From Candidatus Aramenus sp. CH1 (GTDB lineage: Archaea; Thermoproteota; Thermoprotei_A; Sulfolobales; Sulfolobaceae), in the NCBI GenBank assembly GCA_022678445.1, contig JALBWU010000001.1, positions 186,001 to 250,000 of the forward strand: a stretch of DNA of 64,000 nt, given 5' to 3'. Positions within the stretch are counted from its first letter, which is position 1, and each line of letters opens with the position of its first letter. Under the pieces are notes generated by a model. The model saw only the letters and a program-made list of their open reading frames with translations. It had not been told where the DNA came from and made no database searches. Shown one piece after another: positions 1 through 64,000 of the stretch. The translations under genes and the position numbers were made by a program.

Positions 1-58
1 CTCAAATAGTCGTAGAGCCCATACAAAAGGCTCAACACAACGCGGGTGCTCAAACCCA

Positions 59-1054
59 GTGAGCTATTTTTTTGACTACGAGAGAATAGTGCAAGAGATC
101 CGGAAAAGAAATGCTAAAAGGGTTCTCCTTCAGTTTCCGGAGGGCCTTAAGCCCTTCTCCACTGACGCCGTAGAGTCCTTAAATAGAAGGCTCCCAGAAG
201 TCGAGTTCGTCATCTCCGGAGAGCCAAGCTGGGGGGCTTGCGACGTAGCTGAAGACGAGGCAAGGATAGTTGGAGTAGATCTAATAGTGCACTTTGGCCA
301 CACCCCCTATACGTGGTACTACCCGAAGTTCCCCACCCTTTTCATTGAGGCAGAAAGCAACCTAGACGTGGACGAGGAGGCTGTAAAACAGTTGAAGAAC
401 AAGCTTAGGGAATATGGGACAAAAAAAGTCTCCCTAACCTCCACCATACAGCACTATAAGCTCCTCGACAAAATAAGGTACAAGTTAGATGGATTTGAAG
501 TTGTAATAGGTAACCCTTCAAGCCCTTTCATGCACCCTGGACAAGTACTTGGATGCGACTACAAGGCCGCTAACGTGGAAGCAGACGTCTACGTAAACGT
601 ATCAGGGGGAGTGTTCCACGCCCTAGGCCTTGGACTTTCCACCTTAAAGCCCACGTTAAAGCTCGACCCGTATACTAACAAGGTCGAGGACTTGACCCAA
701 GAGGTAAACAGGATCCTGAGGGTGAGGTATTCCAAGATAATGAAGGCAATGGACGCTAGGACTTGGGTGATAATTCAAGGCGTAAAGGTGGGGCAAAACA
801 GACCTTTAATGGTGAAGTACCTTGAGAAGAGGCTCAGGGAGATGGGCAACACGGTGTACGTGGTAACCAACAAGGTACTAAACGTAGATGTGCTGAGGAA
901 CATAGACAGGAGCAACATAGACGCATACGTAGTCACCTCGTGTCCCAGACTGCCCATAGACGACTTGTACAATTATGAGAAACCCGTCTTGACCCCAGGG
1001 GAAGCGAAAATGATAATATTAAACAAGTTAGAACCATATATATTTCCGTGGTAA
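59..1054 (+). CDS. dph2: Diphthamide biosynthesis protein Dph2, 331 aa
   Basis: Likely the radical [4Fe-4S] enzyme that transfers the 3-amino-3-carboxypropyl group of SAM to the target histidine of elongation factor 2, first step of diphthamide synthesis. The N-terminus (about residues 9-28, [21 protein letters not shown]) is the characteristic Dph1/Dph2 opening, followed by a [10 protein letters not shown] segment whose Cys is one of the cluster ligands in the family; further Cys occur at LGCDYKA and TSCPRLP, giving the usual three spaced cysteines. Length is typical for archaeal Dph2. The start is a GTG at 59; the frame is open upstream to the window edge, but the GTG fits the family N-terminus. 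It heads a run of co-directional translation/transcription genes and ends 2 nt before the csl4 ATG. Confidence 0.9.
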
Positions 1055-1056
1055 AA

Positions 1057-1635
1057 ATGAGGAAGCAGAACGAGTTTGTTTTTCCAGGAGAAGAGTTGGC
1101 GGTAATAGAGGAGTTCACCCCTGGCGAGAACACCTACGAGGTCGACGGACAGGTGAGGTCCTCAGCCCTCGGCAAGGTGTTCTACGACATGATAAACAGG
1201 AGGAGCAACGTCCTAACGCTGAAGAAGCCCCTCCTCTCTACCCTAAAGAAGGCTAGGTACGTGTACGGAGTCGTAGTGGGGGTAAGGGAGGACTCAGCGA
1301 TTGTGTCCATAAACAGCGTGGAGGAGAAGTTCATTAGCCCCTCCCTGTCTGGGTTCCTCCACGTTTCCCAAATTTCCAACAAGTTCATAGAGAAGATCAC
1401 CGACTACGTGAAAGCTGGAGACATCATAAGGGCAAGGCCCATGACCTACTACATACCCTTATCGCTTACCATAAAGGGAAAGGACCTTGGAGTGGTGTAC
1501 GCCCAGTGCTCCATATGCGGCGCAGTTCTTGTAAAGCAGGACGATGAGCATTTAAGGTGTCCTAACTGTGGGAATATAGAGAGGAGGAAACTCGGGAACT
1601 ACATGGTGAAGAAAGTTGGAAATCAGGGTAATTAA
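1057..1635 (+). CDS. csl4: Archaeal exosome RNA-binding subunit Csl4
   Basis: Cap subunit of the archaeal exosome (with Rrp41, Rrp42, Rrp4 and DnaG), which binds RNA for 3'-5' degradation or tailing. Visible parts: N-terminal domain beginning [20 protein letters not shown], a central S1-type RNA-binding domain (about residues 60-130, including GFLHVSQIS), and a C-terminal zinc ribbon with CSICGA and CPNCGN pairs. An in-frame GTG at 1048 overlaps the dph2 stop; I prefer ATG 1057, which starts right after that stop and matches the family N-terminus. The 3' end overlaps rpo11 by 20 nt, suggesting translational coupling. Confidence 0.9.
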
Positions 1636-1888
1636 GTCCTCAAACACCTATATGGAGATTGAAATCAAGGGAGAGGACCACACTCTAGGCAACCTAGTCG
1701 CGGGGTACTTGAGGAGAGTAAAGGGAGTTACCTTTGCTTCCTACTACCAGCCGCATCCACTAGTAGACTCAATAATACTAAAGATAATGACTGATGGCTC
1801 AATAGAGCCCAAGGAAGCCATAATAAACGCCATAGAGAAGGCCAAGGAGACCTCAGCCAAGTTCGACCAAGAGATAAGGACAGTATGA
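1616..1888 (+). CDS. rpo11: DNA-directed RNA polymerase subunit Rpo11 (RpoL)
   Basis: Small RNA polymerase assembly subunit that pairs with Rpo3, the archaeal counterpart of one bacterial alpha subunit and eukaryotic Rpb11. The 90-residue length and the diagnostic [14 protein letters not shown] motif (residues about 20-33) followed by [11 protein letters not shown] are clear. The start is TTG at 1616, inside the end of csl4. The stop overlaps the next gene by ATGA, so this sits in a compact operon with csl4 and a small unknown gene. Confidence 0.93.
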
Positions 1889-2142
1889 AAAGGGAGACAA
1901 GGGTAGGTATCCTTTCAAGTAATGGCAAGTTTTCCTGCATTTGCGTCTTCAGGGGACAGTTTCTAGAGCACTTCGTGCTGGGAAAGGACGTGGAAGAGGC
2001 GTTAAGTAGGCTAGGAAAGCTAAAGGAGGAAATAAATGCTAGTAACTTTGGAGTTGGAGTGGAGTACAAGGGAGAACTGGAAGAGGCGTGCAGGATGATT
2101 CTAGACAAATTAACGGAAAAAATAAATAAAGCCTTGACGTAA
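1885..2142 (+). CDS. Small conserved-looking unknown protein, 85 aa
   Basis: I do not recognise this family. It begins with an ATG that overlaps the rpo11 stop (ATGA), strong evidence that it is translated. The sequence predicts a beta-rich N-terminal half (VGILSSNGKFSCICVFRGQF) with a CIC pair and an alpha-helical C-terminal half rich in Lys/Glu. Its position between rpo11 and a transcript-cleavage factor suggests a transcription- or RNA-related role, but this is inference from context only. Confidence 0.7.
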   Translation: MKRETRVGILSSNGKFSCICVFRGQFLEHFVLGKDVEEALSRLGKLKEEINASNFGVGVEYKGELEEACRMILDKLTEKINKALT

Positions 2143-2169
2143 GTTACTCTATTGTCTCGGTGACCTGTC

Positions 2170-2502
2170 GTGAAGTTCTGCCCGAAGTGCAACTCCATGA
2201 TGGTACCCCGTAAGTCTAACGGGAGATCCGTGTATAAGTGCGTAAAGTGCGGTTACGAGGAGGAGGCTAAGGAGACAGCTAAGATAACCACCAAGATCAA
2301 GCACAGCGAAAAGGAAAAGACCCTCGTGCTGGAGGACGTGCCAATGCCCGCTGGAACCCAGATCATCAGGGGTGTAACTTGTCCAAGTTGCAAGAACGAC
2401 GAGGCGTACTTCTGGATCCTGCAGACGAGAAGCGCCGACGAGCCCGCCACAAGGTTCTACAAGTGTACTAGGTGCGGAAAGGTCTGGAGAGAGTACGAGT
2501 AA
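2170..2502 (+). CDS. tfs: Transcription factor S (TFS), TFIIS-like cleavage factor
   Basis: Rescues backtracked RNA polymerase by stimulating cleavage of the transcript 3' end. Two zinc ribbons are visible: N-terminal CPKC...CVKCG (residues 4-27) and C-terminal CPSC...CTRCGK (residues about 74-105). The C-terminal ribbon has the acidic SADEP hairpin with the adjacent Asp-Glu that reaches the polymerase active site, so this is the cleavage-active paralogue rather than an inhibitory one. Start is GTG 2170, 27 nt after the upstream unknown gene. Length 110 aa matches archaeal TFS. Confidence 0.92.
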   Translation: MKFCPKCNSMMVPRKSNGRSVYKCVKCGYEEEAKETAKITTKIKHSEKEKTLVLEDVPMPAGTQIIRGVTCPSCKNDEAYFWILQTRSADEPATRFYKCTRCGKVWREYE

Positions 2503-2521
2503 AAACTAGGAAAGAGTTAAC

Positions 2522-2530
2522 CTTATTTTA
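2522..2530 (+). promoter_or_regulatory. TATA box for tRNA-Arg
   Basis: The AT-rich element CTTATTTTA is centred 26 nt upstream of the first tRNA nucleotide, the archaeal box A spacing. The same spacing recurs upstream of the other three tRNA genes in the window (AT boxes near 7214-7222, 19240-19246 and 24254-24263). Confidence 0.65.
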
Positions 2531-2551
2531 GCTAGGAGTCATGATATTTGT

Positions 2552-2638
2552 GGACCCGTAGCTCAGCCAGGACAGAGCGCCGGCCTTCTAACCGGCGAAG
2601 AAAGCCGAGGGTCCCGGGTTCGAATCCCGGCGGGTCCG
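2552..2638 (+). tRNA. tRNA-Arg(TCT) with a 12-nt intron
   Basis: Acceptor GGACCCG pairs with CGGGTCC (2631-2637), discriminator G at 2638; T arm CCGGG-TTCGAAT-CCCGG; D stem GCTC/GAGC. Anticodon loop CTTCTAA with anticodon TCT at 2587-2589. The mature anticodon stem forms (CCGGC with GCCGA, one terminal C-A mismatch) only if 12 nt after A37 are removed, leaving a 75-nt tRNA. No CCA is encoded. Confidence 0.9.
2591..2602 (+). other. tRNA intron at canonical position 37/38
   Basis: Twelve nt between the anticodon loop and the 3' anticodon-stem strand. In the precursor, GCCGG upstream (2580-2584) pairs with CCGGC inside the intron (2592-2596), producing the helix needed for a bulge-helix-bulge splicing substrate. 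The exact boundary is ambiguous by one A. Confidence 0.8.
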
Positions 2639-2640
2639 TG

Positions 2641-2676
2641 TTTTGGACCGCCAAAACCTCGCCCTCACGGGCGAGG
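2641..2676. repeat. Two adjacent perfect hairpins after tRNA-Arg
   Basis: TTTTGG-ACCG-CCAAAA (2641-2656) is followed directly by CCTCGCCC-TCAC-GGGCGAGG (2657-2676). Both are perfect inverted repeats with 4-nt loops. They could assist tRNA 3'-end formation. The second resembles the CCTCGC/GCGAGG hairpins at the termini of the tnpB elements in this window, so it might be a solo insertion-sequence end; I cannot decide. The remaining 130 nt to the next gene show nothing recognisable. Confidence 0.5.
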
Positions 2677-2806
2677 CTAAACTCTCATTCTACACTTCGA
2701 GTTTTCTTAAGAAGACGTGCAACGCGAGAAAGCGACCCCTTCATAGTTTAGGGACTCTCTAAGGAAAGCCGCGTTAGAGTCTCCATTTAACATAGCTAAA
2801 AACGTC

Positions 2807-4747
2807 TTAGTCCTTCCTGGGCCTCACTACGGTGAACTTCTCACCCAAGAAATCAACGTATTTCGTCCCTAGGTCTCTGTCGTACTCGGACACTACGGGG
2901 AGCAATTCCTTTACTTCTTCCTCCGTAAGTTCCCTGTACTCGTAGGTGGGGATGCCGACCTTTTCCTCGAACATCTTCTTGGCAAACATCTTAGCATCGC
3001 CTTGGAGCTTATCCATTAGCTCAATGTAAGGTAGGTCTCTTAGCTCATCCATTTCCTTTTCCGTTATCAAGTTGTCCAACAGTAACGCTTTAAGCAACTT
3101 TACCACTTCCACCTTGTTTGGCTGTAGGCCCAACCTTCCTGGGTCTAGCCTCCCCCTGACGTATATCCTGCCTCCCACCATTCCGCTGCCCACGTAGTTC
3201 CCCGTAGGCGAGGACCTGGTGTTGTTGAACACCACGATCACTCCGCCCGCCATGTACTCCCCCAGGTAATCGTCCACCCTACCACCGATGAGTAAGTAAG
3301 GCCTCTTGTTCTGGTACTCCCTCATCTGTATCCCAACCCTGTTTCCCGCGTTACCCTTTACGAATACCTTTCCGCCCTGAAGGGCTTGACCTAGGACGTC
3401 CCTAGCGTCCCCGTAGATGACGACCTTGCCCCCGTGCATGGTGTCGCAACAGTCGTCGGCCACGTTGCCGTAGACGTAGAACTCGTTGTTCTCGTTCAAG
3501 TTGGCCAACACGTTTCCCACGACTCCGTATAACCTCACGACCTTCCCAGCCCTAGGGAAGGAGATGCCTATAAACCTGTGCGACATCACGTTGATTACCT
3601 TTACTTCTTTCTTGTCCAATTTCATTATCTCCCTGTTGAGGTCCTTGTATCCCACGCTGGACGCGTCTACGTCGTAGTCGTTCGTCGTAAATGTGGGGGG
3701 CGGGGAGAAGCTCTCAAGCTCCTCCGCAGTCCTCCCGTAACTTATTACTCCTTTCTTTAACGACGCTATAAAGTAAGACCCGGGAGATAGGGTCCAGACC
3801 CTTGCGTTCCTGCTCAACAGCCTTATTTGGCTCTCCTCGCTCGCTATGTAGTAATAGCGCTCGTCTTCCCCAATTATCACTGGCCTAAACTTTGACCTGT
3901 CCGCTATCCCTACCATGTATAGGTCGTCCCCCGAGTTGTAGCCTATGATGGCAGTGAAAGGCCCGTCAAGTCTGGCGTTGCGGTACATGTAGTCCTCCTC
4001 TGGCAGGAGTAGCCCGGACTTCCTAGAGGGGTTCATCATCACCTTCACTGCCTCTTCGACGGAGAGACCCTCTGAGACCAGCTCCTCGAAGAGGAAGGCC
4101 ATTACCTCGCTGTCCGTCCCCACGAAGCCCCCCCAACCCCTTGAGGTCAGGAACTCCACGTTGGCCCCGAAGGAGCTCACGTCGCCGTTGTGAACTATGG
4201 CAACGTCAAAGGTGGAGAAGGGGTGAGACCAGTAGGGGAAGTGGCCTGGGGAGTTGGTTGGTTGCCTCGTGTGCGCTAGCCACATGTCCCCAGAGTACTT
4301 CTCCACTTCATACGCGTTGGCTATGTCCTTGGGGTACCCGACTCCCTTGAAGACGTCCAACCCCTTCCCGACGCTGTAGACCCTCCCCTTCCTCTTCTCC
4401 CAAAGGGTCTCGTTTAAGTTCCTCGTCAGCTTCTTCAACTGCACTATGTTCCCCAAGGTTATCTCGAACCTGCAGTCGCAGAGCTCGCCGTAGGTGGCAG
4501 ACTCGCTGACAACCTTAATCCCGTTGTCCTCCATGATCCTCTTTAGCTCTTCCTTGTCTCCATCGTAAAACACCTTGACCACGTACGTGTTGCCTTCCCT
4601 GAGGTTGAAGACGGCGAAGCCCGCCCCCTTATCGCTACCCCTGAACCTCACTAGGTCTATTGCTTCCACTACCTTCTTACCCTCTACCTTGGGGGCGTTC
4701 GGCTTCCTAAGTACGCCAAATACTCCACAACCAGACGGAGAGATCAT
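2807..4747 (-). CDS. Glutamate synthase-related protein: class II glutamine amidotransferase plus GXGXG domain, 646 aa
   Basis: Domain order: N-terminal Ntn-type glutaminase with nucleophile Cys7 (SGCGVFG), substrate-binding residues in HTRQPTN, HNGDVSS and GTDSEV; then a C-terminal beta-helix GXGXG domain (about residues 390-570, many GG/NV turns such as [10 protein letters not shown] and GNAGNRVG). The codon before Cys7 is GGT, so Cys7 must be exposed by removing a six-residue propeptide, as in glutamate synthase. Glutaminase would release ammonia for the FMN protein encoded by the overlapping upstream gene (ATGA overlap at 4744-4747). In classical GltB these domains flank the FMN domain in one polypeptide; here they are fused to each other and the FMN domain is separate. 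Confidence 0.88.
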
Positions 4748-6861
4748 AAGGAACCAGCCTGCCTTACCCTTATCCTCCTCGCTATGTAGGAGTTTAAGTT
4801 AACTGCCCTCAGGAGTTCCCTGTTCCCGGTGACGCTTGACTGGACGCTGAAGACCCCAGCCGCCCCCGCCAACAGGGCTATCTCCTTCCTTGTGCCAATG
4901 ATGAAGTTAAACGCCTTCTCCTTCAAGTTCCCCCTGTTGCCTTCCCCTATTGCGATCTCCAAGAGCTTATAGGGCACTATGACCGCGTCTGCTCCCAGAA
5001 GTACTAGCTTAAACACGTCCCCTGCACCCCTGATCCTCGAGGCCTTGGCTATGACGTCGAACTGGTTCCTTATCCCCGTCTCCTTTAACTTGGTGTCCAT
5101 GTCAGAGACTGCTATCTCTAAGTCCTCGTCTAGGCTGTCCTCGTCGAGGATGTAGCCTGATACCTTGACCTCGGTAAGCGTACTGCCAAGGTAATAGCTC
5201 CCTCTCTCCGGGATCCTGCTCCACCTAGCTATCCCCTTTCCGTCTGAGCTCATGTAGACCTCCTCATATGGCGACATGGCGCGCTCGTCGAACACCAGGG
5301 CGCTCGTGGCTAGAGCTGCCCACGAGAAGGCCCTTTTAACGTCCTCTGGTGCGTCTGTGATGTCTATTATCACGGGAAGGGATAGGTAGATCCTCCCCTT
5401 GTCCAGGAGGAAACTGGTATCTATGTCCTCCCTATAGGGGTCTATGGAGGGCCTCGTCACTTGGGCCCCGTCCGTCCTGAGCCAGTCTATTATCCTCGCC
5501 GGCTTCTCAACCTCTGGGGGCGAAGTGCTCCCCATGCTGGTTATAACTGGGTCTCCCTTGTTCACGAGCTCGTGGAGCTCAAACCTCCTCCTCTTATTCC
5601 ATAGCTCCCCCAGCTTGGGGTTTAGCTCCTCGCTCTCGCCCTTAATGCCCAAGATGTCCAACACGTCCCTGGAAAGGCCGTAGCCGTAAAGCAGATCCCT
5701 CTTCCCCTTTAGTTCGTTGACGTCGTTAAGGCCCAAGTTGTCCAACACGTTGGCCAACTCGAGCTTGAAGCCGTTGATGAAGTTGACGAGTGCCTTAGTC
5801 CCGAACTCTACGTCCATTTCCCTAGTGCCGTCAATCTTGTTGGTGAGGGCAGTGGGACAAGACCCAATGTGGCACTTGTGCACCATTACGCAACCCATCG
5901 CTACTAGCGCCGCCGTACCCACGCTTACTACGTCTGCTCCTAGGGCGAACAGTTTGGCGGCGTCAGTTGCGTCAGCCACCCTCCCAGCTGCGATGATTGT
6001 GAACTTCTCCCTAAGCCCCTGTTCCCTGAGCACGGAATCGGCTGAGGCCACAGCTAGCTCTATGGGTATGCCTAGGTTGTCCCTTATTACCACTGGAGTT
6101 GCCCCGGTCCCAGCGCCGTGGCCGTCTACTATTACCCCATCTGCACCCATCCTGGCTATCCCGGACACCACGTAAGGTATGTAGTTCGTTGCCGCCACCT
6201 TCACGAACACGGGCTTTCCAGTGGCCTCCTTCAACGCCTCTATCCTCTGTCCCAAGTCCTCTATGGAGTAAATGTCGTGGTGAGGGGCCGGTGAGATTGC
6301 GTCCATCCCGACGGGAATCCTCCTCGTCTTCGAGATGGGCTCCGTCACTTTGCTCCCGGGGAGGTGACCTCCAATTCCGGGCTTAGCCCCCTGCCCTATC
6401 TTTATGACGATCCCCATCCCAGCGTTGAGGACGTCTATGTCAACTCCGAACCTTGCCGAGGCCCACTGCACAAATATCCTCTTGTGCTTAGCCACCTCGG
6501 GGTGAAGCCCCCCTTCACCGGTTCCCGCTAAAGTCCCCGTGATGTCCGCCGCCCTAGCTATTGCTATGTTGGGGTTCCCACTTAGGGCACCGTAGGACAT
6601 GTCGCCCAAGTAAAGGGGTACTGCCATGTCAATCCCGGAAAAGCTTGTCCTCGTTATAGCCCTTGGAGACTCAGAGACGTCCTTCCTGTCCGTTAAGAAC
6701 TCCACCCTATCCAGTATCCTCAGCGAGTTCCTCCTGTTCTCTAATACCTTATAGGGCTTACCTGTTAGGGCCAAGTTCCTAATGTGGTCTATTCTCTCTG
6801 GCGTCCAAAACTCGGAGTCCGTTTGCTTGGGTATGGGGAGGTACTTGTTTATTATGAGCAT
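4744..6861 (-). CDS. Glutamate synthase FMN/[3Fe-4S] domain protein, 705 aa
   Basis: Probably condenses 2-oxoglutarate with ammonia to glutamate using reduced FMN. Motifs: [59 protein letters not shown] and the cluster cysteines [13 protein letters not shown] (residues about 321-333). About 445 residues cover the expected barrel. The C-terminal remainder is unusual: residues from about 590 ([17 protein letters not shown]...LLGADAVIV) resemble residues from about 280 ([16 protein letters not shown]...ALGADVVSV), offset by about 313, suggesting a decayed internal duplication lacking the cysteines. Transcribed with the downstream amidotransferase gene. The electron donor subunit (GltD) is not in the window. 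Confidence 0.87.
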
Positions 6862-7247
6862 TATAGACCGTAGATTTAAACTTGTAAATATTCTTATTTA
6901 TCTGTTAATGAACAAACTTCAGGCTTAGATAGTAGTAATTAACGCCAGATATAGTTCGTTCTGACGTAATTATAGCTACGTTAAATCGAGTATAAAAGTA
7001 TAAAATTTAGATTTTCATGGTGATATGGTAATCTACCTAAAAACTTTTTAGAAAATAAATGAAAGCCCAGAAAAGACTATATCGAAGCTTACGCTAATTG
7101 TGAACGTAGTACTTATGAAACTTGGGTTCTAACATTAAATAAAGATCTGTAATTAAGTTTACACATTTCAACACAAAAACGCACTTTATCGAAGACACTC
7201 CTTCACCTAGTAAGCTTTTTAACCTTACTTATATAACAACTCTAAGT
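6862..7247. other. Intergenic, AT-rich; promoter region of the glutamate synthase operon and tRNA-Gly
   Basis: About 386 bp with low coding potential. The minus-strand promoter for the FMN protein should lie near 6876-6895 (AT-rich runs including AGTTTAAATC), and the tRNA-Gly box A lies at about 7214-7222 (CTTTTTAA). I see no RNA gene or repeat in the middle. Confidence 0.5.
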
Positions 7248-7321
7248 GCGGCCGTAGTCTAGCCTGGTAGGACGCTGGCCTTCCAAGCCAGTGATCCCGG
7301 GTTCAAATCCCGGCGGTCGCA
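7248..7321 (+). tRNA. tRNA-Gly(TCC)
   Basis: Acceptor GCGGCCG pairs with CGGTCGC (one G-T), discriminator A; anticodon stem CTGGC/GCCAG with loop CTTCCAA, anticodon TCC; T arm CCGGG-TTCAAAT-CCCGG. No intron. Its 3' half is the attachment site of an integrated SSV-type element: the integrase relic on the opposite strand reads through it. Confidence 0.93.
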
Positions 7322-7514
7322 CTGTGGGGGACGCCCCCACACTCCAGTTGCTATTTTTCAATTTGATGTACGTCTCGATGGCGTCGATTAAGGGGACGAC
7401 GTAAGTTTCCTTCACCTCACCGTCCACGTTCTCTAGTCTGTACGCATAATACTTACCTCTAATCTGGCGTATAATATAGTCGCCGTACTTATAATGGGCC
7501 TTCTCTTTCGACAT
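7322..7514 (-). pseudogene. SSV-type integrase N-terminal fragment, int(N), at tRNA-Gly
   Basis: Starting at ATG 7514 the minus strand encodes MSKEKAHYKYGDYIIRQ..., then RLENVDGEVKETYVVPL and, as it enters the tRNA, PPGFEPGITG. This matches the N-terminal segment of fusellovirus SSV integrases (their YKYGDYIL, GEVKERYV and DPPGFEPGTSG blocks, recalled from the SSV1 protein). Such integrases are split by integration because attP lies inside the gene; int(N) stays beside the intact tRNA. No int(C) or second copy of the tRNA-Gly 3' half is visible in the window, and no viral genes follow, so the element itself is mostly gone or its other end lies elsewhere. Confidence 0.85.
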
Positions 7515-7529
7515 TTTGACGCATTACAT

Positions 7530-8913
7530 CTGACCTACTCCCTGCCCTGCGAGGGTTCTGCATAGGTCTTGAGCGTTACTCCCCCTTAAGGGAAATACTC
7601 CGTGATGTGAAGAGAAAGGAAAGAGCCAAAGCGTTGACAATCTTCCTTATTATAATGTTTAACGCACTGTTGACGTCGCTGTGAAGTTAACGACATCCCT
7701 TGGATTTCTGTCAACCTTAACATCATGGAAAGCGCAGAGCCGCGAGGTATTGTACTCAACAACTAGGTACGTCTTTACGCCGTACTCGTGGAGTTTGTTC
7801 ACTAACGCGTTTATTAACTTATGATAAGACCAAATGTTCACAGTAAACTTGTTACCCTTATCTTGAGCGATAAGATATGGATAGCCCAAGTAAACTGTGG
7901 AGACGCCAAAGACCACAAGGACTTAGCCAAGTGAAAGGCTAAAGTTCTGTAAATGAAGAAGCCTACGGTACAACTTTGCAAATACTCTTTCCCTCTCCAT
8001 CAACACTTCTTCCCTAGCTTCTTGTTCTTGAACCTTCTCAGCCTAGCTCTTCAACTTGTCGAGTTCGGCGATCCTCTCCTGAAAATAGAAGTTCGCTCTT
8101 CACTGCTGAACCGCGGTAAAAGAGAGGTAAAAGAGAACAGTAAGTTCTCAACAACGACAGTAGCCAACGCGTTTACGCCAAGGTCAATTGACGCAACTCA
8201 CCTTTAGGCTTTTGAACTGAATCTCTTTCGCCGTGGACGACGAGAGAGTCCTTCATTGGCTTACGCTTTTCTTAGAAGTGGTTCTGCCAACGTCGACTGG
8301 AATACAAGCGTAAAACTTGTTACCTTCAACGCGAATCTCCAGTCTACCTTGTACTCCAAACCACCTTAACCTTCAAAGGGCATCTCCATTTCCCAATCCT
8401 TCAGAAAGATGACGTGCCTTTCTTCGTTAACCTCATAGCGATCTTGCCTAACTACTAGGATCAACTTCCTCTTACCGCCTTCCAATAGCCTGGTGGTGAA
8501 ACGTGATTAGCAAATGGTAGGTCTTTCCTTTGCTTTAGTAACGAGAAGAATGATGACCAAGCTTCGTTGTTCTTCTGCAAAACAGCTTGAGCGTTAACTC
8601 CTAGAACCTTCTTGTACTTCTCGTAATACTTGTACCACGCGTCATTGAGGTCCACTTTCTTTTGCTGAAAGAATTGCTGTCTCCTCTCGTAGTTTGTCTC
8701 CTTCCACAGCTTTGCTGTTGCGTCTGCCAACTTCCTCAATTTCCTCTGTTGACCCACTAGGAAATAGCCTTACGACGATTGTTCTGACGCTTCCCTCATT
8801 GCGGGGGTAATCGGGGCTCCTCATCTTTAGTTCACCAAAGGAAGCGCCATAAAAGGAAATTGTTTTCATGTTAAAACCTTACCCCGCCAGGCGAGGTTTG
8901 TCTTCTTATTTAT
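7530..8913 (-). mobile_element. tnpB: Decayed IS200/IS605-family tnpB-only element, copy A
   Basis: Minus-strand remains of an RNA-guided nuclease TnpB, read from ATG at about 8869: N-terminal block MKTISFYGASFGELKMRS, a frameshift near 8759, then QRKLRKLADATAKLW...ANHVSPPGYWK (8461-8757), further decay, and VYLGYPYLIAQDKGNKF...VVEYNTSRLCAFH (7659-7916). The segment holding the last zinc-finger Cys and the HSDVNGA block is deleted. No tnpA is present. Right end CTGACCTACTCC at 7530; left end with a CCCCGCC/GGCGAGG hairpin near 8882-8895 and GTCTTCTTATTTAT. Clearly non-functional as protein. Ends were placed by comparing the three copies in the window. Confidence 0.87.
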
Positions 8914-9116
8914 CACCGTCTACAAGGCTTTTAAGCGAGGGTAACGCGTTACAAGTTAATTTTTCTGGCACCGCCATAAATTGGTTAAGGAAAATAGCCC
9001 TTATGTCCTCCACGCTAAGGTGCCTTGAGTTCTCTACAAGCGGTAACTTCCAACTCCAATTACATGATCTTTTTAAATCTTTGTGGAGTATCAGTAAACA
9101 GAGTTTTTAAGTAGTT
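8914..9116. other. Gap between tnpB relic and ATPase gene
   Basis: About 200 bp without a recognisable gene. An AT box CTTTTTAAAT at about 9068-9077 is a plausible promoter for the ATPase gene that follows. Confidence 0.35.
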
Positions 9117-10469
9117 GTGGAGTCTCATTACATAGTAATGATCGAAGAGTATAACCCTTGGTGGACCTCAAGGGAGCTCGTCAAGCAGAGCGAGTATTAC
9201 AAGAAGTACGAAGCCTCCCAGATTAAGTGGGGCGTGGACCTTAACCTCTCCTTGGAGCCGTTCTCTCTAAACTTCTTGTTCGGTCCTAGGCAAGTGGGAA
9301 AGTCCACAGCGCTCATACTGCTGGTCAAGAAGCTGTTGAGCTTGGTGGACAACCCAAGGGCAGTTTTCTACTTCTCCTGCGATGGGCTGGCAGACTACAA
9401 GTAACTTGACGAGGTGATCTCAGCCTACTTGAAGCTGAAGAGGAAAGAGCAGATAAATACCTCTTACATAATACTTGACGAGGTGACGTTTCCAAAGGAA
9501 TGGTATAGAGCAATAAAGTCTAGGATTGACAAGGGCGACTTCAAAGACGACGTGCTAATACTGAGTGACTCGCTCTCCATAAGGGCCAAGGGAGAGATCG
9601 AGACCTTTCCGGGCAGGAGAGGTAAGGGTAAGACTTTGATTATGTATCCCTTGCCCTTCTCAGAGTACGTGAGGCTCTTCGGAGTAAACGTACCACAAGG
9701 GGATCTGGACTTCGTCCTCAAGGAATACTACAAGCACGTAGGTTACTTGCCACAGTTGAGTAACCTATTTGAGAACTACTTGGCGTCTGGCGGTTTCCCT
9801 AACGCGATAAAGGACTTCACCTCTACAGGCAACGTTGGTCTGACCACGATCTCTGACTTAATAAGTTCCGTCATAGGAGACATCAACAAGTTGAGGAGGA
9901 GCGAGAGGTTCTTCAAGATGTCCGTTAAAGCAATTGTGGAGAAGGCTTCAAGCGCTTTTAGCTTCCAGTCTCTCGCCAAGGACTTTGGCGTGGGCACGGT
10001 AAAGACGGCAATAAGTTACGTCGATTTACTTGAGAAGCTCTTTTTACTGAAGGTAGTCGAGCCAATAGACCCCAACCTAGGAGAGCCAATACATAGGAAG
10101 GAAAAGAAGTTTTACTTTATTGATCCCCTTCTCTACTATGCGTTCTCTAAGTGGACTATAACAAAGGCACCGGACGAGACTAAACTCGCTGAGGCTATAG
10201 CTGTCACGCACCTAGCTAGGCTGTTTGACGTATACTACTTAAGGACAAACCACGGAGAGGTAGACATAATTGTCAGAAAAGGGGAAAGGCTAGTTGGATT
10301 TGAGGTGAAGTACGGCAGAGTTAGGGGGAGAGAGATGAGAATAGGAAGGGTAAAAGAGTTCTACTTCCTAAGTAAGGATTCGATAGACGATAACGTGATA
10401 CCGCTTCCGCTGTTCTTGGCGATGTTAAAGACCCCAATAGCAAGGGAGTTAGAGCTCTTCCCTTCGTAA
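9117..10469 (+). pseudogene. Archaeal AAA-type ATPase with C-terminal DUF4143-like region, interrupted by one TAA
   Basis: A 451-codon frame broken only by an in-frame TAA at 9402-9404; reading resumes in the same frame. The first part has a P-loop (FGPRQVGKSTA), the second a Walker B-like YIILDEVTF, a sensor-like LILSDSL segment and a C-terminal PD-(D/E)XK-like core (HGEVDIIVRKGERLVGFEVKYG). This layout is typical of the large archaeal ATPase family found in multiple paralogues in Sulfolobales, function poorly defined. A true start may be ATG 9138. Because only one base is damaged, the inactivation looks recent or could be a sequencing error. It lies beside the tnpB relic in an accessory zone. 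Confidence 0.82.
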
Positions 10470-10860
10470 TCGAAGTCACACGTATTCTTAGGGGATTAAA
10501 ACGCTGACGATACCTCAAACCGGGTCTGAGACTTACCAGTACTGTTAGCGGTCTACGTTCTATAGGCCCTTTATAGTCCTTGACGTTGAAACGAACTTTT
10601 AGGCCTCACGAAAATGCGATAGTTACACTACCTTATTACATGATTCCCAGAGGTATAGCGGCACTTGCTTAAAGTCTTTTCCCACTTTACACGAATTAGC
10701 CAGCAGAAAGGCCCGAAGGAAACGTTGACAGTCCCTACTCATTCACCTACGGCATACTGTTTGAAGAACGAATCACTTTACACGTAGCATCCCGGCGTAA
10801 TTCGCTTGGTAAACGCTCGAATAGCCTACACGGAGGCTTTGACTCCTAGGGGCTATGCCT
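10470..10860. other. Unassigned degenerate DNA
   Basis: About 390 bp with stops in all frames. Short open stretches read like eroded coding sequence (for instance plus strand around 10700-10860), but I cannot match them to a family. Given the neighbouring integrase, tnpB and ATPase relics, it is probably mobile-element debris. Confidence 0.35.
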
Positions 10861-11262
10861 TCAACCCTCCTTTTTCTCCGCCTTAACTTCCTTAACGTCA
10901 GCCTCCTCCACCAAACTACCACCTTCCTTGATATTGGAGTTCCCTATTACCCACTTCTCCCCCCAGTCTTTCATGACGTCAAACAAGCCCTTCAAATCCT
11001 CGCCCATCTTGGTCAAGGAATACTCTACCTTGAAGGGCCTCGTGCTCATGATCCTCCTCTCCACTATCCCGGCCTCCTCCAAAAACTTCAGAGTAGACGA
11101 GAGGGTCTTGGAACTGAGGCCTGTTTGCTTCAGCAACGCGTTAAACCCCTTGGGCCCCTCAAACAAGTACCTCAGTACTATGAGCCTGGGTTCGGTGCCT
11201 ATGAGCCTTATTGTCTCCACAATGGGGCAAATGGCCTTCTCCTGTTGCTTGAACTCTACCAT
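10861..11262 (-). CDS. HxlR-family winged-helix transcriptional regulator
   Basis: Pattern CPIVETIRLIGTEPRLIVLRYL (N-terminal Cys, helix) followed by a winged helix with GFNALLKQTGLSSKTLSSTLKFLEEAGIVERR and YSLTKMGEDL is the HxlR/DUF24 fold. The C-terminus is a charged tail (EEADVKEVKAEKKEG). The TTG at 11265 gives a one-residue longer form; I choose ATG 11262 because a TATA box (TTTATAAC, 11288-11297 on the minus strand) predicts transcription starting within a few nt of it, a leaderless mRNA. The single N-terminal Cys might sense redox state as in related proteins. Target genes unknown; it is not obviously coupled to neighbours. Confidence 0.82.
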   Translation of the reverse strand: MVEFKQQEKAICPIVETIRLIGTEPRLIVLRYLFEGPKGFNALLKQTGLSSKTLSSTLKFLEEAGIVERRIMSTRPFKVEYSLTKMGEDLKGLFDVMKDWGEKWVIGNSNIKEGGSLVEEADVKEVKAEKKEG

Positions 11263-11314
11263 CAACTTTACTTTATAGAGTTAGTAGTTATAAATCTATT
11301 TCGTGAGATTAACT

Positions 11315-11899
11315 TCACTTACAGAACTTAAGCTTGACAAAGTCCTTCTCCATGGCCGAGCTTACTACCTTGTAACCCATCCCCTCCACCAGGCCCTCCA
11401 AGGACGGCAGGTAAAAGTTCCTTATTACTCCCTCGTCCATTATAGGGAAGGCAAGTATCGCGTCCATCTTGTAGCAGGATTCCCCGTCCTTCACTAAATT
11501 GACGTTGTCGGAGTGGAGAAATGTGAAGAAGTACAACTGCAACAAGCTTTGGGGGCCCTTTCCATCTACCAGCGAGCTCGAGATGGATCTAAAGTTCTCC
11601 TTTATCTCAGACGACTCCATCTTACCCTTGGACACCACGGAAAAGGGGACGGGTAAGTAGCCCTTCTTAAACATGGCGTTTAGGAACTTTAGGTAGACCT
11701 CCAAGGCCCTAACGTCCCCGTTCTTCACTACCTCCAGGATGGCATCAAGCAGGTCGCTCGCAAAGGCGTACTTATTGGGGGAATAAATCTTGTCCTTGTT
11801 CTTCTCAAAGACCTCTATTAGTAGCTTTACAGTCCTCTCCCTCAAAGGGAACAGGATCTTAGGATCACGTTGTCTCTTTCCCCCTTGCTCCTTTGTCAC
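11315..11899 (-). CDS. Unknown protein, 194 aa
   Basis: No family recognised. The first 100 residues are helical and charged (ERTVKLLIEVFEKNKDKIYSP), the rest mixed. Codon use and length look genuine and no competing frame covers it. It sits between an HxlR regulator and the sugar nucleotidyltransferase operon, separated from the latter by about 55 bp. Confidence 0.6.
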   Translation of the reverse strand: MTKEQGGKRQRDPKILFPLRERTVKLLIEVFEKNKDKIYSPNKYAFASDLLDAILEVVKNGDVRALEVYLKFLNAMFKKGYLPVPFSVVSKGKMESSEIKENFRSISSSLVDGKGPQSLLQLYFFTFLHSDNVNLVKDGESCYKMDAILAFPIMDEGVIRNFYLPSLEGLVEGMGYKVVSSAMEKDFVKLKFCK

Positions 11900-11953
11900 G
11901 AGAAATGATGTAATTGAAATTTTTTAAATGTTTCCCCCGCAAAAACCAATACC

Positions 11954-13012
11954 TTACTTCTTGAAGTTTGAGGGGAGGACTGTGCCGTGGGGTATGTTCT
12001 CCCCACTGGAGATCAACGCCCCCAACTTGTTCACCTTACCCCTCACTATTACCGCAGGGTAGTTTGACGTGATGACTGAAGCGCCAAGCCTTGCCCCCTT
12101 TCCTATAACTGAGTAGGTGACGTAGGACTTAGAGCCGATCTCAGCATGAGGCTCTATGAGGGAGTGGGCGACCTCACAGTAAGCCCCCACCACGGCTTTT
12201 TCCTCTATGGACGAGTAGTCCCTGACCAAGGAATAGGAGCCCACGTACGCGTCCCTTCCAATGTAGGCCGGGCCCTTAATTACCGCGTAGTCCTCCACCA
12301 CCGCACCGTCTTCTATTATGATGCCTTTCCCTATCAAGGCAGTCTTGGAAACCGTAGCGTTGTTTGACACGATGGTCTTGGCCGACTTCAGCAACATCTC
12401 TACAGCGTTTATCAAGTCCTCTGGGAAACCTATATCTATCCAGTTCCCCGACCAGATGAAGTACTTAGCCATTGGCGATACCCTGGAGAAGTACTCCAAT
12501 AAGTCGTCAAAATCGCCATAGGGCAGTATGTAAGCCCCAGCAAGGGCTAGGGTAGATCCCTCCTTTACCACCTCCAGTCTGTCCCCCACAATCTTCGCCA
12601 GACCGTACGTCTGCATCCCCTCGTATACTGGCACGAGCGAGAAGACGGCCCTTGCTCCCATGGCGTAGACGTTCATGAGGCTGACGTAGAACTCGGGGTC
12701 AGCTATTATGTCGCCGAATGTGAGGAGGAAGTCCTCCCCTACCCTTTCCATGCCGTCCTTAACTGCCCCAGTTATCCCGGGCCTCTTTTGTTCCACGAAC
12801 TCCAAGCTTAAGTCGACGTTTATGCCCTCCTGCACTTGTTTTCCGTTCTCGTTGACAACTATCACGGCCTCCCTTACCCCAGCCCTCTTTATCCCCTCCA
12901 ACACGTAGGAGATCACTGACTTCCCCAGAACGGTTATTGACTCCTTTTGTTCCTTCTGTGTGAAGGGAAAGAGCCCCTCCCCCTTTCCTGCCGCCAGGAC
13001 TACTGCCTTCAC
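11954..13012 (-). CDS. Sugar-phosphate nucleotidyltransferase with left-handed beta-helix domain (GlmU-like)
   Basis: N-terminal Rossmann-type nucleotidyltransferase (residues 1-230; MKAVVLAAGKGEG, LTFGDIIADPE, NWIDIGFPEDL) followed by hexapeptide-repeat beta-helix (about 235-350: IGKGIIIEDGAVVED, IGRDAYVG, VGAYCEVAHS). It overlaps glmS by 4 nt, so UDP-N-acetylglucosamine or galactosamine synthesis is the likely pathway, as for the bifunctional Sulfolobus ST0452 type. Odd: the usual Arg of the G-x-G-x-R signature is Gly here (GKGEGLFPFT), and the usual RPK motif reads EQKES, so uridylyl-transfer activity may be altered. The C-terminal helix is shorter than in ST0452-like enzymes. Confidence 0.8.
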   Translation of the reverse strand: MKAVVLAAGKGEGLFPFTQKEQKESITVLGKSVISYVLEGIKRAGVREAVIVVNENGKQVQEGINVDLSLEFVEQKRPGITGAVKDGMERVGEDFLLTFGDIIADPEFYVSLMNVYAMGARAVFSLVPVYEGMQTYGLAKIVGDRLEVVKEGSTLALAGAYILPYGDFDDLLEYFSRVSPMAKYFIWSGNWIDIGFPEDLINAVEMLLKSAKTIVSNNATVSKTALIGKGIIIEDGAVVEDYAVIKGPAYIGRDAYVGSYSLVRDYSSIEEKAVVGAYCEVAHSLIEPHAEIGSKSYVTYSVIGKGARLGASVITSNYPAVIVRGKVNKLGALISSGENIPHGTVLPSNFKK

Positions 13013-14772
13013 TCCACGGTCACCGTCTTAGCCAAGTTCCTGGGCCTATCCGGATTGAGGCCCCTTGACACTGAAGCATAATATGCTATTAACTGAATTA
13101 TGGGGGCGACAGCAAACGGGTTCAGCCTCTCGTCCTCCACGCTAAGCAAGATCTCCCTGTCGGTGTTTAACTTCCTGTTAACGCTGATCCCAAAGGTCAC
13201 TGCACCCCTTGCCTTCATCTCCTGGACGTTGCTCTGGAGCTCCTCGAATAACTCCCCAGTGTTCACGAAGACAACCGGGAACCCCTTACTCACGAGGGCG
13301 ATTGGGCCGTGTTTGCTCTCACCGGCAGGGTAGGCCTCTGCGTGTATGTAAGCTATCTCCTTTATCTTGAGTGCCCCTTCCATGGCAAGCGGCACTCCGA
13401 GTCCCCTGCCTAGGTAGTACGCGTTCTCCTTCTTGGAGAGCTCCTCTCCAACCTTCCTCGCCTCACCGCTCAAGTTTAGGGAGCCCCTTATGACCTTCTC
13501 TACCTTCTCCAAGTCGACCTTCTCTCCGACAAGCTTTGCCCAGAGGTAGACTAAAGCCCCAAGTTGGGAGGTGAAGGTCTTTGTCGCCGCCACCCCTATC
13601 TCTGGGCCTGCCCTAGTGTAAAGCTTGAAGTCGCTCTCCCTAGCTACTGCGCTCTCTATTACGTTGGTTAATGAAACAACGGGGCTCCCGTACTCCTTGA
13701 ACCTCCTTATTGCCAGTATCACGTCTAAGGTCTCACCGCTCTGGCTTATGGCTACTACAGTGTCGTCTGGGTTAGTCTTGACGTTGTAGAACTCCGACGC
13801 AACCACTGGTATGGAAGTGTATCCGTACCTCTGCAGCAACATGGAGAAGTACAGCCCAGCGTGGTAACTAGTTCCTGCCGCGACCACGATCACCATCCTT
13901 GACTCCTCCAGCCTCTTCACTACCTCCTCCACTGTCCTGTCCTTGTCCATCCCGTATATTGTGTCCATGACAGCCTCAGGGCTCTCGTATATTTCCTTGA
14001 GCATGAAGTGTTCGTAGCCCTCCTTCGATGCTGAGGAAGCGTCCCAGTCGACCTGGTGCACCCTCTCCCTCACGTCCACTGCCACGCCGTTGTTCTCTAT
14101 GTACACTTGGTTCTCGCTTACGTAACCTACGTCCCCGTTCTGTACCACCACAATGGTTTTAGTGTAGGGTAAGAAGCTGGGGATGTCGCTCGATATAAAG
14201 ATGGCCTTCTCTCCTAGGCCTATTACTAGGGGGTTGAAGTTCTTTGCAAAGTATATCCTCTTCTCGTCCTTAACCACCGCGAGGACGGCGTAGGTACCAT
14301 TCAAAGAGCTTATCGCTGCCTTAAATGCCGTGAAGGTGTCCATGCCCCTCTTCTTGAACTCCTCCACCAAGTGGGGGATTACCTCTGTGTCCGTCTCGCT
14401 CTTGAACTTGTGGCCCAAGGAGATGAGCTCCTCCTTTAGCTCAACGAAGTTCCTTATGGTGCCGTTGTGGATCACAGCAACGGAGCCAGAACAGTCTAAG
14501 TGGGGGTGAGCGTTGTAGTCCGTTGGCTGACCGTGTGTCGCCCACCTTGTATGGCCTAGGAAGACCTCTCCTCTCATGTTGAAGACGTTGTACTTCTTTG
14601 CGAACTCCTCCACGGAACCCTTGGCCTTCCTCACATCAATCCCCTTTTCCCCTAAGGCGGCTACACCGACGCTGTCGTATCCCCTGTACTCTAGCCTAGT
14701 CAGGCACTCGTAGGTTATCGTGGCCAAGGGAAGGCTAGGATCCTTCGAGAGTATTCCTATTATCCCGCACAC
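13009..14772 (-). CDS. glmS: Glucosamine-fructose-6-phosphate aminotransferase (isomerizing)
   Basis: Converts fructose-6-phosphate and glutamine to glucosamine-6-phosphate. N-terminal class II glutaminase: catalytic Cys in CGIIG, HTRWATHG, HNGTIRN; C-terminal two SIS isomerase domains (AISQSGETLDV, GAGTSYH-like VVAAGTSYHAG, ending NLAKTVTVE). GlmS needs an N-terminal Cys after Met removal, which decides the start: the GTG at 14772 directly precedes the Cys codon, while ATG 14778 would add two residues. The downstream sugar nucleotidyltransferase overlaps by 4 nt; mevalonate kinase lies 19 nt upstream in the same orientation. Confidence 0.94.
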   Translation of the reverse strand: MCGIIGILSKDPSLPLATITYECLTRLEYRGYDSVGVAALGEKGIDVRKAKGSVEEFAKKYNVFNMRGEVFLGHTRWATHGQPTDYNAHPHLDCSGSVAVIHNGTIRNFVELKEELISLGHKFKSETDTEVIPHLVEEFKKRGMDTFTAFKAAISSLNGTYAVLAVVKDEKRIYFAKNFNPLVIGLGEKAIFISSDIPSFLPYTKTIVVVQNGDVGYVSENQVYIENNGVAVDVRERVHQVDWDASSASKEGYEHFMLKEIYESPEAVMDTIYGMDKDRTVEEVVKRLEESRMVIVVAAGTSYHAGLYFSMLLQRYGYTSIPVVASEFYNVKTNPDDTVVAISQSGETLDVILAIRRFKEYGSPVVSLTNVIESAVARESDFKLYTRAGPEIGVAATKTFTSQLGALVYLWAKLVGEKVDLEKVEKVIRGSLNLSGEARKVGEELSKKENAYYLGRGLGVPLAMEGALKIKEIAYIHAEAYPAGESKHGPIALVSKGFPVVFVNTGELFEELQSNVQEMKARGAVTFGISVNRKLNTDREILLSVEDERLNPFAVAPIIQLIAYYASVSRGLNPDRPRNLAKTVTVE

Positions 14773-14791
14773 ATTCAAATAACTGGAAGTC

Positions 14792-15736
14792 CTAGCTTAT
14801 TTCCTTTACCGTTACCCCTCCCTCGCTCTTTTCAGATCTCACTAGAACTGCTCCGACGCTGTTTAAAAGGATTTCAGACTTTACGTCCTTTGTACACATA
14901 ATAGCTCCACCTCCTCCACCTCCGCTCATCTTGCAACCCTTTACCCCCAGTAGCCTTGCTGTGGAGACCAAGTTGTCCACGATTGGAGAGGTCACGCCTA
15001 AACTCATTAGGAGACCGTGGTTAATGTACATCAGTTCCCCCAACCTCTCCTCGTTCCCCTCTTCTAGGGCCTTCTTTGCTTCGTCCACTACCTTTCCTAT
15101 GGTTGAGACAATTTCCTTAAAGAGGGATTCGTTCCTCTCCTTTAGCCCTCTCACCCTCCTCAGTATGTCCTTCGTAGTGGAAGATCTCCTGACGTAGCCA
15201 ACTACGAGCTTGACGCCGCCCTTAACCCTCTCGTAGCCCTCCGTTCCCCTCGGGAAGTAGACGATCCCCCCAAGGGAGATCGTGTAGGTGTCCATCCTGC
15301 TCCCCAGTCCCTGGACTGAGAGCTCTACCTCCCTTGAGATTTTGGCTATCTCCTCTTTTGTGAGCTCGTAACCTAGAAAACGTGAGTAGGCTGCCACCAC
15401 GCCAACTATGGTAGCTGCGCTAGTGCCCAACCCTACTGAGGGCTCAACTGGGGAGTCTATCTCTATGAGGGCATCCCTCTTCCTCCCAAAGTACTCCAAT
15501 GCCTTAATCACGTACGACAGGATCCTGTCCGTCTCCTCGCTTTCCACCTTTAGGTCGTTAAGCGAGACCTTTAGTCCCTTAACTGACAGGGTAGGGGAGC
15601 TGATGACGGTCTTGTCGCTCTCTCTAACCCTCACCACCATCTTCTCGGATATGGTCATTGCTAGGGCAGGCTCTCCGTAGACTACGGCGTGCTCCCCAAA
15701 CAGGGTTACCTTCAGGGGGACTTCAGCTACTATCAT
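14792..15736 (-). CDS. mvk: Mevalonate kinase
   Basis: GHMP-family kinase phosphorylating mevalonate in archaeal isoprenoid lipid synthesis. Motifs: [13 protein letters not shown] near the N-terminus, the ATP loop [15 protein letters not shown] (residues about 87-101), [13 protein letters not shown] and the C-terminal [12 protein letters not shown]. Length of 314 aa is typical. It overlaps the upstream ThrRS-ed gene by 14 nt and precedes glmS, part of a five-gene minus-strand operon. Confidence 0.93.
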
Positions 15737-16862
15737 CTCTCATCTTCACTGGGGAGTTCTGCCTCAAAAGCAGTTTGTCCTCTTTCTTCACCGCCTCTAC
15801 CAGCTCCTCCAGCGTCATGCTCCTCTGTTCGTTGTTGCCCCTCACCCTCACGGTCAAGGTGTTTGTCTTCACTTCCCTGTCGCCTAAGACGCCAACGAAG
15901 GGAACCCAATCGCTCCCAGCCCTCCTTATCTTGTTCCCCAAGCTCTCGTCGTTGTTATCTACCTCAACCCTCAGACCGTCTTCGTAAAGCCTTTCTGCAA
16001 ACTCCATAGCTTTCCCCACTAGCTCAGCCCTCACCGGCAGGATCCTAACGTGGACGGGCGATATCCAAAGGGGTAGGATTGGGGTCTCCATTGCCTTGGC
16101 CTTTAAAAGGAGGTAATATACCAGGTTCCCAACGTCCACCCTGTGCTCTTCCCAGATGGTAAGCATGTTCTTGGAGTCTGAGAACTGCCTAGGGAACTCC
16201 AGCTCGAAGCGTTCGTAGTAAACCTCTATTATGGGGTCCTCGTTTACGCAGGGAAGCGTCCTTCCTGAGGGCTTAGAGTAGACCACGGACATGTATCCCT
16301 TGGGCACCTCCTTTGTGCCTATTATGACCCCTTTTGGCTTCACGAGATCCTTCAAGAACTCCACTACGGCGTTCTTCATGAAGACTGCCTTAGGGGAGTA
16401 CGGGAAGCCGAACTTCTCGCAAACTGAGAGCTCCTCACTCTTCTCCAATTCCCTCTCCTTGCCTATCCTCCTGGATAGCTCGCTCAAGGGGTGGCCGTAA
16501 CAGGAGATGGAAAAGGACTTGTACCATCCAAAAGGCGCCCTGTACACCTCTACTCTTCCCTTTAGCTTTTCCTCCAGTTTCCTCAGCAGTGTTACAGCGG
16601 TCTTGGGGTCGGCCAAGTTGTTGGAGAGGTGAGCGTAGGGGTAGATAACAACGCACGAGGCCTTAACTTGGGAATAGACGTCCATTACGTTCTCGACGGC
16701 TCTCTCCGCGACTTGTTCGTCGTCCTCCTTCTCGACCGTCGTAAAGGCTACAAGGGCGTTCTCCTTGGACAGGGAGTTTAAAAAGTCCTCCTCCGCCGAC
16801 TTTATTGCCCTTTCCTTCACTTGAAAGGAGAAGGTCTCGGCGTGTATAAAGAGGATTATCAT
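15723..16862 (-). CDS. Stand-alone threonyl-tRNA synthetase editing protein (ThrRS-ed)
   Basis: Domain content: N-terminal archaeal ThrRS editing domain (residues 1-140; [49 protein letters not shown]) and C-terminal HGTP anticodon-binding domain (about 275-365; [24 protein letters not shown]). The class II catalytic motifs are missing and the protein is 379 aa, against over 600 for full ThrRS. Some crenarchaea encode such a split pair, in which this protein hydrolyses Ser-tRNA(Thr) in trans. A separate catalytic ThrRS should exist outside the window. Starts 4 nt after aCPSF2. Confidence 0.88.
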
Positions 16863-16866
16863 CCCC

Positions 16867-18132
16867 TTACACTTCTATCTCTTCTCCGTTCTCGGGGACT
16901 TTAACCTCTACGCCGAGCTCCTGCTTCACTACTTCGGCAAAGTACTGCCCGCTGTCTGGTGAAGCGTGCACTATGACCACTTTCTCCAGGGAGCTTGACG
17001 CCTTGAGAATCTCCATTAGTTTGTCCTTCCCTGCGTGACTGGAGAAGTCAAAGAGTTGGAACCTCGCCTTGAGTAACGGCGAGCTTTCGCTGAACTTGCC
17101 CAACTCTAGTAGCTTTCTCCCGGGAGTGTTCTCAGCCTGGTAGCTTACTAGGAATATGGCGTTCTTGGGGTTGTCGGCCATCTTCTTGAAGTAGTAGACC
17201 GCTGGCCCACCCTTCAGCATCCCAGCGCTCGCTACTATCACCCCATTGCTCTTCCACGCCTTGTTCCTGTCCTCCCAGCCCCTGACGTACACGAACTCGT
17301 CGTACGCCTTCCTCAAGCTCTCCGCGTCGTTTAGGTACTCTGGGCTGCTCATCATTATCTCCATGATAGTCCTGGCCATCCCATCGTAGTAGACCGGATA
17401 GGGTATGTTCCTCTCAGCCAATACTGCAAGGATCTCTTGGCTCCTGGCCAAGGAGAACGCCGGGATGAGTACTGTACCTCCTCCCTCAAGTACTTCCATG
17501 ACTGAGTTGTAGAACTCGTCAACCACGTTTTTCCTCTCAGGATGGTTGAACCTACCGTAGGTCGCCTCTGTGACGATGACCTTTGCAGACTTCATCACCT
17601 CCAGTTCTGCAGGCTTCATTAGCTTCGTGTTGGCCAAGTTTATGTCGCCAGTGTATGCAACGTCCCCTTTCTCTGTCTTAATCAAGGTTATGGCGCTCCC
17701 GGGTATGTGGCCAGCGCTAGACGTCTTTACCGTAAAAGAGCCCACTTGGAACTCCTCGTTGTACTTAAAAGTCCTAAAATTATCCATTGCCCTCCTCAGC
17801 TCAACCCACTCGTAAGGAACTCTGGGGCCGGAGATCTTTAGGAAGTCCTTTATTATGAGCTCAGCTATCTCCCTCGTCAACTTTGTGCCGTAAATTGGCT
17901 TAGAACCAGAAATCTGGTAAATGGGGAGAGCTCCCACGTGATCGAGGTGAGCGTGGGAGACTATAAAAGCCGAGACCTTCGAAGGCGACTCCTGTAAGGG
18001 AAAGTTGGGCGTGTCGTCGGCGTTAAAGTTTACTCCGTAGTCGAGTATTACGCTTTCTTGACCGTTGCTGACCTCAATGGCTGCCCTTCCTACTTCTTGT
18101 CCTCCACCTAATACTTTGATCTTATAGTTCAT
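16867..18132 (-). CDS. Beta-CASP metallo-ribonuclease, aCPSF2 type
   Basis: Metallo-beta-lactamase core with [12 protein letters not shown] zinc motif, [17 protein letters not shown] and [10 protein letters not shown], then the beta-CASP part ([43 protein letters not shown]). No N-terminal KH domains, which separates it from aCPSF1 and groups it with the shorter aCPSF2/RNase J-like enzymes that act in RNA 5'-3' decay or processing. 421 aa. First gene of the minus-strand operon running to the sugar nucleotidyltransferase; start at ATG 18132 is 56 bp from the divergent NAC gene. Confidence 0.9.
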
Positions 18133-18188
18133 TTTGATTAATTGGTCAACCGCAAATATTAAGTTTGAGTATTTCGTAATTTCCTTTA

Positions 18189-18545
18189 ATGAAGATCAAG
18201 CCAAAGGACCTCAAAAACCTCGAGAGGCTGGGAATAAAGGCAGAGAACATAGACGCGGTGAGAGTAACTATAGAGACAAGGGAAGGGAAAAGGATAGTGA
18301 TAGAGGAGCCTACTGTGACTAAGACTGTTGCCATGGGCCAAGAGGCCATAGTAGTGATGGGCGGAAAGGCAAGAGAAGAAGAGGTAAAGGAGAGAGAAAG
18401 CGGAGCAGAGGTAAATGAGGACGACGTCAAGTTCGTGGCAGAACAGACTGGGAAGAGCCTAGAGGAAGCTAGGAGAGCCCTAATTGAGGCTAATGGGGAT
18501 ATAGCACAAGCTATCATGAACCTAACGAAGGAACAATCCTCTTGA
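18189..18545 (+). CDS. nac: Nascent polypeptide-associated complex protein (archaeal NAC)
   Basis: Homodimeric ribosome-associated chaperone. N-terminal NAC domain (residues about 1-60; [34 protein letters not shown]) and C-terminal UBA domain (about 78-115; [18 protein letters not shown]). Length 118 aa is normal. Its 3' end overlaps the convergent regulator gene by 32 nt. Confidence 0.93.
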
Positions 18546-19230
18546 GCGAGGCGAGCAACTCCTCCTCCGTCCTTCTGAGTGACACTATGACTGTTACTCC
18601 CTCCCTGTCCATCAAGTAAATGGAGAGGGGGTCCATCCTAACTGGCCTGTGAAGGACCACTACCTTGGGCTTCACTGGTGCTATCTTTAGGGCAATTGAT
18701 GGGGACCTACCGCTTGACACCTTAGTGAAGACTACTACCTTGTTCAGGGAGATTGATAGGAACTGGTAGAACTCCATGCCGTCCAACGCAGTTATGGCCT
18801 TAATGCTGTCAGTGACGACGTAACCGTAGACATCTATATTACCCAAAGAGGAGTTCACTGGCACTCCGTCCACCGCGACTATTACCTCCTGAAGCTTTAC
18901 TGGGGTAACGAAGTCCCTCATGTCCACTATGAAGGGGAAACTGAAGGCGAACGCCTTTGCAAGCTCCTTCACAACCTTGTACCCTCTCCTTGCGTCTATA
19001 CTCAGAAGGGCCTCTATGTAACGTCTAATGAACGCGGAGCCCGGGTTCCTCTTGTTCCTCTCGTAGTCTGTCACCACCGACTGGGAGACCCCGAGTGTCC
19101 TAGCTAGCTCCGACTGCGAGACTCCGAATACCTCCCTCCACTTGCGCATGGAGGCCCCGACGTCCCTGCTCCACACCACGTCCCCGGCTATCCTCTTGGC
19201 TATGTTCTCCACCACAAAGTCCTCGTCCAT
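18514..19230 (-). CDS. XRE-type helix-turn-helix regulator, 238 aa
   Basis: N-terminal Cro/CI-type HTH (residues about 24-75: [36 protein letters not shown]). The C-terminal 150 residues form a domain I do not recognise by name ([39 protein letters not shown]). The architecture resembles archaeal XRE regulators with an effector-like C-terminus. Convergent with NAC (32-nt overlap); its promoter region is shared with tRNA-Pro, whose gene starts 38 bp away. Confidence 0.78.
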
Positions 19231-19267
19231 CAGAAAAGATTTTTATGGGTTCGAGATAATAAGTCAT

Positions 19268-19344
<77 letters not shown>

Positions 19345-19443
19345 CACCCTTTGGAAGACATAGGCTCATTCTAAAGTAGTCAAGAAAGTAGGCAAAAATA
19401 TATATAGAGTTTGGGAACGTGAAATAGAAGGAAAAAGAGTTAC

Positions 19444-19457
19444 AAAAGAAAAAAAAG
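19444..19457 (-). terminator. T-rich terminator after slaB
   Basis: On the minus strand a run of T (complement of the A tract in 19446-19456), a few nt beyond the slaB stop, is followed by further T-rich DNA. Archaeal terminators are oligo-T tracts, so this fits the end of the slaA-slaB transcript. Confidence 0.6.
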
Positions 19458-19462
19458 TTACC

Positions 19463-20920
19463 TTACGCTACTTTTCTCATTACTAGGACTATTGCTACTA
19501 TGGCTATTATTAGGCCAATTACGGCTAGTGCCAACCCAGCGTACACGAGGGTCTTTATACCATTTAGGGAGCTGACCTCGCTTTGTAGGCTACTAACTGT
19601 GCTGTTCAGGGAGCTCACTTCACTCTGTAGACTATTTACCTCGCCCTTAAGGGTGGTGACAGTATTGCTCAAGCTAATTACAGTACTGTTGAGGCTGTCG
19701 ATCTCACTCTTCAACATACCTAGCTCGGCGTTGATGTTGGATATGTTGCTCTCCAAGGTAGATATCTGCATTTCCAAGTAGGTCACGTTACTGGATAGCT
19801 CCGACCTCAGCAGGGATACCTCATTCTCTAGTTGAGATACCTCAGTCTGCAACGTGGCTATCTCCTGGTACAAGTTTGGAGTAGCCACCACTTGTACGCT
19901 AAACTCTGCAGTAGTACCTTGATAAGTGGCGGTCACGTTTACGTCAAGCACGTAAGGTATGTTGTCGGTCATCACGGGTATCGTTATGGATACGTTGTAT
20001 AGACCGTTGCCAATGCTCTTACCCGTCACCGTTATCCCGTCGTAGGTCGCAGTAACTATCGCGTTGGTTACTGGCTTCCCCATCATTGACACGTTGACTA
20101 TTATAGAGAAGGTAGAGTTCTCAAACGCTCCTGCAGCGTACACATCGTTAATTGGCGTAGTAACATTCTCCCTAATTCCCATGTCCTGGAAGTAAGCTGG
20201 AGTAGCCACGAGCACTATTGGCTGAGTGTATATCTTGACCATGTACTCTCCAAAGAAGTTAGGTGGCACAGTCACCGTGGTGGAGTTCTCCTCGTATCCC
20301 GCCTTTGTGAGCACTATCTTGTAAGTAGACCCTGTGGTGTAGTTGTAGGGAACTTGAACTAGAGCAACTCCGTTTGGTCCAGTTACGCTTTGGTTCAGGA
20401 AGACGCCAGTGGAGCCGTAGACCTTTATTGTTGCACCAGGCAAGGGCATGCCTTGAGAGATAGCAGTGACCGCCAAGGTTGTTTCGTTAGCGGGCGTAAG
20501 GTATATGGTTATGTTAGCCGTGTATACGTCAGATATGGTTAATTCTACTACGTACTTCCCAGGGACGAACTCAGCTAAGGGCTGGCCGTTCTGCTCAAAG
20601 GCTGAGGACAATAACATTACTGTGTAGTTTAGCTCGCCATTGGACCCTATGTTACCTATACCTAATGGCGCGTTCATCTTGATGTTATCGGGGCCGTATA
20701 TGTAGATGGAGGTAGGATACCCTGGATACTGAGGAGCATAGATTGATACATTGAACTGCAACTCTTTGGGATTAATCAAGGGTATGTGCTCGTTCTGGAT
20801 TGGAGAGTATATGGTAACTCCCGTAGAGGCACTCGTTATACTACTCACAGACATAAGGCTTAGTGCGTATAGGGCTAAAGAAATCGCCAACACTAGTTTA
20901 TACAAACCATCTCTTTTCAT
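19463..20920 (-). CDS. slaB: S-layer anchor protein SlaB
   Basis: Membrane-anchored stalk of the Sulfolobales S-layer, holding the SlaA lattice. N-terminal signal peptide (KLVLAISLALYALSLMSV), extracellular beta-sandwich domains rich in Asn-Thr/Ser sequons, a heptad coiled coil (residues about 365-455; repeated VSQLENEVSLLRSELSS-like units) and a C-terminal transmembrane helix (TLVYAGLALAVIGLIIAIVA) with a short basic tail. A longer frame begins at 20947, but ATG 20920 directly precedes the basic-hydrophobic signal peptide and has a GGTGGTG ribosome-binding site, so I use it. Follows slaA at about 50 bp. Confidence 0.92.
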   Translation of the reverse strand: MKRDGLYKLVLAISLALYALSLMSVSSITSASTGVTIYSPIQNEHIPLINPKELQFNVSIYAPQYPGYPTSIYIYGPDNIKMNAPLGIGNIGSNGELNYTVMLLSSAFEQNGQPLAEFVPGKYVVELTISDVYTANITIYLTPANETTLAVTAISQGMPLPGATIKVYGSTGVFLNQSVTGPNGVALVQVPYNYTTGSTYKIVLTKAGYEENSTTVTVPPNFFGEYMVKIYTQPIVLVATPAYFQDMGIRENVTTPINDVYAAGAFENSTFSIIVNVSMMGKPVTNAIVTATYDGITVTGKSIGNGLYNVSITIPVMTDNIPYVLDVNVTATYQGTTAEFSVQVVATPNLYQEIATLQTEVSQLENEVSLLRSELSSNVTYLEMQISTLESNISNINAELGMLKSEIDSLNSTVISLSNTVTTLKGEVNSLQSEVSSLNSTVSSLQSEVSSLNGIKTLVYAGLALAVIGLIIAIVAIVLVMRKVA

Positions 20921-20947
20921 GGACACACCACCATTCAGTGTACTCAT

Positions 20948-20970
20948 CTAAAGAAAAATTTAAAAAAACT
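20948..20970 (-). promoter_or_regulatory. T-rich segment between slaA and slaB
   Basis: Right after the slaA stop the minus strand reads AGTTTTTTTAAATTTTTC. The T tract could partly terminate the slaA transcript, and the internal TTTAAATTT could serve as a TATA box for slaB. Either would help set SlaA in excess over SlaB. Confidence 0.5.
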
Positions 20971-23898
20971 TTAGGTTATGGTCAGCTGCGTCGTCACGAA
21001 GTCGACCTCTATAGGCTTGGCAGATGGAGCTACAGCGGTGGATGGATACTGTACTGGGATAGTGAACGCGGAGACGTATACCTTATACGTCCCCGGAGTC
21101 AAGTGCGCTAAGCTCAAGTCGAAGGCTATTAGCTCATTCATGGTCTCATTAGGCAGAGGCTGGAAGAAGGTCTCATATACGAACACGGTGACTCCACTAG
21201 CATTGACTAGCTGGACTGCCACATATCCGGAGTAGTTATAGGGTATTGTGGCCATCATATAGAAGGACAGCTGGTTGGTCACTGGGTTGTACACTAGAGG
21301 TGTCACGTTCTCGAACACGTTAGTGTAGACCTCTCCAGTAATAGGCACAGTTGCTACCAAAGGCTTTGATGTTAAGCCAGTTATGTTAACGGTCACAGTC
21401 ATGGTCTCTCCAGCCTCAATGTACTGGGATAACGTACCTACCTTCACATTATCCACGTACAGCGTGGTCTCATTGATTGGAGCTCCTAACGGAGACACAT
21501 TGAACACTATGAAGCCTACGAATAACCCACTACCTGGACTAGTCTCAGTTAACACTAAGGTACTGTTAACGTGGTACAATAGCTCCGCCTTCGCTCCAGT
21601 ATAGCCAGTTACCTCTATGCTTGTCACTGGCACGCTTAACGTGGTTCCCGGTGCTGTCTGCGCATAGGTTGGGTCAGATAACTTCACCTCAACGGTAAAT
21701 CCAGTAGTCGCAGTGACATTGTATAACAAGTTCACTCCGGGCTGTAAGTCAGCTATTGGTGTCCCAATAGTCTGTATGGGTATCTTGCCCTGGTTTGGTG
21801 GAATCAGCTGCAGTTCTATCGGCAAGGATATCAACTTTATGTTCTTAGTTATGGTCTGCCCAGTTATAGTATCATAGTAATTGACGGATAGCACAGAGTT
21901 GTTTAACACATATACAGCCTGCTGTTGTGTTATTCCTAGTATCTGCTCTAGCCCGAGCAAGCTTATCTCAAATCCGTACTGCCAGAGCTGCAGTGGTACG
22001 TTACCAACTTGATACCAAGTGTGGCTGGTGAAGAGCCTAGATATGTTAGTGGAGGTCATATATATCTTATACGCTGTGCCGTTCTGGAACTTTATGGTAA
22101 CGGAGGTTAGCGTAGCTACTTGTACCTCGTGGGATGGGTTGTAGTTAAGTGGAGTGTTGGGGTAGTACAAAGTCACACTGGCCTCAGTTGGGGAGGTAGT
22201 CTGCCCAATTATTATCTCAGAGTCTCCTGGTAAGTGTATCAACACGGGGTACTTTGGCATCACGGTAGTGACGTTCTCCACAACATAGTGATAACCGTAG
22301 TCATAATCAGTCAAGTTGCCAGGTATGAAGGACTGGCTTAACGAGGCAACTGAGGGTAACTGTATCACCGGAGCAGTCAAGTTTATAGCTAAGTTATCAC
22401 TTACGGAAGCTTTCCCTAATGGGCCGAAGTAGTACTGCACGGCGTAGTCGCTGTCGTTAAACGTGGCCACTATCATAGCATTCTTCAAGTCTGCTGGGTT
22501 GATAAACACGTACACCATGCTGCTGTTACTAACCGAGCCTGCAGCGTTAGGGGCTACCTCGATGTTGTTCGTTGGAGACAACAGGAACGAGACGTACGCC
22601 TTGAACACGTAAGGTACGTAGCCAGACCCAGTGTAGTAGAGCTCTAGGGGTACGTTTATGGACTTTACAGGATTGTTGTTAACGTAAAGGGTCAAGTAAA
22701 GACCAGCGTTTTTAACTTGATACCCTGCATATTTCCCAGTGTCATTTGGCTCGTTGTATGTATAAGCATAAGCTGCCATAGGCCCTCCGTTCGGAGTGGA
22801 CAAGTACCAATCTAAGATGTCGTCCGGGGCGTATATCGTTATATTGGCAATCATGTAGTTGTCAGTTACGTTAGCGAATACCTCGTTGCCCTGGCCGAAC
22901 ATCGAGTAGATTACATTCATTGACGGTGGAATTATGACTGGCTTGAAGCTTGCGTTATTGTATGACAGCGTGGGGTTTATACCCTTCACATATACCGTGG
23001 TCGTGTTGGACCACAGACCTAGGCCAACTAGCGCTATGTAACTACCATTATTGGGTACGACAAACGGTACAGTTATGCCCTCAGTTTGAGAGGCAGTACC
23101 TGGCACCGAAGTTACGGCATCTACTAGGTAATTGATGAAATTATACTTAGGTGTGTTTGGAGCTACGTAATATGAGGCGTTCACTAGGTACACCCCTGCA
23201 ACTTTGGTGTAGTTGAACTTGACCGAGAAGCTTATGTTGACAATAGAATTATTAGGTACATTCTTTAGGACTGGTTGTACTGTAACGTTGACTGTTACTC
23301 CACTACCTATACTTAGGTTCTGCACCTCTATTGGTATCTGGCTTATAGTGGCAGTTACATTTGCGTAGTTAGCGTTCAACGTGCCGTTTAAGGTGTCAGT
23401 AGAGGAATAGGTGAAGTAGAAGGGTGTTGGAGGTGTGTCGTTGAATTGTACGTAGTAGAAGCTTCCACTTGACGTGTAAGGTGTAATGCCGCTGTTAATT
23501 GTGGTCTCGTTAGTCGTGGCTGTGAACCTGCTCAAGATCGTATAAGTCTTACCAGGAGTTAACGGCACAGTATTTATCCCGAACTCTTGTGCCTTAGTGG
23601 TGTAGTTGGTGGTATTGAACGGATAATTATCAATGTAGGACTCGATTACCTTGAAAGTAACCTGTATAGCAGTTTGCGGGATGTAGGTTAAGCTAACATT
23701 TTTTATTGAACCGTATTCAGACTCTAGCGTTATGTTCTCTCTGCCCCACGCAAGGCTTTGACCAGTCACTGGGTTCACCACTTTTAGTATCAGTGGCTGG
23801 CTCGCAGCGTTTACTAAAGTCGTTAAAAATATCGCTACGCTAAATGCGTATACCAACAATAGAGTTAAACCTATCTTTTTCTTTCGACTCATATCCAT
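20971..23898 (-). CDS. slaA: S-layer lattice protein SlaA
   Basis: Outer lattice-forming glycoprotein of the cell envelope. N-terminal secretion signal (KKIGLTLLLVYAFSVAIFLT), then about 930 residues of Ser/Thr/Asn/Val-rich beta-sandwich repeats with dozens of N-x-S/T glycosylation sequons and few Cys or Lys, as in thermoacidophile S-layer proteins. About 975 aa, in the Acidianus/Metallosphaera size class and shorter than Sulfolobus SlaA. A TTG at 23925 opens the frame, but the TATA box at 23931-23937 would place the transcript start near 23908, so ATG 23898 (or ATG 23892) must be the start. Upstream gene of the slaA-slaB pair. Confidence 0.9.
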   Translation of the reverse strand: MDMSRKKKIGLTLLLVYAFSVAIFLTTLVNAASQPLILKVVNPVTGQSLAWGRENITLESEYGSIKNVSLTYIPQTAIQVTFKVIESYIDNYPFNTTNYTTKAQEFGINTVPLTPGKTYTILSRFTATTNETTINSGITPYTSSGSFYYVQFNDTPPTPFYFTYSSTDTLNGTLNANYANVTATISQIPIEVQNLSIGSGVTVNVTVQPVLKNVPNNSIVNISFSVKFNYTKVAGVYLVNASYYVAPNTPKYNFINYLVDAVTSVPGTASQTEGITVPFVVPNNGSYIALVGLGLWSNTTTVYVKGINPTLSYNNASFKPVIIPPSMNVIYSMFGQGNEVFANVTDNYMIANITIYAPDDILDWYLSTPNGGPMAAYAYTYNEPNDTGKYAGYQVKNAGLYLTLYVNNNPVKSINVPLELYYTGSGYVPYVFKAYVSFLLSPTNNIEVAPNAAGSVSNSSMVYVFINPADLKNAMIVATFNDSDYAVQYYFGPLGKASVSDNLAINLTAPVIQLPSVASLSQSFIPGNLTDYDYGYHYVVENVTTVMPKYPVLIHLPGDSEIIIGQTTSPTEASVTLYYPNTPLNYNPSHEVQVATLTSVTIKFQNGTAYKIYMTSTNISRLFTSHTWYQVGNVPLQLWQYGFEISLLGLEQILGITQQQAVYVLNNSVLSVNYYDTITGQTITKNIKLISLPIELQLIPPNQGKIPIQTIGTPIADLQPGVNLLYNVTATTGFTVEVKLSDPTYAQTAPGTTLSVPVTSIEVTGYTGAKAELLYHVNSTLVLTETSPGSGLFVGFIVFNVSPLGAPINETTLYVDNVKVGTLSQYIEAGETMTVTVNITGLTSKPLVATVPITGEVYTNVFENVTPLVYNPVTNQLSFYMMATIPYNYSGYVAVQLVNASGVTVFVYETFFQPLPNETMNELIAFDLSLAHLTPGTYKVYVSAFTIPVQYPSTAVAPSAKPIEVDFVTTQLTIT

Positions 23899-23930
23899 AC
23901 TAGATCTAGGATACTCATTTTCCAATAAGG

Positions 23931-23937
23931 TATAAAA
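23931..23937 (-). promoter_or_regulatory. slaA TATA box
   Basis: Minus-strand TTTTATA, about 26 nt before the inferred transcription start near 23908. Expected to be a very strong promoter because SlaA is usually among the most abundant proteins. Confidence 0.65.
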
Positions 23938-23945
23938 GAGTTGGT

Positions 23946-23961
23946 GTATACATATGTATAC
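23946..23961. promoter_or_regulatory. Perfect 16-bp palindrome upstream of slaA
   Basis: GTATACATATGTATAC reads identically on both strands. It lies 9 bp upstream of the TATA box, where an activator or the BRE-adjacent factor would bind. Candidate operator or activator site. Confidence 0.55.
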
Positions 23962-24284
23962 TATGAAATTGCTACGTAAGCTTTAGTTCTTTGGTTGCCA
24001 TACACAGTTCTAGCTTCAGAGCCTTATAGCCCTTGAAGGTGCTAAATAACAACAGCTGTATGCCCTAGTATGTTTCGCAGATGGTCACGATCACGCTGTA
24101 ACAGGCAACAGCTTGACGCGTGGACAAGGGTCTCATAACCCTAGGTTTTTACGCATTCGCGTTCAAGGCTAACGGGACTACCTTCTAAAAGCTTGAAAAC
24201 GATTTCAATCTCGCGGAGAAAAGACCTACTAGAGAGTCTATCAAGAGGAAAACGTTTTTTACCATTTCTGCCCCAATCTAACTT
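23962..24284. other. Intergenic between slaA promoter and tRNA-Ala
   Basis: About 320 bp with no convincing gene. The only element I can point to is the tRNA-Ala TATA box GTTTTTTACC at 24254-24263. Confidence 0.4.
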
Positions 24285-24358
<74 letters not shown>

Positions 24359-24388
24359 CCAGACACCGTTCACCGTTTAACTTGCATT

Positions 24389-25762
24389 ATAAATAAGAAG
24401 ACAAACCTCGCTTGGCGGGGTTAAGGTTTTAACATGAAAACGATTTCCTTTTATGGAACTTTCTTTGGCGAACTAAAGATGAGGAGCCCCGATTACTCCC
24501 GCAATTCCGGAAGCGTCAAAACCGCAGTTGTGAGGCTCTTCCCAAGTGGGTAAACAGAGGAAATTGAGGAAGTTGGCGGACGTGACTGAAAAGCTGTGGA
24601 ACGAGACAAACTACGATAGACAACAATCAAGAAAAGAAAGTGAACCTCAATGACGCGTGGAGGAAGTACAAGGAGGTTCTAGGAGTTAACGCTCAAGCTG
24701 TTTTCAGAAGAACAACTTGGTCGTCCTTCTTCTCCTTACTAAAGAAAGACCTACCGTTCGTGAATCACGTCTTATCGCCAAGCTATTGGAAGGCGGTAAG
24801 AGGAAAATCCTAGTCGTTAGGCAAGATCGCTACGAAGTTGACGAAGAAAGGCACGTTCTCTTTCTGAAGGATTGGGAAATGGAGATGCCCTTTGAAGGTA
24901 GGTTAAGGTGGTTTGGAGTACAAGGTAGGCTGGAGATTCGCGTTGAAGGCAACAACTTTTACGCCCACATTTCGTTGACGTTGGTAGAACCACCGCAAAG
25001 AAAAGCGTAAGCCAATGAAGAACTCTCTTGTCGTCCACGGCGAGAGAGAGATTCAGGTTGAGAAGCCTAAAAGTGAAAAGGTTGCGTCAATTGACTTAGG
25101 TATCAACATGTTGGCTACTGTCGTTGTTGAGAACGTACTGTTCTCTTTTACCGTGGTTCAGCAGTGAAGAGCAATTACTTTTACTTTGAGAAAAAGATCG
25201 CCGAACTCGACGAGCTGAAGAGCGAGACAGAAAAGGTTCAAGAAGTGAAAGCTAGGGAAGAGGTGTTGAGGGGAAAGGAAAAGAGTCACTAAGCTTTACC
25301 GTAGGCTTCTTCATTTACAGAACTTTAGCCTCTCATCTTGCTAACTCTTTGTGGTCTCTCGGCGTCTCCACAGTTTACTTGGGATATCCATATCTTATCG
25401 CTCAAGATAAGGGTAACAAGTTTACTGCGAACATTTGGTCTTATCGCAAGTTGGCGCTACAGTGAACAAACTCTACGAGCACGGCATAATCACGTACCTA
25501 GTGATTGAGCATAACACTTCGCGGCTCTGCGCTTACCATAACGTTAAGGTTGGCAGAAATCCCAAGGGGTGTCGTTAGCTGTCCTTTTGGTCGTTAACTT
25601 CACAGCGACGTTAGCGGAGCGTTAAACATTGTGAAACTAGGAGTGAAGAAGATTGTCAACGCTTTGGCTCTTTCCTTTCTCTTCACATCACGGGGTATCT
25701 CCCTTAAAGGGGAGTAACGCCTTAGACCTATGCAGAACCCTCGCAGGGCGAGGAGTAGGTCA
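24389..25762 (+). mobile_element. tnpB: Decayed IS200/IS605-family tnpB-only element, copy B
   Basis: Plus-strand TnpB remains beginning MKTISFYGTFFGELKMRSPD at 24434, with a TAA at 24550-24552 just where copies A and C are also frameshifted, a short deletion near 24635, and further frameshifts near 25137, 25280, 25460 and 25570. Recognisable blocks: RYEVDEERHVLFLKDWEMEM, RuvC-I-like SIDLGINMLATVVVE, VYLGYPYLIAQDKG, VIEHNTSRLCAYH. No tnpA. The left end is ATAAATAAGAAGAC plus a CCTCGC...GCGGGG hairpin; the right end is AGGAGTAGGTCAG at about 25750-25762, preceded by the structured 3' region shared by all copies. Non-functional as protein. Confidence 0.87.
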
Positions 25763-25800
25763 GAAACCTTGAAATTGGCTCTCCTCTCCACGCCAAGTAA

Positions 25801-27471
25801 CTAAGAGAGGCCGAAGTCCCTCGCCATTAAGTACCCCTGCCTTATTGCCTTGCCTATGCTGTACTGGTCGTCGGAGAACCTCCTCAGCACGAGGTCGTAC
25901 TCTCCAGAAGGTTCCTTCACTACTTTGACCCCGTAGCTCTCCAAGTTGACCCTAAGCAGGTACGCCCTAGTCCTGTCGAGTCCCCTTAACGACCTCTCCG
26001 TGACGTGTACCTCGTTGGACTTGGCTAGCTCGAAGGCGTAGTCGTGGTAGGCGTAGACGTTAGAGTCCACTAAAACCCTCTTTCCTACAACTCTAGGTAC
26101 CTCTGGTGCTCCTTCCTCTGGCAGGGCGTAGACGCATACGTCCCCTCCCTTGCACTCCTCTGCAGTGTTGAGGACTACCTTTACCCCCAACCTCCTCAGC
26201 TCGTCCTCGTAGTACTTGACGAGGACGGAGAACTCCCTGTACTTCCAGGGGTCCCTCACCATGTTCAGCTGACCGCCGAGCCTGCCCTCTTTCTCATAGA
26301 GCGTCACTGAGAAGCCCCTCATTGCCAGAACCCTCGCCACTTCCATACCCTTGACTCCCCCGCCCACTATCTTCACTTCTCCCTCTCCCCTTGCTAAGGG
26401 CGGAGAGCTCTCCCAGCCTAGCTCCGGGTTAACGTCGCACCTCACCTCCTTGTACACCACTCCCCTGCAGGATTGGTTGCACCTTATGCACGGCCTTATT
26501 GGGAGTCCCTTGAGCACCTTCCTAGGCCAATGGGGGTCGGCGAGGAGTTGCCTCCCCATCACAACGACGTCCGCGACCTCCCTCACCTTAAGCGCGTCCT
26601 CCGCAGTGATCACGGAGCCCACAAGGAAGAGAGGAACGTTTACCGTCTCCCTGACGACCTTTGCCTCCTCCACAAACGACGCTGTCCTGTAGTAGAAGGG
26701 CATGGAGGAGGACAGGGGGCCGTCCCTACCAGCTGACAAATGGACGTAGTCAATCCCTGCCCTCTCGAACCTCTTCGCGTACTCCGCCACCAGCTCCGGT
26801 GTAAGGCCCTCCTTGTCGAACTCCGTGACGCTTAGCCTTATCCCCACTGTCAAGTCGATCCTCTCCTTTATCCCCCTTACGATCTCCTCCACCAACCTAG
26901 CCCCGTCCCTGTACTCGTCCGTCCTCTTGTTCGTGGAAGGAGAGAGGAACTGGGCTAGTAGGTAGCCGTGGGCGCCGTGCAACTCGACCCCATCAAAGCC
27001 TGCTCTCTTGGCCCTCACTGACGCCTCTATGAACTCCCTCTTTGCCCTCTCCACGTCCTCCTTGGTCATCTCCCTGATCTCTCCCATGAGGGGTAGGTTT
27101 GAAGGCGCAATGGGAGTGTTGCCCCATATGACCTCCTTGGTCGTCTTCCTCCCTGCATGAACAAGTTGCACGAACACCCTGCTACCCAGGTCGTGGATGA
27201 GCTGGGTAAGCCTAAAGTACTTCGGCAGGAGCTCGTCGCTGTACATGCCCAGCTCGTTTACAGACCCCCTGGAGTCCACCTTGTCCACGTAGGTGTACTC
27301 TGTTATGACCAACCCTATCCCTCCCTTGGCCCTCTCCGCTAGGTATGCTATGTGCGCCTCAGAGGGGTAGCCCTCCGGCGTCGCGAGGTTGCTTATCATA
27401 GGCGACATGGCTATCCTGTTCTTCAGAACTACGTGGCCCACCTTTATTGGCTCAAATAACCTCTCGATCAT
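25801..27471 (-). CDS. Old-yellow-enzyme type NAD(P)H:flavin oxidoreductase / 2,4-dienoyl-CoA reductase-like, 556 aa
   Basis: N-terminal FMN-binding barrel (residues 1-330; MSPMISNLATPEGYP, VELHGAHGYLLAQFLSPSTN, DYVHLSAGR), a [4Fe-4S] site CIRCNQSC...RC (about 332-350), and a C-terminal dinucleotide-binding domain (VGGGVKGMEVARVLA, LYEKEGRLGGQL). At 556 aa it is about 100 residues shorter than FadH-type enzymes, mainly in the C-terminal domain. Substrate is likely an enoyl compound or enone; not provable here. The 120-bp stretch 25973-26092 is copied exactly elsewhere in the window. An inverted repeat TTAGTT-TCTG-AACTAA (27480-27495) lies just upstream of the start. Confidence 0.88.
   Translation of the reverse strand: MIERLFEPIKVGHVVLKNRIAMSPMISNLATPEGYPSEAHIAYLAERAKGGIGLVITEYTYVDKVDSRGSVNELGMYSDELLPKYFRLTQLIHDLGSRVFVQLVHAGRKTTKEVIWGNTPIAPSNLPLMGEIREMTKEDVERAKREFIEASVRAKRAGFDGVELHGAHGYLLAQFLSPSTNKRTDEYRDGARLVEEIVRGIKERIDLTVGIRLSVTEFDKEGLTPELVAEYAKRFERAGIDYVHLSAGRDGPLSSSMPFYYRTASFVEEAKVVRETVNVPLFLVGSVITAEDALKVREVADVVVMGRQLLADPHWPRKVLKGLPIRPCIRCNQSCRGVVYKEVRCDVNPELGWESSPPLARGEGEVKIVGGGVKGMEVARVLAMRGFSVTLYEKEGRLGGQLNMVRDPWKYREFSVLVKYYEDELRRLGVKVVLNTAEECKGGDVCVYALPEEGAPEVPRVVGKRVLVDSNVYAYHDYAFELAKSNEVHVTERSLRGLDRTRAYLLRVNLESYGVKVVKEPSGEYDLVLRRFSDDQYSIGKAIRQGYLMARDFGLS
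25973..26092 (-). repeat. Source copy of a perfect 120-bp duplication
   Basis: This part of the oxidoreductase gene (encoding about VGKRVLVDSNVYAYHDY onward to SLRGLDR) recurs base for base, in opposite orientation, at 29422-29541. I compared all 120 positions by eye and found no difference. Bases flanking each end differ between the copies. Confidence 0.9.
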
Positions 27472-27590
27472 CGAGATAGTTAGTTTCTGAACTAAAAAAG
27501 TTAAACTTTTTAATGCTATTATCGGTCAAATCTGGTCTTCTCCACGTCCTAGGAAAAGAATTAAAAGTAGTTTTGTATAGAAATTGAATA

Positions 27591-28721
27591 ATGGACAGGG
27601 TAGTCCCAGCATTACTCCTCATGGTCGTTTTCCTTATATCCGCAATAGCAATCTATTCGATCACCTTTAAGCTCACTGAAGTCTCCATCTTGACGTCGTC
27701 TACCCTGTCAGAGGTTGAGCTTATCATATCGTCCTCTTGGATTGGGGGAGCGATAGGTGGACTAGTGATTGGTCTCGCGTCCGACAGAATAGGGAAGAAG
27801 AAAGCGTTGGGTATTTCCATTACCCTTTTCTCTGTCCCCCTCCTAGTTAACGTTTTAGTGGACAGAGTGTTGGCCATCTACTACGTCCTGTGGTTCCTGA
27901 TAGGTTTTGGGGTGAACGGGGATAACGGGGTTAGCTACGTCCTAATAGCGGAGTTTTCACCACCTTCTTTGAGGGCAACCTTCGGGAGCCTAATGCAGGG
28001 GTTCTATTTCTTGGGTGCAATGATAGGGGCAAGCCTTTCCGCCTTCCTTGGGTTCAGAGAGTTCTTACTAACCATCTCGTTGCTCTCCTTGCTCTCCTTC
28101 TTGCCCTGGGCAAAGGTGCCGGAGTCCAAGTTCAGGGGAGGGAAGTTCAGACCGGTAGAGGTCTTCAGCAGGAAACATAAGGGGATCACGGTCTTTGGCT
28201 CCATGGCAGTGGTGGGAGCGTTCCTCTTCCTTGTCCCCCTAGTGTCCCTTGGGTACACACTCTTCTCCGAGTCCGGGTTTCCTAGGGCGTTATCCTCCTT
28301 CGCTGTTACGGTTTCTTTCCTTGTGGGATTCGCCGGCTTTACTCTAGCTGGGAGGATAGCGGACGCCATAGGGAAGAGGAGGACTACCTTCGCCTTCCTC
28401 ACAGTGGGCCTTGTGGGAGTAGCGTTATTGGTAGGGGTCTCCTTGCTCAAGGACTTCTACTTCCTCCTCTTTGTGTACCCCCTGTTGATGTTCTCCTCTT
28501 CTTTCTTCGCATACTTTGGCGTCTGGATAAGCGAACTCTACCCCCCACAGCTCAAGGGTACTGGGACAAACACCGCCTTCTTCTTGGGCAGACTATTAGG
28601 GGGAGGGTTCGGAGTCTTCCTTGTAGCGCTCTTACCTTTACCCCTGGCTTTAAGCTTGAGCGTGGTGTCCCTAGTCTCTCTACTCCTGGTCCTAGCGGGC
28701 GTCCAGAAGTTGAGAGGCTAA
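27591..28721 (+). CDS. MFS transporter, 376 aa
   Basis: Major facilitator permease with about 12 hydrophobic segments. The loop 2-3 signature appears as GLASDRIGKKKALG (residues about 60-73) and again in the second half as GRIADAIGKRRTTF. It looks like the metabolite/H+ symporter or sugar-transporter branch. Substrate unknown. Divergent from the oxidoreductase gene, sharing a 119-bp promoter region, so the two could be coregulated. Confidence 0.88.
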   Translation: MDRVVPALLLMVVFLISAIAIYSITFKLTEVSILTSSTLSEVELIISSSWIGGAIGGLVIGLASDRIGKKKALGISITLFSVPLLVNVLVDRVLAIYYVLWFLIGFGVNGDNGVSYVLIAEFSPPSLRATFGSLMQGFYFLGAMIGASLSAFLGFREFLLTISLLSLLSFLPWAKVPESKFRGGKFRPVEVFSRKHKGITVFGSMAVVGAFLFLVPLVSLGYTLFSESGFPRALSSFAVTVSFLVGFAGFTLAGRIADAIGKRRTTFAFLTVGLVGVALLVGVSLLKDFYFLLFVYPLLMFSSSFFAYFGVWISELYPPQLKGTGTNTAFFLGRLLGGGFGVFLVALLPLPLALSLSVVSLVSLLLVLAGVQKLRG

Positions 28722-28723
28722 GT

Positions 28724-28738
28724 TCTCGTTCGACGAGA
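28724..28738 (+). terminator. Short hairpin after the MFS gene
   Basis: TCTCGT-TCG-ACGAGA begins 2 nt after the MFS stop and is followed by CCTTTCTTT. Possible transcript end; the evidence is only the inverted repeat. Confidence 0.35.
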
Positions 28739-28838
28739 GCCTTTCTTTGATGCTGAGAGGTCCTCTTAACCTCCCCGTAACGAGGGCAGGAAGGGAAAGG
28801 GAGACAACCAATTAATAGTTCAATTCCATAAGCTACCT

Positions 28839-29637
28839 ATGGATTACGTTAACCTCTTGAAGTCCCAGAACCCCTACGACAGGCTGGACGCGTGGTTTAA
28901 GGCAGAGTGGCTACTAAACAACGGCATGGCGACTAGGGAGGAGCTAGGGAGGTTAAAGGATTACTTCCTCGAGTTGCTCTCGCACCCGGACGAGACAGTT
29001 AGGTTACACGCATGGCAACAATCTCTGAAGCTACTGCCCCTGGGGGTAATAAACTTGGAGGACCTAAAGGTTAGGAAGGGCTACTTCTTGGACGCGCTTA
29101 ACGACGCTGAAGGGTGGTTGCTAGCGCTGGACTTGCTGAGGGGCAGGGTGGTAACAAAGGAGGAGCTGAAGGAGAAGGTGCCCCAATTCCTCTCCTTACT
29201 CAAGGGGAACGAGCTGAACAAGGTGGCTAGCTGGTCGCTGGTGCCCCAGATGATATCAGAAGGGGTCGTGGTCAGGGGAGAGGCAGAAGCGCTGAAGCGG
29301 TACTTGTTCGACCTACTGGACTCCCCCGCCTACGACGTCCAGTTCAACGTGCTCTTCCTCATAGCGGAGCTGTACGAGAGGGGTTTCTTGAAGGAGGAAG
29401 ACGCGAAAAACGTGAGGGAGAAGTTGTAGGAAAGAGGGTTTTAGTGGACTCTAACGTCTACGCCTACCACGACTACGCCTTCGAGCTAGCCAAGTCCAAC
29501 GAGGTACACGTCACGGAGAGGTCGTTAAGGGGACTCGACAGATGAGGGAGCTCACGTCCAGGAAGGAGTTCTCCCAGTACTTAAGGCTGTACGAGAAGGA
29601 CGCCAGCGCTCTAAGGAAGGCGTTAGAGGGACAGTAA
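28839..29637 (+). pseudogene. Helical-repeat (HEAT-like) protein gene interrupted by a 122-bp insertion
   Basis: The present frame runs 28839-29429 (196 aa) and shows repeated helical units of about 35-40 residues (REELGRLKDYFLELLSHPDE, LEDLKVRKGYFLDALNDAEG, KEELKEKVPQFLSLLKGNEL, EAEALKRYLFDLLDSPAYD). Its stop lies inside a 120-bp copy of the neighbouring oxidoreductase gene. An 8-bp repeat TGAGGGAG flanks the insertion (29413-29420 and 29543-29550). Deleting the insert with one repeat copy joins Glu194 to LTSRKEFSQYLRLYEKDASA and extends the frame to TAA 29635-29637, giving a 222-aa protein. Function unknown; HEAT-like repeats usually bind proteins. The truncated form may still be functional. 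Confidence 0.85.
29422..29541 (+). repeat. Inserted perfect 120-bp copy of an oxidoreductase gene fragment
   Basis: Identical to the reverse complement of 25973-26092, located 3.3 kb away. It supplies the current stop codon of the helical-repeat gene (TAG 29427-29429). Confidence 0.92.
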
Positions 29638-30267
29638 CCTCTCAAAGTTCTTGTACGCTACTGCCTCGTCGTAGGGGAAACCCTTAGCGGACTCCAATAG
29701 CTCAACGCCCCTGTAGGGGGAGTCGCTACCGTAGACCGACCTCTCCCTTGGGAACCTCGAGGCCTCCTCCCCGCTCTCGACTACGTAGTACACCCTCCTG
29801 TCGTCCAACGTAAAGGACGAGTAGAGCAAGAGGACTTTCACCTCCCTAGTGGAGAACAGCTCCTCCAGTTCCTCCCTTTTAGCCCCGTGTATGAAGAGGA
29901 GTTGCCCCTCCCTTTCAACTGCATTGTACAGAAAGCCCAGTCTGTCGTCAAGGAGGGAGAAGTCGTGGTGGACAGGGCTCAGCACAAACCCTATTACTCC
30001 CTTCTCCAGTTGCCTCTTTACCTCCGTCTCTGCAGGCACCCTGCACCTAGGGTTGTATAACCTCAGCCTCAGGAACTTGTCACCCCTGTCCCTTGCCCAC
30101 AAGTACTGCTGGTAGAACCCATCAACGCAACACTCGCACGCGTACTTGTAGAGGGGGTTCAGCACAACCCCCTCCACCACCACGTCTCCCTCCTCCATCC
30201 TAGGCGTGGCCGTGTACTTGTAGAGCTCTACGCCGTAGTGGGTGTTGGCGTCTATAAATCTCCTCAC
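29623..30267 (-). CDS. Amidohydrolase-like TIM-barrel protein, 214 aa
   Basis: N-terminal FIDANTHYG, central LSPVHHDFSLLDDRLGFLYN and LLFIHGAKREE, and C-terminal SVYGSDSPYRG match the spacing of amidohydrolase-2 type metal-dependent hydrolases (His after strand 1, His in IHGA, Asp in GSDSP). It is shorter than usual and the first metal motif reads NTHYG rather than HxH, so catalysis is uncertain. An ECCVDGF segment adds two Cys. Its end overlaps the restored end of the helical-repeat gene by 15 bp. Confidence 0.65.
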   Translation of the reverse strand: MRRFIDANTHYGVELYKYTATPRMEEGDVVVEGVVLNPLYKYACECCVDGFYQQYLWARDRGDKFLRLRLYNPRCRVPAETEVKRQLEKGVIGFVLSPVHHDFSLLDDRLGFLYNAVEREGQLLFIHGAKREELEELFSTREVKVLLLYSSFTLDDRRVYYVVESGEEASRFPRERSVYGSDSPYRGVELLESAKGFPYDEAVAYKNFERLLSL

Positions 30268-30300
30268 GCCTTTTTAATTCCTGGAGGGGGGTAATAACCT

Positions 30301-31356
30301 ATGAGGGAAGTGGTGGTAGAGGGGCCCTGCGTCATTAAGGTGTTAGAGGGAAGGGTCAAGGTCGTGGGGATACCTGTGGAGAAGGGAGAAGAGCTGAAGC
30401 TACCCCCGAGGACCTTCACCGTCGTGGTGGAGGACAACACCAAGTTCCAGATGGACTGCAGGGCCCTAGGGGAGGTCAGTCTGGGCTGGGAAAAGGTAGC
30501 AGAGAAGATCGCCCAGTCCGGCGGGAAGGTACTACTATTGGGGGCCACTGACTCTGGCAAGACCTACTTCTCCACCCTCCTCTCAAACCTCTCCCCCTCC
30601 TACTTTGTGGACGGGGACGTGGGGCAGTCGTCACTCTTCCTCCCCGGGTTCGTGGCCTCAACTAGGCTGTCCGGGAGGAGGTTGACGCTGGAGGCCAAGG
30701 CAGAGGACCTGGAGTTCTTTGGGGGAATAACCCCTTCCATTAACTACAGGCTACATGCAAACCTCGTTTCCTCCTTAGTTGGCAGGGGGAAGGAGAGGCT
30801 AACCGTGGTAGATACAGACGGCTGGTTCAAGGGCGTAAAGGCAATGCTCCACAAGTTCGAGCTCACCTTGAGGGTGGACCCGGACTTCGTCGTCGCCTTC
30901 GACGAGAGGATAAGGGAGAGGTTGCCCTCTCCATACAGGCAGAGGGTAGTAACGGTTAAGGGTGTTGGGCTCTCAAAGGACCCTGAGAGGAGGAGGAAGA
31001 ACAGGGCGCAGAAGTTCAGGGAGTACTTTAGCCAGGGGAGGGTCCACGTGATCCCCCTAGAGGACTTCCTAGGGGAGAGGGTCTCCGAGCTCCTGCTCAA
31101 CGCTTGGGGGGAGTACGTCCAGCTAGTGGACGAGACCCCCTGCGTAGGCTACAGGGTGAACGCAGAGTCGCTGAGGGGGGCTCTCCTAGGCGTAGTGAGG
31201 AAGGGAAAGGTTGTAGGGGCAGGTCTCCTACTAGGCCTCGAGGAAAAGGTGGTGAAGTTCCTGTCTAGGGCAGAAGAGGCTGACGGGGTCATCCTTGGCA
31301 CCATGTCCTTGACCCCCGACTTCGAGGAGAGGGCAATCCAGCTGGAGAAGTGCTGA
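30301..31356 (+). CDS. Polynucleotide 5'-hydroxyl kinase, archaeal Clp1/Grc3 family
   Basis: RNA (and possibly DNA) 5'-kinase. P-loop LLLGATDSGKTYFSTLL (residues about 79-95), Walker B-like SYFVDGDVGQSSLFLPG, then a VVDTDGWFKGVKAM segment typical of Clp1/Grc3 and DPDFVVAFDE. An N-terminal beta domain (VIKVLEGRVKVVGIPVEKG) and a C-terminal beta domain (about 285-350) complete the architecture. 351 aa is in the archaeal range. Possible roles: RNA repair, tRNA splicing or 5'-end processing. It starts 33 bp from the divergent amidohydrolase-like gene. Confidence 0.88.
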   Translation: MREVVVEGPCVIKVLEGRVKVVGIPVEKGEELKLPPRTFTVVVEDNTKFQMDCRALGEVSLGWEKVAEKIAQSGGKVLLLGATDSGKTYFSTLLSNLSPSYFVDGDVGQSSLFLPGFVASTRLSGRRLTLEAKAEDLEFFGGITPSINYRLHANLVSSLVGRGKERLTVVDTDGWFKGVKAMLHKFELTLRVDPDFVVAFDERIRERLPSPYRQRVVTVKGVGLSKDPERRRKNRAQKFREYFSQGRVHVIPLEDFLGERVSELLLNAWGEYVQLVDETPCVGYRVNAESLRGALLGVVRKGKVVGAGLLLGLEEKVVKFLSRAEEADGVILGTMSLTPDFEERAIQLEKC

Positions 31357-31391
31357 GATAAGTATATCTAATCGCTCTCGAAATACTACAC

Positions 31392-32165
31392 ATGAAGCTT
31401 TGTGGAAAGGAAGTACCGCCCCTCGGTCTGGGCACTTGGAAGATGGGAGGGGGCTACTGGTCCCCCAGCTACGAGAGGGACCAGGAGGACGTTGAGGCGA
31501 TAAGGTACGCCCTCTCAAGGGGCGTCAGGGTAATAGACACTGCAGAGATGTACGGAGGGGGACACGCGGAGGAGCTCGTGGGCAGGGCAATCAAGGGCTT
31601 CGACAGGGAGGAGCTCGTGATCATAACGAAAGTCTGGCCAAACCACTTGAGGTATAGCGACGTCATTAATTCGGCGAAGGCAAGCTTGAGGAGACTACAG
31701 ACAGAGTACATAGACCTCTACTTGATCCACTGGCCTAGCAGGGAGGTCCTCCTGTCAGAGACCTTTTCAGCAATGGAGAGGCTGGTGGAGGAGAACCTCG
31801 TTAGGTGCGTCGGTGTCAGCAACTTCGACCTCCCCCTACTAAAGGAGGCGCAGAAGTACGCAAGGATTGAGGCAGACGAGGTGGAATACAACTTGTACAA
31901 CCTCTCCCATGAGAGGGAGTTAATACCCTACTGCCAGTCCCAAGGGATACACGTGATAGCCTACTCTCCGCTGGTACAGGGGAGGGTACTCAGGGACAAG
32001 AGGGTGATTGAGCTAGCCAAGAAGTACGGGAAGCCCTCCTCAGCCATAGCGTTGAACTACTTGATGAAGAGATCCATCCCAATACCCAAGGCGTCTAACA
32101 AGGCCCACGTGGACGAGGCCTTAGAGGCCCTGAGCAAGGAGGACGAGGAGTACTTGAGAGGTTAG
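31392..32165 (+). CDS. Aldo/keto reductase
   Basis: NAD(P)H-dependent carbonyl reductase of the AKR superfamily. Catalytic tetrad visible: Asp in VIDTAEMYGGG with Tyr four residues later, Lys in IITKVWP, His in YLIHWPS. The cofactor site shows GVSNFDLPLL and PIPKASNKAHVDEA. 257 aa, compact like archaeal members. Substrate unknown. Starts 36 bp after clp1. Confidence 0.9.
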   Translation: MKLCGKEVPPLGLGTWKMGGGYWSPSYERDQEDVEAIRYALSRGVRVIDTAEMYGGGHAEELVGRAIKGFDREELVIITKVWPNHLRYSDVINSAKASLRRLQTEYIDLYLIHWPSREVLLSETFSAMERLVEENLVRCVGVSNFDLPLLKEAQKYARIEADEVEYNLYNLSHERELIPYCQSQGIHVIAYSPLVQGRVLRDKRVIELAKKYGKPSSAIALNYLMKRSIPIPKASNKAHVDEALEALSKEDEEYLRG

Positions 32166-32195
32166 ATTTTAAAATACGCGATATTATCATTTTTT

Positions 32196-32579
32196 ATGGA
32201 ATTAACAATAACTTTGAGCGGAAACCCCCAGAACCCAGACGTCACCGTGGGGAAGGAGAAGAGGAAGGCAATAGAGCTCTACGCCAGGGGGCCCCTGATG
32301 GCCTTCCTGGTCTCAATCCCCCACTGCATTTACTTGGCCTCCACCCAATTGGCGGAGAACAAGAAGGAGGACGTGGAGCTCAAAGTAGTGATTAGGTACA
32401 AGCTCGACCCCATAGCGATGTTCGCTGGGAACTACGTGTTCGAGAGGATCGTGGTGGAGGTCTGCGCTAAGAAGTGCGACGAGGAGTTCGCCAAGTGGGT
32501 AGCTGAGGGGGTAAAGGAAAACTGCCCCATCTACCAGAGCCTGAAGGACAAGATGGAAATAGTGTACACGGTCGAGTGA
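32196..32579 (+). CDS. OsmC-like protein, 127 aa
   Basis: The pattern of a hydrophobic helix with a Cys (LMAFLVSIPHCIYLASTQL) followed by a second Cys at NCPIYQSL matches OsmC/Ohr family proteins, in which two cysteines reduce organic hydroperoxides. Additional CAKKC pair at about 90-94. Family assignment is probable; function in thiol or peroxide metabolism is inference. Confidence 0.65.
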   Translation: MELTITLSGNPQNPDVTVGKEKRKAIELYARGPLMAFLVSIPHCIYLASTQLAENKKEDVELKVVIRYKLDPIAMFAGNYVFERIVVEVCAKKCDEEFAKWVAEGVKENCPIYQSLKDKMEIVYTVE

Positions 32580-32659
32580 CTTGGAGTGGACAGATGGAGC
32601 GGGTCCAATGTTAGTCCAAAGTTAACAAGCGATTTTAACCTATCCCTCCCTTCTTCCAT

Positions 32660-33952
32660 ATGATCTGTGCCTTCGTGTTCAGAAGGGACTTAAGGCTCGA
32701 CGACAACGCCGGCCTCATCTCGGCCATGTCCGAGTGCGAACAAGTGGCCCCGGTCTTCGTGATAGACCCGAGGCAAGTGGAGGACAACGAGTACAAGTCC
32801 GAGAAGGCGTTGGCATTTATGTTCAACTCCCTCAGGGAGCTAGACCAGGAGATAAGGGAGAGGGGAGGGAAGCTCTTCGTCTTTAAGGGGATAGCGGAGG
32901 AGGTCATAACGAGGCTCCTCGACAAGGTGGACGCGGTCTACTTGAACGAGGACTACACGCCCTTCAGCAAGAGGAGGGACTCGGCAATAGCGGAGGCGTG
33001 CAAGAGAAAGGGGAAGGCCTTCCGCTCCTTTGAGGACTATCTCCTCACGCCAAAGGCGGAGTTCAAGGGGTTCAGGAACTTTACCTCCTTCTACAACTAC
33101 GCAAGGGGCTTGAAGGTCAGGGAGCCATTGAGGAACGAATACAAGAACTTCTTCACGGGGAAGTTACTCGAGGAGGTGGAGCCGCCGGAGCCACAATCAG
33201 CAGGTAGGTTCAAGGGAGGGAGGAAGGAGGGGCTGTACCTAGTGGAGAGGGCGAAGCGCATAGACTACTTCAGGAGGGACTATCCGTCAGAGGGGAACGT
33301 GAGCTACTTGTCCCCCCACCTAAAGTTCGGAACCGTGTCCCCCAGGGAGGTGTACTACGCGTTGAGGGAAAACTTGGCTTTCATAAGGCAACTCTACTGG
33401 AGGGACTTCTACACCCTCTTAGCCTACTACAACGAGAGGGTTTTCCGGGAGCCTTTTAAGGCGCAGTTCAAGGACGTTCAGTGGGAGAACGACAGGATAC
33501 TCTTCGAGCTCTGGAAGAGGGGCAAGACCGGGTACCCAATAGTGGACGCAGGAATGAGGGAGCTGAACGAGACGGGCTACATGCACAACAGGGTGAGGAT
33601 GATCTCCGCCTTCCTCCTCACTAAGGTGTTCCTCGTGGACTGGAGGTGGGGAGAGAAGTACTTCGCCCAGAAGCTGGTGGACTACGACCCCTCCGTTAAC
33701 AACGGGAACTGGCAGTGGGTGGCGTCCACCGGAGTAGACTACACCTTCAGGGTCTTTGACCCTTGGAAACAGCAGAAGAAGTTCGACCCCAACGCCAAGT
33801 ACATTAAGACGTGGGTGGAGGAGCTGAGGGACTATCCGCCCCACGTCATCCACGAGGCCTACTCTAGGGATATCCCCGGGTATCCAAGACCTGTTGTGGA
33901 CTGGAGGGAGAGGGTGGAAAAGGCCAGGAAGCTGTACTTTAAGGAGACATAA
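32660..33952 (+). CDS. phr: Deoxyribodipyrimidine photolyase (class I CPD type)
   Basis: Light-dependent repair of UV dimers. N-terminal antenna domain begins CAFVFRRDLRLDDNAGL; C-terminal FAD domain contains YLSPHLKFGTVSPREVYYAL, RQLYWRDFYTLLAYYN, the hallmark GYPIVDAGMRELNETGYMHN and NNGNWQWVASTGVD. 430 aa is the expected length. Transcribed in the same direction as the OsmC-like and AKR genes, 80 bp downstream. Confidence 0.95.
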   Translation: MICAFVFRRDLRLDDNAGLISAMSECEQVAPVFVIDPRQVEDNEYKSEKALAFMFNSLRELDQEIRERGGKLFVFKGIAEEVITRLLDKVDAVYLNEDYTPFSKRRDSAIAEACKRKGKAFRSFEDYLLTPKAEFKGFRNFTSFYNYARGLKVREPLRNEYKNFFTGKLLEEVEPPEPQSAGRFKGGRKEGLYLVERAKRIDYFRRDYPSEGNVSYLSPHLKFGTVSPREVYYALRENLAFIRQLYWRDFYTLLAYYNERVFREPFKAQFKDVQWENDRILFELWKRGKTGYPIVDAGMRELNETGYMHNRVRMISAFLLTKVFLVDWRWGEKYFAQKLVDYDPSVNNGNWQWVASTGVDYTFRVFDPWKQQKKFDPNAKYIKTWVEELRDYPPHVIHEAYSRDIPGYPRPVVDWRERVEKARKLYFKET

Positions 33953-33995
33953 TCAAGAAATATTTATAATTTAGAAAAATAACTTATATAATGAT

Positions 33996-34085
33996 ATGTG
34001 CTACGAAAAGGTTAGGATAGCTGAAGAGAGGAACTTGAGGAGCAAGAGAGCAGTAAAGGTAGAGGGAAGGACCGCCTCTAAGTAA
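33996..34085 (+). CDS. Possible small protein, 29 aa
   Basis: ATG 33996 to TAA 34083-34085, product starting MCYEKVRIAEERNLRSKRAV. It is very basic. Support: a TATA-like TTTATAA at 33963-33969 is about 28 nt upstream, fitting a leaderless transcript, and T-rich runs (CCTTTTTCTTACTTTT) follow soon after the stop. No family recognised. Comparative evidence would be needed to be sure. Confidence 0.45.
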   Translation: MCYEKVRIAEERNLRSKRAVKVEGRTASK

Positions 34086-34172
34086 CCAAGTCATACCTTT
34101 TTCTTACTTTTAACTAGAAGACCGACTAAGATAGGAGTTGCCAGAAAGGGAAGAAAAGGTATAAAAAACGGC

Positions 34173-35213
34173 TTAACTTCTCCAACCGAACGACCCTATT
34201 GGCACTGGCTGGTTCGACGTGTACTGGAACGGGGTTAGTGGAGCTAGCTGGTACGCGTACTGTCCCGCGAACAGCACGTCAGCCCTGGTGAAGAACCCTG
34301 CCACTAGAGCTAGGACTGCCACTACCAGTATGGCCACCTTTATTGGCGTGGAGAAGTCATTCAAGGTTTCGGCGCCGGTAGCCTTAGTGGCCCTCCACGC
34401 CATTAGCGTCCCTATCCCTGGGACAACGAAGCCTAAGCCCAACAGTACTAGGTCTAGGGCGAAGGTGGCCGAAGTCACTAAGTAGATGTAGCCTACTTCT
34501 TCGAAGACGTTGATGAAGTTGACGTTTGCCACGAACAGGAACCACGTAGCTAGCTCGGCAATGGCGGAGTAGGCCAGTAGCTTGGCAGTTAACCTCCTTG
34601 CCCTTATCCACTCTTCTCCGCTACCAACAAAGCTCATTATGTAGCTCCACGCTGCCCCTCCCACTGTCCCGGAGGCAAGGAAGAGGGCTGGGAGGCCTCC
34701 GTTGTTCCAGAAGGGCACTCCAGTTGCCGCGGAGAGCTCAAAGCCACTGTAGGTAGTTGAGAATATCCCCGCTATGACGCCTAGGATAGCGAAAGTCCAG
34801 TTCAAGACCACGTTCTTGCTGTTTAGCACGACCTTTAACGCCATGAATATGAACGCAAAGAGCAGTAGTCCTCCCACGAACTCTATTCCCCTAGCCATCC
34901 ACGAGTGTACCATCTGGGGGAAGGCGTTTATGGGAGCGAAGAATCCTCTCTCCGGGTTGCCTAGGTGTATGTCGAAGAATATCAGCGACAAGGCGGTGAA
35001 GATGAATGCGAACACCGAGTTCCTCTTCACTAGCCCAGGGTACTTCCCAGTCACCTCCAGGAGGCCAGTTATCGCCATCAGCATCCCTCCTAGCCCCGTG
35101 AAGAAAAGTGCTAGGGCCACAGTGACATCCCACTCTGGGTACTGGTTTATCTGCAGTATTGGTGCTTGAACTCCGAAACTGGTGCCTGGAACGGGTGCAG
35201 TAAATAGTCCCAT
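34173..35213 (-). CDS. NrfD/PsrC-type membrane subunit of the molybdoenzyme complex
   Basis: About nine transmembrane helices (for example VTVALALFFTGLGGMLMAIT, VGGLLLFAFIFMALKVV, AIAELATWFLFVANVNF). The early GLGGMLMAITGLLE and FIFTALSLIFFDIHLGNPERG segments are typical of NrfD/PsrC quinone-reacting anchors. Likely passes electrons between caldariella-type quinone and the Fe-S subunit encoded across the divergent promoter. A strong GGAGG lies about 12 nt before ATG 35213 and AT boxes lie near 35252, so it may also be transcribed on its own. Confidence 0.87.
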   Translation of the reverse strand: MGLFTAPVPGTSFGVQAPILQINQYPEWDVTVALALFFTGLGGMLMAITGLLEVTGKYPGLVKRNSVFAFIFTALSLIFFDIHLGNPERGFFAPINAFPQMVHSWMARGIEFVGGLLLFAFIFMALKVVLNSKNVVLNWTFAILGVIAGIFSTTYSGFELSAATGVPFWNNGGLPALFLASGTVGGAAWSYIMSFVGSGEEWIRARRLTAKLLAYSAIAELATWFLFVANVNFINVFEEVGYIYLVTSATFALDLVLLGLGFVVPGIGTLMAWRATKATGAETLNDFSTPIKVAILVVAVLALVAGFFTRADVLFAGQYAYQLAPLTPFQYTSNQPVPIGSFGWRS

Positions 35214-35283
35214 GACTGTGAGTCCTCCTAAAGCATAAATAAAGGTTAGTTTCAGCTATATAATATTACTTAATGAACATATT

Positions 35284-35682
35284 TCAATCTGCTAGCAGGT
35301 TGAAGGCCACTATGCCCGCGTTCTTCACCAACGTCACCGCGTTTACCGCGTCGTTCTTGTTTGCGCCTTCGGCGTAGATTATCTTCGCAATGTGTATTAG
35401 CCTAGGCTTGTCTGGAGGTGTCAAGTACACCTCCACGTTCATCTTGGCCAGCTCGGTGGTTATTGCCCTTACCTTACTCGGGGTTAGCCTTTCTTCGTCC
35501 GCTTCTATGACCATGGTGACCACGAAGTAGTTGGAAGTAGAGGAGGGCCTAATTACGGTGACCCTGGGGCCCTCCCCTAAGGGTGGCGAGATGATGAGCT
35601 GAGTGTAGACCCCTGGGGCGTTGCCCTTCTCCACCTTCATTCCAAGTTCGGCAAACAAGTTGGCGATGTCGTTCTCGTTCAT
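35284..35682 (-). CDS. Unknown protein, 132 aa, molybdoenzyme cluster
   Basis: No family named with confidence. Alpha/beta sequence: NENDIANLFAELGMKVEKGN, a DPR-like beta pair (VTVIRPSSTSNYFVVTMVIE), helix (TPSKVRAITTELAKMNVEVY). Three residues upstream are open (35691), but the ATG at 35682 overlaps the preceding stop as TAATG, so I start there. Tight coupling to the HAD-like gene and position next to the NrfD subunit suggest a role in the complex or its assembly. Confidence 0.65.
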   Translation of the reverse strand: MNENDIANLFAELGMKVEKGNAPGVYTQLIISPPLGEGPRVTVIRPSSTSNYFVVTMVIEADEERLTPSKVRAITTELAKMNVEVYLTPPDKPRLIHIAKIIYAEGANKNDAVNAVTLVKNAGIVAFNLLAD

Positions 35683-36182
35683 TACGTGCACCTCAAGGCG
35701 GAGTCTCCCATCTTAGACTCCACGTATTTCTTGCCAGTTGCCTCCACGAGCCTCCTCAGGGCGTTTCCCTCTTGGTAGACCACTATTAGCCCGGCTTTCT
35801 TGGCAGACTCCAAGGAGAGCTTGTTGGAGGTGACGAAGTACGCCCCCCTTCTGACGTTAGTTACCTTGTAGAAGTAGTCGAAGAACTTGGGGGAAGTGGT
35901 GAAGCTCTTGACCTCCTCAGCTGAGACCACCCTCGTGATGAACGAGTCCAAGTTCAGCCTGGCCAGTACCCTCATGGCGGTGGACTTCTTGACGTTAGTT
36001 ACCAAGAAGACCCTTCCCCTGTAGGACAGTTCCTCGAGGAAGTAGGCGTCCTCCTTCGCCCTCACTAACTTGGGGTCTAGGTCTACGTCGAAGTAGTCGT
36101 TAGCCTTCTCCACCTTCTCTAGGAGTTCCTTTGCGTTTGGGACGTACACCAAGGTGTTAACGAGTGTTAACGCGAAGTCCAT
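35682..36182 (-). CDS. HAD-like protein with a degenerate active site, 166 aa
   Basis: Order of elements fits the haloacid dehalogenase fold: VFLVTNVKKSTAMRVLARL (motif II region), SFITRVVSAEEVKSFTTSPK (motif III Lys) and GAYFVTSNKLSLESAKKAGL (motif IV region). Motif I, normally DxDxT, reads MDFALTLVNT and the motif IV acids are replaced by SN, so it is probably not a phosphatase. Overlaps the polyferredoxin gene by 26 nt and the 132-aa gene by 1 nt. Possibly an assembly or regulatory factor (inference). Confidence 0.6.
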   Translation of the reverse strand: MDFALTLVNTLVYVPNAKELLEKVEKANDYFDVDLDPKLVRAKEDAYFLEELSYRGRVFLVTNVKKSTAMRVLARLNLDSFITRVVSAEEVKSFTTSPKFFDYFYKVTNVRRGAYFVTSNKLSLESAKKAGLIVVYQEGNALRRLVEATGKKYVESKMGDSALRCT

Positions 36183-37647
36183 TCTTCAACACCCTCTCTA
36201 CCCACCTCTTGGTTAATAACTTTTGTTTGCAGTCGTTGCAGACGTCCGTGTAGTCCTCCACGTCGTCTATCCCAAGGGAGGACAGCACTATGCTCACCCT
36301 GTTCTTGAGGCTGTAGGAGTCCAGGGGCTTACCGCAGTACCTGCACCTCACTACTTGGCTGGAGGAGGCGACGCTCTTCTTCAAGTCCTTTATCCTGGAG
36401 AGGCCCACGAGGGTTATGGCCTTCTCCGGGCAGTTCCTTATGCATCTCTGGGAGCCTATGCAATAGGACAAGTCGTAGTAGAGGGTGGTGGAGTCCCTAG
36501 TGGAGACCTGCTCGAAGACGAGCATCTGGCAGGACCTCACGCACACCCCACACAGGACGCACTTGTTAGGGTCAACAGCTACCTTGTAGACGCCGGGAAC
36601 TTCCTCCTCTTCGTCCTCCACGGTTGTCTCTTTGATTGCCCACAGCAGTAGCCCCCTCCTCCTGCTCCTCCCCATGACCAGCTCCTCCGGGACCTGCTTT
36701 CCCGGGAGAACTGGCATGCGGGACAGCTTCTCCATCCAGTCCTTGGCCTCAGCCTCGTCCTGGGCGAAGGGGAAGGAGACCTTGGTCCCCGGGAACTTCC
36801 TCATTGACGCTTCCATCCTGAGCTTCGCCACGTCCCTCAGCTCGCATGCCCTGTCAGGAGAGTACACAAGGGGGTAGAAACCAGAAGCGTAGGTCAACGC
36901 CAAGAAGGAGTCGTGGACTGAGGCGACGCAAGGGGCGATTAGGGGGTAGACGTACGCGCTATCCGTTCTAGGTACCTTGAGTGCCTTGTTGCATGTGAAC
37001 AGCACTATACTGGGCTTGTCCCTTGGGGCGTACTTGTTCAGGGCGTTGAGGAAGTGCACTACTTGGTCTGTCGTGAAGTTTGGTACCTCGAGGTAGCCCA
37101 GGAAGGACATCCCGGAGCAGAAGCCACAGGCGGAGCACTTCTCCGGGTCTGAGACATGGGGGCCCTCAAAGGACTTCTCGATCAAGGGACAGAGGGAGGA
37201 GAGGTAGTTCATCTCCCTCTCAAACTGTACCTCCTGTTGTAGGACTGGGTAGGGCTTGTAGTAATAGAGCTTCCCCCTGACCAGAGACCTCCTGGAGATG
37301 CTCTTCCTCCTCAGGGGCTGTACCCTCTTTGCCAAGTAGGACATCGACGCCTTGCTGACGTAGGCTAGGAGAAGCGCCTTCCCGTGCTCTTTCCCCTGGA
37401 ACCAGTCTAGGTAGACCCTCTCCACGGACAGTGGGTGGATGGGCGTAAAGTCGTCTATTCTTTCAAGGAAGTCCTCCAACTCTTTGTTTTCCCTCTCGCT
37501 CGCTACCACCAACGACTGAACCCCGTTATCCCTCAAGTCGTTCACTAGGTAATCGCCGAACTCCGCTATGTACGCCAGCCCTCCCTCCTCGAACACCTCT
37601 CTCAGCAGGTCGTCTCCCAAGTATTCCCTGACCTTCTTGGACACCAC
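36157..37647 (-). CDS. Polyferredoxin-like Fe-S protein, 496 aa, molybdoenzyme cluster
   Basis: Cys-rich: CSACGFCSG in the middle (about residue 172), CVLCGVCVRSC and CIGSQRCIRNCP (about 380-425) as a two-cluster ferredoxin domain, and a C-terminal zinc-ribbon-like CRYCGKP...CNDCKQ pair. The N-terminal 150 residues are of unknown type. Large accessory Fe-S proteins of this kind accompany the archaeal sulfur reductase (SreD in Acidianus ambivalens), so an electron-transfer role is plausible. Upstream gene of a run of overlapping genes ending at the NrfD subunit. Confidence 0.75.
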   Translation of the reverse strand: MVSKKVREYLGDDLLREVFEEGGLAYIAEFGDYLVNDLRDNGVQSLVVASERENKELEDFLERIDDFTPIHPLSVERVYLDWFQGKEHGKALLLAYVSKASMSYLAKRVQPLRRKSISRRSLVRGKLYYYKPYPVLQQEVQFEREMNYLSSLCPLIEKSFEGPHVSDPEKCSACGFCSGMSFLGYLEVPNFTTDQVVHFLNALNKYAPRDKPSIVLFTCNKALKVPRTDSAYVYPLIAPCVASVHDSFLALTYASGFYPLVYSPDRACELRDVAKLRMEASMRKFPGTKVSFPFAQDEAEAKDWMEKLSRMPVLPGKQVPEELVMGRSRRRGLLLWAIKETTVEDEEEEVPGVYKVAVDPNKCVLCGVCVRSCQMLVFEQVSTRDSTTLYYDLSYCIGSQRCIRNCPEKAITLVGLSRIKDLKKSVASSSQVVRCRYCGKPLDSYSLKNRVSIVLSSLGIDDVEDYTDVCNDCKQKLLTKRWVERVLKNGLRVNTR

Positions 37648-37731
37648 TACGCCGGTAAGAAGGACGATAAGCTACACCCTAGTTCTAGTCTCATTGCCCG
37701 GTTTAAAGTGGATATTTTCGAGAAAACGATA

Positions 37732-38490
37732 TTACTTAGAGGAAATATTTCCAGTCTGGTTCAACATGCTCTCGTAGACTTCCCTCGCCCTCTTGTAGTC
37801 CGGGAAGAGTTGCATCGCCTTTTCTACCTCTTGGAGGGCCTTCTCCCTCTCCCCTCCCAAGAACTCCGCCACAGCCAAGCTGACCATGAACTCGGGGTTT
37901 GCCTTTAGGCTTAGGGCTATCCTGAACTCACTCTCCGCTAGCTTGTAGTACTTGGTCTCCAGGTAGACCCTCCCCTTCACGAAGTGGAGGTAAGGGTTCT
38001 TGTTGTCGTACTCCAGTGCCCTATTTATCTCGTAGAGGGCGTCCAAGTACTTCCCCAAAGCGTAGAAGCACTCAGCCCTCATGAGCCTTGCCTCCACGTC
38101 GTCTGGTTTGAGCCTTATCACCTCGCCAAGCACGTTGAAGGCGTCCTCGAACTTCCCCTGCCTAAATAGGATATTTGCCTTTAACTTTTTGTAGTCATAG
38201 GAGTAGGGCATGATGTCCAGGGCCCTCTCCACTTGTTCTAACGCCTCTTCAGACTTGTTCATCTCGAAGAACAGGAGGGCCTTCTCGAAGTACAACGCGT
38301 GGGAGTACGAGAACCTCTCCGTCCCCTTGTCGAGCTCTTTCATCGCCTTCTCCTCGTCCCCAGAGAGGAGGTATGCCCTTGCCCTCAAGACGTAAGCTTC
38401 GGGCAAGTCGATTCCCTCAAGTAAGCGTAACACTTCCTCTGGCCTTTTTTCCTCCAATAACTTTAGCCCCTCCTCTATAGGGTCATCCAT
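37732..38490 (-). CDS. TPR-repeat protein, 252 aa
   Basis: Six to seven tetratricopeptide units of 34 residues, with typical A8/G/A20 spacing (for example SEEALEQVERALDIMPYSYD, YALGKYLDALYEINRALEYD, YYKLAESEFRIALSLKANPE). No signal peptide or membrane segment, so cytosolic. TPR proteins scaffold complexes; within this cluster it may help assemble the molybdoenzyme. Starts 78 nt beyond the upstream unknown gene. Confidence 0.82.
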   Translation of the reverse strand: MDDPIEEGLKLLEEKRPEEVLRLLEGIDLPEAYVLRARAYLLSGDEEKAMKELDKGTERFSYSHALYFEKALLFFEMNKSEEALEQVERALDIMPYSYDYKKLKANILFRQGKFEDAFNVLGEVIRLKPDDVEARLMRAECFYALGKYLDALYEINRALEYDNKNPYLHFVKGRVYLETKYYKLAESEFRIALSLKANPEFMVSLAVAEFLGGEREKALQEVEKAMQLFPDYKRAREVYESMLNQTGNISSK

Positions 38491-38568
38491 AATTTTAACT
38501 TCTCACAATGAGAATAAAAACCAATATATTGCTTCTCATTCATATCGAAAAAGTGAAGACAAGATTAA

Positions 38569-39435
38569 TTAAGAAGTGAGAGTCCGAACCGTTCCCATTT
38601 CAGACCTCAGTCCGAGGGACTTGGCCTTTTCGCAGACCTCCTCCACTGCCCTAGTCTTTCCCACGACGACAGCAAAGAAGGGAGAGGCAAAGGGATCCTT
38701 CATTAGCCCCCCGTACTTCCTCAAGGCAAATGGGTCCCTTACGGGAAACTTGTCGACTTTAAGGCCTTTCAGCCTCTCCACTGGTCTGCTGAGCCCAACC
38801 TCTTCGCTTAGGAGGAGCTCGTCCTCCCTAGACCTTATGACCTCTCCGAGCTCCTTATATACCTTGGAGTGGGACTCCAGGAACTCCTCCCCCTGCTTCA
38901 GTAGGTAGGGCTCAGTGGAGAGCATCCCGAGGACTGCCCTGTTGTGGACGGAGAGGGCCAGGAGTTCGCCCAGCTCGCCTATGAGGCAGTACTTTTCAGC
39001 TTGACAGGGCTTAAGCGAGAAGTTCGTCCTACCTTCTCCGAGGCCCCACCCGAAGAACTCATCCTCCCTAGTGAACTGTAGGTCGTCCACTACCCCCTTG
39101 ACTACCAGGGGGTTTAAGGAGAGGGCCTCCATGACCCTATCGTAGAGCCTGGAGCTCAGAGGTACTCCAACGTCCACGAACCTCAGCGTAGTCGCGGAGA
39201 CGCCTCCCTCCCTCTCTAGGGAGACTTCCCTTGAGAAGGCCTCGTCGCGCTTTAGCGAGAAGTACTGTATCACAACTTGGGCGTCAAAGGAGTAGGGCTT
39301 TGGAGAGTTGACAAAAACTAGCTTTACCTTTCCCCTACCTAAAAACAAGGAGAATGCCTTACCCAGGTCGCAAGTGACCATGATAGTCGAGGGATTGAAA
39401 CCGGCTTTAACGTAGTCCTCTAGGTAGTGTGGCAT
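38569..39435 (-). CDS. Unknown protein, 288 aa, molybdoenzyme cluster
   Basis: Not recognised. Alpha/beta composition, no membrane segment, four Cys including CQAEKYC. A segment VDVGVPLSSRLYDRVMEALS and the end PFFAVVVGKTRAVEEVCEKA look like globular soluble protein. Overlaps the wHTH regulator gene by 29 nt, so the two are cotranscribed. Confidence 0.6.
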   Translation of the reverse strand: MPHYLEDYVKAGFNPSTIMVTCDLGKAFSLFLGRGKVKLVFVNSPKPYSFDAQVVIQYFSLKRDEAFSREVSLEREGGVSATTLRFVDVGVPLSSRLYDRVMEALSLNPLVVKGVVDDLQFTREDEFFGWGLGEGRTNFSLKPCQAEKYCLIGELGELLALSVHNRAVLGMLSTEPYLLKQGEEFLESHSKVYKELGEVIRSREDELLLSEEVGLSRPVERLKGLKVDKFPVRDPFALRKYGGLMKDPFASPFFAVVVGKTRAVEEVCEKAKSLGLRSEMGTVRTLTS

Positions 39436-40045
39436 TTACCTTACCCACTATCTTCTCGATCTCCGGGCAGTAGTAGTTCAACTTTATCCCTTCCCTCCTG
39501 CACTTAGCTGCTATGGCGTATGGCCTCCCCTCGCCGTCGTAGGAGATGAGTACCCTGCACCCGTTTACCTCTACTGGGCTGAAGTAGTTCAACAACATCT
39601 CGGCTATCACCTTTTTGCTGTCATCGCTTACCTCGTTCAGCTTGTTGTACATCATCATGGCAATGGTTATGGGCTGGTTAAAGCAGACTATGAAGGGCGA
39701 GATCCCAGATGACGTGATTACCTTGTAGAAGTCGTCTATGAACTTCCCCAACTCCTCCTCGCTCCCACCGTACCGCCAGAGCTCTCTGAGGAGCTTGAGG
39801 CAGTTGGCCTTGACGTTCTTCTTGGCCGTGAAGATGTAGGTGAGCACGACCCCCCTTGGAGTAATCGTGAACCCCCTGGAGGACTTCTTTATGAGTCCCA
39901 GCTCAGTCAGCTTCAGAAAGAGCCTCCAAGCTGTAGCACTGGGGATCTTGGTTAGCTTGGAGAGCCTGTACGAAGTAAGGTGCAAGTGAAGCACAAAGTG
40001 CTCTAACACCAGGAGATCGTCGTCGTCCAGGGACAGCTTAACCAT
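39407..40045 (-). CDS. Winged-helix regulator of the molybdoenzyme cluster, 212 aa
   Basis: N-terminal winged helix (LVLEHFVLHLHLTSYRLSKL, SATAWRLFLKLTELGLIKKS, GFTITPRGVVLTYIF). The C-terminal domain has Cys pairs (ISPFIVCFNQ, VNGCRVLISY, AAKCRREG, YYCPEIE) that could hold a metal or respond to redox. First gene of the minus-strand operon, divergent from the catalytic subunit gene with a 277-bp shared promoter region, the usual place for a local regulator. Confidence 0.75.
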   Translation of the reverse strand: MVKLSLDDDDLLVLEHFVLHLHLTSYRLSKLTKIPSATAWRLFLKLTELGLIKKSSRGFTITPRGVVLTYIFTAKKNVKANCLKLLRELWRYGGSEEELGKFIDDFYKVITSSGISPFIVCFNQPITIAMMMYNKLNEVSDDSKKVIAEMLLNYFSPVEVNGCRVLISYDGEGRPYAIAAKCRREGIKLNYYCPEIEKIVGKVNATLPRGLR

Positions 40046-40322
40046 TATAAAGATAAATTGTATACTAACCTTAAAAATTTTCTTATTAAAGTCTATTTAA
40101 ATTTATATCCTAATCATGACTAAGGAATGATGTAGAGAAACTTCCGGACCTATACCGAAAATTATGGATCAAGTGTTTTAAGTTTCACATTTATGTTTAA
40201 TCAGCGTAGTTTGTGGTAAATCAATTGCACTTGTTGACTAGAAATTATGTATAATTGGAAATATCGATTGTCTGAAGTAAACGTTTAAAAAAATGGCGTG
40301 AGAGAACGTCTGGAGAACGGGA
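40046..40322. promoter_or_regulatory. Divergent promoter region of the molybdoenzyme cluster
   Basis: AT-rich spacer. On the plus strand CGTTTAAAAAA (about 40281-40291) is a probable TATA box for the catalytic subunit, with TGGAGA about 14 nt before its ATG. On the minus strand AT-rich runs just beyond 40045 (complement of TATAAAGATAAATTG) serve the regulator gene. I see no clear operator repeat. Confidence 0.55.
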
Positions 40323-43300
40323 ATGAGCCAGCTAAAGGTAACTAGGCGTGACTTCCTAAAGATAAGCGGTTTCACTGCTGTAGGTACAGCCTTACTCCTT
40401 GGATTACCCTCTACTGTGGACAAGGTATTTACCTCCGTCTCCAACGACGTCACCTACACTCCCAATTACCCCAACGACGAGATAGTCTACACAAACTGCT
40501 TCCAGTGCTTGGGAAGATGTGCAATAGAGGTAGTCAGAACTCCACAGGGATTCCCCAGGTTTGTAACGGGGACAATTGGGTGGCACATAAACGATGGAGG
40601 AGTGTGTCCAAGGGGCGCGTCAGACGTCTACTACTACTTCGTCCCCGCTAGGCTGAGGTATCCCTTGTTGAGGGCAGGGCCTAGGGGATCTGGTCAATGG
40701 ATGGCCATAGACTACGACACGGCCTTCGACATAATCGTCAACGGAGCAAACGCCCAGTCTTGGTCAAAGCTGGGGTTGAACCCGTCAGACCTTGGCGTGG
40801 GAAACTTCCCTGGCTTACTGAAGATAAGGGAGACGAACCCACACGCGTTGGCCTACTTCCAAGGCAGAGACCAGCTTGTCCCTGGAATTGACGCGGGCTT
40901 CTTCGCGGGTAACTTCGGCACAGCGAACAGCGGAGCTCACGGCGGATTCTGTTCAATGAACGTCTACACGGCTGGCGTTTACGTCACGGGAGGCCCTGTG
41001 TGGGAGTACGCTGGGCCAGACGAGGAGAGGGCCCAGTACTTCGTGCTAGCAGGGCTGGCTGGAGACCACTTCCCCAACTGGATGAGGAGGATCATCGCCA
41101 GGATAAGGGAGAACGGTGGTAAAGTCCTCACCATTGCCCCCGAGAGGTTCGGCTTCTACAGCGTCTCCGACGAGCACCTCTACATCAACCCAGCTACTGA
41201 CGGAGCCCTCGCAATGGGCTGGATAAGGGTGTTGGTAGACTTCCACTACTACGTGTACAAGGTGAGGCAGGGCAAGACCGTGCTCAACCCCATAACCCTA
41301 CAGCCAGTCACCCCTGCCACTAACCCGAGCAGTGGGCAGGCAGTGATGCAAACTATCACGCCGAGCGGTCAAGTGGTTCAGTTACCACAGCTCGGCGATA
41401 TACCCTCAACTGCAGTATTCCCGCACATAGATGAGGAGTTCCTTAGATACTACACTAACTTGTCGTGGCTGGTCATAGTCAATCCCAACCCCGCTAACGG
41501 CGACGCCCTAGACCCAACCGACCCCAACGCTGGTAGCAACGTGGGCCTCCACTTGAGGATGCCAGTCAAGAACCCCCTGTACGCTAAGCCGCAGAAGATA
41601 GAGGCCACGACGTCTTCTGGCAAGACAGTATCTATCACGTTCCCCGCCCACACTTGGTTAGAGGCGATAATGGGGAGCGACGGCAACGTGTACTCATTCG
41701 TCGACACGCCGTGGCAGAATGGAGTAATGCCCATACTTACGTTGGACGAGCTACCCCAGAGCATGCAGTCGCAGATAGTCCAAGTGCCCTACAAGCTTAA
41801 GAACGGGCAGACCGTGAAGGTGCCCGCAATTCAGGTCACAGTTCCAGCCTCCCCTAACGGCCAAAACATAACGTTGACCGTAACCACGGCCTTTGAGCTT
41901 TTCAGGGCTGAGTTGATGAACTACGACCCGTACACTCCGTATTCCCAGTCCCCACAGTTTGGTGCCTTGAACGTAGCCGACGTAACTGGAATACCCCACA
42001 ACACAGTAGTAAGGACAGCAAACGAAATGGCCGTAGTAGCCTTCCAAAAGGCAATTGAGCAACCGGCACAGTGGGTAGACTACCTAGGGAGATACCACAG
42101 CACAGTAACAGGGAGGCCAGTCTCAATATACTTCATGAGAGGGCTCGCGGCTCACGGAAACGGCTTCATGTCCGCCTCAGCTTATTACTACCTAGTGCTA
42201 CTGCTTGGCGCTTGGGACAACCCCGGTGCTGACTTGTACAAGTACCCGTACCCGCACTACTTCCCTGGACACGCAGTACCTCCGCACCCACTTGCGAACA
42301 CTCCGTCAATTGACCCCGACCTCGCAGGTGTGAAGGCCCCCGCGGGAGGAAGAGCAGGCTTCCTGAAGAACGAGCTCATCTACAACGACGGTACTGTGGA
42401 CATTGTAAGCGTAAGCGTAGTCCCGGCGGGTCCATATGGGTTCCCAGACGGCCCCGACGACCTAGTGATATACAAGAACGGGAGGCCCTTGCTAGTCGAC
42501 AGGGGCTACAGCTGGGAGATGCCCTTGACAACGCAGAGGTCGATCTCCGCGGTCGCCTACACGGCCTACTTAGCTAACAAGTATGCGAGCAAAGGGATAT
42601 TCCCCTACCAGATACAAGCAATGATGTGGTATATAACTGCGCCTTACTGGAACAACGCGTACACCTTGACTGACATACTACAGAAGGTGACTGAGACCGA
42701 CCAGAACGGAAACTACTACGTCCCCTTCACCATCAGCGTCGACTTGTTTATGCAAGAGACAAACAACGTAGTCGACCTAGTAGTCCCAGACCTCTCCTTC
42801 CTTGAGATCTACGGCTTCCACTCCACTTTTGACAGGCCTACTAGCCTACCTCAGGGACCCTCTGACTCGCTGAACTGGCCTGCCTTACCGGCCCTCTACC
42901 CGGTCCTGTCTAACGGCGACTTCATGCTGACCCTGTTGTGGCTATTGAGGGGATACCCCAACCAGAAGGCCAACCCCAACCTCTCTATCTCGCCCACGAA
43001 TAACCCACATTACACGACGCAGGATCCAGTCACCGGCTTACCGCTGATAAGTCCCATCGATTTACACGACCCAGTGACCGGACAGCAAATCTTTACCCAA
43101 GGTCAGCCCGGGCTCATCTCCACTGGGATGTACATTCTGAAGTCTGGGACGTTGCTCGCGGGCTATGGCGACAACTTCCAGTACATCCTGGCAAACGAAG
43201 AGGGCGCAGGAGTACCCAACAACCAGCAGTTGAAGCTCTACGCTTCCTTCGTCCCCAACGGAGTGGACCAGAGCACCGTGATAAACCAGATACTCACCCA

Positions 43301-44681
43301 AGTGCCACAAGGCCAGACGTTCTCCACTGCAAACACGTACAAGATCGCCGCAAACCAGAGGTCCTCTGGCATAGAGCACTACTTCAGGATCCAGGTGCAG
43401 TTCCAACCACTCCTACAGGCCATGTTGCAGACCATAATCAACAACTACGCGAGCGGTCAGATGACGCTGGACGACATAAACCCAGGGATAGTGAAGGTGG
43501 GCAAAGGCGGAGCAGTCTACGTGCTACCGCCGTCAATTAGGTACTTGAGGAACGTCAACATGTTCTACTTTAGGGGATGGGGAGCGTTCATGCCAGGAGG
43601 CTATGGCAACATTGGCCTGCCGTGGATCCACAGGATATACTTGGAGTACCTGCAGAAGTTTAGGTTGGCCGCAGCGGGGAAGTGGAAGGGCTACAACGCC
43701 GCCTATTACTACTACTACAAGATGACAGGGAACAGCGCCTTCCTAGTATCGTCTGTCTTGCCAAACGACAGCTACGGTCAAGCTCTAGCCAAGAACATAC
43801 TGGACTACCACAGGCCCTTCGGAGGCTACTACCCACCCCCAACTTGGAAGTCTGAGATCACAAGCGACGGGGTAGACTTGAGCGAGTACCCGTTGACCTT
43901 CTTCGTGAGGAGGCACGACAGGACTTACCACAGCTGGTCCTTCAACGTCCCGTGGCTAACGGCAATGATGCCGTACACCCCAGTGATGCTAAGCGTCAAG
44001 GACCCATACGTGCAGTCCATGGGGATTAAGAGCGGAGACTTCGTGACCTTCGAGGCAATAAACGAGCCGTGGAGCGGAGGACTGAGGACTCAGCTCACCG
44101 CCGTGGCTTTCTTGGACGAGGCCACTAGGCCAGGGGCGGCGTGGGTTATAGTGTCGGCGCAAGCGCTGCCAGGTTTCAGGGGAATGACGCCAGACTCTCC
44201 GCAGGTAAAGTACAGCGTGCTTAACAACTGGGCCAATATACTCTATATGCCCCCTTCTAGGGGAGGGATGCTATCGCCAGACACCGACAACGCTTTCCCG
44301 ATAATGAACTTGGACCCCATCACTGGGCAAACCGTGTGGCACGACTCCAGGATAAAGATCATAGGCAAGGCCAACGTCAACCAAGTGCAGGTAACTGCAA
44401 ACAAGTTCATCTACATGGGTAAGGACTTCAGCAACCAGGATATACTGTCGACCATAGTGTCGCAGATAGGCGGACAGATCTCGGTCAAGAACGCTCCAGC
44501 AACTCCTGCCTTCGCCCAGCAGGTCACGGTGCCACACTTAAGATTCGACGCTAACAACATACAGAGCACCTCCCTGTGGAGCTACGTGTCGCCCAGCTCC
44601 TTGGCCCAGAACAACTACGTAATAGGAAACTACAAGGTGAGGTATGGGTTCGCGGCAGAGCCCACCTCATCTTCCTCTTAA
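40323..44681 (+). CDS. Tat-exported molybdopterin oxidoreductase catalytic subunit (sulfur/polysulfide/tetrathionate reductase-like), 1452 aa
   Basis: DMSO-reductase superfamily. Tat signal [22 protein letters not shown] places it outside the membrane. [4Fe-4S] ligands Cys59, Cys62, Cys66 and Cys95 ([10 protein letters not shown]...GGVCPRG). Cys210 in AHGGFCSMN is a likely molybdenum ligand, as in polysulfide/thiosulfate reductases and formate dehydrogenases of Cys type. The C-terminal molybdopterin-dinucleotide fold is present ([20 protein letters not shown]). It is much longer than PsrA or SreA-type enzymes as I recall them (roughly 750-1050 aa), with Thr/Gln/Pro-rich insertions. Substrate cannot be read from sequence; inorganic sulfur compounds are the best guess given the lineage. 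Confidence 0.88.
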
Positions 44682-44691
44682 GGTGACCTAA

Positions 44692-45516
44692 ATGTCGTCC
44701 AACCCTAACCTAAACATATACCAAGGAGGGGTAGAGTACTCCATACCCTTCCACCCCAAGGCAAACTACGCAATAATAACTGACCTGAACAAGTGCTTCG
44801 GCTGCGGAGGCTGTCAGATGTCATGTAAGGAGTGGAACACCTCTGGGATGTTCGGGCCCCTCCCAGACCTAAACCCCTACGGAGACCTAGACGTGATGTT
44901 CTGGCTGAGGGTGCTCTACATAGAGATAGGGGAGTGGCCACAGACTAAAGTGTACAACATACCAATAAACTGCTTCCACTGCCTTAACGCCCCATGTGTG
45001 GAGGTGTGTCCAGTAGGCGCTACCTTCAAGAGAGTGGAGGACGGTATAGTGCTGGTGGACTACACCAAGTGCATAGGCTGTAAGTACTGCATCTACGGCT
45101 GTCCCTACGGGAACAGGCTGTTCGACCCAATAGAGGGAGTGGTCAAGAAGTGTACCCACTGCTTCGACAGGATCTACGATCCCAACTTGCCGCCAGAGGA
45201 GAGGATACCAGCGTGTATACACGGGTGCATGGTACAAGCCAGGATATGGGCTAACGTGTTAGATCCCACAGACCCTGGAACCATACTGTTTGTGGACAAG
45301 GGAGGTTTCGTCCTAGGCCCAGAGACCGGTGCCAACCCAGCTAGCGGTTACCTCCCGTGGAGGAGCAAATACGCTGCTGATAACGACGTACCTCTGCTAT
45401 CTCAAGCCGAGTATTATAACGTCTGGACCGGGAACGGCGTAGTACAGCTTGGAGCACAAGGTAACAACTCAACGTATGACGAGGAAAACCCACCCTCTAA
45501 CTCTTCCAACTCCTAA
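44692..45516 (+). CDS. Four-cluster Fe-S electron-transfer subunit (DmsB/PsrB/NrfC type), 274 aa
   Basis: Four Cys groups: Cys35/38/41/45 ([11 protein letters not shown]), [30 protein letters not shown] and CTHCFDR...CIHGC. This is the standard electron wire between a molybdenum subunit and an NrfD membrane anchor. No signal peptide, so it is probably exported with the Tat-bearing partner. Starts 10 nt after the catalytic gene. Confidence 0.93.
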
Positions 45517-45531
45517 AGGTAGGTTTTTTTT

Positions 45532-46191
45532 ATGTCAGACCTCCCCGCAGTTAGGTTTTACGTGTACGACACCTTTTCCGAGATATTTTTCTATAAGATT
45601 AACGACGACGAGTACAAGGTAATGATAGACAAGGTGAACAAGGTAAGCGAGGGCCTAGGCCAAGCTATAAAAGAGGTAAGCGGAGTAGACTTTCTCAGGA
45701 TCGCGAAAAAGTTCTCCGAGATCAAGAAAAAGGATTACGCCATAGAGTACACGACCCTTTTCCTGACGGGTCTTGGATTTAAACCTCTAATGCCAGTGGA
45801 GAGTAGGAGAACTTTCGCGATCTCTGGTGAGAAACAAGCTCTTAGACAGTACTTGGACATAACCTCCTTTTACGAGAGGAGGGGTGTGGTCCCCAAGGTC
45901 ACAGGGAGCTTTATACATGAACCGGACCACATAACTACGATTTTGGCCTTCATGGCCCTATTGGTGAGGGAAGAGATTGAGGAGAGGAAGGAGGGGAAGG
46001 ACTTCCTGAAGACCGTGAAGGAGGAGAGCGAGTTCTTGAACAGGCACGTGGTGAACTGGGTCATAGACTGGGCCAGGGACGTTGTGAGCGACCCTAGGGC
46101 TAACTTGTTCAAGGTGGTGTGCGAGGAACTAGCAAAGTGGATAGAATTTGACTACAGGGAGATATCCAAGGTGTTGCCAAAGGTCGTGTAA
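45532..46191 (+). CDS. TorD/DmsD-family molybdoenzyme chaperone, 219 aa
   Basis: All-helical protein with the signature EPDHI in SFIHEPDHITTILAFMALL (residues about 124-142), which in TorD-type proteins supports cofactor insertion and Tat proofreading. Corresponds in position to SreE of archaeal sulfur reductase operons. Third gene of the plus-strand operon, 15 nt after the Fe-S subunit. Confidence 0.88.
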   Translation: MSDLPAVRFYVYDTFSEIFFYKINDDEYKVMIDKVNKVSEGLGQAIKEVSGVDFLRIAKKFSEIKKKDYAIEYTTLFLTGLGFKPLMPVESRRTFAISGEKQALRQYLDITSFYERRGVVPKVTGSFIHEPDHITTILAFMALLVREEIEERKEGKDFLKTVKEESEFLNRHVVNWVIDWARDVVSDPRANLFKVVCEELAKWIEFDYREISKVLPKVV

Positions 46192-46205
46192 CTTCAGCTA
46201 GCTTT

Positions 46206-46997
46206 TTACGGGTTGTTGGCCCAAACCGTCTTGAAGTCGTAGCCGTAGATCAGCATCATCTCTGCCTCCTTGTCAACCTCCCTCACTGCACTAACGTACT
46301 TCTTCACGCCCTCCATCCTGTCTTGGTTACACACTGTTATACCAGCGTAGCCGTCTGTGAACTGCCATATCTTGCACTCCTGGAGGATGGGGGAGACGTC
46401 CTCGATCTTCTTGGAGAAGATGGAGAACACTATGGAGTCGAGGTTGCCCAAGTCGACCACTGGGACGATCATTATCAGCCCCCTGAACTTCAAGTTCTTT
46501 ATGTGCTTCTCCACCTTCTTTGTCGCGACCCCCAGGCTCTTGGCTATCTTCGAGGACGACATCCTCGGGTCCTTCCTGAGCAGGTCGAGGATTTTGAGGT
46601 CGAGCTGGGAGAGCTTTACCTTGAACTGTGCAGGGAAGTAGGTGAGCACCGGCTCCCCAAGGACCTTCTGCATGTACCCTAGCCTGTCCTTTATCTCAGC
46701 TGAGTCCCTGCCGTAGACGCCGTATACGTTGTACCACTCCAAGCACTTGAGCCTAAAGGATATCCAGTCAGCGTCGAAGTCCTTGTAGTTCTTGAACACT
46801 ACGTAGGTCTGGACGAAGCCGAGGAGGTTGGGGTTAACGTAGAGCTTAAACCCCTTTAGTGTACCACTGTCCAAGAGCTTCTTAAACCTGTAGTTCAAGC
46901 TCGCAGGGTTAAGCCCAAGGAGGGCGGCTATCCTCCTCTGGGATATCCTACCGTCCTTAAGGAGGTAGAAAACTATCTTCTTGTCTACTGCGTCCAT
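46206..46997 (-). CDS. Lrp/AsnC-type regulator with two winged-helix segments, 263 aa
   Basis: Two HTH units: residues about 4-55 (DKKIVFYLLKDGRISQRRIA) and about 132-185 (LDLKILDLLRKDPRMSSSKI). Each is followed by a short alpha/beta segment, like a tandem Lrp without complete RAM domains. Convergent with the chaperone gene. It may control the molybdoenzyme operon or the DUF1059 genes next door; no operator recognised. Confidence 0.75.
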   Translation of the reverse strand: MDAVDKKIVFYLLKDGRISQRRIAALLGLNPASLNYRFKKLLDSGTLKGFKLYVNPNLLGFVQTYVVFKNYKDFDADWISFRLKCLEWYNVYGVYGRDSAEIKDRLGYMQKVLGEPVLTYFPAQFKVKLSQLDLKILDLLRKDPRMSSSKIAKSLGVATKKVEKHIKNLKFRGLIMIVPVVDLGNLDSIVFSIFSKKIEDVSPILQECKIWQFTDGYAGITVCNQDRMEGVKKYVSAVREVDKEAEMMLIYGYDFKTVWANNP

Positions 46998-47009
46998 CTC
47001 TTGATTTCC

Positions 47010-47213
47010 TCACACTTTCCTTATGTTGGCCTTTACCTTTTCTAGCACCTCTTGGGGTATCTCCTTTAGGTTGTGGGCCTTCGAGGCGTGTACCTTCAAG
47101 ATCTCAAGGAGTTCCTCCTCTGTGGGGGCTCCCTTTACTTCGAAACCGCAGTTCATACCAATACTGGAACAGCTGAAAGCGTACTTCTTTTTCTTACCTA
47201 GACCAAATACCAT
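47010..47213 (-). CDS. DUF1059 family small protein
   Basis: Contains the DUF1059 pattern: CSSIGMNCGFEV near the N-terminus, then an acidic helix and HASKAHNLKEIPQEVLEKVK. The longer frame starts at 47228, but a TATA box (CTTTAATATC, about 47236-47245 on the minus strand) predicts transcription starting at about 47214, so ATG 47213 is a leaderless start. Function of the family is not established. Faces a tandem-domain paralogue. Confidence 0.8.
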   Translation of the reverse strand: MVFGLGKKKKYAFSCSSIGMNCGFEVKGAPTEEELLEILKVHASKAHNLKEIPQEVLEKVKANIRKV

Positions 47214-47299
47214 AAATATAAAGGGCAATTAAAGATATTAAAGTAGTCATTTAAAGCCATCAAATGCCTCCTTAAATATTTAGTTGAGAAATTGTCCAT

Positions 47300-47656
47300 A
47301 TGAAGTACTCGTTCAAGTGTGCAGACGTAGGGATGAACTGCGGATACGAGATAGTTAATGCGGGAAGCGAAGAGGAGTTACTGGAACAGCTTAAGATCCA
47401 CGCCAAGATGTCCCACGGGCTAACGCAAATACCGCAGGACATGGTAAATAAGATAAAGGAGAAGATTAGGAAGACAGGACTGTACTCTTTCTCGTGTGCC
47501 AGCGTGGGCATGAACTGCGGTTTCGAGATAGTGAACGCCTCCTCGGAGGAGGAGCTCCTACACGAGCTCTCCATACATGCCAAGATGTCCCACCAGATGA
47601 CCACCATACCCCAAGACACGCTCAACAAGATAAAGGCCAACATAAAGGAATCTTAA
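47300..47656 (+). CDS. Tandem DUF1059 protein, 118 aa
   Basis: Two DUF1059 repeats in one chain: residues about 1-58 (KYSFKCADVGMNCGYEIVNA) and 60-118 (LYSFSCASVGMNCGFEIVNA), each with two Cys and an H-A-K-M-S-H motif (IHAKMSHGLTQIPQD, IHAKMSHQMTTIPQD). The Cys and His arrangement could bind a metal. CTTAAATATTT at 47270-47280 lies 25 nt upstream, suggesting a leaderless mRNA. Divergent from the single-domain paralogue. Confidence 0.85.
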   Translation: MKYSFKCADVGMNCGYEIVNAGSEEELLEQLKIHAKMSHGLTQIPQDMVNKIKEKIRKTGLYSFSCASVGMNCGFEIVNASSEEELLHELSIHAKMSHQMTTIPQDTLNKIKANIKES

Positions 47657-47658
47657 GG

Positions 47659-47955
47659 CTAAAAAATAAGTCCCTTGTGGAGAAGCCCCCTCTCCTTAAA
47701 GCAACCCAACAACGTTAGCCTTATTTTTTCCTCCTTAAAACCCACGCACTCCACGTATATTACCTTCTCTGTGCTGGTGTCGACGTCGACGTTGCAACTC
47801 ACCTTATAGTTGGTGGACTTGAGCTTCAGTTGGGTAACAGCACCTAGGTTCACTTCCACGTTGAAGAGTACCCTAAGCCCGTCCACCTCTACGCAGAATT
47901 GTCCTGTCCTCAAGCACTTCACTGCACCGCAGTTGAGGAACTCCTCCAAGTTCAC
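47659..47955 (-). CDS. Unknown protein, 98 aa
   Basis: Not recognised. The frame is open to 48048, but the GTG at 47955 overlaps the upstream gene's TGA (GTGA), the likely true start, giving VNLEEFLNCGAVKCLRTGQF. Beta-rich with several Cys (NCGAVKC, YVECVGFKEEK). Last gene of a three-gene minus-strand operon. Confidence 0.6.
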   Translation of the reverse strand: MNLEEFLNCGAVKCLRTGQFCVEVDGLRVLFNVEVNLGAVTQLKLKSTNYKVSCNVDVDTSTEKVIYVECVGFKEEKIRLTLLGCFKERGLLHKGLIF

Positions 47956-48278
47956 TTTTCCACCATCACCGTCACCCCCTCCTTGCACTCCAATTTCTTG
48001 TTCTTGTAGAGGGGCTTCACCTCTTCCTCCACCTGCCTGGCTATGCACTTGAGGAAGGGCACATACTCCTCTGGAACCTCCATCACCTCGTAGTAGAACA
48101 CCTTCCCAGAGAGGAAAAAAGGGGGTTCGTAAGAGGCCAAGCTCTTATCAACGTAGTCCACGAAAAGGGGCCTCCCTTGAGCCCTTATGACTAAGATTAC
48201 GTTCTTGATGTAGGCTAACCTACCCCTCACTTCAGCCGGGTATACTTCCTCACCCTTTAGCCTTACCTTTACGAGCAT
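47952..48278 (-). CDS. Unknown protein, 108 aa
   Basis: Not recognised. Frame open to 48341; ATG 48278 overlaps the preceding stop as TAATG and starts MLVKVRLKGEEVYPAEVRG. Beta-rich with DYVDKSLASYEPPFFLSGKV and a helix PFLKCIARQVEEEVKPLYK. Coupled to genes on both sides. Confidence 0.6.
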   Translation of the reverse strand: MLVKVRLKGEEVYPAEVRGRLAYIKNVILVIRAQGRPLFVDYVDKSLASYEPPFFLSGKVFYYEVMEVPEEYVPFLKCIARQVEEEVKPLYKNKKLECKEGVTVMVEK

Positions 48279-48673
48279 TACCCGAACAGCTCCTTTATTA
48301 TCCTTGCGTATAAGTACAGGATTCCTATTTGGGCAACGCAAAGGACCATAATAGATATCATCAACGCGAGGACGTCCAAACCAGGTTTAAACGCCAACCA
48401 GTAGCCAGAGTATATGACCAACGCCAAAACGGACTTGACTATGCCGTAGTACTCTGCGTACTTAAGGCTCATGGAGAGCATTGCCAGGATTAAGACGTTG
48501 AAGACCCCGGATATGAGCGGTACTGCAGTGAGTATTGCCCTGGCGTCCAAGTTGGATACTGGCAAGGGCGAGATGGTTAGAAGAGTGAAAAGGGAGATGG
48601 AAAGGATCACGTTTACCGAGTAAAGGACGGAGCCTGCTAATAACGTAACCCTTTGCGTGCTCTTTAAATCCAT
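48278..48673 (-). CDS. Four-helix membrane protein, 131 aa
   Basis: Four hydrophobic helices (for example GSVLYSVNVILSISLFTLLT, ILTAVPLISGVFNVLILAML, VLALVIYSGYWLAF, LMISIMVLCVAQIGILYLYA). No family recognised. First gene of an operon whose next two products are small soluble unknowns, possibly attached to it at the membrane. Confidence 0.65.
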   Translation of the reverse strand: MDLKSTQRVTLLAGSVLYSVNVILSISLFTLLTISPLPVSNLDARAILTAVPLISGVFNVLILAMLSMSLKYAEYYGIVKSVLALVIYSGYWLAFKPGLDVLALMISIMVLCVAQIGILYLYARIIKELFG

Positions 48674-48873
48674 TACATCACCCTATAATTTAATATGATA
48701 AATGAGTTAATATAACTTTTTATTTAATGAGAATTACACGTTTTATTCTAGTAAATGTAAAAATAAACATCGCTCCAGTTCAACGTACTCATTGTAAGCG
48801 TTTTAGCAACAGAAGGGAATAACCATGGTTAAGTTGAATCAGCTTTTTATTATAGTTTTTCGATTTTTAATTT

Positions 48874-49764
48874 ATGATTAGAAAAGTTTCGAGAGTAATT
48901 GAAGGCAGGGAGACGAGGGATGGAGCAGGGGTTAAGCTCTACCGCGTCTTCGGAGGGGTGCTTACAGCCTACTTGACTGACCCTTTTCTCCTCCTCGACT
49001 TCTTCGGCTCCACAGACCCTGAAGATTACATCATGGGCTTCCCGTGGCACCCACACAGGGGAATAGAGACAGTCACCTATCTAATAAAGGGAAAGGTGGA
49101 GCACGAGGACAGCGAGGGGAACAAGGGGGTCATCTACCCAGGGGACGTGCAATGGATGACAGCGGGCAGTGGGATATTCCACCAGGAGATGCCGAAGCCA
49201 CTTGACGACAAGGAAGTGGCGAGGTACTTCCAAAACCCGAACAGCAACAAGGGGCTACAGCTCTGGATAAACCTCCCGGCAAACAGGAAAATGACAACCC
49301 CAGCCTACAGGGGGGTCACGGCGAAGCAGATCCCAAAGGTGGAGATTGACCAAGGAGAAGTGAAGGTCATCGCCGGGGAGTTCAAGGGAATACAAGGGCC
49401 AGTCAACGCGGGCCTTTCCGTGGATCCCAGCTACTTCGACGTGGTGCTGAAAGAGGAGGGAGAGTTCGTCCACCGCGTCAAGGAGAAGTACACCGTCCTC
49501 GTGTACGTGATGGAGGGAAAGGCGAAGTTGGACGACAGGACCGTGGTCGGACAGGGAGACCTAGTAATATACGACGAGGGGGACGAAGTAAGGATAAAGA
49601 GCCTAGGCAACTCGAGGCTGATCTTCCTGAGCGGGAGGCCCCTAGGGGAGCCCATAGCGTGGTACGGGCCCATAGTGATGAACACCGATGATCAGATAAG
49701 GGAGGCACTACTAGACCTAAGGCGGGGGACCTTCGTCAAGGACAAGAATCCCATCTTCTACTGA
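48874..49764 (+). CDS. Pirin-family bicupin protein
   Basis: Cupin metal site in FPWHPHRGIETVTYLIKG (two His), a further His at KVEHEDS and the Glu in GSGIFHQEMP form the 3-His/1-Glu site of pirins, some of which are quercetin dioxygenases. C-terminal second cupin (about 185-260). 296 aa is normal. CTTTTTATTA at 48843-48852 gives a leaderless start at ATG 48874. Role in the cell unclear. Confidence 0.92.
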   Translation: MIRKVSRVIEGRETRDGAGVKLYRVFGGVLTAYLTDPFLLLDFFGSTDPEDYIMGFPWHPHRGIETVTYLIKGKVEHEDSEGNKGVIYPGDVQWMTAGSGIFHQEMPKPLDDKEVARYFQNPNSNKGLQLWINLPANRKMTTPAYRGVTAKQIPKVEIDQGEVKVIAGEFKGIQGPVNAGLSVDPSYFDVVLKEEGEFVHRVKEKYTVLVYVMEGKAKLDDRTVVGQGDLVIYDEGDEVRIKSLGNSRLIFLSGRPLGEPIAWYGPIVMNTDDQIREALLDLRRGTFVKDKNPIFY

Positions 49765-49997
49765 AGAAAGGCGTCTAGGCTCCCCCTCCTCTTTACCACT
49801 TTTTCTACGAACCTGTCCCTCACTGGCAGGTACACCCTCTCGTAGAACTCCCTCTGGTTCTCGAGGACTTCCTTTGGGAAGGAGGACACGTACTTCAAGG
49901 CCGACTCCCACGCTACTTCGTAGGGCACTACTGCGTTTACATTGTCCTTGATCTCCCTGTCGTAGTCCCTTAGAGTTTGGGCCTTATCGCCTATCAC
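49758..49997 (-). CDS. Unknown small protein, 79 aa, downstream of primase-like gene
   Basis: Not recognised; helical and charged (TLRDYDREIKDNVNAVVPYE, EFYERVYLPVRDRFVEKVVK). GTG start at 49997, preceded by AAGGAG at about 10-15 nt. Lies 24 nt after the primase-like gene and is probably cotranscribed. Its 3' end overlaps the convergent pirin gene by 7 nt. Confidence 0.6.
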   Translation of the reverse strand: MIGDKAQTLRDYDREIKDNVNAVVPYEVAWESALKYVSSFPKEVLENQREFYERVYLPVRDRFVEKVVKRRGSLDAFLQ

Positions 49998-50021
49998 GAA
50001 GTACCCGGTCTCCTTCTCTTG

Positions 50022-50978
50022 TTAGACCTGCTCTCCTGCAACTGTCACCAGTGCCCTGTCTTCCCTGAACTCCGACGGCACTGGTGGAACCCCTCTCCTT
50101 CCCTTTGGCGCGTAGCCCCTACCGTAGTACTTTGCCCACGCGTAGAATATGGCCCTGTTTAGCCCAAACGACTTAGCTTTGTCCACGTCACCGTAGAGAG
50201 CGTAGTACCTCGCAGCTTGAAGGAGGCCCATTACCTGGAACCTGCCAAGCTTTCCCGCCACCTCCTCTTCTTCTCCTCTCTCGACTCTGATACCCTCGTG
50301 GTAGGGCGAGTACTCCTGGATTGCCTTGACGAGGAGCTCCTTCGCCTCGTCTTCCTCATACCTCTCGTACGTTCTTTCCTCGTGTATGAAGCTCCCCGGC
50401 TTGGCCCACTCTAGGAAGAACTTGTTCAGCCTGTCTGGGAAAAAGCACACAGCCACGTAGTCCAGCTCCTTGTGGAGGGAGAGAGGGACAGTGAAGACCC
50501 TCTTCGCGTCTATTAGTTCGTTAACCTTGAGCACTCCACCGGACTGTTCAGAGAGCCTTCTGATGTCGTTTTTAACCCTCTTCAGCACGTACTGGACAAG
50601 GGCGTGGGCAGCGGTGACTGGGTAGTAGTCCTTAGGCAATGCCCTCTCGTTCACCCTGACGTGTATGCCCTCCCCGCTCCACAGCAAGTAGACGGACTTG
50701 TACACCTTTTCCTTTTCCAGAAAGGAAACGATGGCTTCTGCAGCCCTTACGGCGTATTCCCACTTGTCGAGCTTAGTGTCTACGTCGAAGAAGGGGGTGT
50801 ACGACACTACCTTGTCCTGCTCCACGTGGGCCTTGTCCACTACCTCGTACTTTGAGGCTGTAGCATAGATTGTCCTAGCGTTAAACCTCCTCACCTTCTG
50901 GACCACGTCGTCCTCTGAGGAGAAGGTCAAGGGCTTATCTCCGTCGTGCCTAACCATTGTCCTCCCAAAGAGGGCCAC
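50022..50978 (-). CDS. Archaeo-eukaryotic primase superfamily protein (PriS-like), N-terminus displaced by a frameshift
   Basis: Catalytic signatures: YTPFFDVDTK (the DxD metal site), LLWSGEGIHVRVNER (the S-G-x-G-x-H motif) and DAKRVFTVPLSLHKE (motif III region plus R/K-P-SLH). The N-terminus and overall sequence do not match the replicative PriS of Sulfolobales as I remember it, so it may be a second primase-like enzyme for repair or element replication. The GTG at 50978 is only where this frame first finds a start codon: coding-looking sequence (NFSKARWVALFGRTM) continues upstream, and a leaderless-type start in another frame lies at 51054. A single 1-nt indel near 50996-51004 separates them. 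Confidence 0.72.
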   Translation of the reverse strand: MALFGRTMVRHDGDKPLTFSSEDDVVQKVRRFNARTIYATASKYEVVDKAHVEQDKVVSYTPFFDVDTKLDKWEYAVRAAEAIVSFLEKEKVYKSVYLLWSGEGIHVRVNERALPKDYYPVTAAHALVQYVLKRVKNDIRRLSEQSGGVLKVNELIDAKRVFTVPLSLHKELDYVAVCFFPDRLNKFFLEWAKPGSFIHEERTYERYEEDEAKELLVKAIQEYSPYHEGIRVERGEEEEVAGKLGRFQVMGLLQAARYYALYGDVDKAKSFGLNRAIFYAWAKYYGRGYAPKGRRGVPPVPSEFREDRALVTVAGEQV

Positions 50979-50982
50979 CCAC

Positions 50983-51054
50983 CTAGCCTTGGAGAAGTTT
51001 AAAGACCTCCCTCTTCACGAGGGGGTTGCTGTAGTGTGATAAAGGGTCTACCAT
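50983..51054 (-). pseudogene. Displaced N-terminal fragment of the primase-like gene
   Basis: ATG 51054 begins MVDPLSHYSNPLVKREVFKL and hits TAG at 50983. A TATA-like GTATATTAAC (minus strand, 51077-51086) is centred 26 nt upstream, so a leaderless mRNA should start at this ATG. Total span 51054-50022 is 1033 nt, one nt more than a multiple of three; removing one nt near TTTAAACTTC joins ...REVFK to FSKARWVALFG in frame. Confidence 0.65.
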
Positions 51055-51140
51055 TATACACCTTTTTGTCCGCAGAGTTAATATACCCAGGGGCACCAGC
51101 GTTGGTAATACCTTATAAGGGTTTTTGTCAAACTTAATGT

Positions 51141-52328
51141 GTGGAACTGGGGCAGGTCTACAACATAAGCAAGCTAGGCGAGAGCGTACCGGAGTGGGCT
51201 GAAGAGGTAAAGTACAAGTTCGTTGACGAGGTAATGAGAGATAAGCTCCCCGTGGCAGAGCAGTGGGTAAAGGAACTTGAGGGCGAGATGGAGGTAGTGA
51301 AGGAGAAGCTTGGGTTAAGGGACTTCCTCCTCTCAAAGGAGCTCAGGAGCTTCATGGAGGATCCCAGGAGGCACCTCGTGAAGAAGCTCTTCCTCTACTT
51401 CCACGACCTGGTCAGGGGGAGGATAACCCCAGAGGAGTTCGCCACCAAGGGGAGGCAGGCGATAAACAGCTCGTTTGGGTCAAACTTGAGGAGCATATAC
51501 CAGTCCTGGGGCCTCCTGGCGATGTTGGAGCTCCTCGCGGACAGGGGCTTCTCCTTAGCTTACCCTCCCCACAAGGTGGTAGGGCTAGATAGGGCTGGGA
51601 TGCAGAAGGGAGGGAGCATTCCCCCAAACGCCGTAGTAGAAGACGGACTGGGGAGGTCCTTCTCCTTCTTCGTCGAGGCACCGAGGCCGATAGGCTGGGA
51701 GGACGGAGGGGACTTGGAGAAGGTGTGGAAGCTTTACTCCACTCTAAGGCCTGACATGTTGATATATAAGGGCTTCTACCACGACATAGTGGACTTGAGC
51801 AACGACATCCCCATAAAGAGGCCAAACTACGTTGTTGAGTTCAAGGAACTGGACGACTGGTGGAGGAGGTGGAGATACTTGAAGGGATACAAACCCTTCT
51901 CCGCCAATGAGTGGAGGGCAAGGTGGATAAAGGGGCTCTACGACGGGCTCTCCGAGGTCCTAGGAGGGAAGAGAGAGGAGAGCCTTCCTGAGTTCAAGAA
52001 GGAGGAGGGCAAGAAGATAAGGGAGTACAAGGTCATAGAGCTTTACATGGGGATATACAAGCCAGACCTAGGGGTCTTGATCAGCAGGAGGGCTGTAGAG
52101 GACGAGGTAGAGGGGGACTTAAAGGGAGTAATGGTGTTAGACGACGTGGGCTTCAGCAAGGAGAAGCTCTACCCCTTGGTAGAGGACATGCTGAGGGGAG
52201 TAGAGGTAAAGCTGGACTTGAGGGAACTGGCGTATAAGTTCGCAATGGAGAGGGAAAAGGAGTTCAGACAGTGGCTAAGGGAGAAGCTCGGCTTGGAGCT
52301 TAACGACGGGAGCTTAAAGGACTACTAA
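51141..52328 (+). CDS. Unknown protein with possible PD-(D/E)XK nuclease core, 395 aa
   Basis: No named family. Residues 1-150 are helical. Residues about 203-235 read RPDML, then 25 residues, then YVVEFKEL, a spacing compatible with a PD-(D/E)XK nuclease (Asp, Glu233, Lys235). C-terminal helices are basic and acidic mixed. GTG start at 51141 is supported by TATA box CTTATAAGG at 51111-51119, 26 nt upstream (leaderless). Divergent from the primase-like gene with promoters back to back. Nuclease activity is inference from one motif. Confidence 0.6.
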   Translation: MELGQVYNISKLGESVPEWAEEVKYKFVDEVMRDKLPVAEQWVKELEGEMEVVKEKLGLRDFLLSKELRSFMEDPRRHLVKKLFLYFHDLVRGRITPEEFATKGRQAINSSFGSNLRSIYQSWGLLAMLELLADRGFSLAYPPHKVVGLDRAGMQKGGSIPPNAVVEDGLGRSFSFFVEAPRPIGWEDGGDLEKVWKLYSTLRPDMLIYKGFYHDIVDLSNDIPIKRPNYVVEFKELDDWWRRWRYLKGYKPFSANEWRARWIKGLYDGLSEVLGGKREESLPEFKKEEGKKIREYKVIELYMGIYKPDLGVLISRRAVEDEVEGDLKGVMVLDDVGFSKEKLYPLVEDMLRGVEVKLDLRELAYKFAMEREKEFRQWLREKLGLELNDGSLKDY

Positions 52329-52340
52329 AAAACGGAAGTT

Positions 52341-53327
52341 CTAGGAAACCCTCAGCATTATCCTCCCGTCCCTCTCCTTCCCAAACAGGGAACCTAGCGC
52401 CTCCTTGCCCTCGTTCAACTTGAACTCCTTCCACACCTTCACCTTGATGGGCATCTTCACTAACTGCTCCAGCTCGTACCTAGTGCCGCCAGTAGTCCCA
52501 ACGACCTTTATCTCCCTCCCGTATATTGAGCCCAGCTCCACCTCAGCCTTCTGTGCCGTTAACCCTCCGAAGAACACCATAGTACCCCCTGGAGAGAGGA
52601 CTGAAAGAGACTTAGCCCATAAGTCCCCTCCAACTGAGTTCACTACCACGTCTGCACCCCTTCCGTCGGTGATCTTTTTCACGCCTTCTTCCACCTCGCT
52701 ATAGCTGAAGACGTGGTCGGCGAACTCCTTCACCCATGGCTTTGAGGAGACCGCGACCACCTTGGCCCCCATCATCTTAGCCAACTGCAGTGCCATCATC
52801 CCAGTGTTCCCCGAGGCGCCGAAGACCACAACGGTCTTACCTAGACCTACGTTTGCCTCCCTCAGCGCGTGGAAGGGCGTCAGCCCTGCAACTGGCAAAC
52901 TCGCCGCGACCTCCCAGCTCACCGACTCCGGTAATTTTACCAAGTTCTTGTCTGGGACTGCCACGTACTCTGCAAAACCGCCGTTGGTGACCACGCTCAT
53001 TATCCCGCCGTTCCTGCACAGCTGTTCCTTCCCGGAAAGGCAGAGGTCACAAGTCGCGTCGAAGACCCTGTTGTACACCACCACCCTGTCGCCCTTCTGG
53101 AACCTCTTTACATGCTCCCCTACCTTTTCCACGACTCCTGCTACCTCTGCTCCAGGAACGTGTGGCATCGGCTGGACAGGGATGAAGTTGACGACGAAGT
53201 AGTCTATCGGGTTTACTCCCGCCATAACTACCTTTACCAAGACGTCGTGGGGCCCCACTTCCGGTTCCTTAAACTCGCCGAACTTTAGGTTTTCCAACCC
53301 GCTCTTCTCAAAATAGATTGCCTGCAT
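52341..53327 (-). CDS. Medium-chain zinc-type alcohol dehydrogenase / quinone oxidoreductase, 328 aa
   Basis: MDR superfamily: GroES-like N-terminus (VLVKVVMAGVNPIDYFVVN, HVPGAEVAGVVEKVGE), partial structural zinc site CDLCLSGKEQLC, NAD(P) fold VVVFGASGNTGMMALQLAKM. The usual catalytic Cys is replaced in GVNPIDY, as in quinone oxidoreductases, so a catalytic zinc is doubtful. TATA box at 53351-53356 (minus strand) is 26 nt from ATG 53327: leaderless. Promoter carries an 18-bp direct repeat. Confidence 0.87.
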   Translation of the reverse strand: MQAIYFEKSGLENLKFGEFKEPEVGPHDVLVKVVMAGVNPIDYFVVNFIPVQPMPHVPGAEVAGVVEKVGEHVKRFQKGDRVVVYNRVFDATCDLCLSGKEQLCRNGGIMSVVTNGGFAEYVAVPDKNLVKLPESVSWEVAASLPVAGLTPFHALREANVGLGKTVVVFGASGNTGMMALQLAKMMGAKVVAVSSKPWVKEFADHVFSYSEVEEGVKKITDGRGADVVVNSVGGDLWAKSLSVLSPGGTMVFFGGLTAQKAEVELGSIYGREIKVVGTTGGTRYELEQLVKMPIKVKVWKEFKLNEGKEALGSLFGKERDGRIMLRVS

Positions 53328-53333
53328 AAATCT

Positions 53334-53387
53334 ACTTTATTAAAGAAAGTATATAAGTCTAGTGAAGCTATTTTATTAAGGAAAGTA
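53334..53387. promoter_or_regulatory. Two 18-bp direct repeats bracketing the dehydrogenase TATA box
   Basis: ACTTTATTAAAGAAAGTA (53334-53351) and ATTTTATTAAGGAAAGTA (53370-53387) match at 16 of 18 positions, 36 bp apart. Each is an imperfect palindrome (ACTTT..AAAGT). One lies between TATA box and start codon, the other just upstream of the TATA box: a classic operator arrangement. Confidence 0.6.
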
Positions 53388-53476
53388 AAAACTTGTTTAA
53401 GAATAATTAAGAAAAAAGGACGTAAACCGAGGCAAGGCTCGACTCACATCAAGGTTGAAAAAGCAAGACCCTTTAG

Positions 53477-54028
53477 TCAGAACAGCCTTGTTCCGCAGTT
53501 TATGCAGAACTTAGCGTTGGGCGGGTTCTGGGTCCCACAGCTCGGACAGATCCTTATCTGCGGGTAAGCAGGGGGTTGCGGGTAGGGTTGGGGATAGTAG
53601 GGTTGCTGGTAGTAGGTCTGCGGGAACTGGGGAGCCTGATAGGAGTTCATTCTCACGTAGTTCTCTATGACTCCCATTACCTCTTTTTCGATCTCCAAGT
53701 TCCACAAACCTTCTCCAGCCTCCGCGAGCAGGCCTATTGGTCCCAGGATTAAGTCCCCACCTATTGCGTCTATACCGTCCTCTGCCTTTACCCAGTCCGC
53801 TACCCCTATGTTGACCTCCAGTATTCCTGGAGCGCCCATTAGCTTCACGGTAAAAGCCCTATCCGCCGCAAAAAGGTGCCTTAAGAGGCCGGTCTTTTTT
53901 GCTTGAACCACGTAGTAGTTACCAGAACCAAAATACTGCGACTGATAACCCTTGCTAATGAGCCACTCGTTTAAGTACTGGGCTAAAGCCTGTAGGTTCA
54001 CGTTTACGTTCTCGAACCTCTTCTGCAT
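53477..54028 (-). CDS. Zinc-ribbon protein with Pro/Gln/Tyr-rich linker, 183 aa
   Basis: N-terminal alpha/beta domain of about 125 residues (LAQYLNEWLISKGYQSQYFG, GDLILGPIGLLAEAGEGLW), a low-complexity linker of PQTYYQQPYYPQPYPQPPAY type, and a C-terminal zinc ribbon CPSCGTQNPPNAKFCINCG. Such ribbons tail many archaeal proteins associated with membranes or SPFH systems. Function unknown. Confidence 0.75.
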   Translation of the reverse strand: MQKRFENVNVNLQALAQYLNEWLISKGYQSQYFGSGNYYVVQAKKTGLLRHLFAADRAFTVKLMGAPGILEVNIGVADWVKAEDGIDAIGGDLILGPIGLLAEAGEGLWNLEIEKEVMGVIENYVRMNSYQAPQFPQTYYQQPYYPQPYPQPPAYPQIRICPSCGTQNPPNAKFCINCGTRLF

Positions 54029-54131
54029 GATAACAATTTCGTGAGGTAGTTTAAATAGGTTTTACTATCTGCCGGAGGACGCCCTGGCGTCTTAAAATGG
54101 GCTGGCTTATTTTCTTCAACATTGACTTTAA

Positions 54132-54635
<504 letters not shown>

Positions 54636-54651
54636 GGTTTTCACTTTTCTC

Positions 54652-56760
54652 GTGTTTTCGCTCAAAAGAGTTAATAAAGTTAAAGAACTAACTTTAACCG
54701 TGATCCAAGAACACCTTCCTATAATAACTGGAAGGTCCACTTACATAGACGACATAAATCCCAAGAACGCCGTCTTCCTCCAAGTGATTAGGTCGCCGAT
54801 CGCGAGGGGCAGGGTGCTCAAGGTAAGTAGACCGGAGAGGGCACTCCTCACGCTCACTTGGGAGGACGTGAAGGCATACATGCCGGTGGTGGGCGACACA
54901 GCTCTTCTCAAGCAGTCTAGGGTAGCCAAGATGCCAGTGCTCGCCGACGGTAGAGTCAACTTCGTCGGTCAGCCAGTCATGGCGGTGATTACTGAGGACC
55001 GGTACTCCCTTGAGGACCTAGCCGAGGAGACCCAGGTCGAGTACGAGGAAATGAGGGCAATAGTGGACGTAGAGGAGGCAATTAACGCCGAGCCGATCCA
55101 CGAGGGGCTGGATTCCAACGTTTCCGTGGACCAGATCCTCAGTGGTGGTGACCTCTCTCTCAAGGAAAAAGCTGACGTAGTGGTGAGCAGGAAGATAAAG
55201 CAGAGCAGGGTAGTGTCAAACCCAATGGAGACTAAAGGTTGCGTGTGCTGGTGGAACAACAACACCTTGAACGTCTACGCGTCCACCCAAGCTCCATTTA
55301 GGGTAAAGAACGACTTGAGGGAAGTACTGGGCATACTCCCTGAGAGGATAAACGTTTACTCGGCCCCAAACGTCGGGGGAGGCTTTGGGAACAAGTCCGG
55401 AGGCTACCCTGAGTACGTGCTTGGTGCTTTGGCTTCACTTAAGCTGAGGAGGCCAGTGAAGTGGGTGGAGACGAGGAGCGAGTTCCTAGTCAACGCCCAG
55501 TCCCTCGGCAGGGGAGAGGTCTCCGACGTGAGGCTCTACGCCAAGAAGGACGGCACTATCTTGGGGATGGAGGGAACTATAATAGCTAACATAGGTGCTT
55601 ACGACTACGGCATAAACTACAATACGCCCATGTTCGTGGCCAGGCTAGCAAATGGCCCCTACAAGCTTAAGTTCGCTAAGGTGAGGGCAATGTCGGTCTT
55701 TACCAACACCCCTCCCATGGGCTTTTACAGGGGGGCAGGGAGACCAGAAGCAGCGTTAATCCACGAAACTTTGGTGGAGGACCTAGCTGAGGAACTTGGG
55801 ATGGACCCTGTCGAGATAAGAAGGAAAAACTTGGTTGACGACTCTGGGTACGTAACGCCACTAGGAAACAAGCTGGACCCAGCCGGGTACAGAGAGGTAC
55901 TGGACAAGGCCGAGAAGTACTACAGGAAGGCCAAGGAGGTCCACAAAGGCGATAACGTTGGGGTATCTATAGTAGCTTTCACTGAGATAGTCAGAGTCTC
56001 CCCAGGGGAGTTGGCGAGGGCCGTGGTTAGGCAAGGCAAGGTAGTCTTCTACGTGGGAGGGCTAGGTTCCCACGGGCAGGCTTACTCCACGGTATTCAGG
56101 AAGGTGGTCTCGGAGACCTTAGGGATAAGCGAAGACAAGGTGGAAGTAATAACGGGGACTACGGAAGGAGTAAAGGAGGGAATAGGGAGCTTCGGCTCCA
56201 GGGGAGGGAGTGTGGGGAGCTCCGCCGTGATCGCCACGGCCCTAGAGCTCTCCAAGAGGATTGACGTCCGCCACTTGGAGAGGTACGAGGGAGTCGAGGT
56301 GGAGGTGTTCTACAGGACGGACGACATCTTCGCGCCTGGAGCTCACGTGGCGGTAGTGGAGGTGGACAAGGAGACCGGCTTCGCCAAAGTCCTCGAGTAC
56401 TACGCAGTGGAGGACGTTGGTAGAGTGCTCTCGCTAGAGGAGGTGGAGGGGCAAGTAATTGGCGGAGTGTTGCAGGGGGCCTCCCAAGTGATCATGGAGG
56501 CCATGAGATACGACGAGAGAGGGATACCTCTATGCAGTTCTATAGCCGACTGCGGTGTCCCAACTGCAGTGGAGTCTGTGAGGAGGATCGAAAACGAGGT
56601 CGTGGAGTTTCCCTCTGGGCTACTCTCCAAGAGCAGGGGGGTAGGGGAGTCTGGGACCACGGGAGCGCTCCCAGCGGTACTAATAGCGTTGGAACGCGCT
56701 ACACGCAGGAAGTTCCACGAGCTCCCAGTTTTCCCAGAGGAAATAGCCGGGAAAAACTAA
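54652..56760 (+). CDS. Molybdenum hydroxylase large subunit (aldehyde/xanthine/CO dehydrogenase family), orphan, 702 aa
   Basis: Molybdopterin-binding subunit: GRSTYIDDIN, APNVGGGFGNKSGGYPEYVL, MGFYRGAGRPEAALIHE, and the C-terminal catalytic Glu in GVGESGTTGALPAVLIALER. It resembles the glyceraldehyde or aldehyde oxidoreductases of Sulfolobales. About 60-80 residues shorter than the usual 750-780. No 2Fe-2S small subunit or FAD subunit lies nearby, so it must share those from another operon or act differently. GTG start at 54652, 16 nt after the GNAT gene. Confidence 0.87.
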   Translation: MFSLKRVNKVKELTLTVIQEHLPIITGRSTYIDDINPKNAVFLQVIRSPIARGRVLKVSRPERALLTLTWEDVKAYMPVVGDTALLKQSRVAKMPVLADGRVNFVGQPVMAVITEDRYSLEDLAEETQVEYEEMRAIVDVEEAINAEPIHEGLDSNVSVDQILSGGDLSLKEKADVVVSRKIKQSRVVSNPMETKGCVCWWNNNTLNVYASTQAPFRVKNDLREVLGILPERINVYSAPNVGGGFGNKSGGYPEYVLGALASLKLRRPVKWVETRSEFLVNAQSLGRGEVSDVRLYAKKDGTILGMEGTIIANIGAYDYGINYNTPMFVARLANGPYKLKFAKVRAMSVFTNTPPMGFYRGAGRPEAALIHETLVEDLAEELGMDPVEIRRKNLVDDSGYVTPLGNKLDPAGYREVLDKAEKYYRKAKEVHKGDNVGVSIVAFTEIVRVSPGELARAVVRQGKVVFYVGGLGSHGQAYSTVFRKVVSETLGISEDKVEVITGTTEGVKEGIGSFGSRGGSVGSSAVIATALELSKRIDVRHLERYEGVEVEVFYRTDDIFAPGAHVAVVEVDKETGFAKVLEYYAVEDVGRVLSLEEVEGQVIGGVLQGASQVIMEAMRYDERGIPLCSSIADCGVPTAVESVRRIENEVVEFPSGLLSKSRGVGESGTTGALPAVLIALERATRRKFHELPVFPEEIAGKN

Positions 56761-56817
56761 AACAGTTGATTATATTCAGGAGATAAGGTTTTTTATTCTT
56801 TTCCGCAACTATTTCTT

Positions 56818-57294
56818 ATGCCAAGGGAACTCACTCCCCTCGAGCAGTTACAGCTACTTGTCCCGGGGTACAGGGGGTACAAGGTCAAGGACTTAATAAG
56901 GCAGGACGACTTCCTGGTGAGGCAATCAACTGTCTCCAAGCTCCAGGCTGCTATAAACAACTTAGAAGCGCTGGAATCACAGATAGCCTCCTCGAACCCA
57001 TTCTCGCCCCTACTGAAGAGGATCGAGTTCGTCGTCTCTAAGATGAGGACGCTAATAGGGCAGGTCCTCTCAGCCCAAGGTGGAGGGGCAGACGTATACG
57101 CTAGGTACAAGGTGCACGCAGAACAGCTGGACGAGATAGTTAGCAACGACCTCCAAATGGTTTCGTTGGCTAACCAAGTTGCAAACCTCTCCGCTTCCCT
57201 GGACAACTTGGAGCAAATCCCTCCCTTGCTAGAGCAGATAAGGCAAGTACTCATCTTCAGGGAGAAGCTCTTCCTTCCTCCAGAATATAGATAG
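56818..57294 (+). CDS. Unknown helical protein, 158 aa, SPFH operon
   Basis: Almost entirely helical with heptad-like Leu/Ile spacing (SKLQAAINNLEALESQIASS, VANLSASLDNLEQIPPLLEQ), so probably coiled coil. Not recognised. TTTTTATT at about 56789-56796 is 26 nt before ATG 56818, a leaderless start. It precedes the SPFH gene by 42 nt and is probably its partner. Confidence 0.65.
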   Translation: MPRELTPLEQLQLLVPGYRGYKVKDLIRQDDFLVRQSTVSKLQAAINNLEALESQIASSNPFSPLLKRIEFVVSKMRTLIGQVLSAQGGGADVYARYKVHAEQLDEIVSNDLQMVSLANQVANLSASLDNLEQIPPLLEQIRQVLIFREKLFLPPEYR

Positions 57295-57336
57295 AAATCT
57301 TTTTATCTTTACTTAGCATAATAATTATGAACATTC

Positions 57337-58272
57337 ATGTCTATTCAATTTAGAGGTCAAGTTATTTCCACAGAACTGGAGAACGGAACCTCCTACATGT
57401 CACAGGACACGATAGTTTTTAGGTACCCAAAGGAGAACATAACCTCCAAGTCCCTCATCATTGTTCAGCCCACAGAGCAGGCAGTGGTCGTGATCCAAGG
57501 CCAGATCGCGGCTGTGTTGCCCCCTGGAACGCACAACGTGCAGTCGCCACAGAACCCGATTTCGTCGTTCCTCTCCAAGTTTAGGTATACTTCCCTACCC
57601 TACGATACCGTCGTGTACTTCGTGTCAACGACTAGGCACGAGGTGAGGGTAGCTGGGGTCAGCCAGACGGACGACCTCGTCCCCTTAGAGTACGAGGTGG
57701 CGGTGTACTTCAGGGTGGTGAACCCAGGGCTCCTTGTCACAAACGTCCAGTTCCACGAGGCGTTCTTCAAGGACGGCAACTTGGCAAACTACATATCTCC
57801 AGTAATAGACCAAGAGGTGAGCCAGATCCTAAACCACGTGAAGCTCACTGAGGTCTTCAAGAAGTTCGCCGACATATCCACTGCAGTAACGGCGGGGCTA
57901 AAGACCTTCCTAGGGGAAATCGGGGTCGAGCTCATCTCAGTGAGGATAACGAAGCTGATACCCCAAGACCCGGAGCTAAGGAGGATACTACAGCTGAGGG
58001 ATCTCGGGCTGGAGGTGTACGACGCTGTGAGGATGGGGCTAGCTAGGCTGTTGGCGGAGAGCGGCAACCCAGCGAGCGTTAACATGGCCCTAGGTGTACC
58101 GTATTTCCCAGCTCTTTCGTCCATCGTAGTTGGCTACCCGTACTTCCCGTTCTTCGGCGGTGCCCAAGGTCCCTCACAACAGCCCCCAGCTACTGGGGTC
58201 AACCTACAACAAGTGTTAAGGCAAGTCTTCGGAGCGACGTCCGGGGGTGCCCAGAGTGGCTCCTCCCAGTAG
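57337..58272 (+). CDS. SPFH/band-7 domain protein, 311 aa
   Basis: SPFH domain in residues about 40-220: LIIVQPTEQAVVVIQGQIAA, LPPGTHNV, VEYEVAVYFRVVNPGLLVT-like LEYEVAVYFRVVNPGLLV, GLKTFLGEIGVELISVRITK. It lacks an N-terminal membrane helix, placing it with the cytosolic YdjI/virion-core-like SPFH branch; a Gln/Pro/Gly-rich tail ends the protein. These proteins oligomerise and scaffold membranes. Next gene (membrane protein) starts 1 nt after the stop. Confidence 0.78.
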   Translation: MSIQFRGQVISTELENGTSYMSQDTIVFRYPKENITSKSLIIVQPTEQAVVVIQGQIAAVLPPGTHNVQSPQNPISSFLSKFRYTSLPYDTVVYFVSTTRHEVRVAGVSQTDDLVPLEYEVAVYFRVVNPGLLVTNVQFHEAFFKDGNLANYISPVIDQEVSQILNHVKLTEVFKKFADISTAVTAGLKTFLGEIGVELISVRITKLIPQDPELRRILQLRDLGLEVYDAVRMGLARLLAESGNPASVNMALGVPYFPALSSIVVGYPYFPFFGGAQGPSQQPPATGVNLQQVLRQVFGATSGGAQSGSSQ

Positions 58273-58273
58273 G

Positions 58274-58669
58274 ATGTTGGCTTGGAACGTAGCGTCTGCC
58301 ATTGGCTACTCCTTCATCTTGACCGTAGTCATGGCGGTCATCTCCTTAATAGTGAAGGCATTTTACCCTCCTACTGCCTTTGAACTCGCTCCAATAATGT
58401 CGTTGCTCAAGAGCCCTGCGTCTGGCGTAGTACAGTTGATAGTCTTGGGCCTCCTGGTCTCCTTCTCCCTACCTGTGGGGAGTAAGGTAGCAGAAGGAAA
58501 CCTCAAACAAGTGAGGAAGATAGCAGTGTACGCAGGGGTCAGCTACTTGGCGTTCTCACTTTTACCCAGTGCCTTCACCACGCCCTATCTTCAGACCACG
58601 GTGGGGCTTGTCATAGCCTATAACGTGTTGAACGGGGCTTTCTCCGGTACCTTAGCCACTTACTTCTAG
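58274..58669 (+). CDS. Four-helix membrane protein, SPFH operon
   Basis: Hydrophobic segments such as AIGYSFILTVVMAVISLIVK, VVQLIVLGLLVSFSLPVG, IAVYAGVSYLAFSLLPSA and VGLVIAYNVLNGAFSGTLA. The frame is open to 58247, but ATG 58274 lies just after the SPFH stop (58270-58272) and begins MLAWNVASAIGYSF. Unknown family; likely membrane partner of the SPFH protein. Confidence 0.7.
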   Translation: MLAWNVASAIGYSFILTVVMAVISLIVKAFYPPTAFELAPIMSLLKSPASGVVQLIVLGLLVSFSLPVGSKVAEGNLKQVRKIAVYAGVSYLAFSLLPSAFTTPYLQTTVGLVIAYNVLNGAFSGTLATYF

Positions 58670-58688
58670 ATAAAGTTGAAAAAGGAAC

Positions 58689-60305
58689 TTAGCCCATTGG
58701 CGGATATCCCTGGGGCATGCCCTGCTCCTGTCCTTGGGGTTGCTTTGAGGGAGCTGCGGCTATCATGTCGTCTATCTTTATTATAGCCACCGCAGCGTCA
58801 GTAGCCCCCTTGATCACTTGTTCCTTTACCCTTAGCGAATCCAACACGTTGATCTTCGTCATATCCTCCTCCACCCTACCTTTCATAACGTCGATCCCGG
58901 CGTTCTTCATGCCCTTGGCGTGAAGGCTCCTCAAGTCCACCATGGCGTTCACTGGGTCAAGGCCTGCAGTCTCCGCCAGCGTGCTTGCCATCTCCTCTAG
59001 GGCGTTAGCGTAGGCCTCTAAAGCCAGTTGCTCCTTTCCCGGCAAGGTCTTCTGCCTCAACCTCATCGCCAGCTCTTCCTCAAATGCACCTCCTCCTGCG
59101 GCAACGTAGGGGTCTATGAGGACGTTCCTCAGCGAGTTGAGCACGTCGTTAAAGCTCCTCTCCATTTCGTCCATGGCGACGTCTGTGGAGCCCCTTATGA
59201 GTACAGTCACGGCCTTAGCCTCCTTTACTCCCTTCACAAAGATGGCCTTATCCTTCCCCACCTGCCTCTCCTCAACTCTCTTTGCGTAACCTAGGCTCTG
59301 GGCGTCAATGTCCCTGTAGGAGCTCACTATCTTGGCCCCGGTGGCCTTAGCCAACTTCTCTAAGTCGCTCCTGCTGACGTTCTTTATGCCCATTATCTTG
59401 TTCTTGGCCAAGAAGTGGAGGGCGATGTCATCCATGCCCTTCTGCGATATGACCACGTTTGCCCCGGTCTTAGCTATTGCGTCCACCATTGCTTTTACCT
59501 GCCTTGCCTGCTCCTCTAACGCCTCCTTTATCTGCTCCGGCGAGGTTATGCTCAGCTTTGCTGTGATGTCCCCCTTCTCCACGTCTAGTCCAAAGTCGAT
59601 GACGGCTATCTTGGCCTCCTCCACTAACTTGGGCATAGAGGGACTCGGCACCTCCTTATCCAGTACAATGCCCTTGACCAATTCCACGTCGTCAGTGGAC
59701 TCTCCCCTCTTCTTCACGAACTTCACGTTGCTCAAGTCCACGTTGTACTTTTCTCCCTGCTTCTCGGCTATGGAGAACACGGCGTCCATGGCCACGTCTA
59801 TTACCTTGTCCATGTTGGAGGCGAAGAACTTGCTCGCCAACGTGGTGAACGCCACGTCCCTCAAGTACTTCCTGTCCTCTGGGTCCACTTGCGTTGCAAT
59901 CTCCTTGCTCAGGGAGAGGGCAAGTGCTTCTGCCTTCCTGTAGCCCTCTATGATAGTGTTGGGGTGTACCTTCTGGTCAAGGAGCTTTTCAGCCTGCTCT
60001 AGCAGGAATCCAGTGAACACAACTGCACTTGTAGTGCCGTCGCCCACCTCTGAGTCCTGGACTTTCGCCGTCTCCACTACCAGCTTAGCCGCCGGGTGGT
60101 CTACGTCCATCTCCTTTACTATCGTGGCTCCGTCGTTTGTGACTACCACGTCCTGGGTGGACGAGATTAGCATTTTGTCTAGTCCCCTAGGTCCTAGGCT
60201 CGACTTGAGCATCTCTGCCAAGGTCTTTACTGCTATGATGTTGGAGTATATTACGTCGTATCCCGTTTCCCTTCTAGTTCCTTGGCGAAATAGGAAGTTT
60301 TCCAT
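58689..60305 (-). CDS. Thermosome (group II chaperonin) subunit, gamma-like
   Basis: ATP-dependent folding chamber subunit. Signatures: SLGPRGLDKMLI, NDGATIVKEMDVDHPAAKL, EVGDGTTSAVVFTGFLL, GGGAFEEELAMRLRQ, ending IDDMIAAAP plus a Gln/Gly/Met-rich tail. The N-terminus without the long alpha/beta leader and the block GMKNAGIDVMKGRVEEDMTK resemble the gamma subunit of Sulfolobus rather than alpha or beta; the subunit call is inference. 538 aa. Convergent with the SPFH operon. Confidence 0.9.
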   Translation of the reverse strand: MENFLFRQGTRRETGYDVIYSNIIAVKTLAEMLKSSLGPRGLDKMLISSTQDVVVTNDGATIVKEMDVDHPAAKLVVETAKVQDSEVGDGTTSAVVFTGFLLEQAEKLLDQKVHPNTIIEGYRKAEALALSLSKEIATQVDPEDRKYLRDVAFTTLASKFFASNMDKVIDVAMDAVFSIAEKQGEKYNVDLSNVKFVKKRGESTDDVELVKGIVLDKEVPSPSMPKLVEEAKIAVIDFGLDVEKGDITAKLSITSPEQIKEALEEQARQVKAMVDAIAKTGANVVISQKGMDDIALHFLAKNKIMGIKNVSRSDLEKLAKATGAKIVSSYRDIDAQSLGYAKRVEERQVGKDKAIFVKGVKEAKAVTVLIRGSTDVAMDEMERSFNDVLNSLRNVLIDPYVAAGGGAFEEELAMRLRQKTLPGKEQLALEAYANALEEMASTLAETAGLDPVNAMVDLRSLHAKGMKNAGIDVMKGRVEEDMTKINVLDSLRVKEQVIKGATDAAVAIIKIDDMIAAAPSKQPQGQEQGMPQGYPPMG

Positions 60306-60333
60306 TTAACCACTCAGTCCAATTCTCGTCCAC

Positions 60334-60343
60334 GGTATAAATT
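60334..60343 (-). promoter_or_regulatory. Thermosome TATA box
   Basis: Minus strand AATTTATACC, predicting a transcript start near 60312, 7 nt before the ATG. The third tnpB relic ends about 17 bp upstream, so any further upstream control region has been separated from this promoter. Confidence 0.55.
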
Positions 60344-60359
60344 AGTATCTATAAATTTA

Positions 60360-61795
60360 CTGACCTCCTCCCCACCCTAAAGGGCGAGGGTTCTGCCTAG
60401 GTCTAAGGCGTTACTCCCCTTTATGGGAGTTACTCCGTGATGTGACGAGAAAAGAAAAAGGCTTCTTCAACGCGTTAACAATCTTCTTAACTCCTAGTTT
60501 CACAATGTTTAACGCTCCGTTGACGTCGCTGTGAAGCTTATGGCCAAGAGGACAGTTTACGACTCCCCTAGGCCTTCTCGTTACATTTGCGTTATGGTAA
60601 GCGCAAAAACGCGAAGTATTGTACTCAATCACTAGGTACGTCTTTATGCCGTATTCGTAAAACTTGTTCGCTATAGCGCCAACTTGCGATAAGACCAAAT
60701 GTTCGCAGTAAACTTGTTACCCTTATCTTGAGAGATGAAGTAAGGATATCCCAAATACACTGTTGAAACGCCAAGATTCCACAAATACTTAGCAAGATGA
60801 GATGCTAAAGTTCTGTAAATGAAGAAGCCTAGGTGAATCTTCGAGAAAATTCTTTCCCTTTCCCTCAGCACTTCTTCCACAGCTTTCACTTCTTGAACCT
60901 TCTCTGTCTCACTCTTCAGCTCGTCGAGTTCGGCGATCTTTTTCTGAAAATAGAAGTAATCGCTCTTAACGAGAGAACCCCTATAAAATAGAACAGTACC
61001 GTCCTCAACAACGACAGTAGCCAACGCGTTTACGCCAAGGTCAATTGACGCAACCTTGTTACCTTTAGGTCTCTCAACTTGAATCTCTCTCCTCAAACCG
61101 TGGACGACGAGAGAGTCCTTCATCGGCTTACGCTTTTCTTAGAAGTGGTTCTGCCAACGTCAACGAAATGTGGGCGTAAAAGTTGTTGCCTTCAACGCGA
61201 ATCTCCAGTCTACCTTGTACTCCAAACCACCTTAACCTACCTTCAAAGGGCATCTTCATTTCCCAATCCTTCAGAGAGATGACGTGCCTTTCTTCGTCGA
61301 CCTCGTAACGATCTTGCCTAACTACTAGGATCAACTTCCTCTTACCGTCTTCCTTCCAATAGCTTGGTGGTGAAACGTGATTAGCAAATGGTAGGTCTTT
61401 CCTTTGCTTTAGTAACGAGAAGAATGATGACCAAGCTTCGTTGTTCTTCTGAAAACAGCTTGAGCGTTAACTCCTAGGACCTTCTTGTACTTCTCGTAAT
61501 ACTTGTACCACGTTTCCTTAAAGTTGACATTCTTTTCTTGGAAGAATTGCTGTCTATCGTAGTTAGTCTCGTTCCACAGCTTTGCAGTTGCGTCTGCCAA
61601 CTTCCTCAATTTCCTCTGTTTACCCACTAGGAAATAGCCTCACGACGATTGTTCTAACGCTTCCCTCATTGCGGGGGTAATCGGCCCCCGCCCCTCATCT
61701 TTAGTTCGCCAAAGGAAGCGCCATAAAAGTAAATTGTTTTCATACTTTAAAACCTTACCCCGCCTTAAAAGGCGAGGTTTGTCTTCTTTTTTTAT
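60360..61795 (-). mobile_element. tnpB: Decayed IS200/IS605-family tnpB-only element, copy C
   Basis: Best preserved copy. Minus-strand start MKTIYFYGASFGELKM at 61742, an extra-G frameshift near 61690, the shared frameshift at about 61630, then QRKLRKLADATAKLW (61409-61627), RYEVDEERHVISLKDWEM (61128-61334), RuvC-I SIDLGVNALATVVVEDG (60671-61123), and VIEYNTSRFCAYHNAN...NCPLGHKLHSDVNGALN (60411-60698) with RuvC-II Glu, zinc-binding Cys/His and RuvC-III Asp still present. Ends: CTGACCTCCTCC at 60360 and a CCCCGCC/GGCGAGG hairpin followed by GTCTTCTTTT at about 61758-61795. No tnpA. Confidence 0.88.
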
Positions 61796-61908
61796 CAACG
61801 AAATATCAATAAGTCTATCTCGCCGAATCAAACCTCAAGTAAACTTGAGTGAGAGTCGAAGGCAAAGGCTTAAGAAACTTTCTTTACTTCTGGCGAAAAA
61901 CTTAGTTT

Positions 61909-62733
61909 GTGATCGAAACAGTTCAGCTGACCAAGGTCTACAGGGACGGGACAGTGGCGCTCGACAATCTCAACTTGACCCTCTCCTCCAAGATATCCTG
62001 CGTCATAGGGAGGAACGGAGCTGGGAAGACGACGTTAATAAGGATACTGTCCACACAGCTCCTGCCCACCAATGGGAGGGCACTCGTCAACGGCTACGAC
62101 GTCGTCAAGGAGGCGAAGAAGGTCAGGAAGATAATATGTAGCATACCCCAAGAGGCTGGTACAGCTGGTATGCCCTCACCTCTCGAACACCTCGTGATGT
62201 ACTTAACTGCAAGGAGCTTCTCAATTACTGAGGCAATCCAGACGGCGAGAAAGGCATTAAAGGAAATAGGGCTAGGGAAGGTCATGAACAAGCCTACAGA
62301 TGAACTCTCGGGAGGGATGAAGAGGAAGGTGTTTGTGGCTATGGCTCTAGCCTCAAATGCGGAAGTGGTCTTCCTGGACGAGCCCACCACAGGCCTCGAC
62401 CCGGTCTCTAGGCTGGAGGTGTGGTCTGCGATAAGGTCAATGGACTCTAAAGTGGTTCTGACTACGCATTACATGGAAGAGGCGGAGGCCTTGTGCGAGG
62501 AGATAGCAATAATAAACAACGGCAAACTAGTTGACAAGGGCTCCCCCTCAGAGCTCCTCGAGTCCCTGAAGGGAAAGGTGAGGGTTGAGGGAGTGGGGGA
62601 CATAAAGATAGGGAACTTGAGGATCTCCTACATGAGCCCAGAGGAGGCCAAGTCGTTGGTGGGGAAAGTCACGATAAAGCCGGTTACCCTAGAGGACGTG
62701 TTCATAACGAAGGGATTGTACATTGAAGATTAG
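61909..62733 (+). CDS. ABC transporter ATP-binding protein, 274 aa
   Basis: Walker [18 protein letters not shown], signature [15 protein letters not shown], Walker [16 protein letters not shown]-loop [12 protein letters not shown]. Of the ABC-2 drug/lipid exporter type (DrrA/CcmA-like). GTG start 61909 fits the family N-terminus [20 protein letters not shown]. The permease gene overlaps its end by 11 nt. Confidence 0.93.
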
Positions 62734-63445
62734 GTTCGTCCTTGCGTTCTCGTGGTTTTACGGAGTGAGCACCCTAGTGAGGTCGCCAATCTACGTGCTC
62801 TCCTACTTGGCGTTACCGCTATCCTTGCTGTTCTTCATCTACTTTGTCTCCCACGGAACGCTGACCGACTTTGGGATACTGGGCGGGCTAATCTCGGTGG
62901 TGGTGTCTAACTCCCTATCGCTCATAGGGGACTTCGCTTTCTTCAGGCTGTACTTGAGGTTACAGGACTTGTTGGTGGCAACGGAGATAGGGCCAATGGA
63001 CTACGTGGCCGGGCTGGCTCTGGGCAACTTGGTCTACAGCATCCCCGGCATCATCCTGTACGTGATCATAGGTACGCACTTCGGAGTGTTCAACCTAGCT
63101 CAACTGCCCGTCATCGCCCTAGTCCTTCTAGTTCTGCTGAGCTCCAGCACTGGACTCTCCATAACTCTGGCTTCCTTCCTAAAGCACACCAGGCACTCCT
63201 GGGGGCTCTCCACCTTTATGTCCCTCCTCTTTACCCTCCTTCCTCCACTCTACTACCCCTACGTGATACTTCCAAAGCCGATACTTTACGCGCTTTATGC
63301 CTCCCCCTCCACTGCGGGGTCGATTGTACTGCAGGGTTACCTAGGGCTAGCACCCCTAGATCCGTTGGCAGTCTGGGTCTTGACTGTGGAGGGGGTCGCG
63401 TTCTCTGCCATTCCCTTTTTCGCCCTAAGGTGGAGGGAAAAATAG
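62723..63445 (+). CDS. ABC-2 type transporter permease, 240 aa
   Basis: Six hydrophobic segments ([60 protein letters not shown], others), typical of ABC-2 permeases. TTG start at 62723 inside the ATPase gene, indicating coupled translation. Substrate unknown; candidates are lipids, antibiotics or peptides. Confidence 0.87.
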
Positions 63446-63505
63446 TGAAGAGAAAGGACAGGGACCACTTGAGTACACGAGAGAGGGATGCTAGGGAAAA
63501 ACGCT

Positions 63506-64000
63506 TTAAGCCCTAGTGAGTTTCACTCCCTTGAACAAGGCGTAGGGGGTCAGCGTCGGGGTAGGGGCGTCCCACCACTTCACTAGGTACCTCTCCCTTG
63601 AGAGCTCCTCCAAGTTCCTCAACAAGTTCTTTAGGCTGTCGGCTATCCTGAGCCTTGGCGACACCCCCACTGGCTTACCTTCTCTGTACACCACTACCGC
63701 GTCCCTGCCCACTGTGGAGAACTGCCCCTCCACGTAGTTTTGGAACCTTGTGTACCAGTTATTGTTGAACAGTATCACGTTGCCCGCTAGAAGGTCTTCC
63801 CTCTTTACTTCCCCCTCCTTCACCTCAAGGTTCCACGCCCTAGGATAGACCCACCCGGCGTTGCCAGTGTTCTCCATGCCAAGTAACTCGGCGACCTCGT
63901 TGTTTAACAACGGCGTCTTGAAGACCCCTCCCTCTATTATCGCCTTGTCCCTAGTGAAGGTGCCCTCCCAGTCGAAGCCTACTGACATTGGTCTGTCCTG
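63506..64000 (-). CDS. TldD/PmbA-family metallopeptidase, C-terminal part, runs off the window
   Basis: The last 160-odd residues match the C-terminal domain of the TldD/PmbA (modulator of gyrase) family: NVILFNNNWYTRFQNYVEGQ, DAVVVYREGKPVGVSPRLRI, and MENTGNAGWVYPRAWNL. The frame stays open to position 64000, so the N-terminal part with the HExxxH-type zinc site (if TldD) lies outside. The C-terminal sequence looks closer to PmbA/TldE, but the call is uncertain without the rest. Confidence 0.7.
   Translation of the reverse strand, partial: QDRPMSVGFDWEGTFTRDKAIIEGGVFKTPLLNNEVAELLGMENTGNAGWVYPRAWNLEVKEGEVKREDLLAGNVILFNNNWYTRFQNYVEGQFSTVGRDAVVVYREGKPVGVSPRLRIADSLKNLLRNLEELSRERYLVKWWDAPTPTLTPYALFKGVKLTRA

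Follow-up and report, generated by a model that had tools for sequence, protein, structure and literature searches.

How a piece of one protein-coding gene comes to lie, inverted and letter-perfect, between two short direct repeats inside a neighbouring gene is the question raised by a locus of "Candidatus Aramenus sp. CH1", whose genome was assembled from a metagenome of the El Chichon crater lake (PMC11320969). In the present work, we examine the window, that is, the whole stretch of 64,000 nucleotides corresponding to C1:186001-250000 of the CH1 assembly (1,930,407 bp in 24 contigs), and compare it with the sister species "Ca. Aramenus sulfurataquae" AZ1 (contig ASRH01000008). We will argue that the piece was probably copied from its neighbour by the cell's own enzymes.

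The inserted segment (29422-29541, plus strand) and the reverse complement of 25973-26092 agree at 120/120 positions, a claim of the earlier note that a base-by-base comparison bears out. An exact match of 120 nt is not due to chance, and the sequence has just two copies in the whole 1.93-Mb assembly, one of them being the source gene. The 8-bp direct repeat TGAGGGAG stands on both sides of the insert (29413-29420 and 29543-29550, plus strand). A repeat of this length placed no more than one base from each end has a chance probability of about 1e-4 (9 placements / 4^8). The earlier note had these flanks right, but overlooked a single extra A on each side, at the junction of the left repeat with the copied segment (29421) and at that of the copied segment with the right repeat (29542), both on the plus strand; the donor has a G at both places. 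The complete structure is TGAGGGAG-A-120-A-TGAGGGAG. The microhomology at the junctions can be read either as 0 nt, if exact pairing is demanded, or as 2 nt (AG) plus one inserted base at the left, with an added A at the right. The right-hand extra A also forms, with the bases that follow it, an ATG codon whose frame is that of the orphaned gene tail discussed below (MRELTSRKEF...; 29542-29637), which is probably a coincidence.

The insert interrupts a helical-repeat-type gene without a Pfam match (28839-29429, plus strand). In its present frame the gene stops at the TAG at 29427-29429 after 196 codons, having lost its last 28 codons and gained two foreign ones at the new end. The orphaned 3' end (LTSRKEFSQYLRLYEKDASALRKALEGQ; 29551-29637, plus strand) was recognised from the alignment to eight orthologues and from a relic in AZ1. 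When 28839-29420 is joined to 29551-29637, which removes 130 nt (the insert and one copy of the repeat), a gene of 222 codons is restored with its stop ending at 29637, just as had been proposed. All eight orthologues, which come from other genera of the family and are 28-37% identical, run uninterrupted through the insertion point instead of ending at the TAG, and their tails beyond it carry a conserved F...YEKD-like motif. The insert thus sits in an ancestrally intact gene, in agreement with the earlier note.

AZ1 has lost the interrupted gene. The synteny between CH1 and AZ1 stops near window position 29554, and a relic of the gene's final codons, disrupted by a frameshift, is found on AZ1 contig 8 (L046:7860-7990), beside a hemerythrin-like frame and at a locus that is without the oxidoreductase/transporter/helical-gene block. 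Over the short part in which this relic spans the insertion point, the alignment is weak and has no insert. Protein searches of genome contigs matched AZ1 with the gene downstream of the interrupted gene as the query, and gave no match with the interrupted gene itself. The downstream protein of 214 aa (29623-30267) belongs to no Pfam family. Because the orthologues continue through the site and the AZ1 relic is free of the insert, the insertion is a derived state in CH1, and a recent one unless the two copies have been kept alike by gene conversion. The 0/120 differences place the divergence between copy and donor below about 2.5% at 95%, as compared to ca 13% between CH1 and AZ1 near the site. 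AZ1 does without the gene entirely, so its interruption in CH1 probably matters little to the cell.

That the insertion is real in the assembly is confirmed by these comparisons. An artefact of the library or of the short-read metagenome assembly is in our judgement quite improbable, although it has some points in its favour. SPAdes (k up to 111) was run on Illumina 2x150 Nextera reads (SRR18166207) giving 23x coverage, after which Swalo joined contigs into scaffolds and IMAGE2 closed gaps (PMC11320969). A hairpin at the target site (see below) could reduce the coverage, and the odd single bases at both junctions lack an explanation. However, an invented insert would require reads over both junctions, and gap-filling works from local read pairs, while the donor is 3.3 kb off. 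The donor gene is moreover intact in the assembled orientation, and the CH1 sequence sampled for self-comparison (712 kb, 37% of the genome) holds no N runs and nothing comparably odd. The possibility that the assembler had inverted the 3.3-kb interval was also considered and was rejected, the donor gene being intact as assembled.

We now turn our attention to the source of the insert. The donor gene (25801-27471, minus strand) encodes an intact 556-aa NADH:flavin oxidoreductase of the old yellow enzyme / 2,4-dienoyl-CoA reductase type (Pfam PF00724, E=1.4e-64), and the 120-bp donor segment (25973-26092, minus strand) lies inside its coding region. As the gene retains this segment, the event was of the copy-and-paste kind. 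Orthologues of the donor gene in other genomes align over their full length, the donated segment included. On this comparison the segment is ancestral in the oxidoreductase gene, and the transfer therefore ran from there to the helical gene, as a copy. The distance of 3.3 kb between donor and insertion has a probability of only about 0.4% by chance in a 1.93-Mb genome.

An insert between short direct repeats calls to mind transposition, and the earlier note had listed mobilisation by a resident recombinase among the possible routes. A transposase or integrase acting in trans would have left the repeat as its target-site duplication, and the target duplications of IS1 and IS256-type transposases include 8 bp in their range. 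The insert has no terminal inverted repeats, however (its ends, AGTTGTAGG... and ...GACTCGACAG, are not mutual inverted repeats), and no transposase of the IS1 (PF03400), IS256 (PF00872) or DDE_Tnp_1 (PF01609) families was detected in the CH1 genome. The IS elements of the window are of a degraded IS605 OrfB type, a group that to our knowledge makes no target duplication. Untemplated junction bases are, in addition, unusual for transposition, and the assembly contains no further copy. This route is hence disfavoured, and we hold it to be highly improbable, while the statement that the insert is no ordinary insertion sequence stands, as it has neither terminal inverted repeats nor a family of copies. 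The IS605 OrfB (TnpB-like) elements of the window are three related degraded copies (7529-8885, 24418-25764 and 60384-61743), the middle one stopping ca 209 bp short of the donor segment. On many contigs, termini of the same element are found again, several of them at contig ends.

Another option is that donor mRNA was reverse-transcribed and then inserted, or that the fragment was integrated off-target as a CRISPR spacer. Along the coding strand of the interrupted gene, the insert shows the sense orientation of its donor, which would suit either scenario. No reverse transcriptase (RVT_1, PF00078) was detected in the CH1 genome, however, and the insert carries no A-rich tail, so that the suggestion of an mRNA intermediate is largely refuted. 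For a spacer, on the other hand, 120 bp is far too long, and the flanks consist of just an 8-bp repeat. We find these scenarios scarcely credible. The searches for the reverse transcriptase, IS1, IS256 and DDE_Tnp_1, like that for Ku considered below, each matched their family in control genomes.

It is important to point out a feature of the target that is absent from the earlier note, as is the AZ1 relic. The empty site, ACGTGAG-GGAG-CTCACGT, forms a hairpin with a stem of 7 perfect base pairs and a loop of 4 nt, composed of the left arm ACGTGAG (29410-29416), the loop GGAG (29417-29420) and the right arm CTCACGT (29551-29557), all on the plus strand. The insertion point coincides with the boundary between the loop and the right arm, and the 8-bp repeat comprises the loop and the four bases of the left arm next to it, one of its edges thus falling on the stem-loop boundary. 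Hairpins of such strength cover 0.34% of the window for loops of up to 4 nt and 0.98% for loops of 3-10 nt, and the folding energy of the target site is within the lowest 0.4% of 30-nt stretches. The association, which was noticed post hoc, suggests that the hairpin may have stalled a replication fork or broken at the target.

The explanation that we favour, and consider probable, is a one-off templated insertion by the repair or replication machinery of the cell at this hairpin, with the template 3.3 kb away. The event would begin with a stalled fork or a staggered break at the hairpin. The 3' end would receive an untemplated A, copy 120 nt from the opposite strand of the nearby DNA, and then depart. 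After the addition of a second A, it would re-join 8 nt upstream of its point of departure, which would duplicate the 8 nt; alternatively, the re-joining could take place onto a complementary 8-nt overhang. That the donor is just 3.3 kb away fits a switch inside one fork or break region. Candidate agents would be the primase PriSL and a Y-family polymerase, a gene for which is present in the CH1 genome. In Saccharolobus islandicus, PriSL pairs strands through 2-4 shared nt, has terminal transfer activity, continues synthesis over discontinuous templates and promotes end joining (PMC12019639). Two observations count against a templated insertion, namely that the junction microhomology is weaker than usual for microhomology-mediated template switching, and that the event is single in the sampled sequence.

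The new DNA could instead have come as a free fragment. Here, a 120-bp piece of the donor region, originating from a sister chromosome, would enter a break with an 8-nt stagger through alternative end joining, and fill-in would create the repeat. A staggered cut followed by fill-in yields precisely such flanks. Junctions with one base added and no microhomology are what end joining typically leaves, and this process exists in Sulfolobales (PMC12019639). With microhomology nearly absent and bases added, end-joining capture stays in play. However, no Ku gene was detected in the CH1 genome, the model needs the fragment to be supplied separately and the break to be staggered by 8 nt, and random capture gives no preference for a donor only 3.3 kb away. 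As the donor is local and inverted, copying from a template is preferred over random capture, which we consider rather unlikely. Either way, the class of explanation put forward in the earlier note, DNA acquired in the course of break repair, is the best one.

The frequency of such events was assessed in two ways. Self-comparison of the 712-kb sample revealed no second copied fragment of the same structure, the other repeats there belonging for the most part to IS ends, tRNA genes or the interior of coding sequences. A 106-bp exact direct repeat with copies 444 bp apart lies apparently in one coding sequence (C1:285253-285809; L077:15253-15809) and may represent a duplicated domain in a surface protein. 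In the comparison with AZ1 (a sample of 776 kb), no other copied-fragment insertion was found in the 267 kb contained in alignments >500 bp, where small in-alignment insertions could escape. With no second event in the sampled sequence, we treat the insertion as a single accident. A more general scenario, that Sulfolobales possess a route, perhaps driven by PriSL, by which nearby fragments of ca 100 bp are copied into staggered breaks at hairpins and leave 8-bp duplications, is one that we put forward as a speculation and regard as unlikely. If it were true, transposon-like footprints would arise without any mobile element.

Finally, the proposed templated insertion can be set against known systems. 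The closest parallels are the templated insertions at breaks and forks of eukaryotes, attributed to MMBIR / template switching and described in yeast (PMC11724301) and in cancer (PMC8421209). Like these, the CH1 insert is a short, inverted copy of nearby DNA with the donor retained and small additions at the junctions; unlike them, it is archaeal, has an 8-bp direct duplication and shows no clear microhomology. It is also longer, at 120 bp, than the inverted insertions in yeast, which measure mostly 5-34 bp according to the abstract (PMC11724301). Templated insertions at large rearrangements are similar in their size range (median 184 bp) and in drawing on sequence from near the breakpoints, but they come in chains, whereas in CH1 there is one insert and the gene around it is otherwise collinear.

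Within the Sulfolobales, PriSL-dependent microhomology end joining in S. islandicus shares with the present case an error-prone character, terminal transfer and small insertions; its products are mostly indels of 1-2 bp, and the accessible sections of that paper describe no templated insertion of 120 bp (PMC12019639). Nor did a non-exhaustive search of the open-access literature return a report of an archaeal templated insertion of such size. The CH1 insert is a concrete product to seek when end-joining or template-switching enzymes of Sulfolobales are tested, and a natural archaeal templated insertion of which the empty site, the donor, the junctions and the hairpin are all recoverable. With the insertion sequences and MITEs of Sulfolobales it has in common the short flanking direct repeat, but it is a segment of an ordinary gene, bounded by no terminal inverted repeats and belonging to no copy family, and it cautions against taking short direct repeats on both sides of an insert as proof of transposition. 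Events of this class are known from eukaryotes; it is the archaeal setting, combined with a transposon-like footprint, that is noteworthy here.
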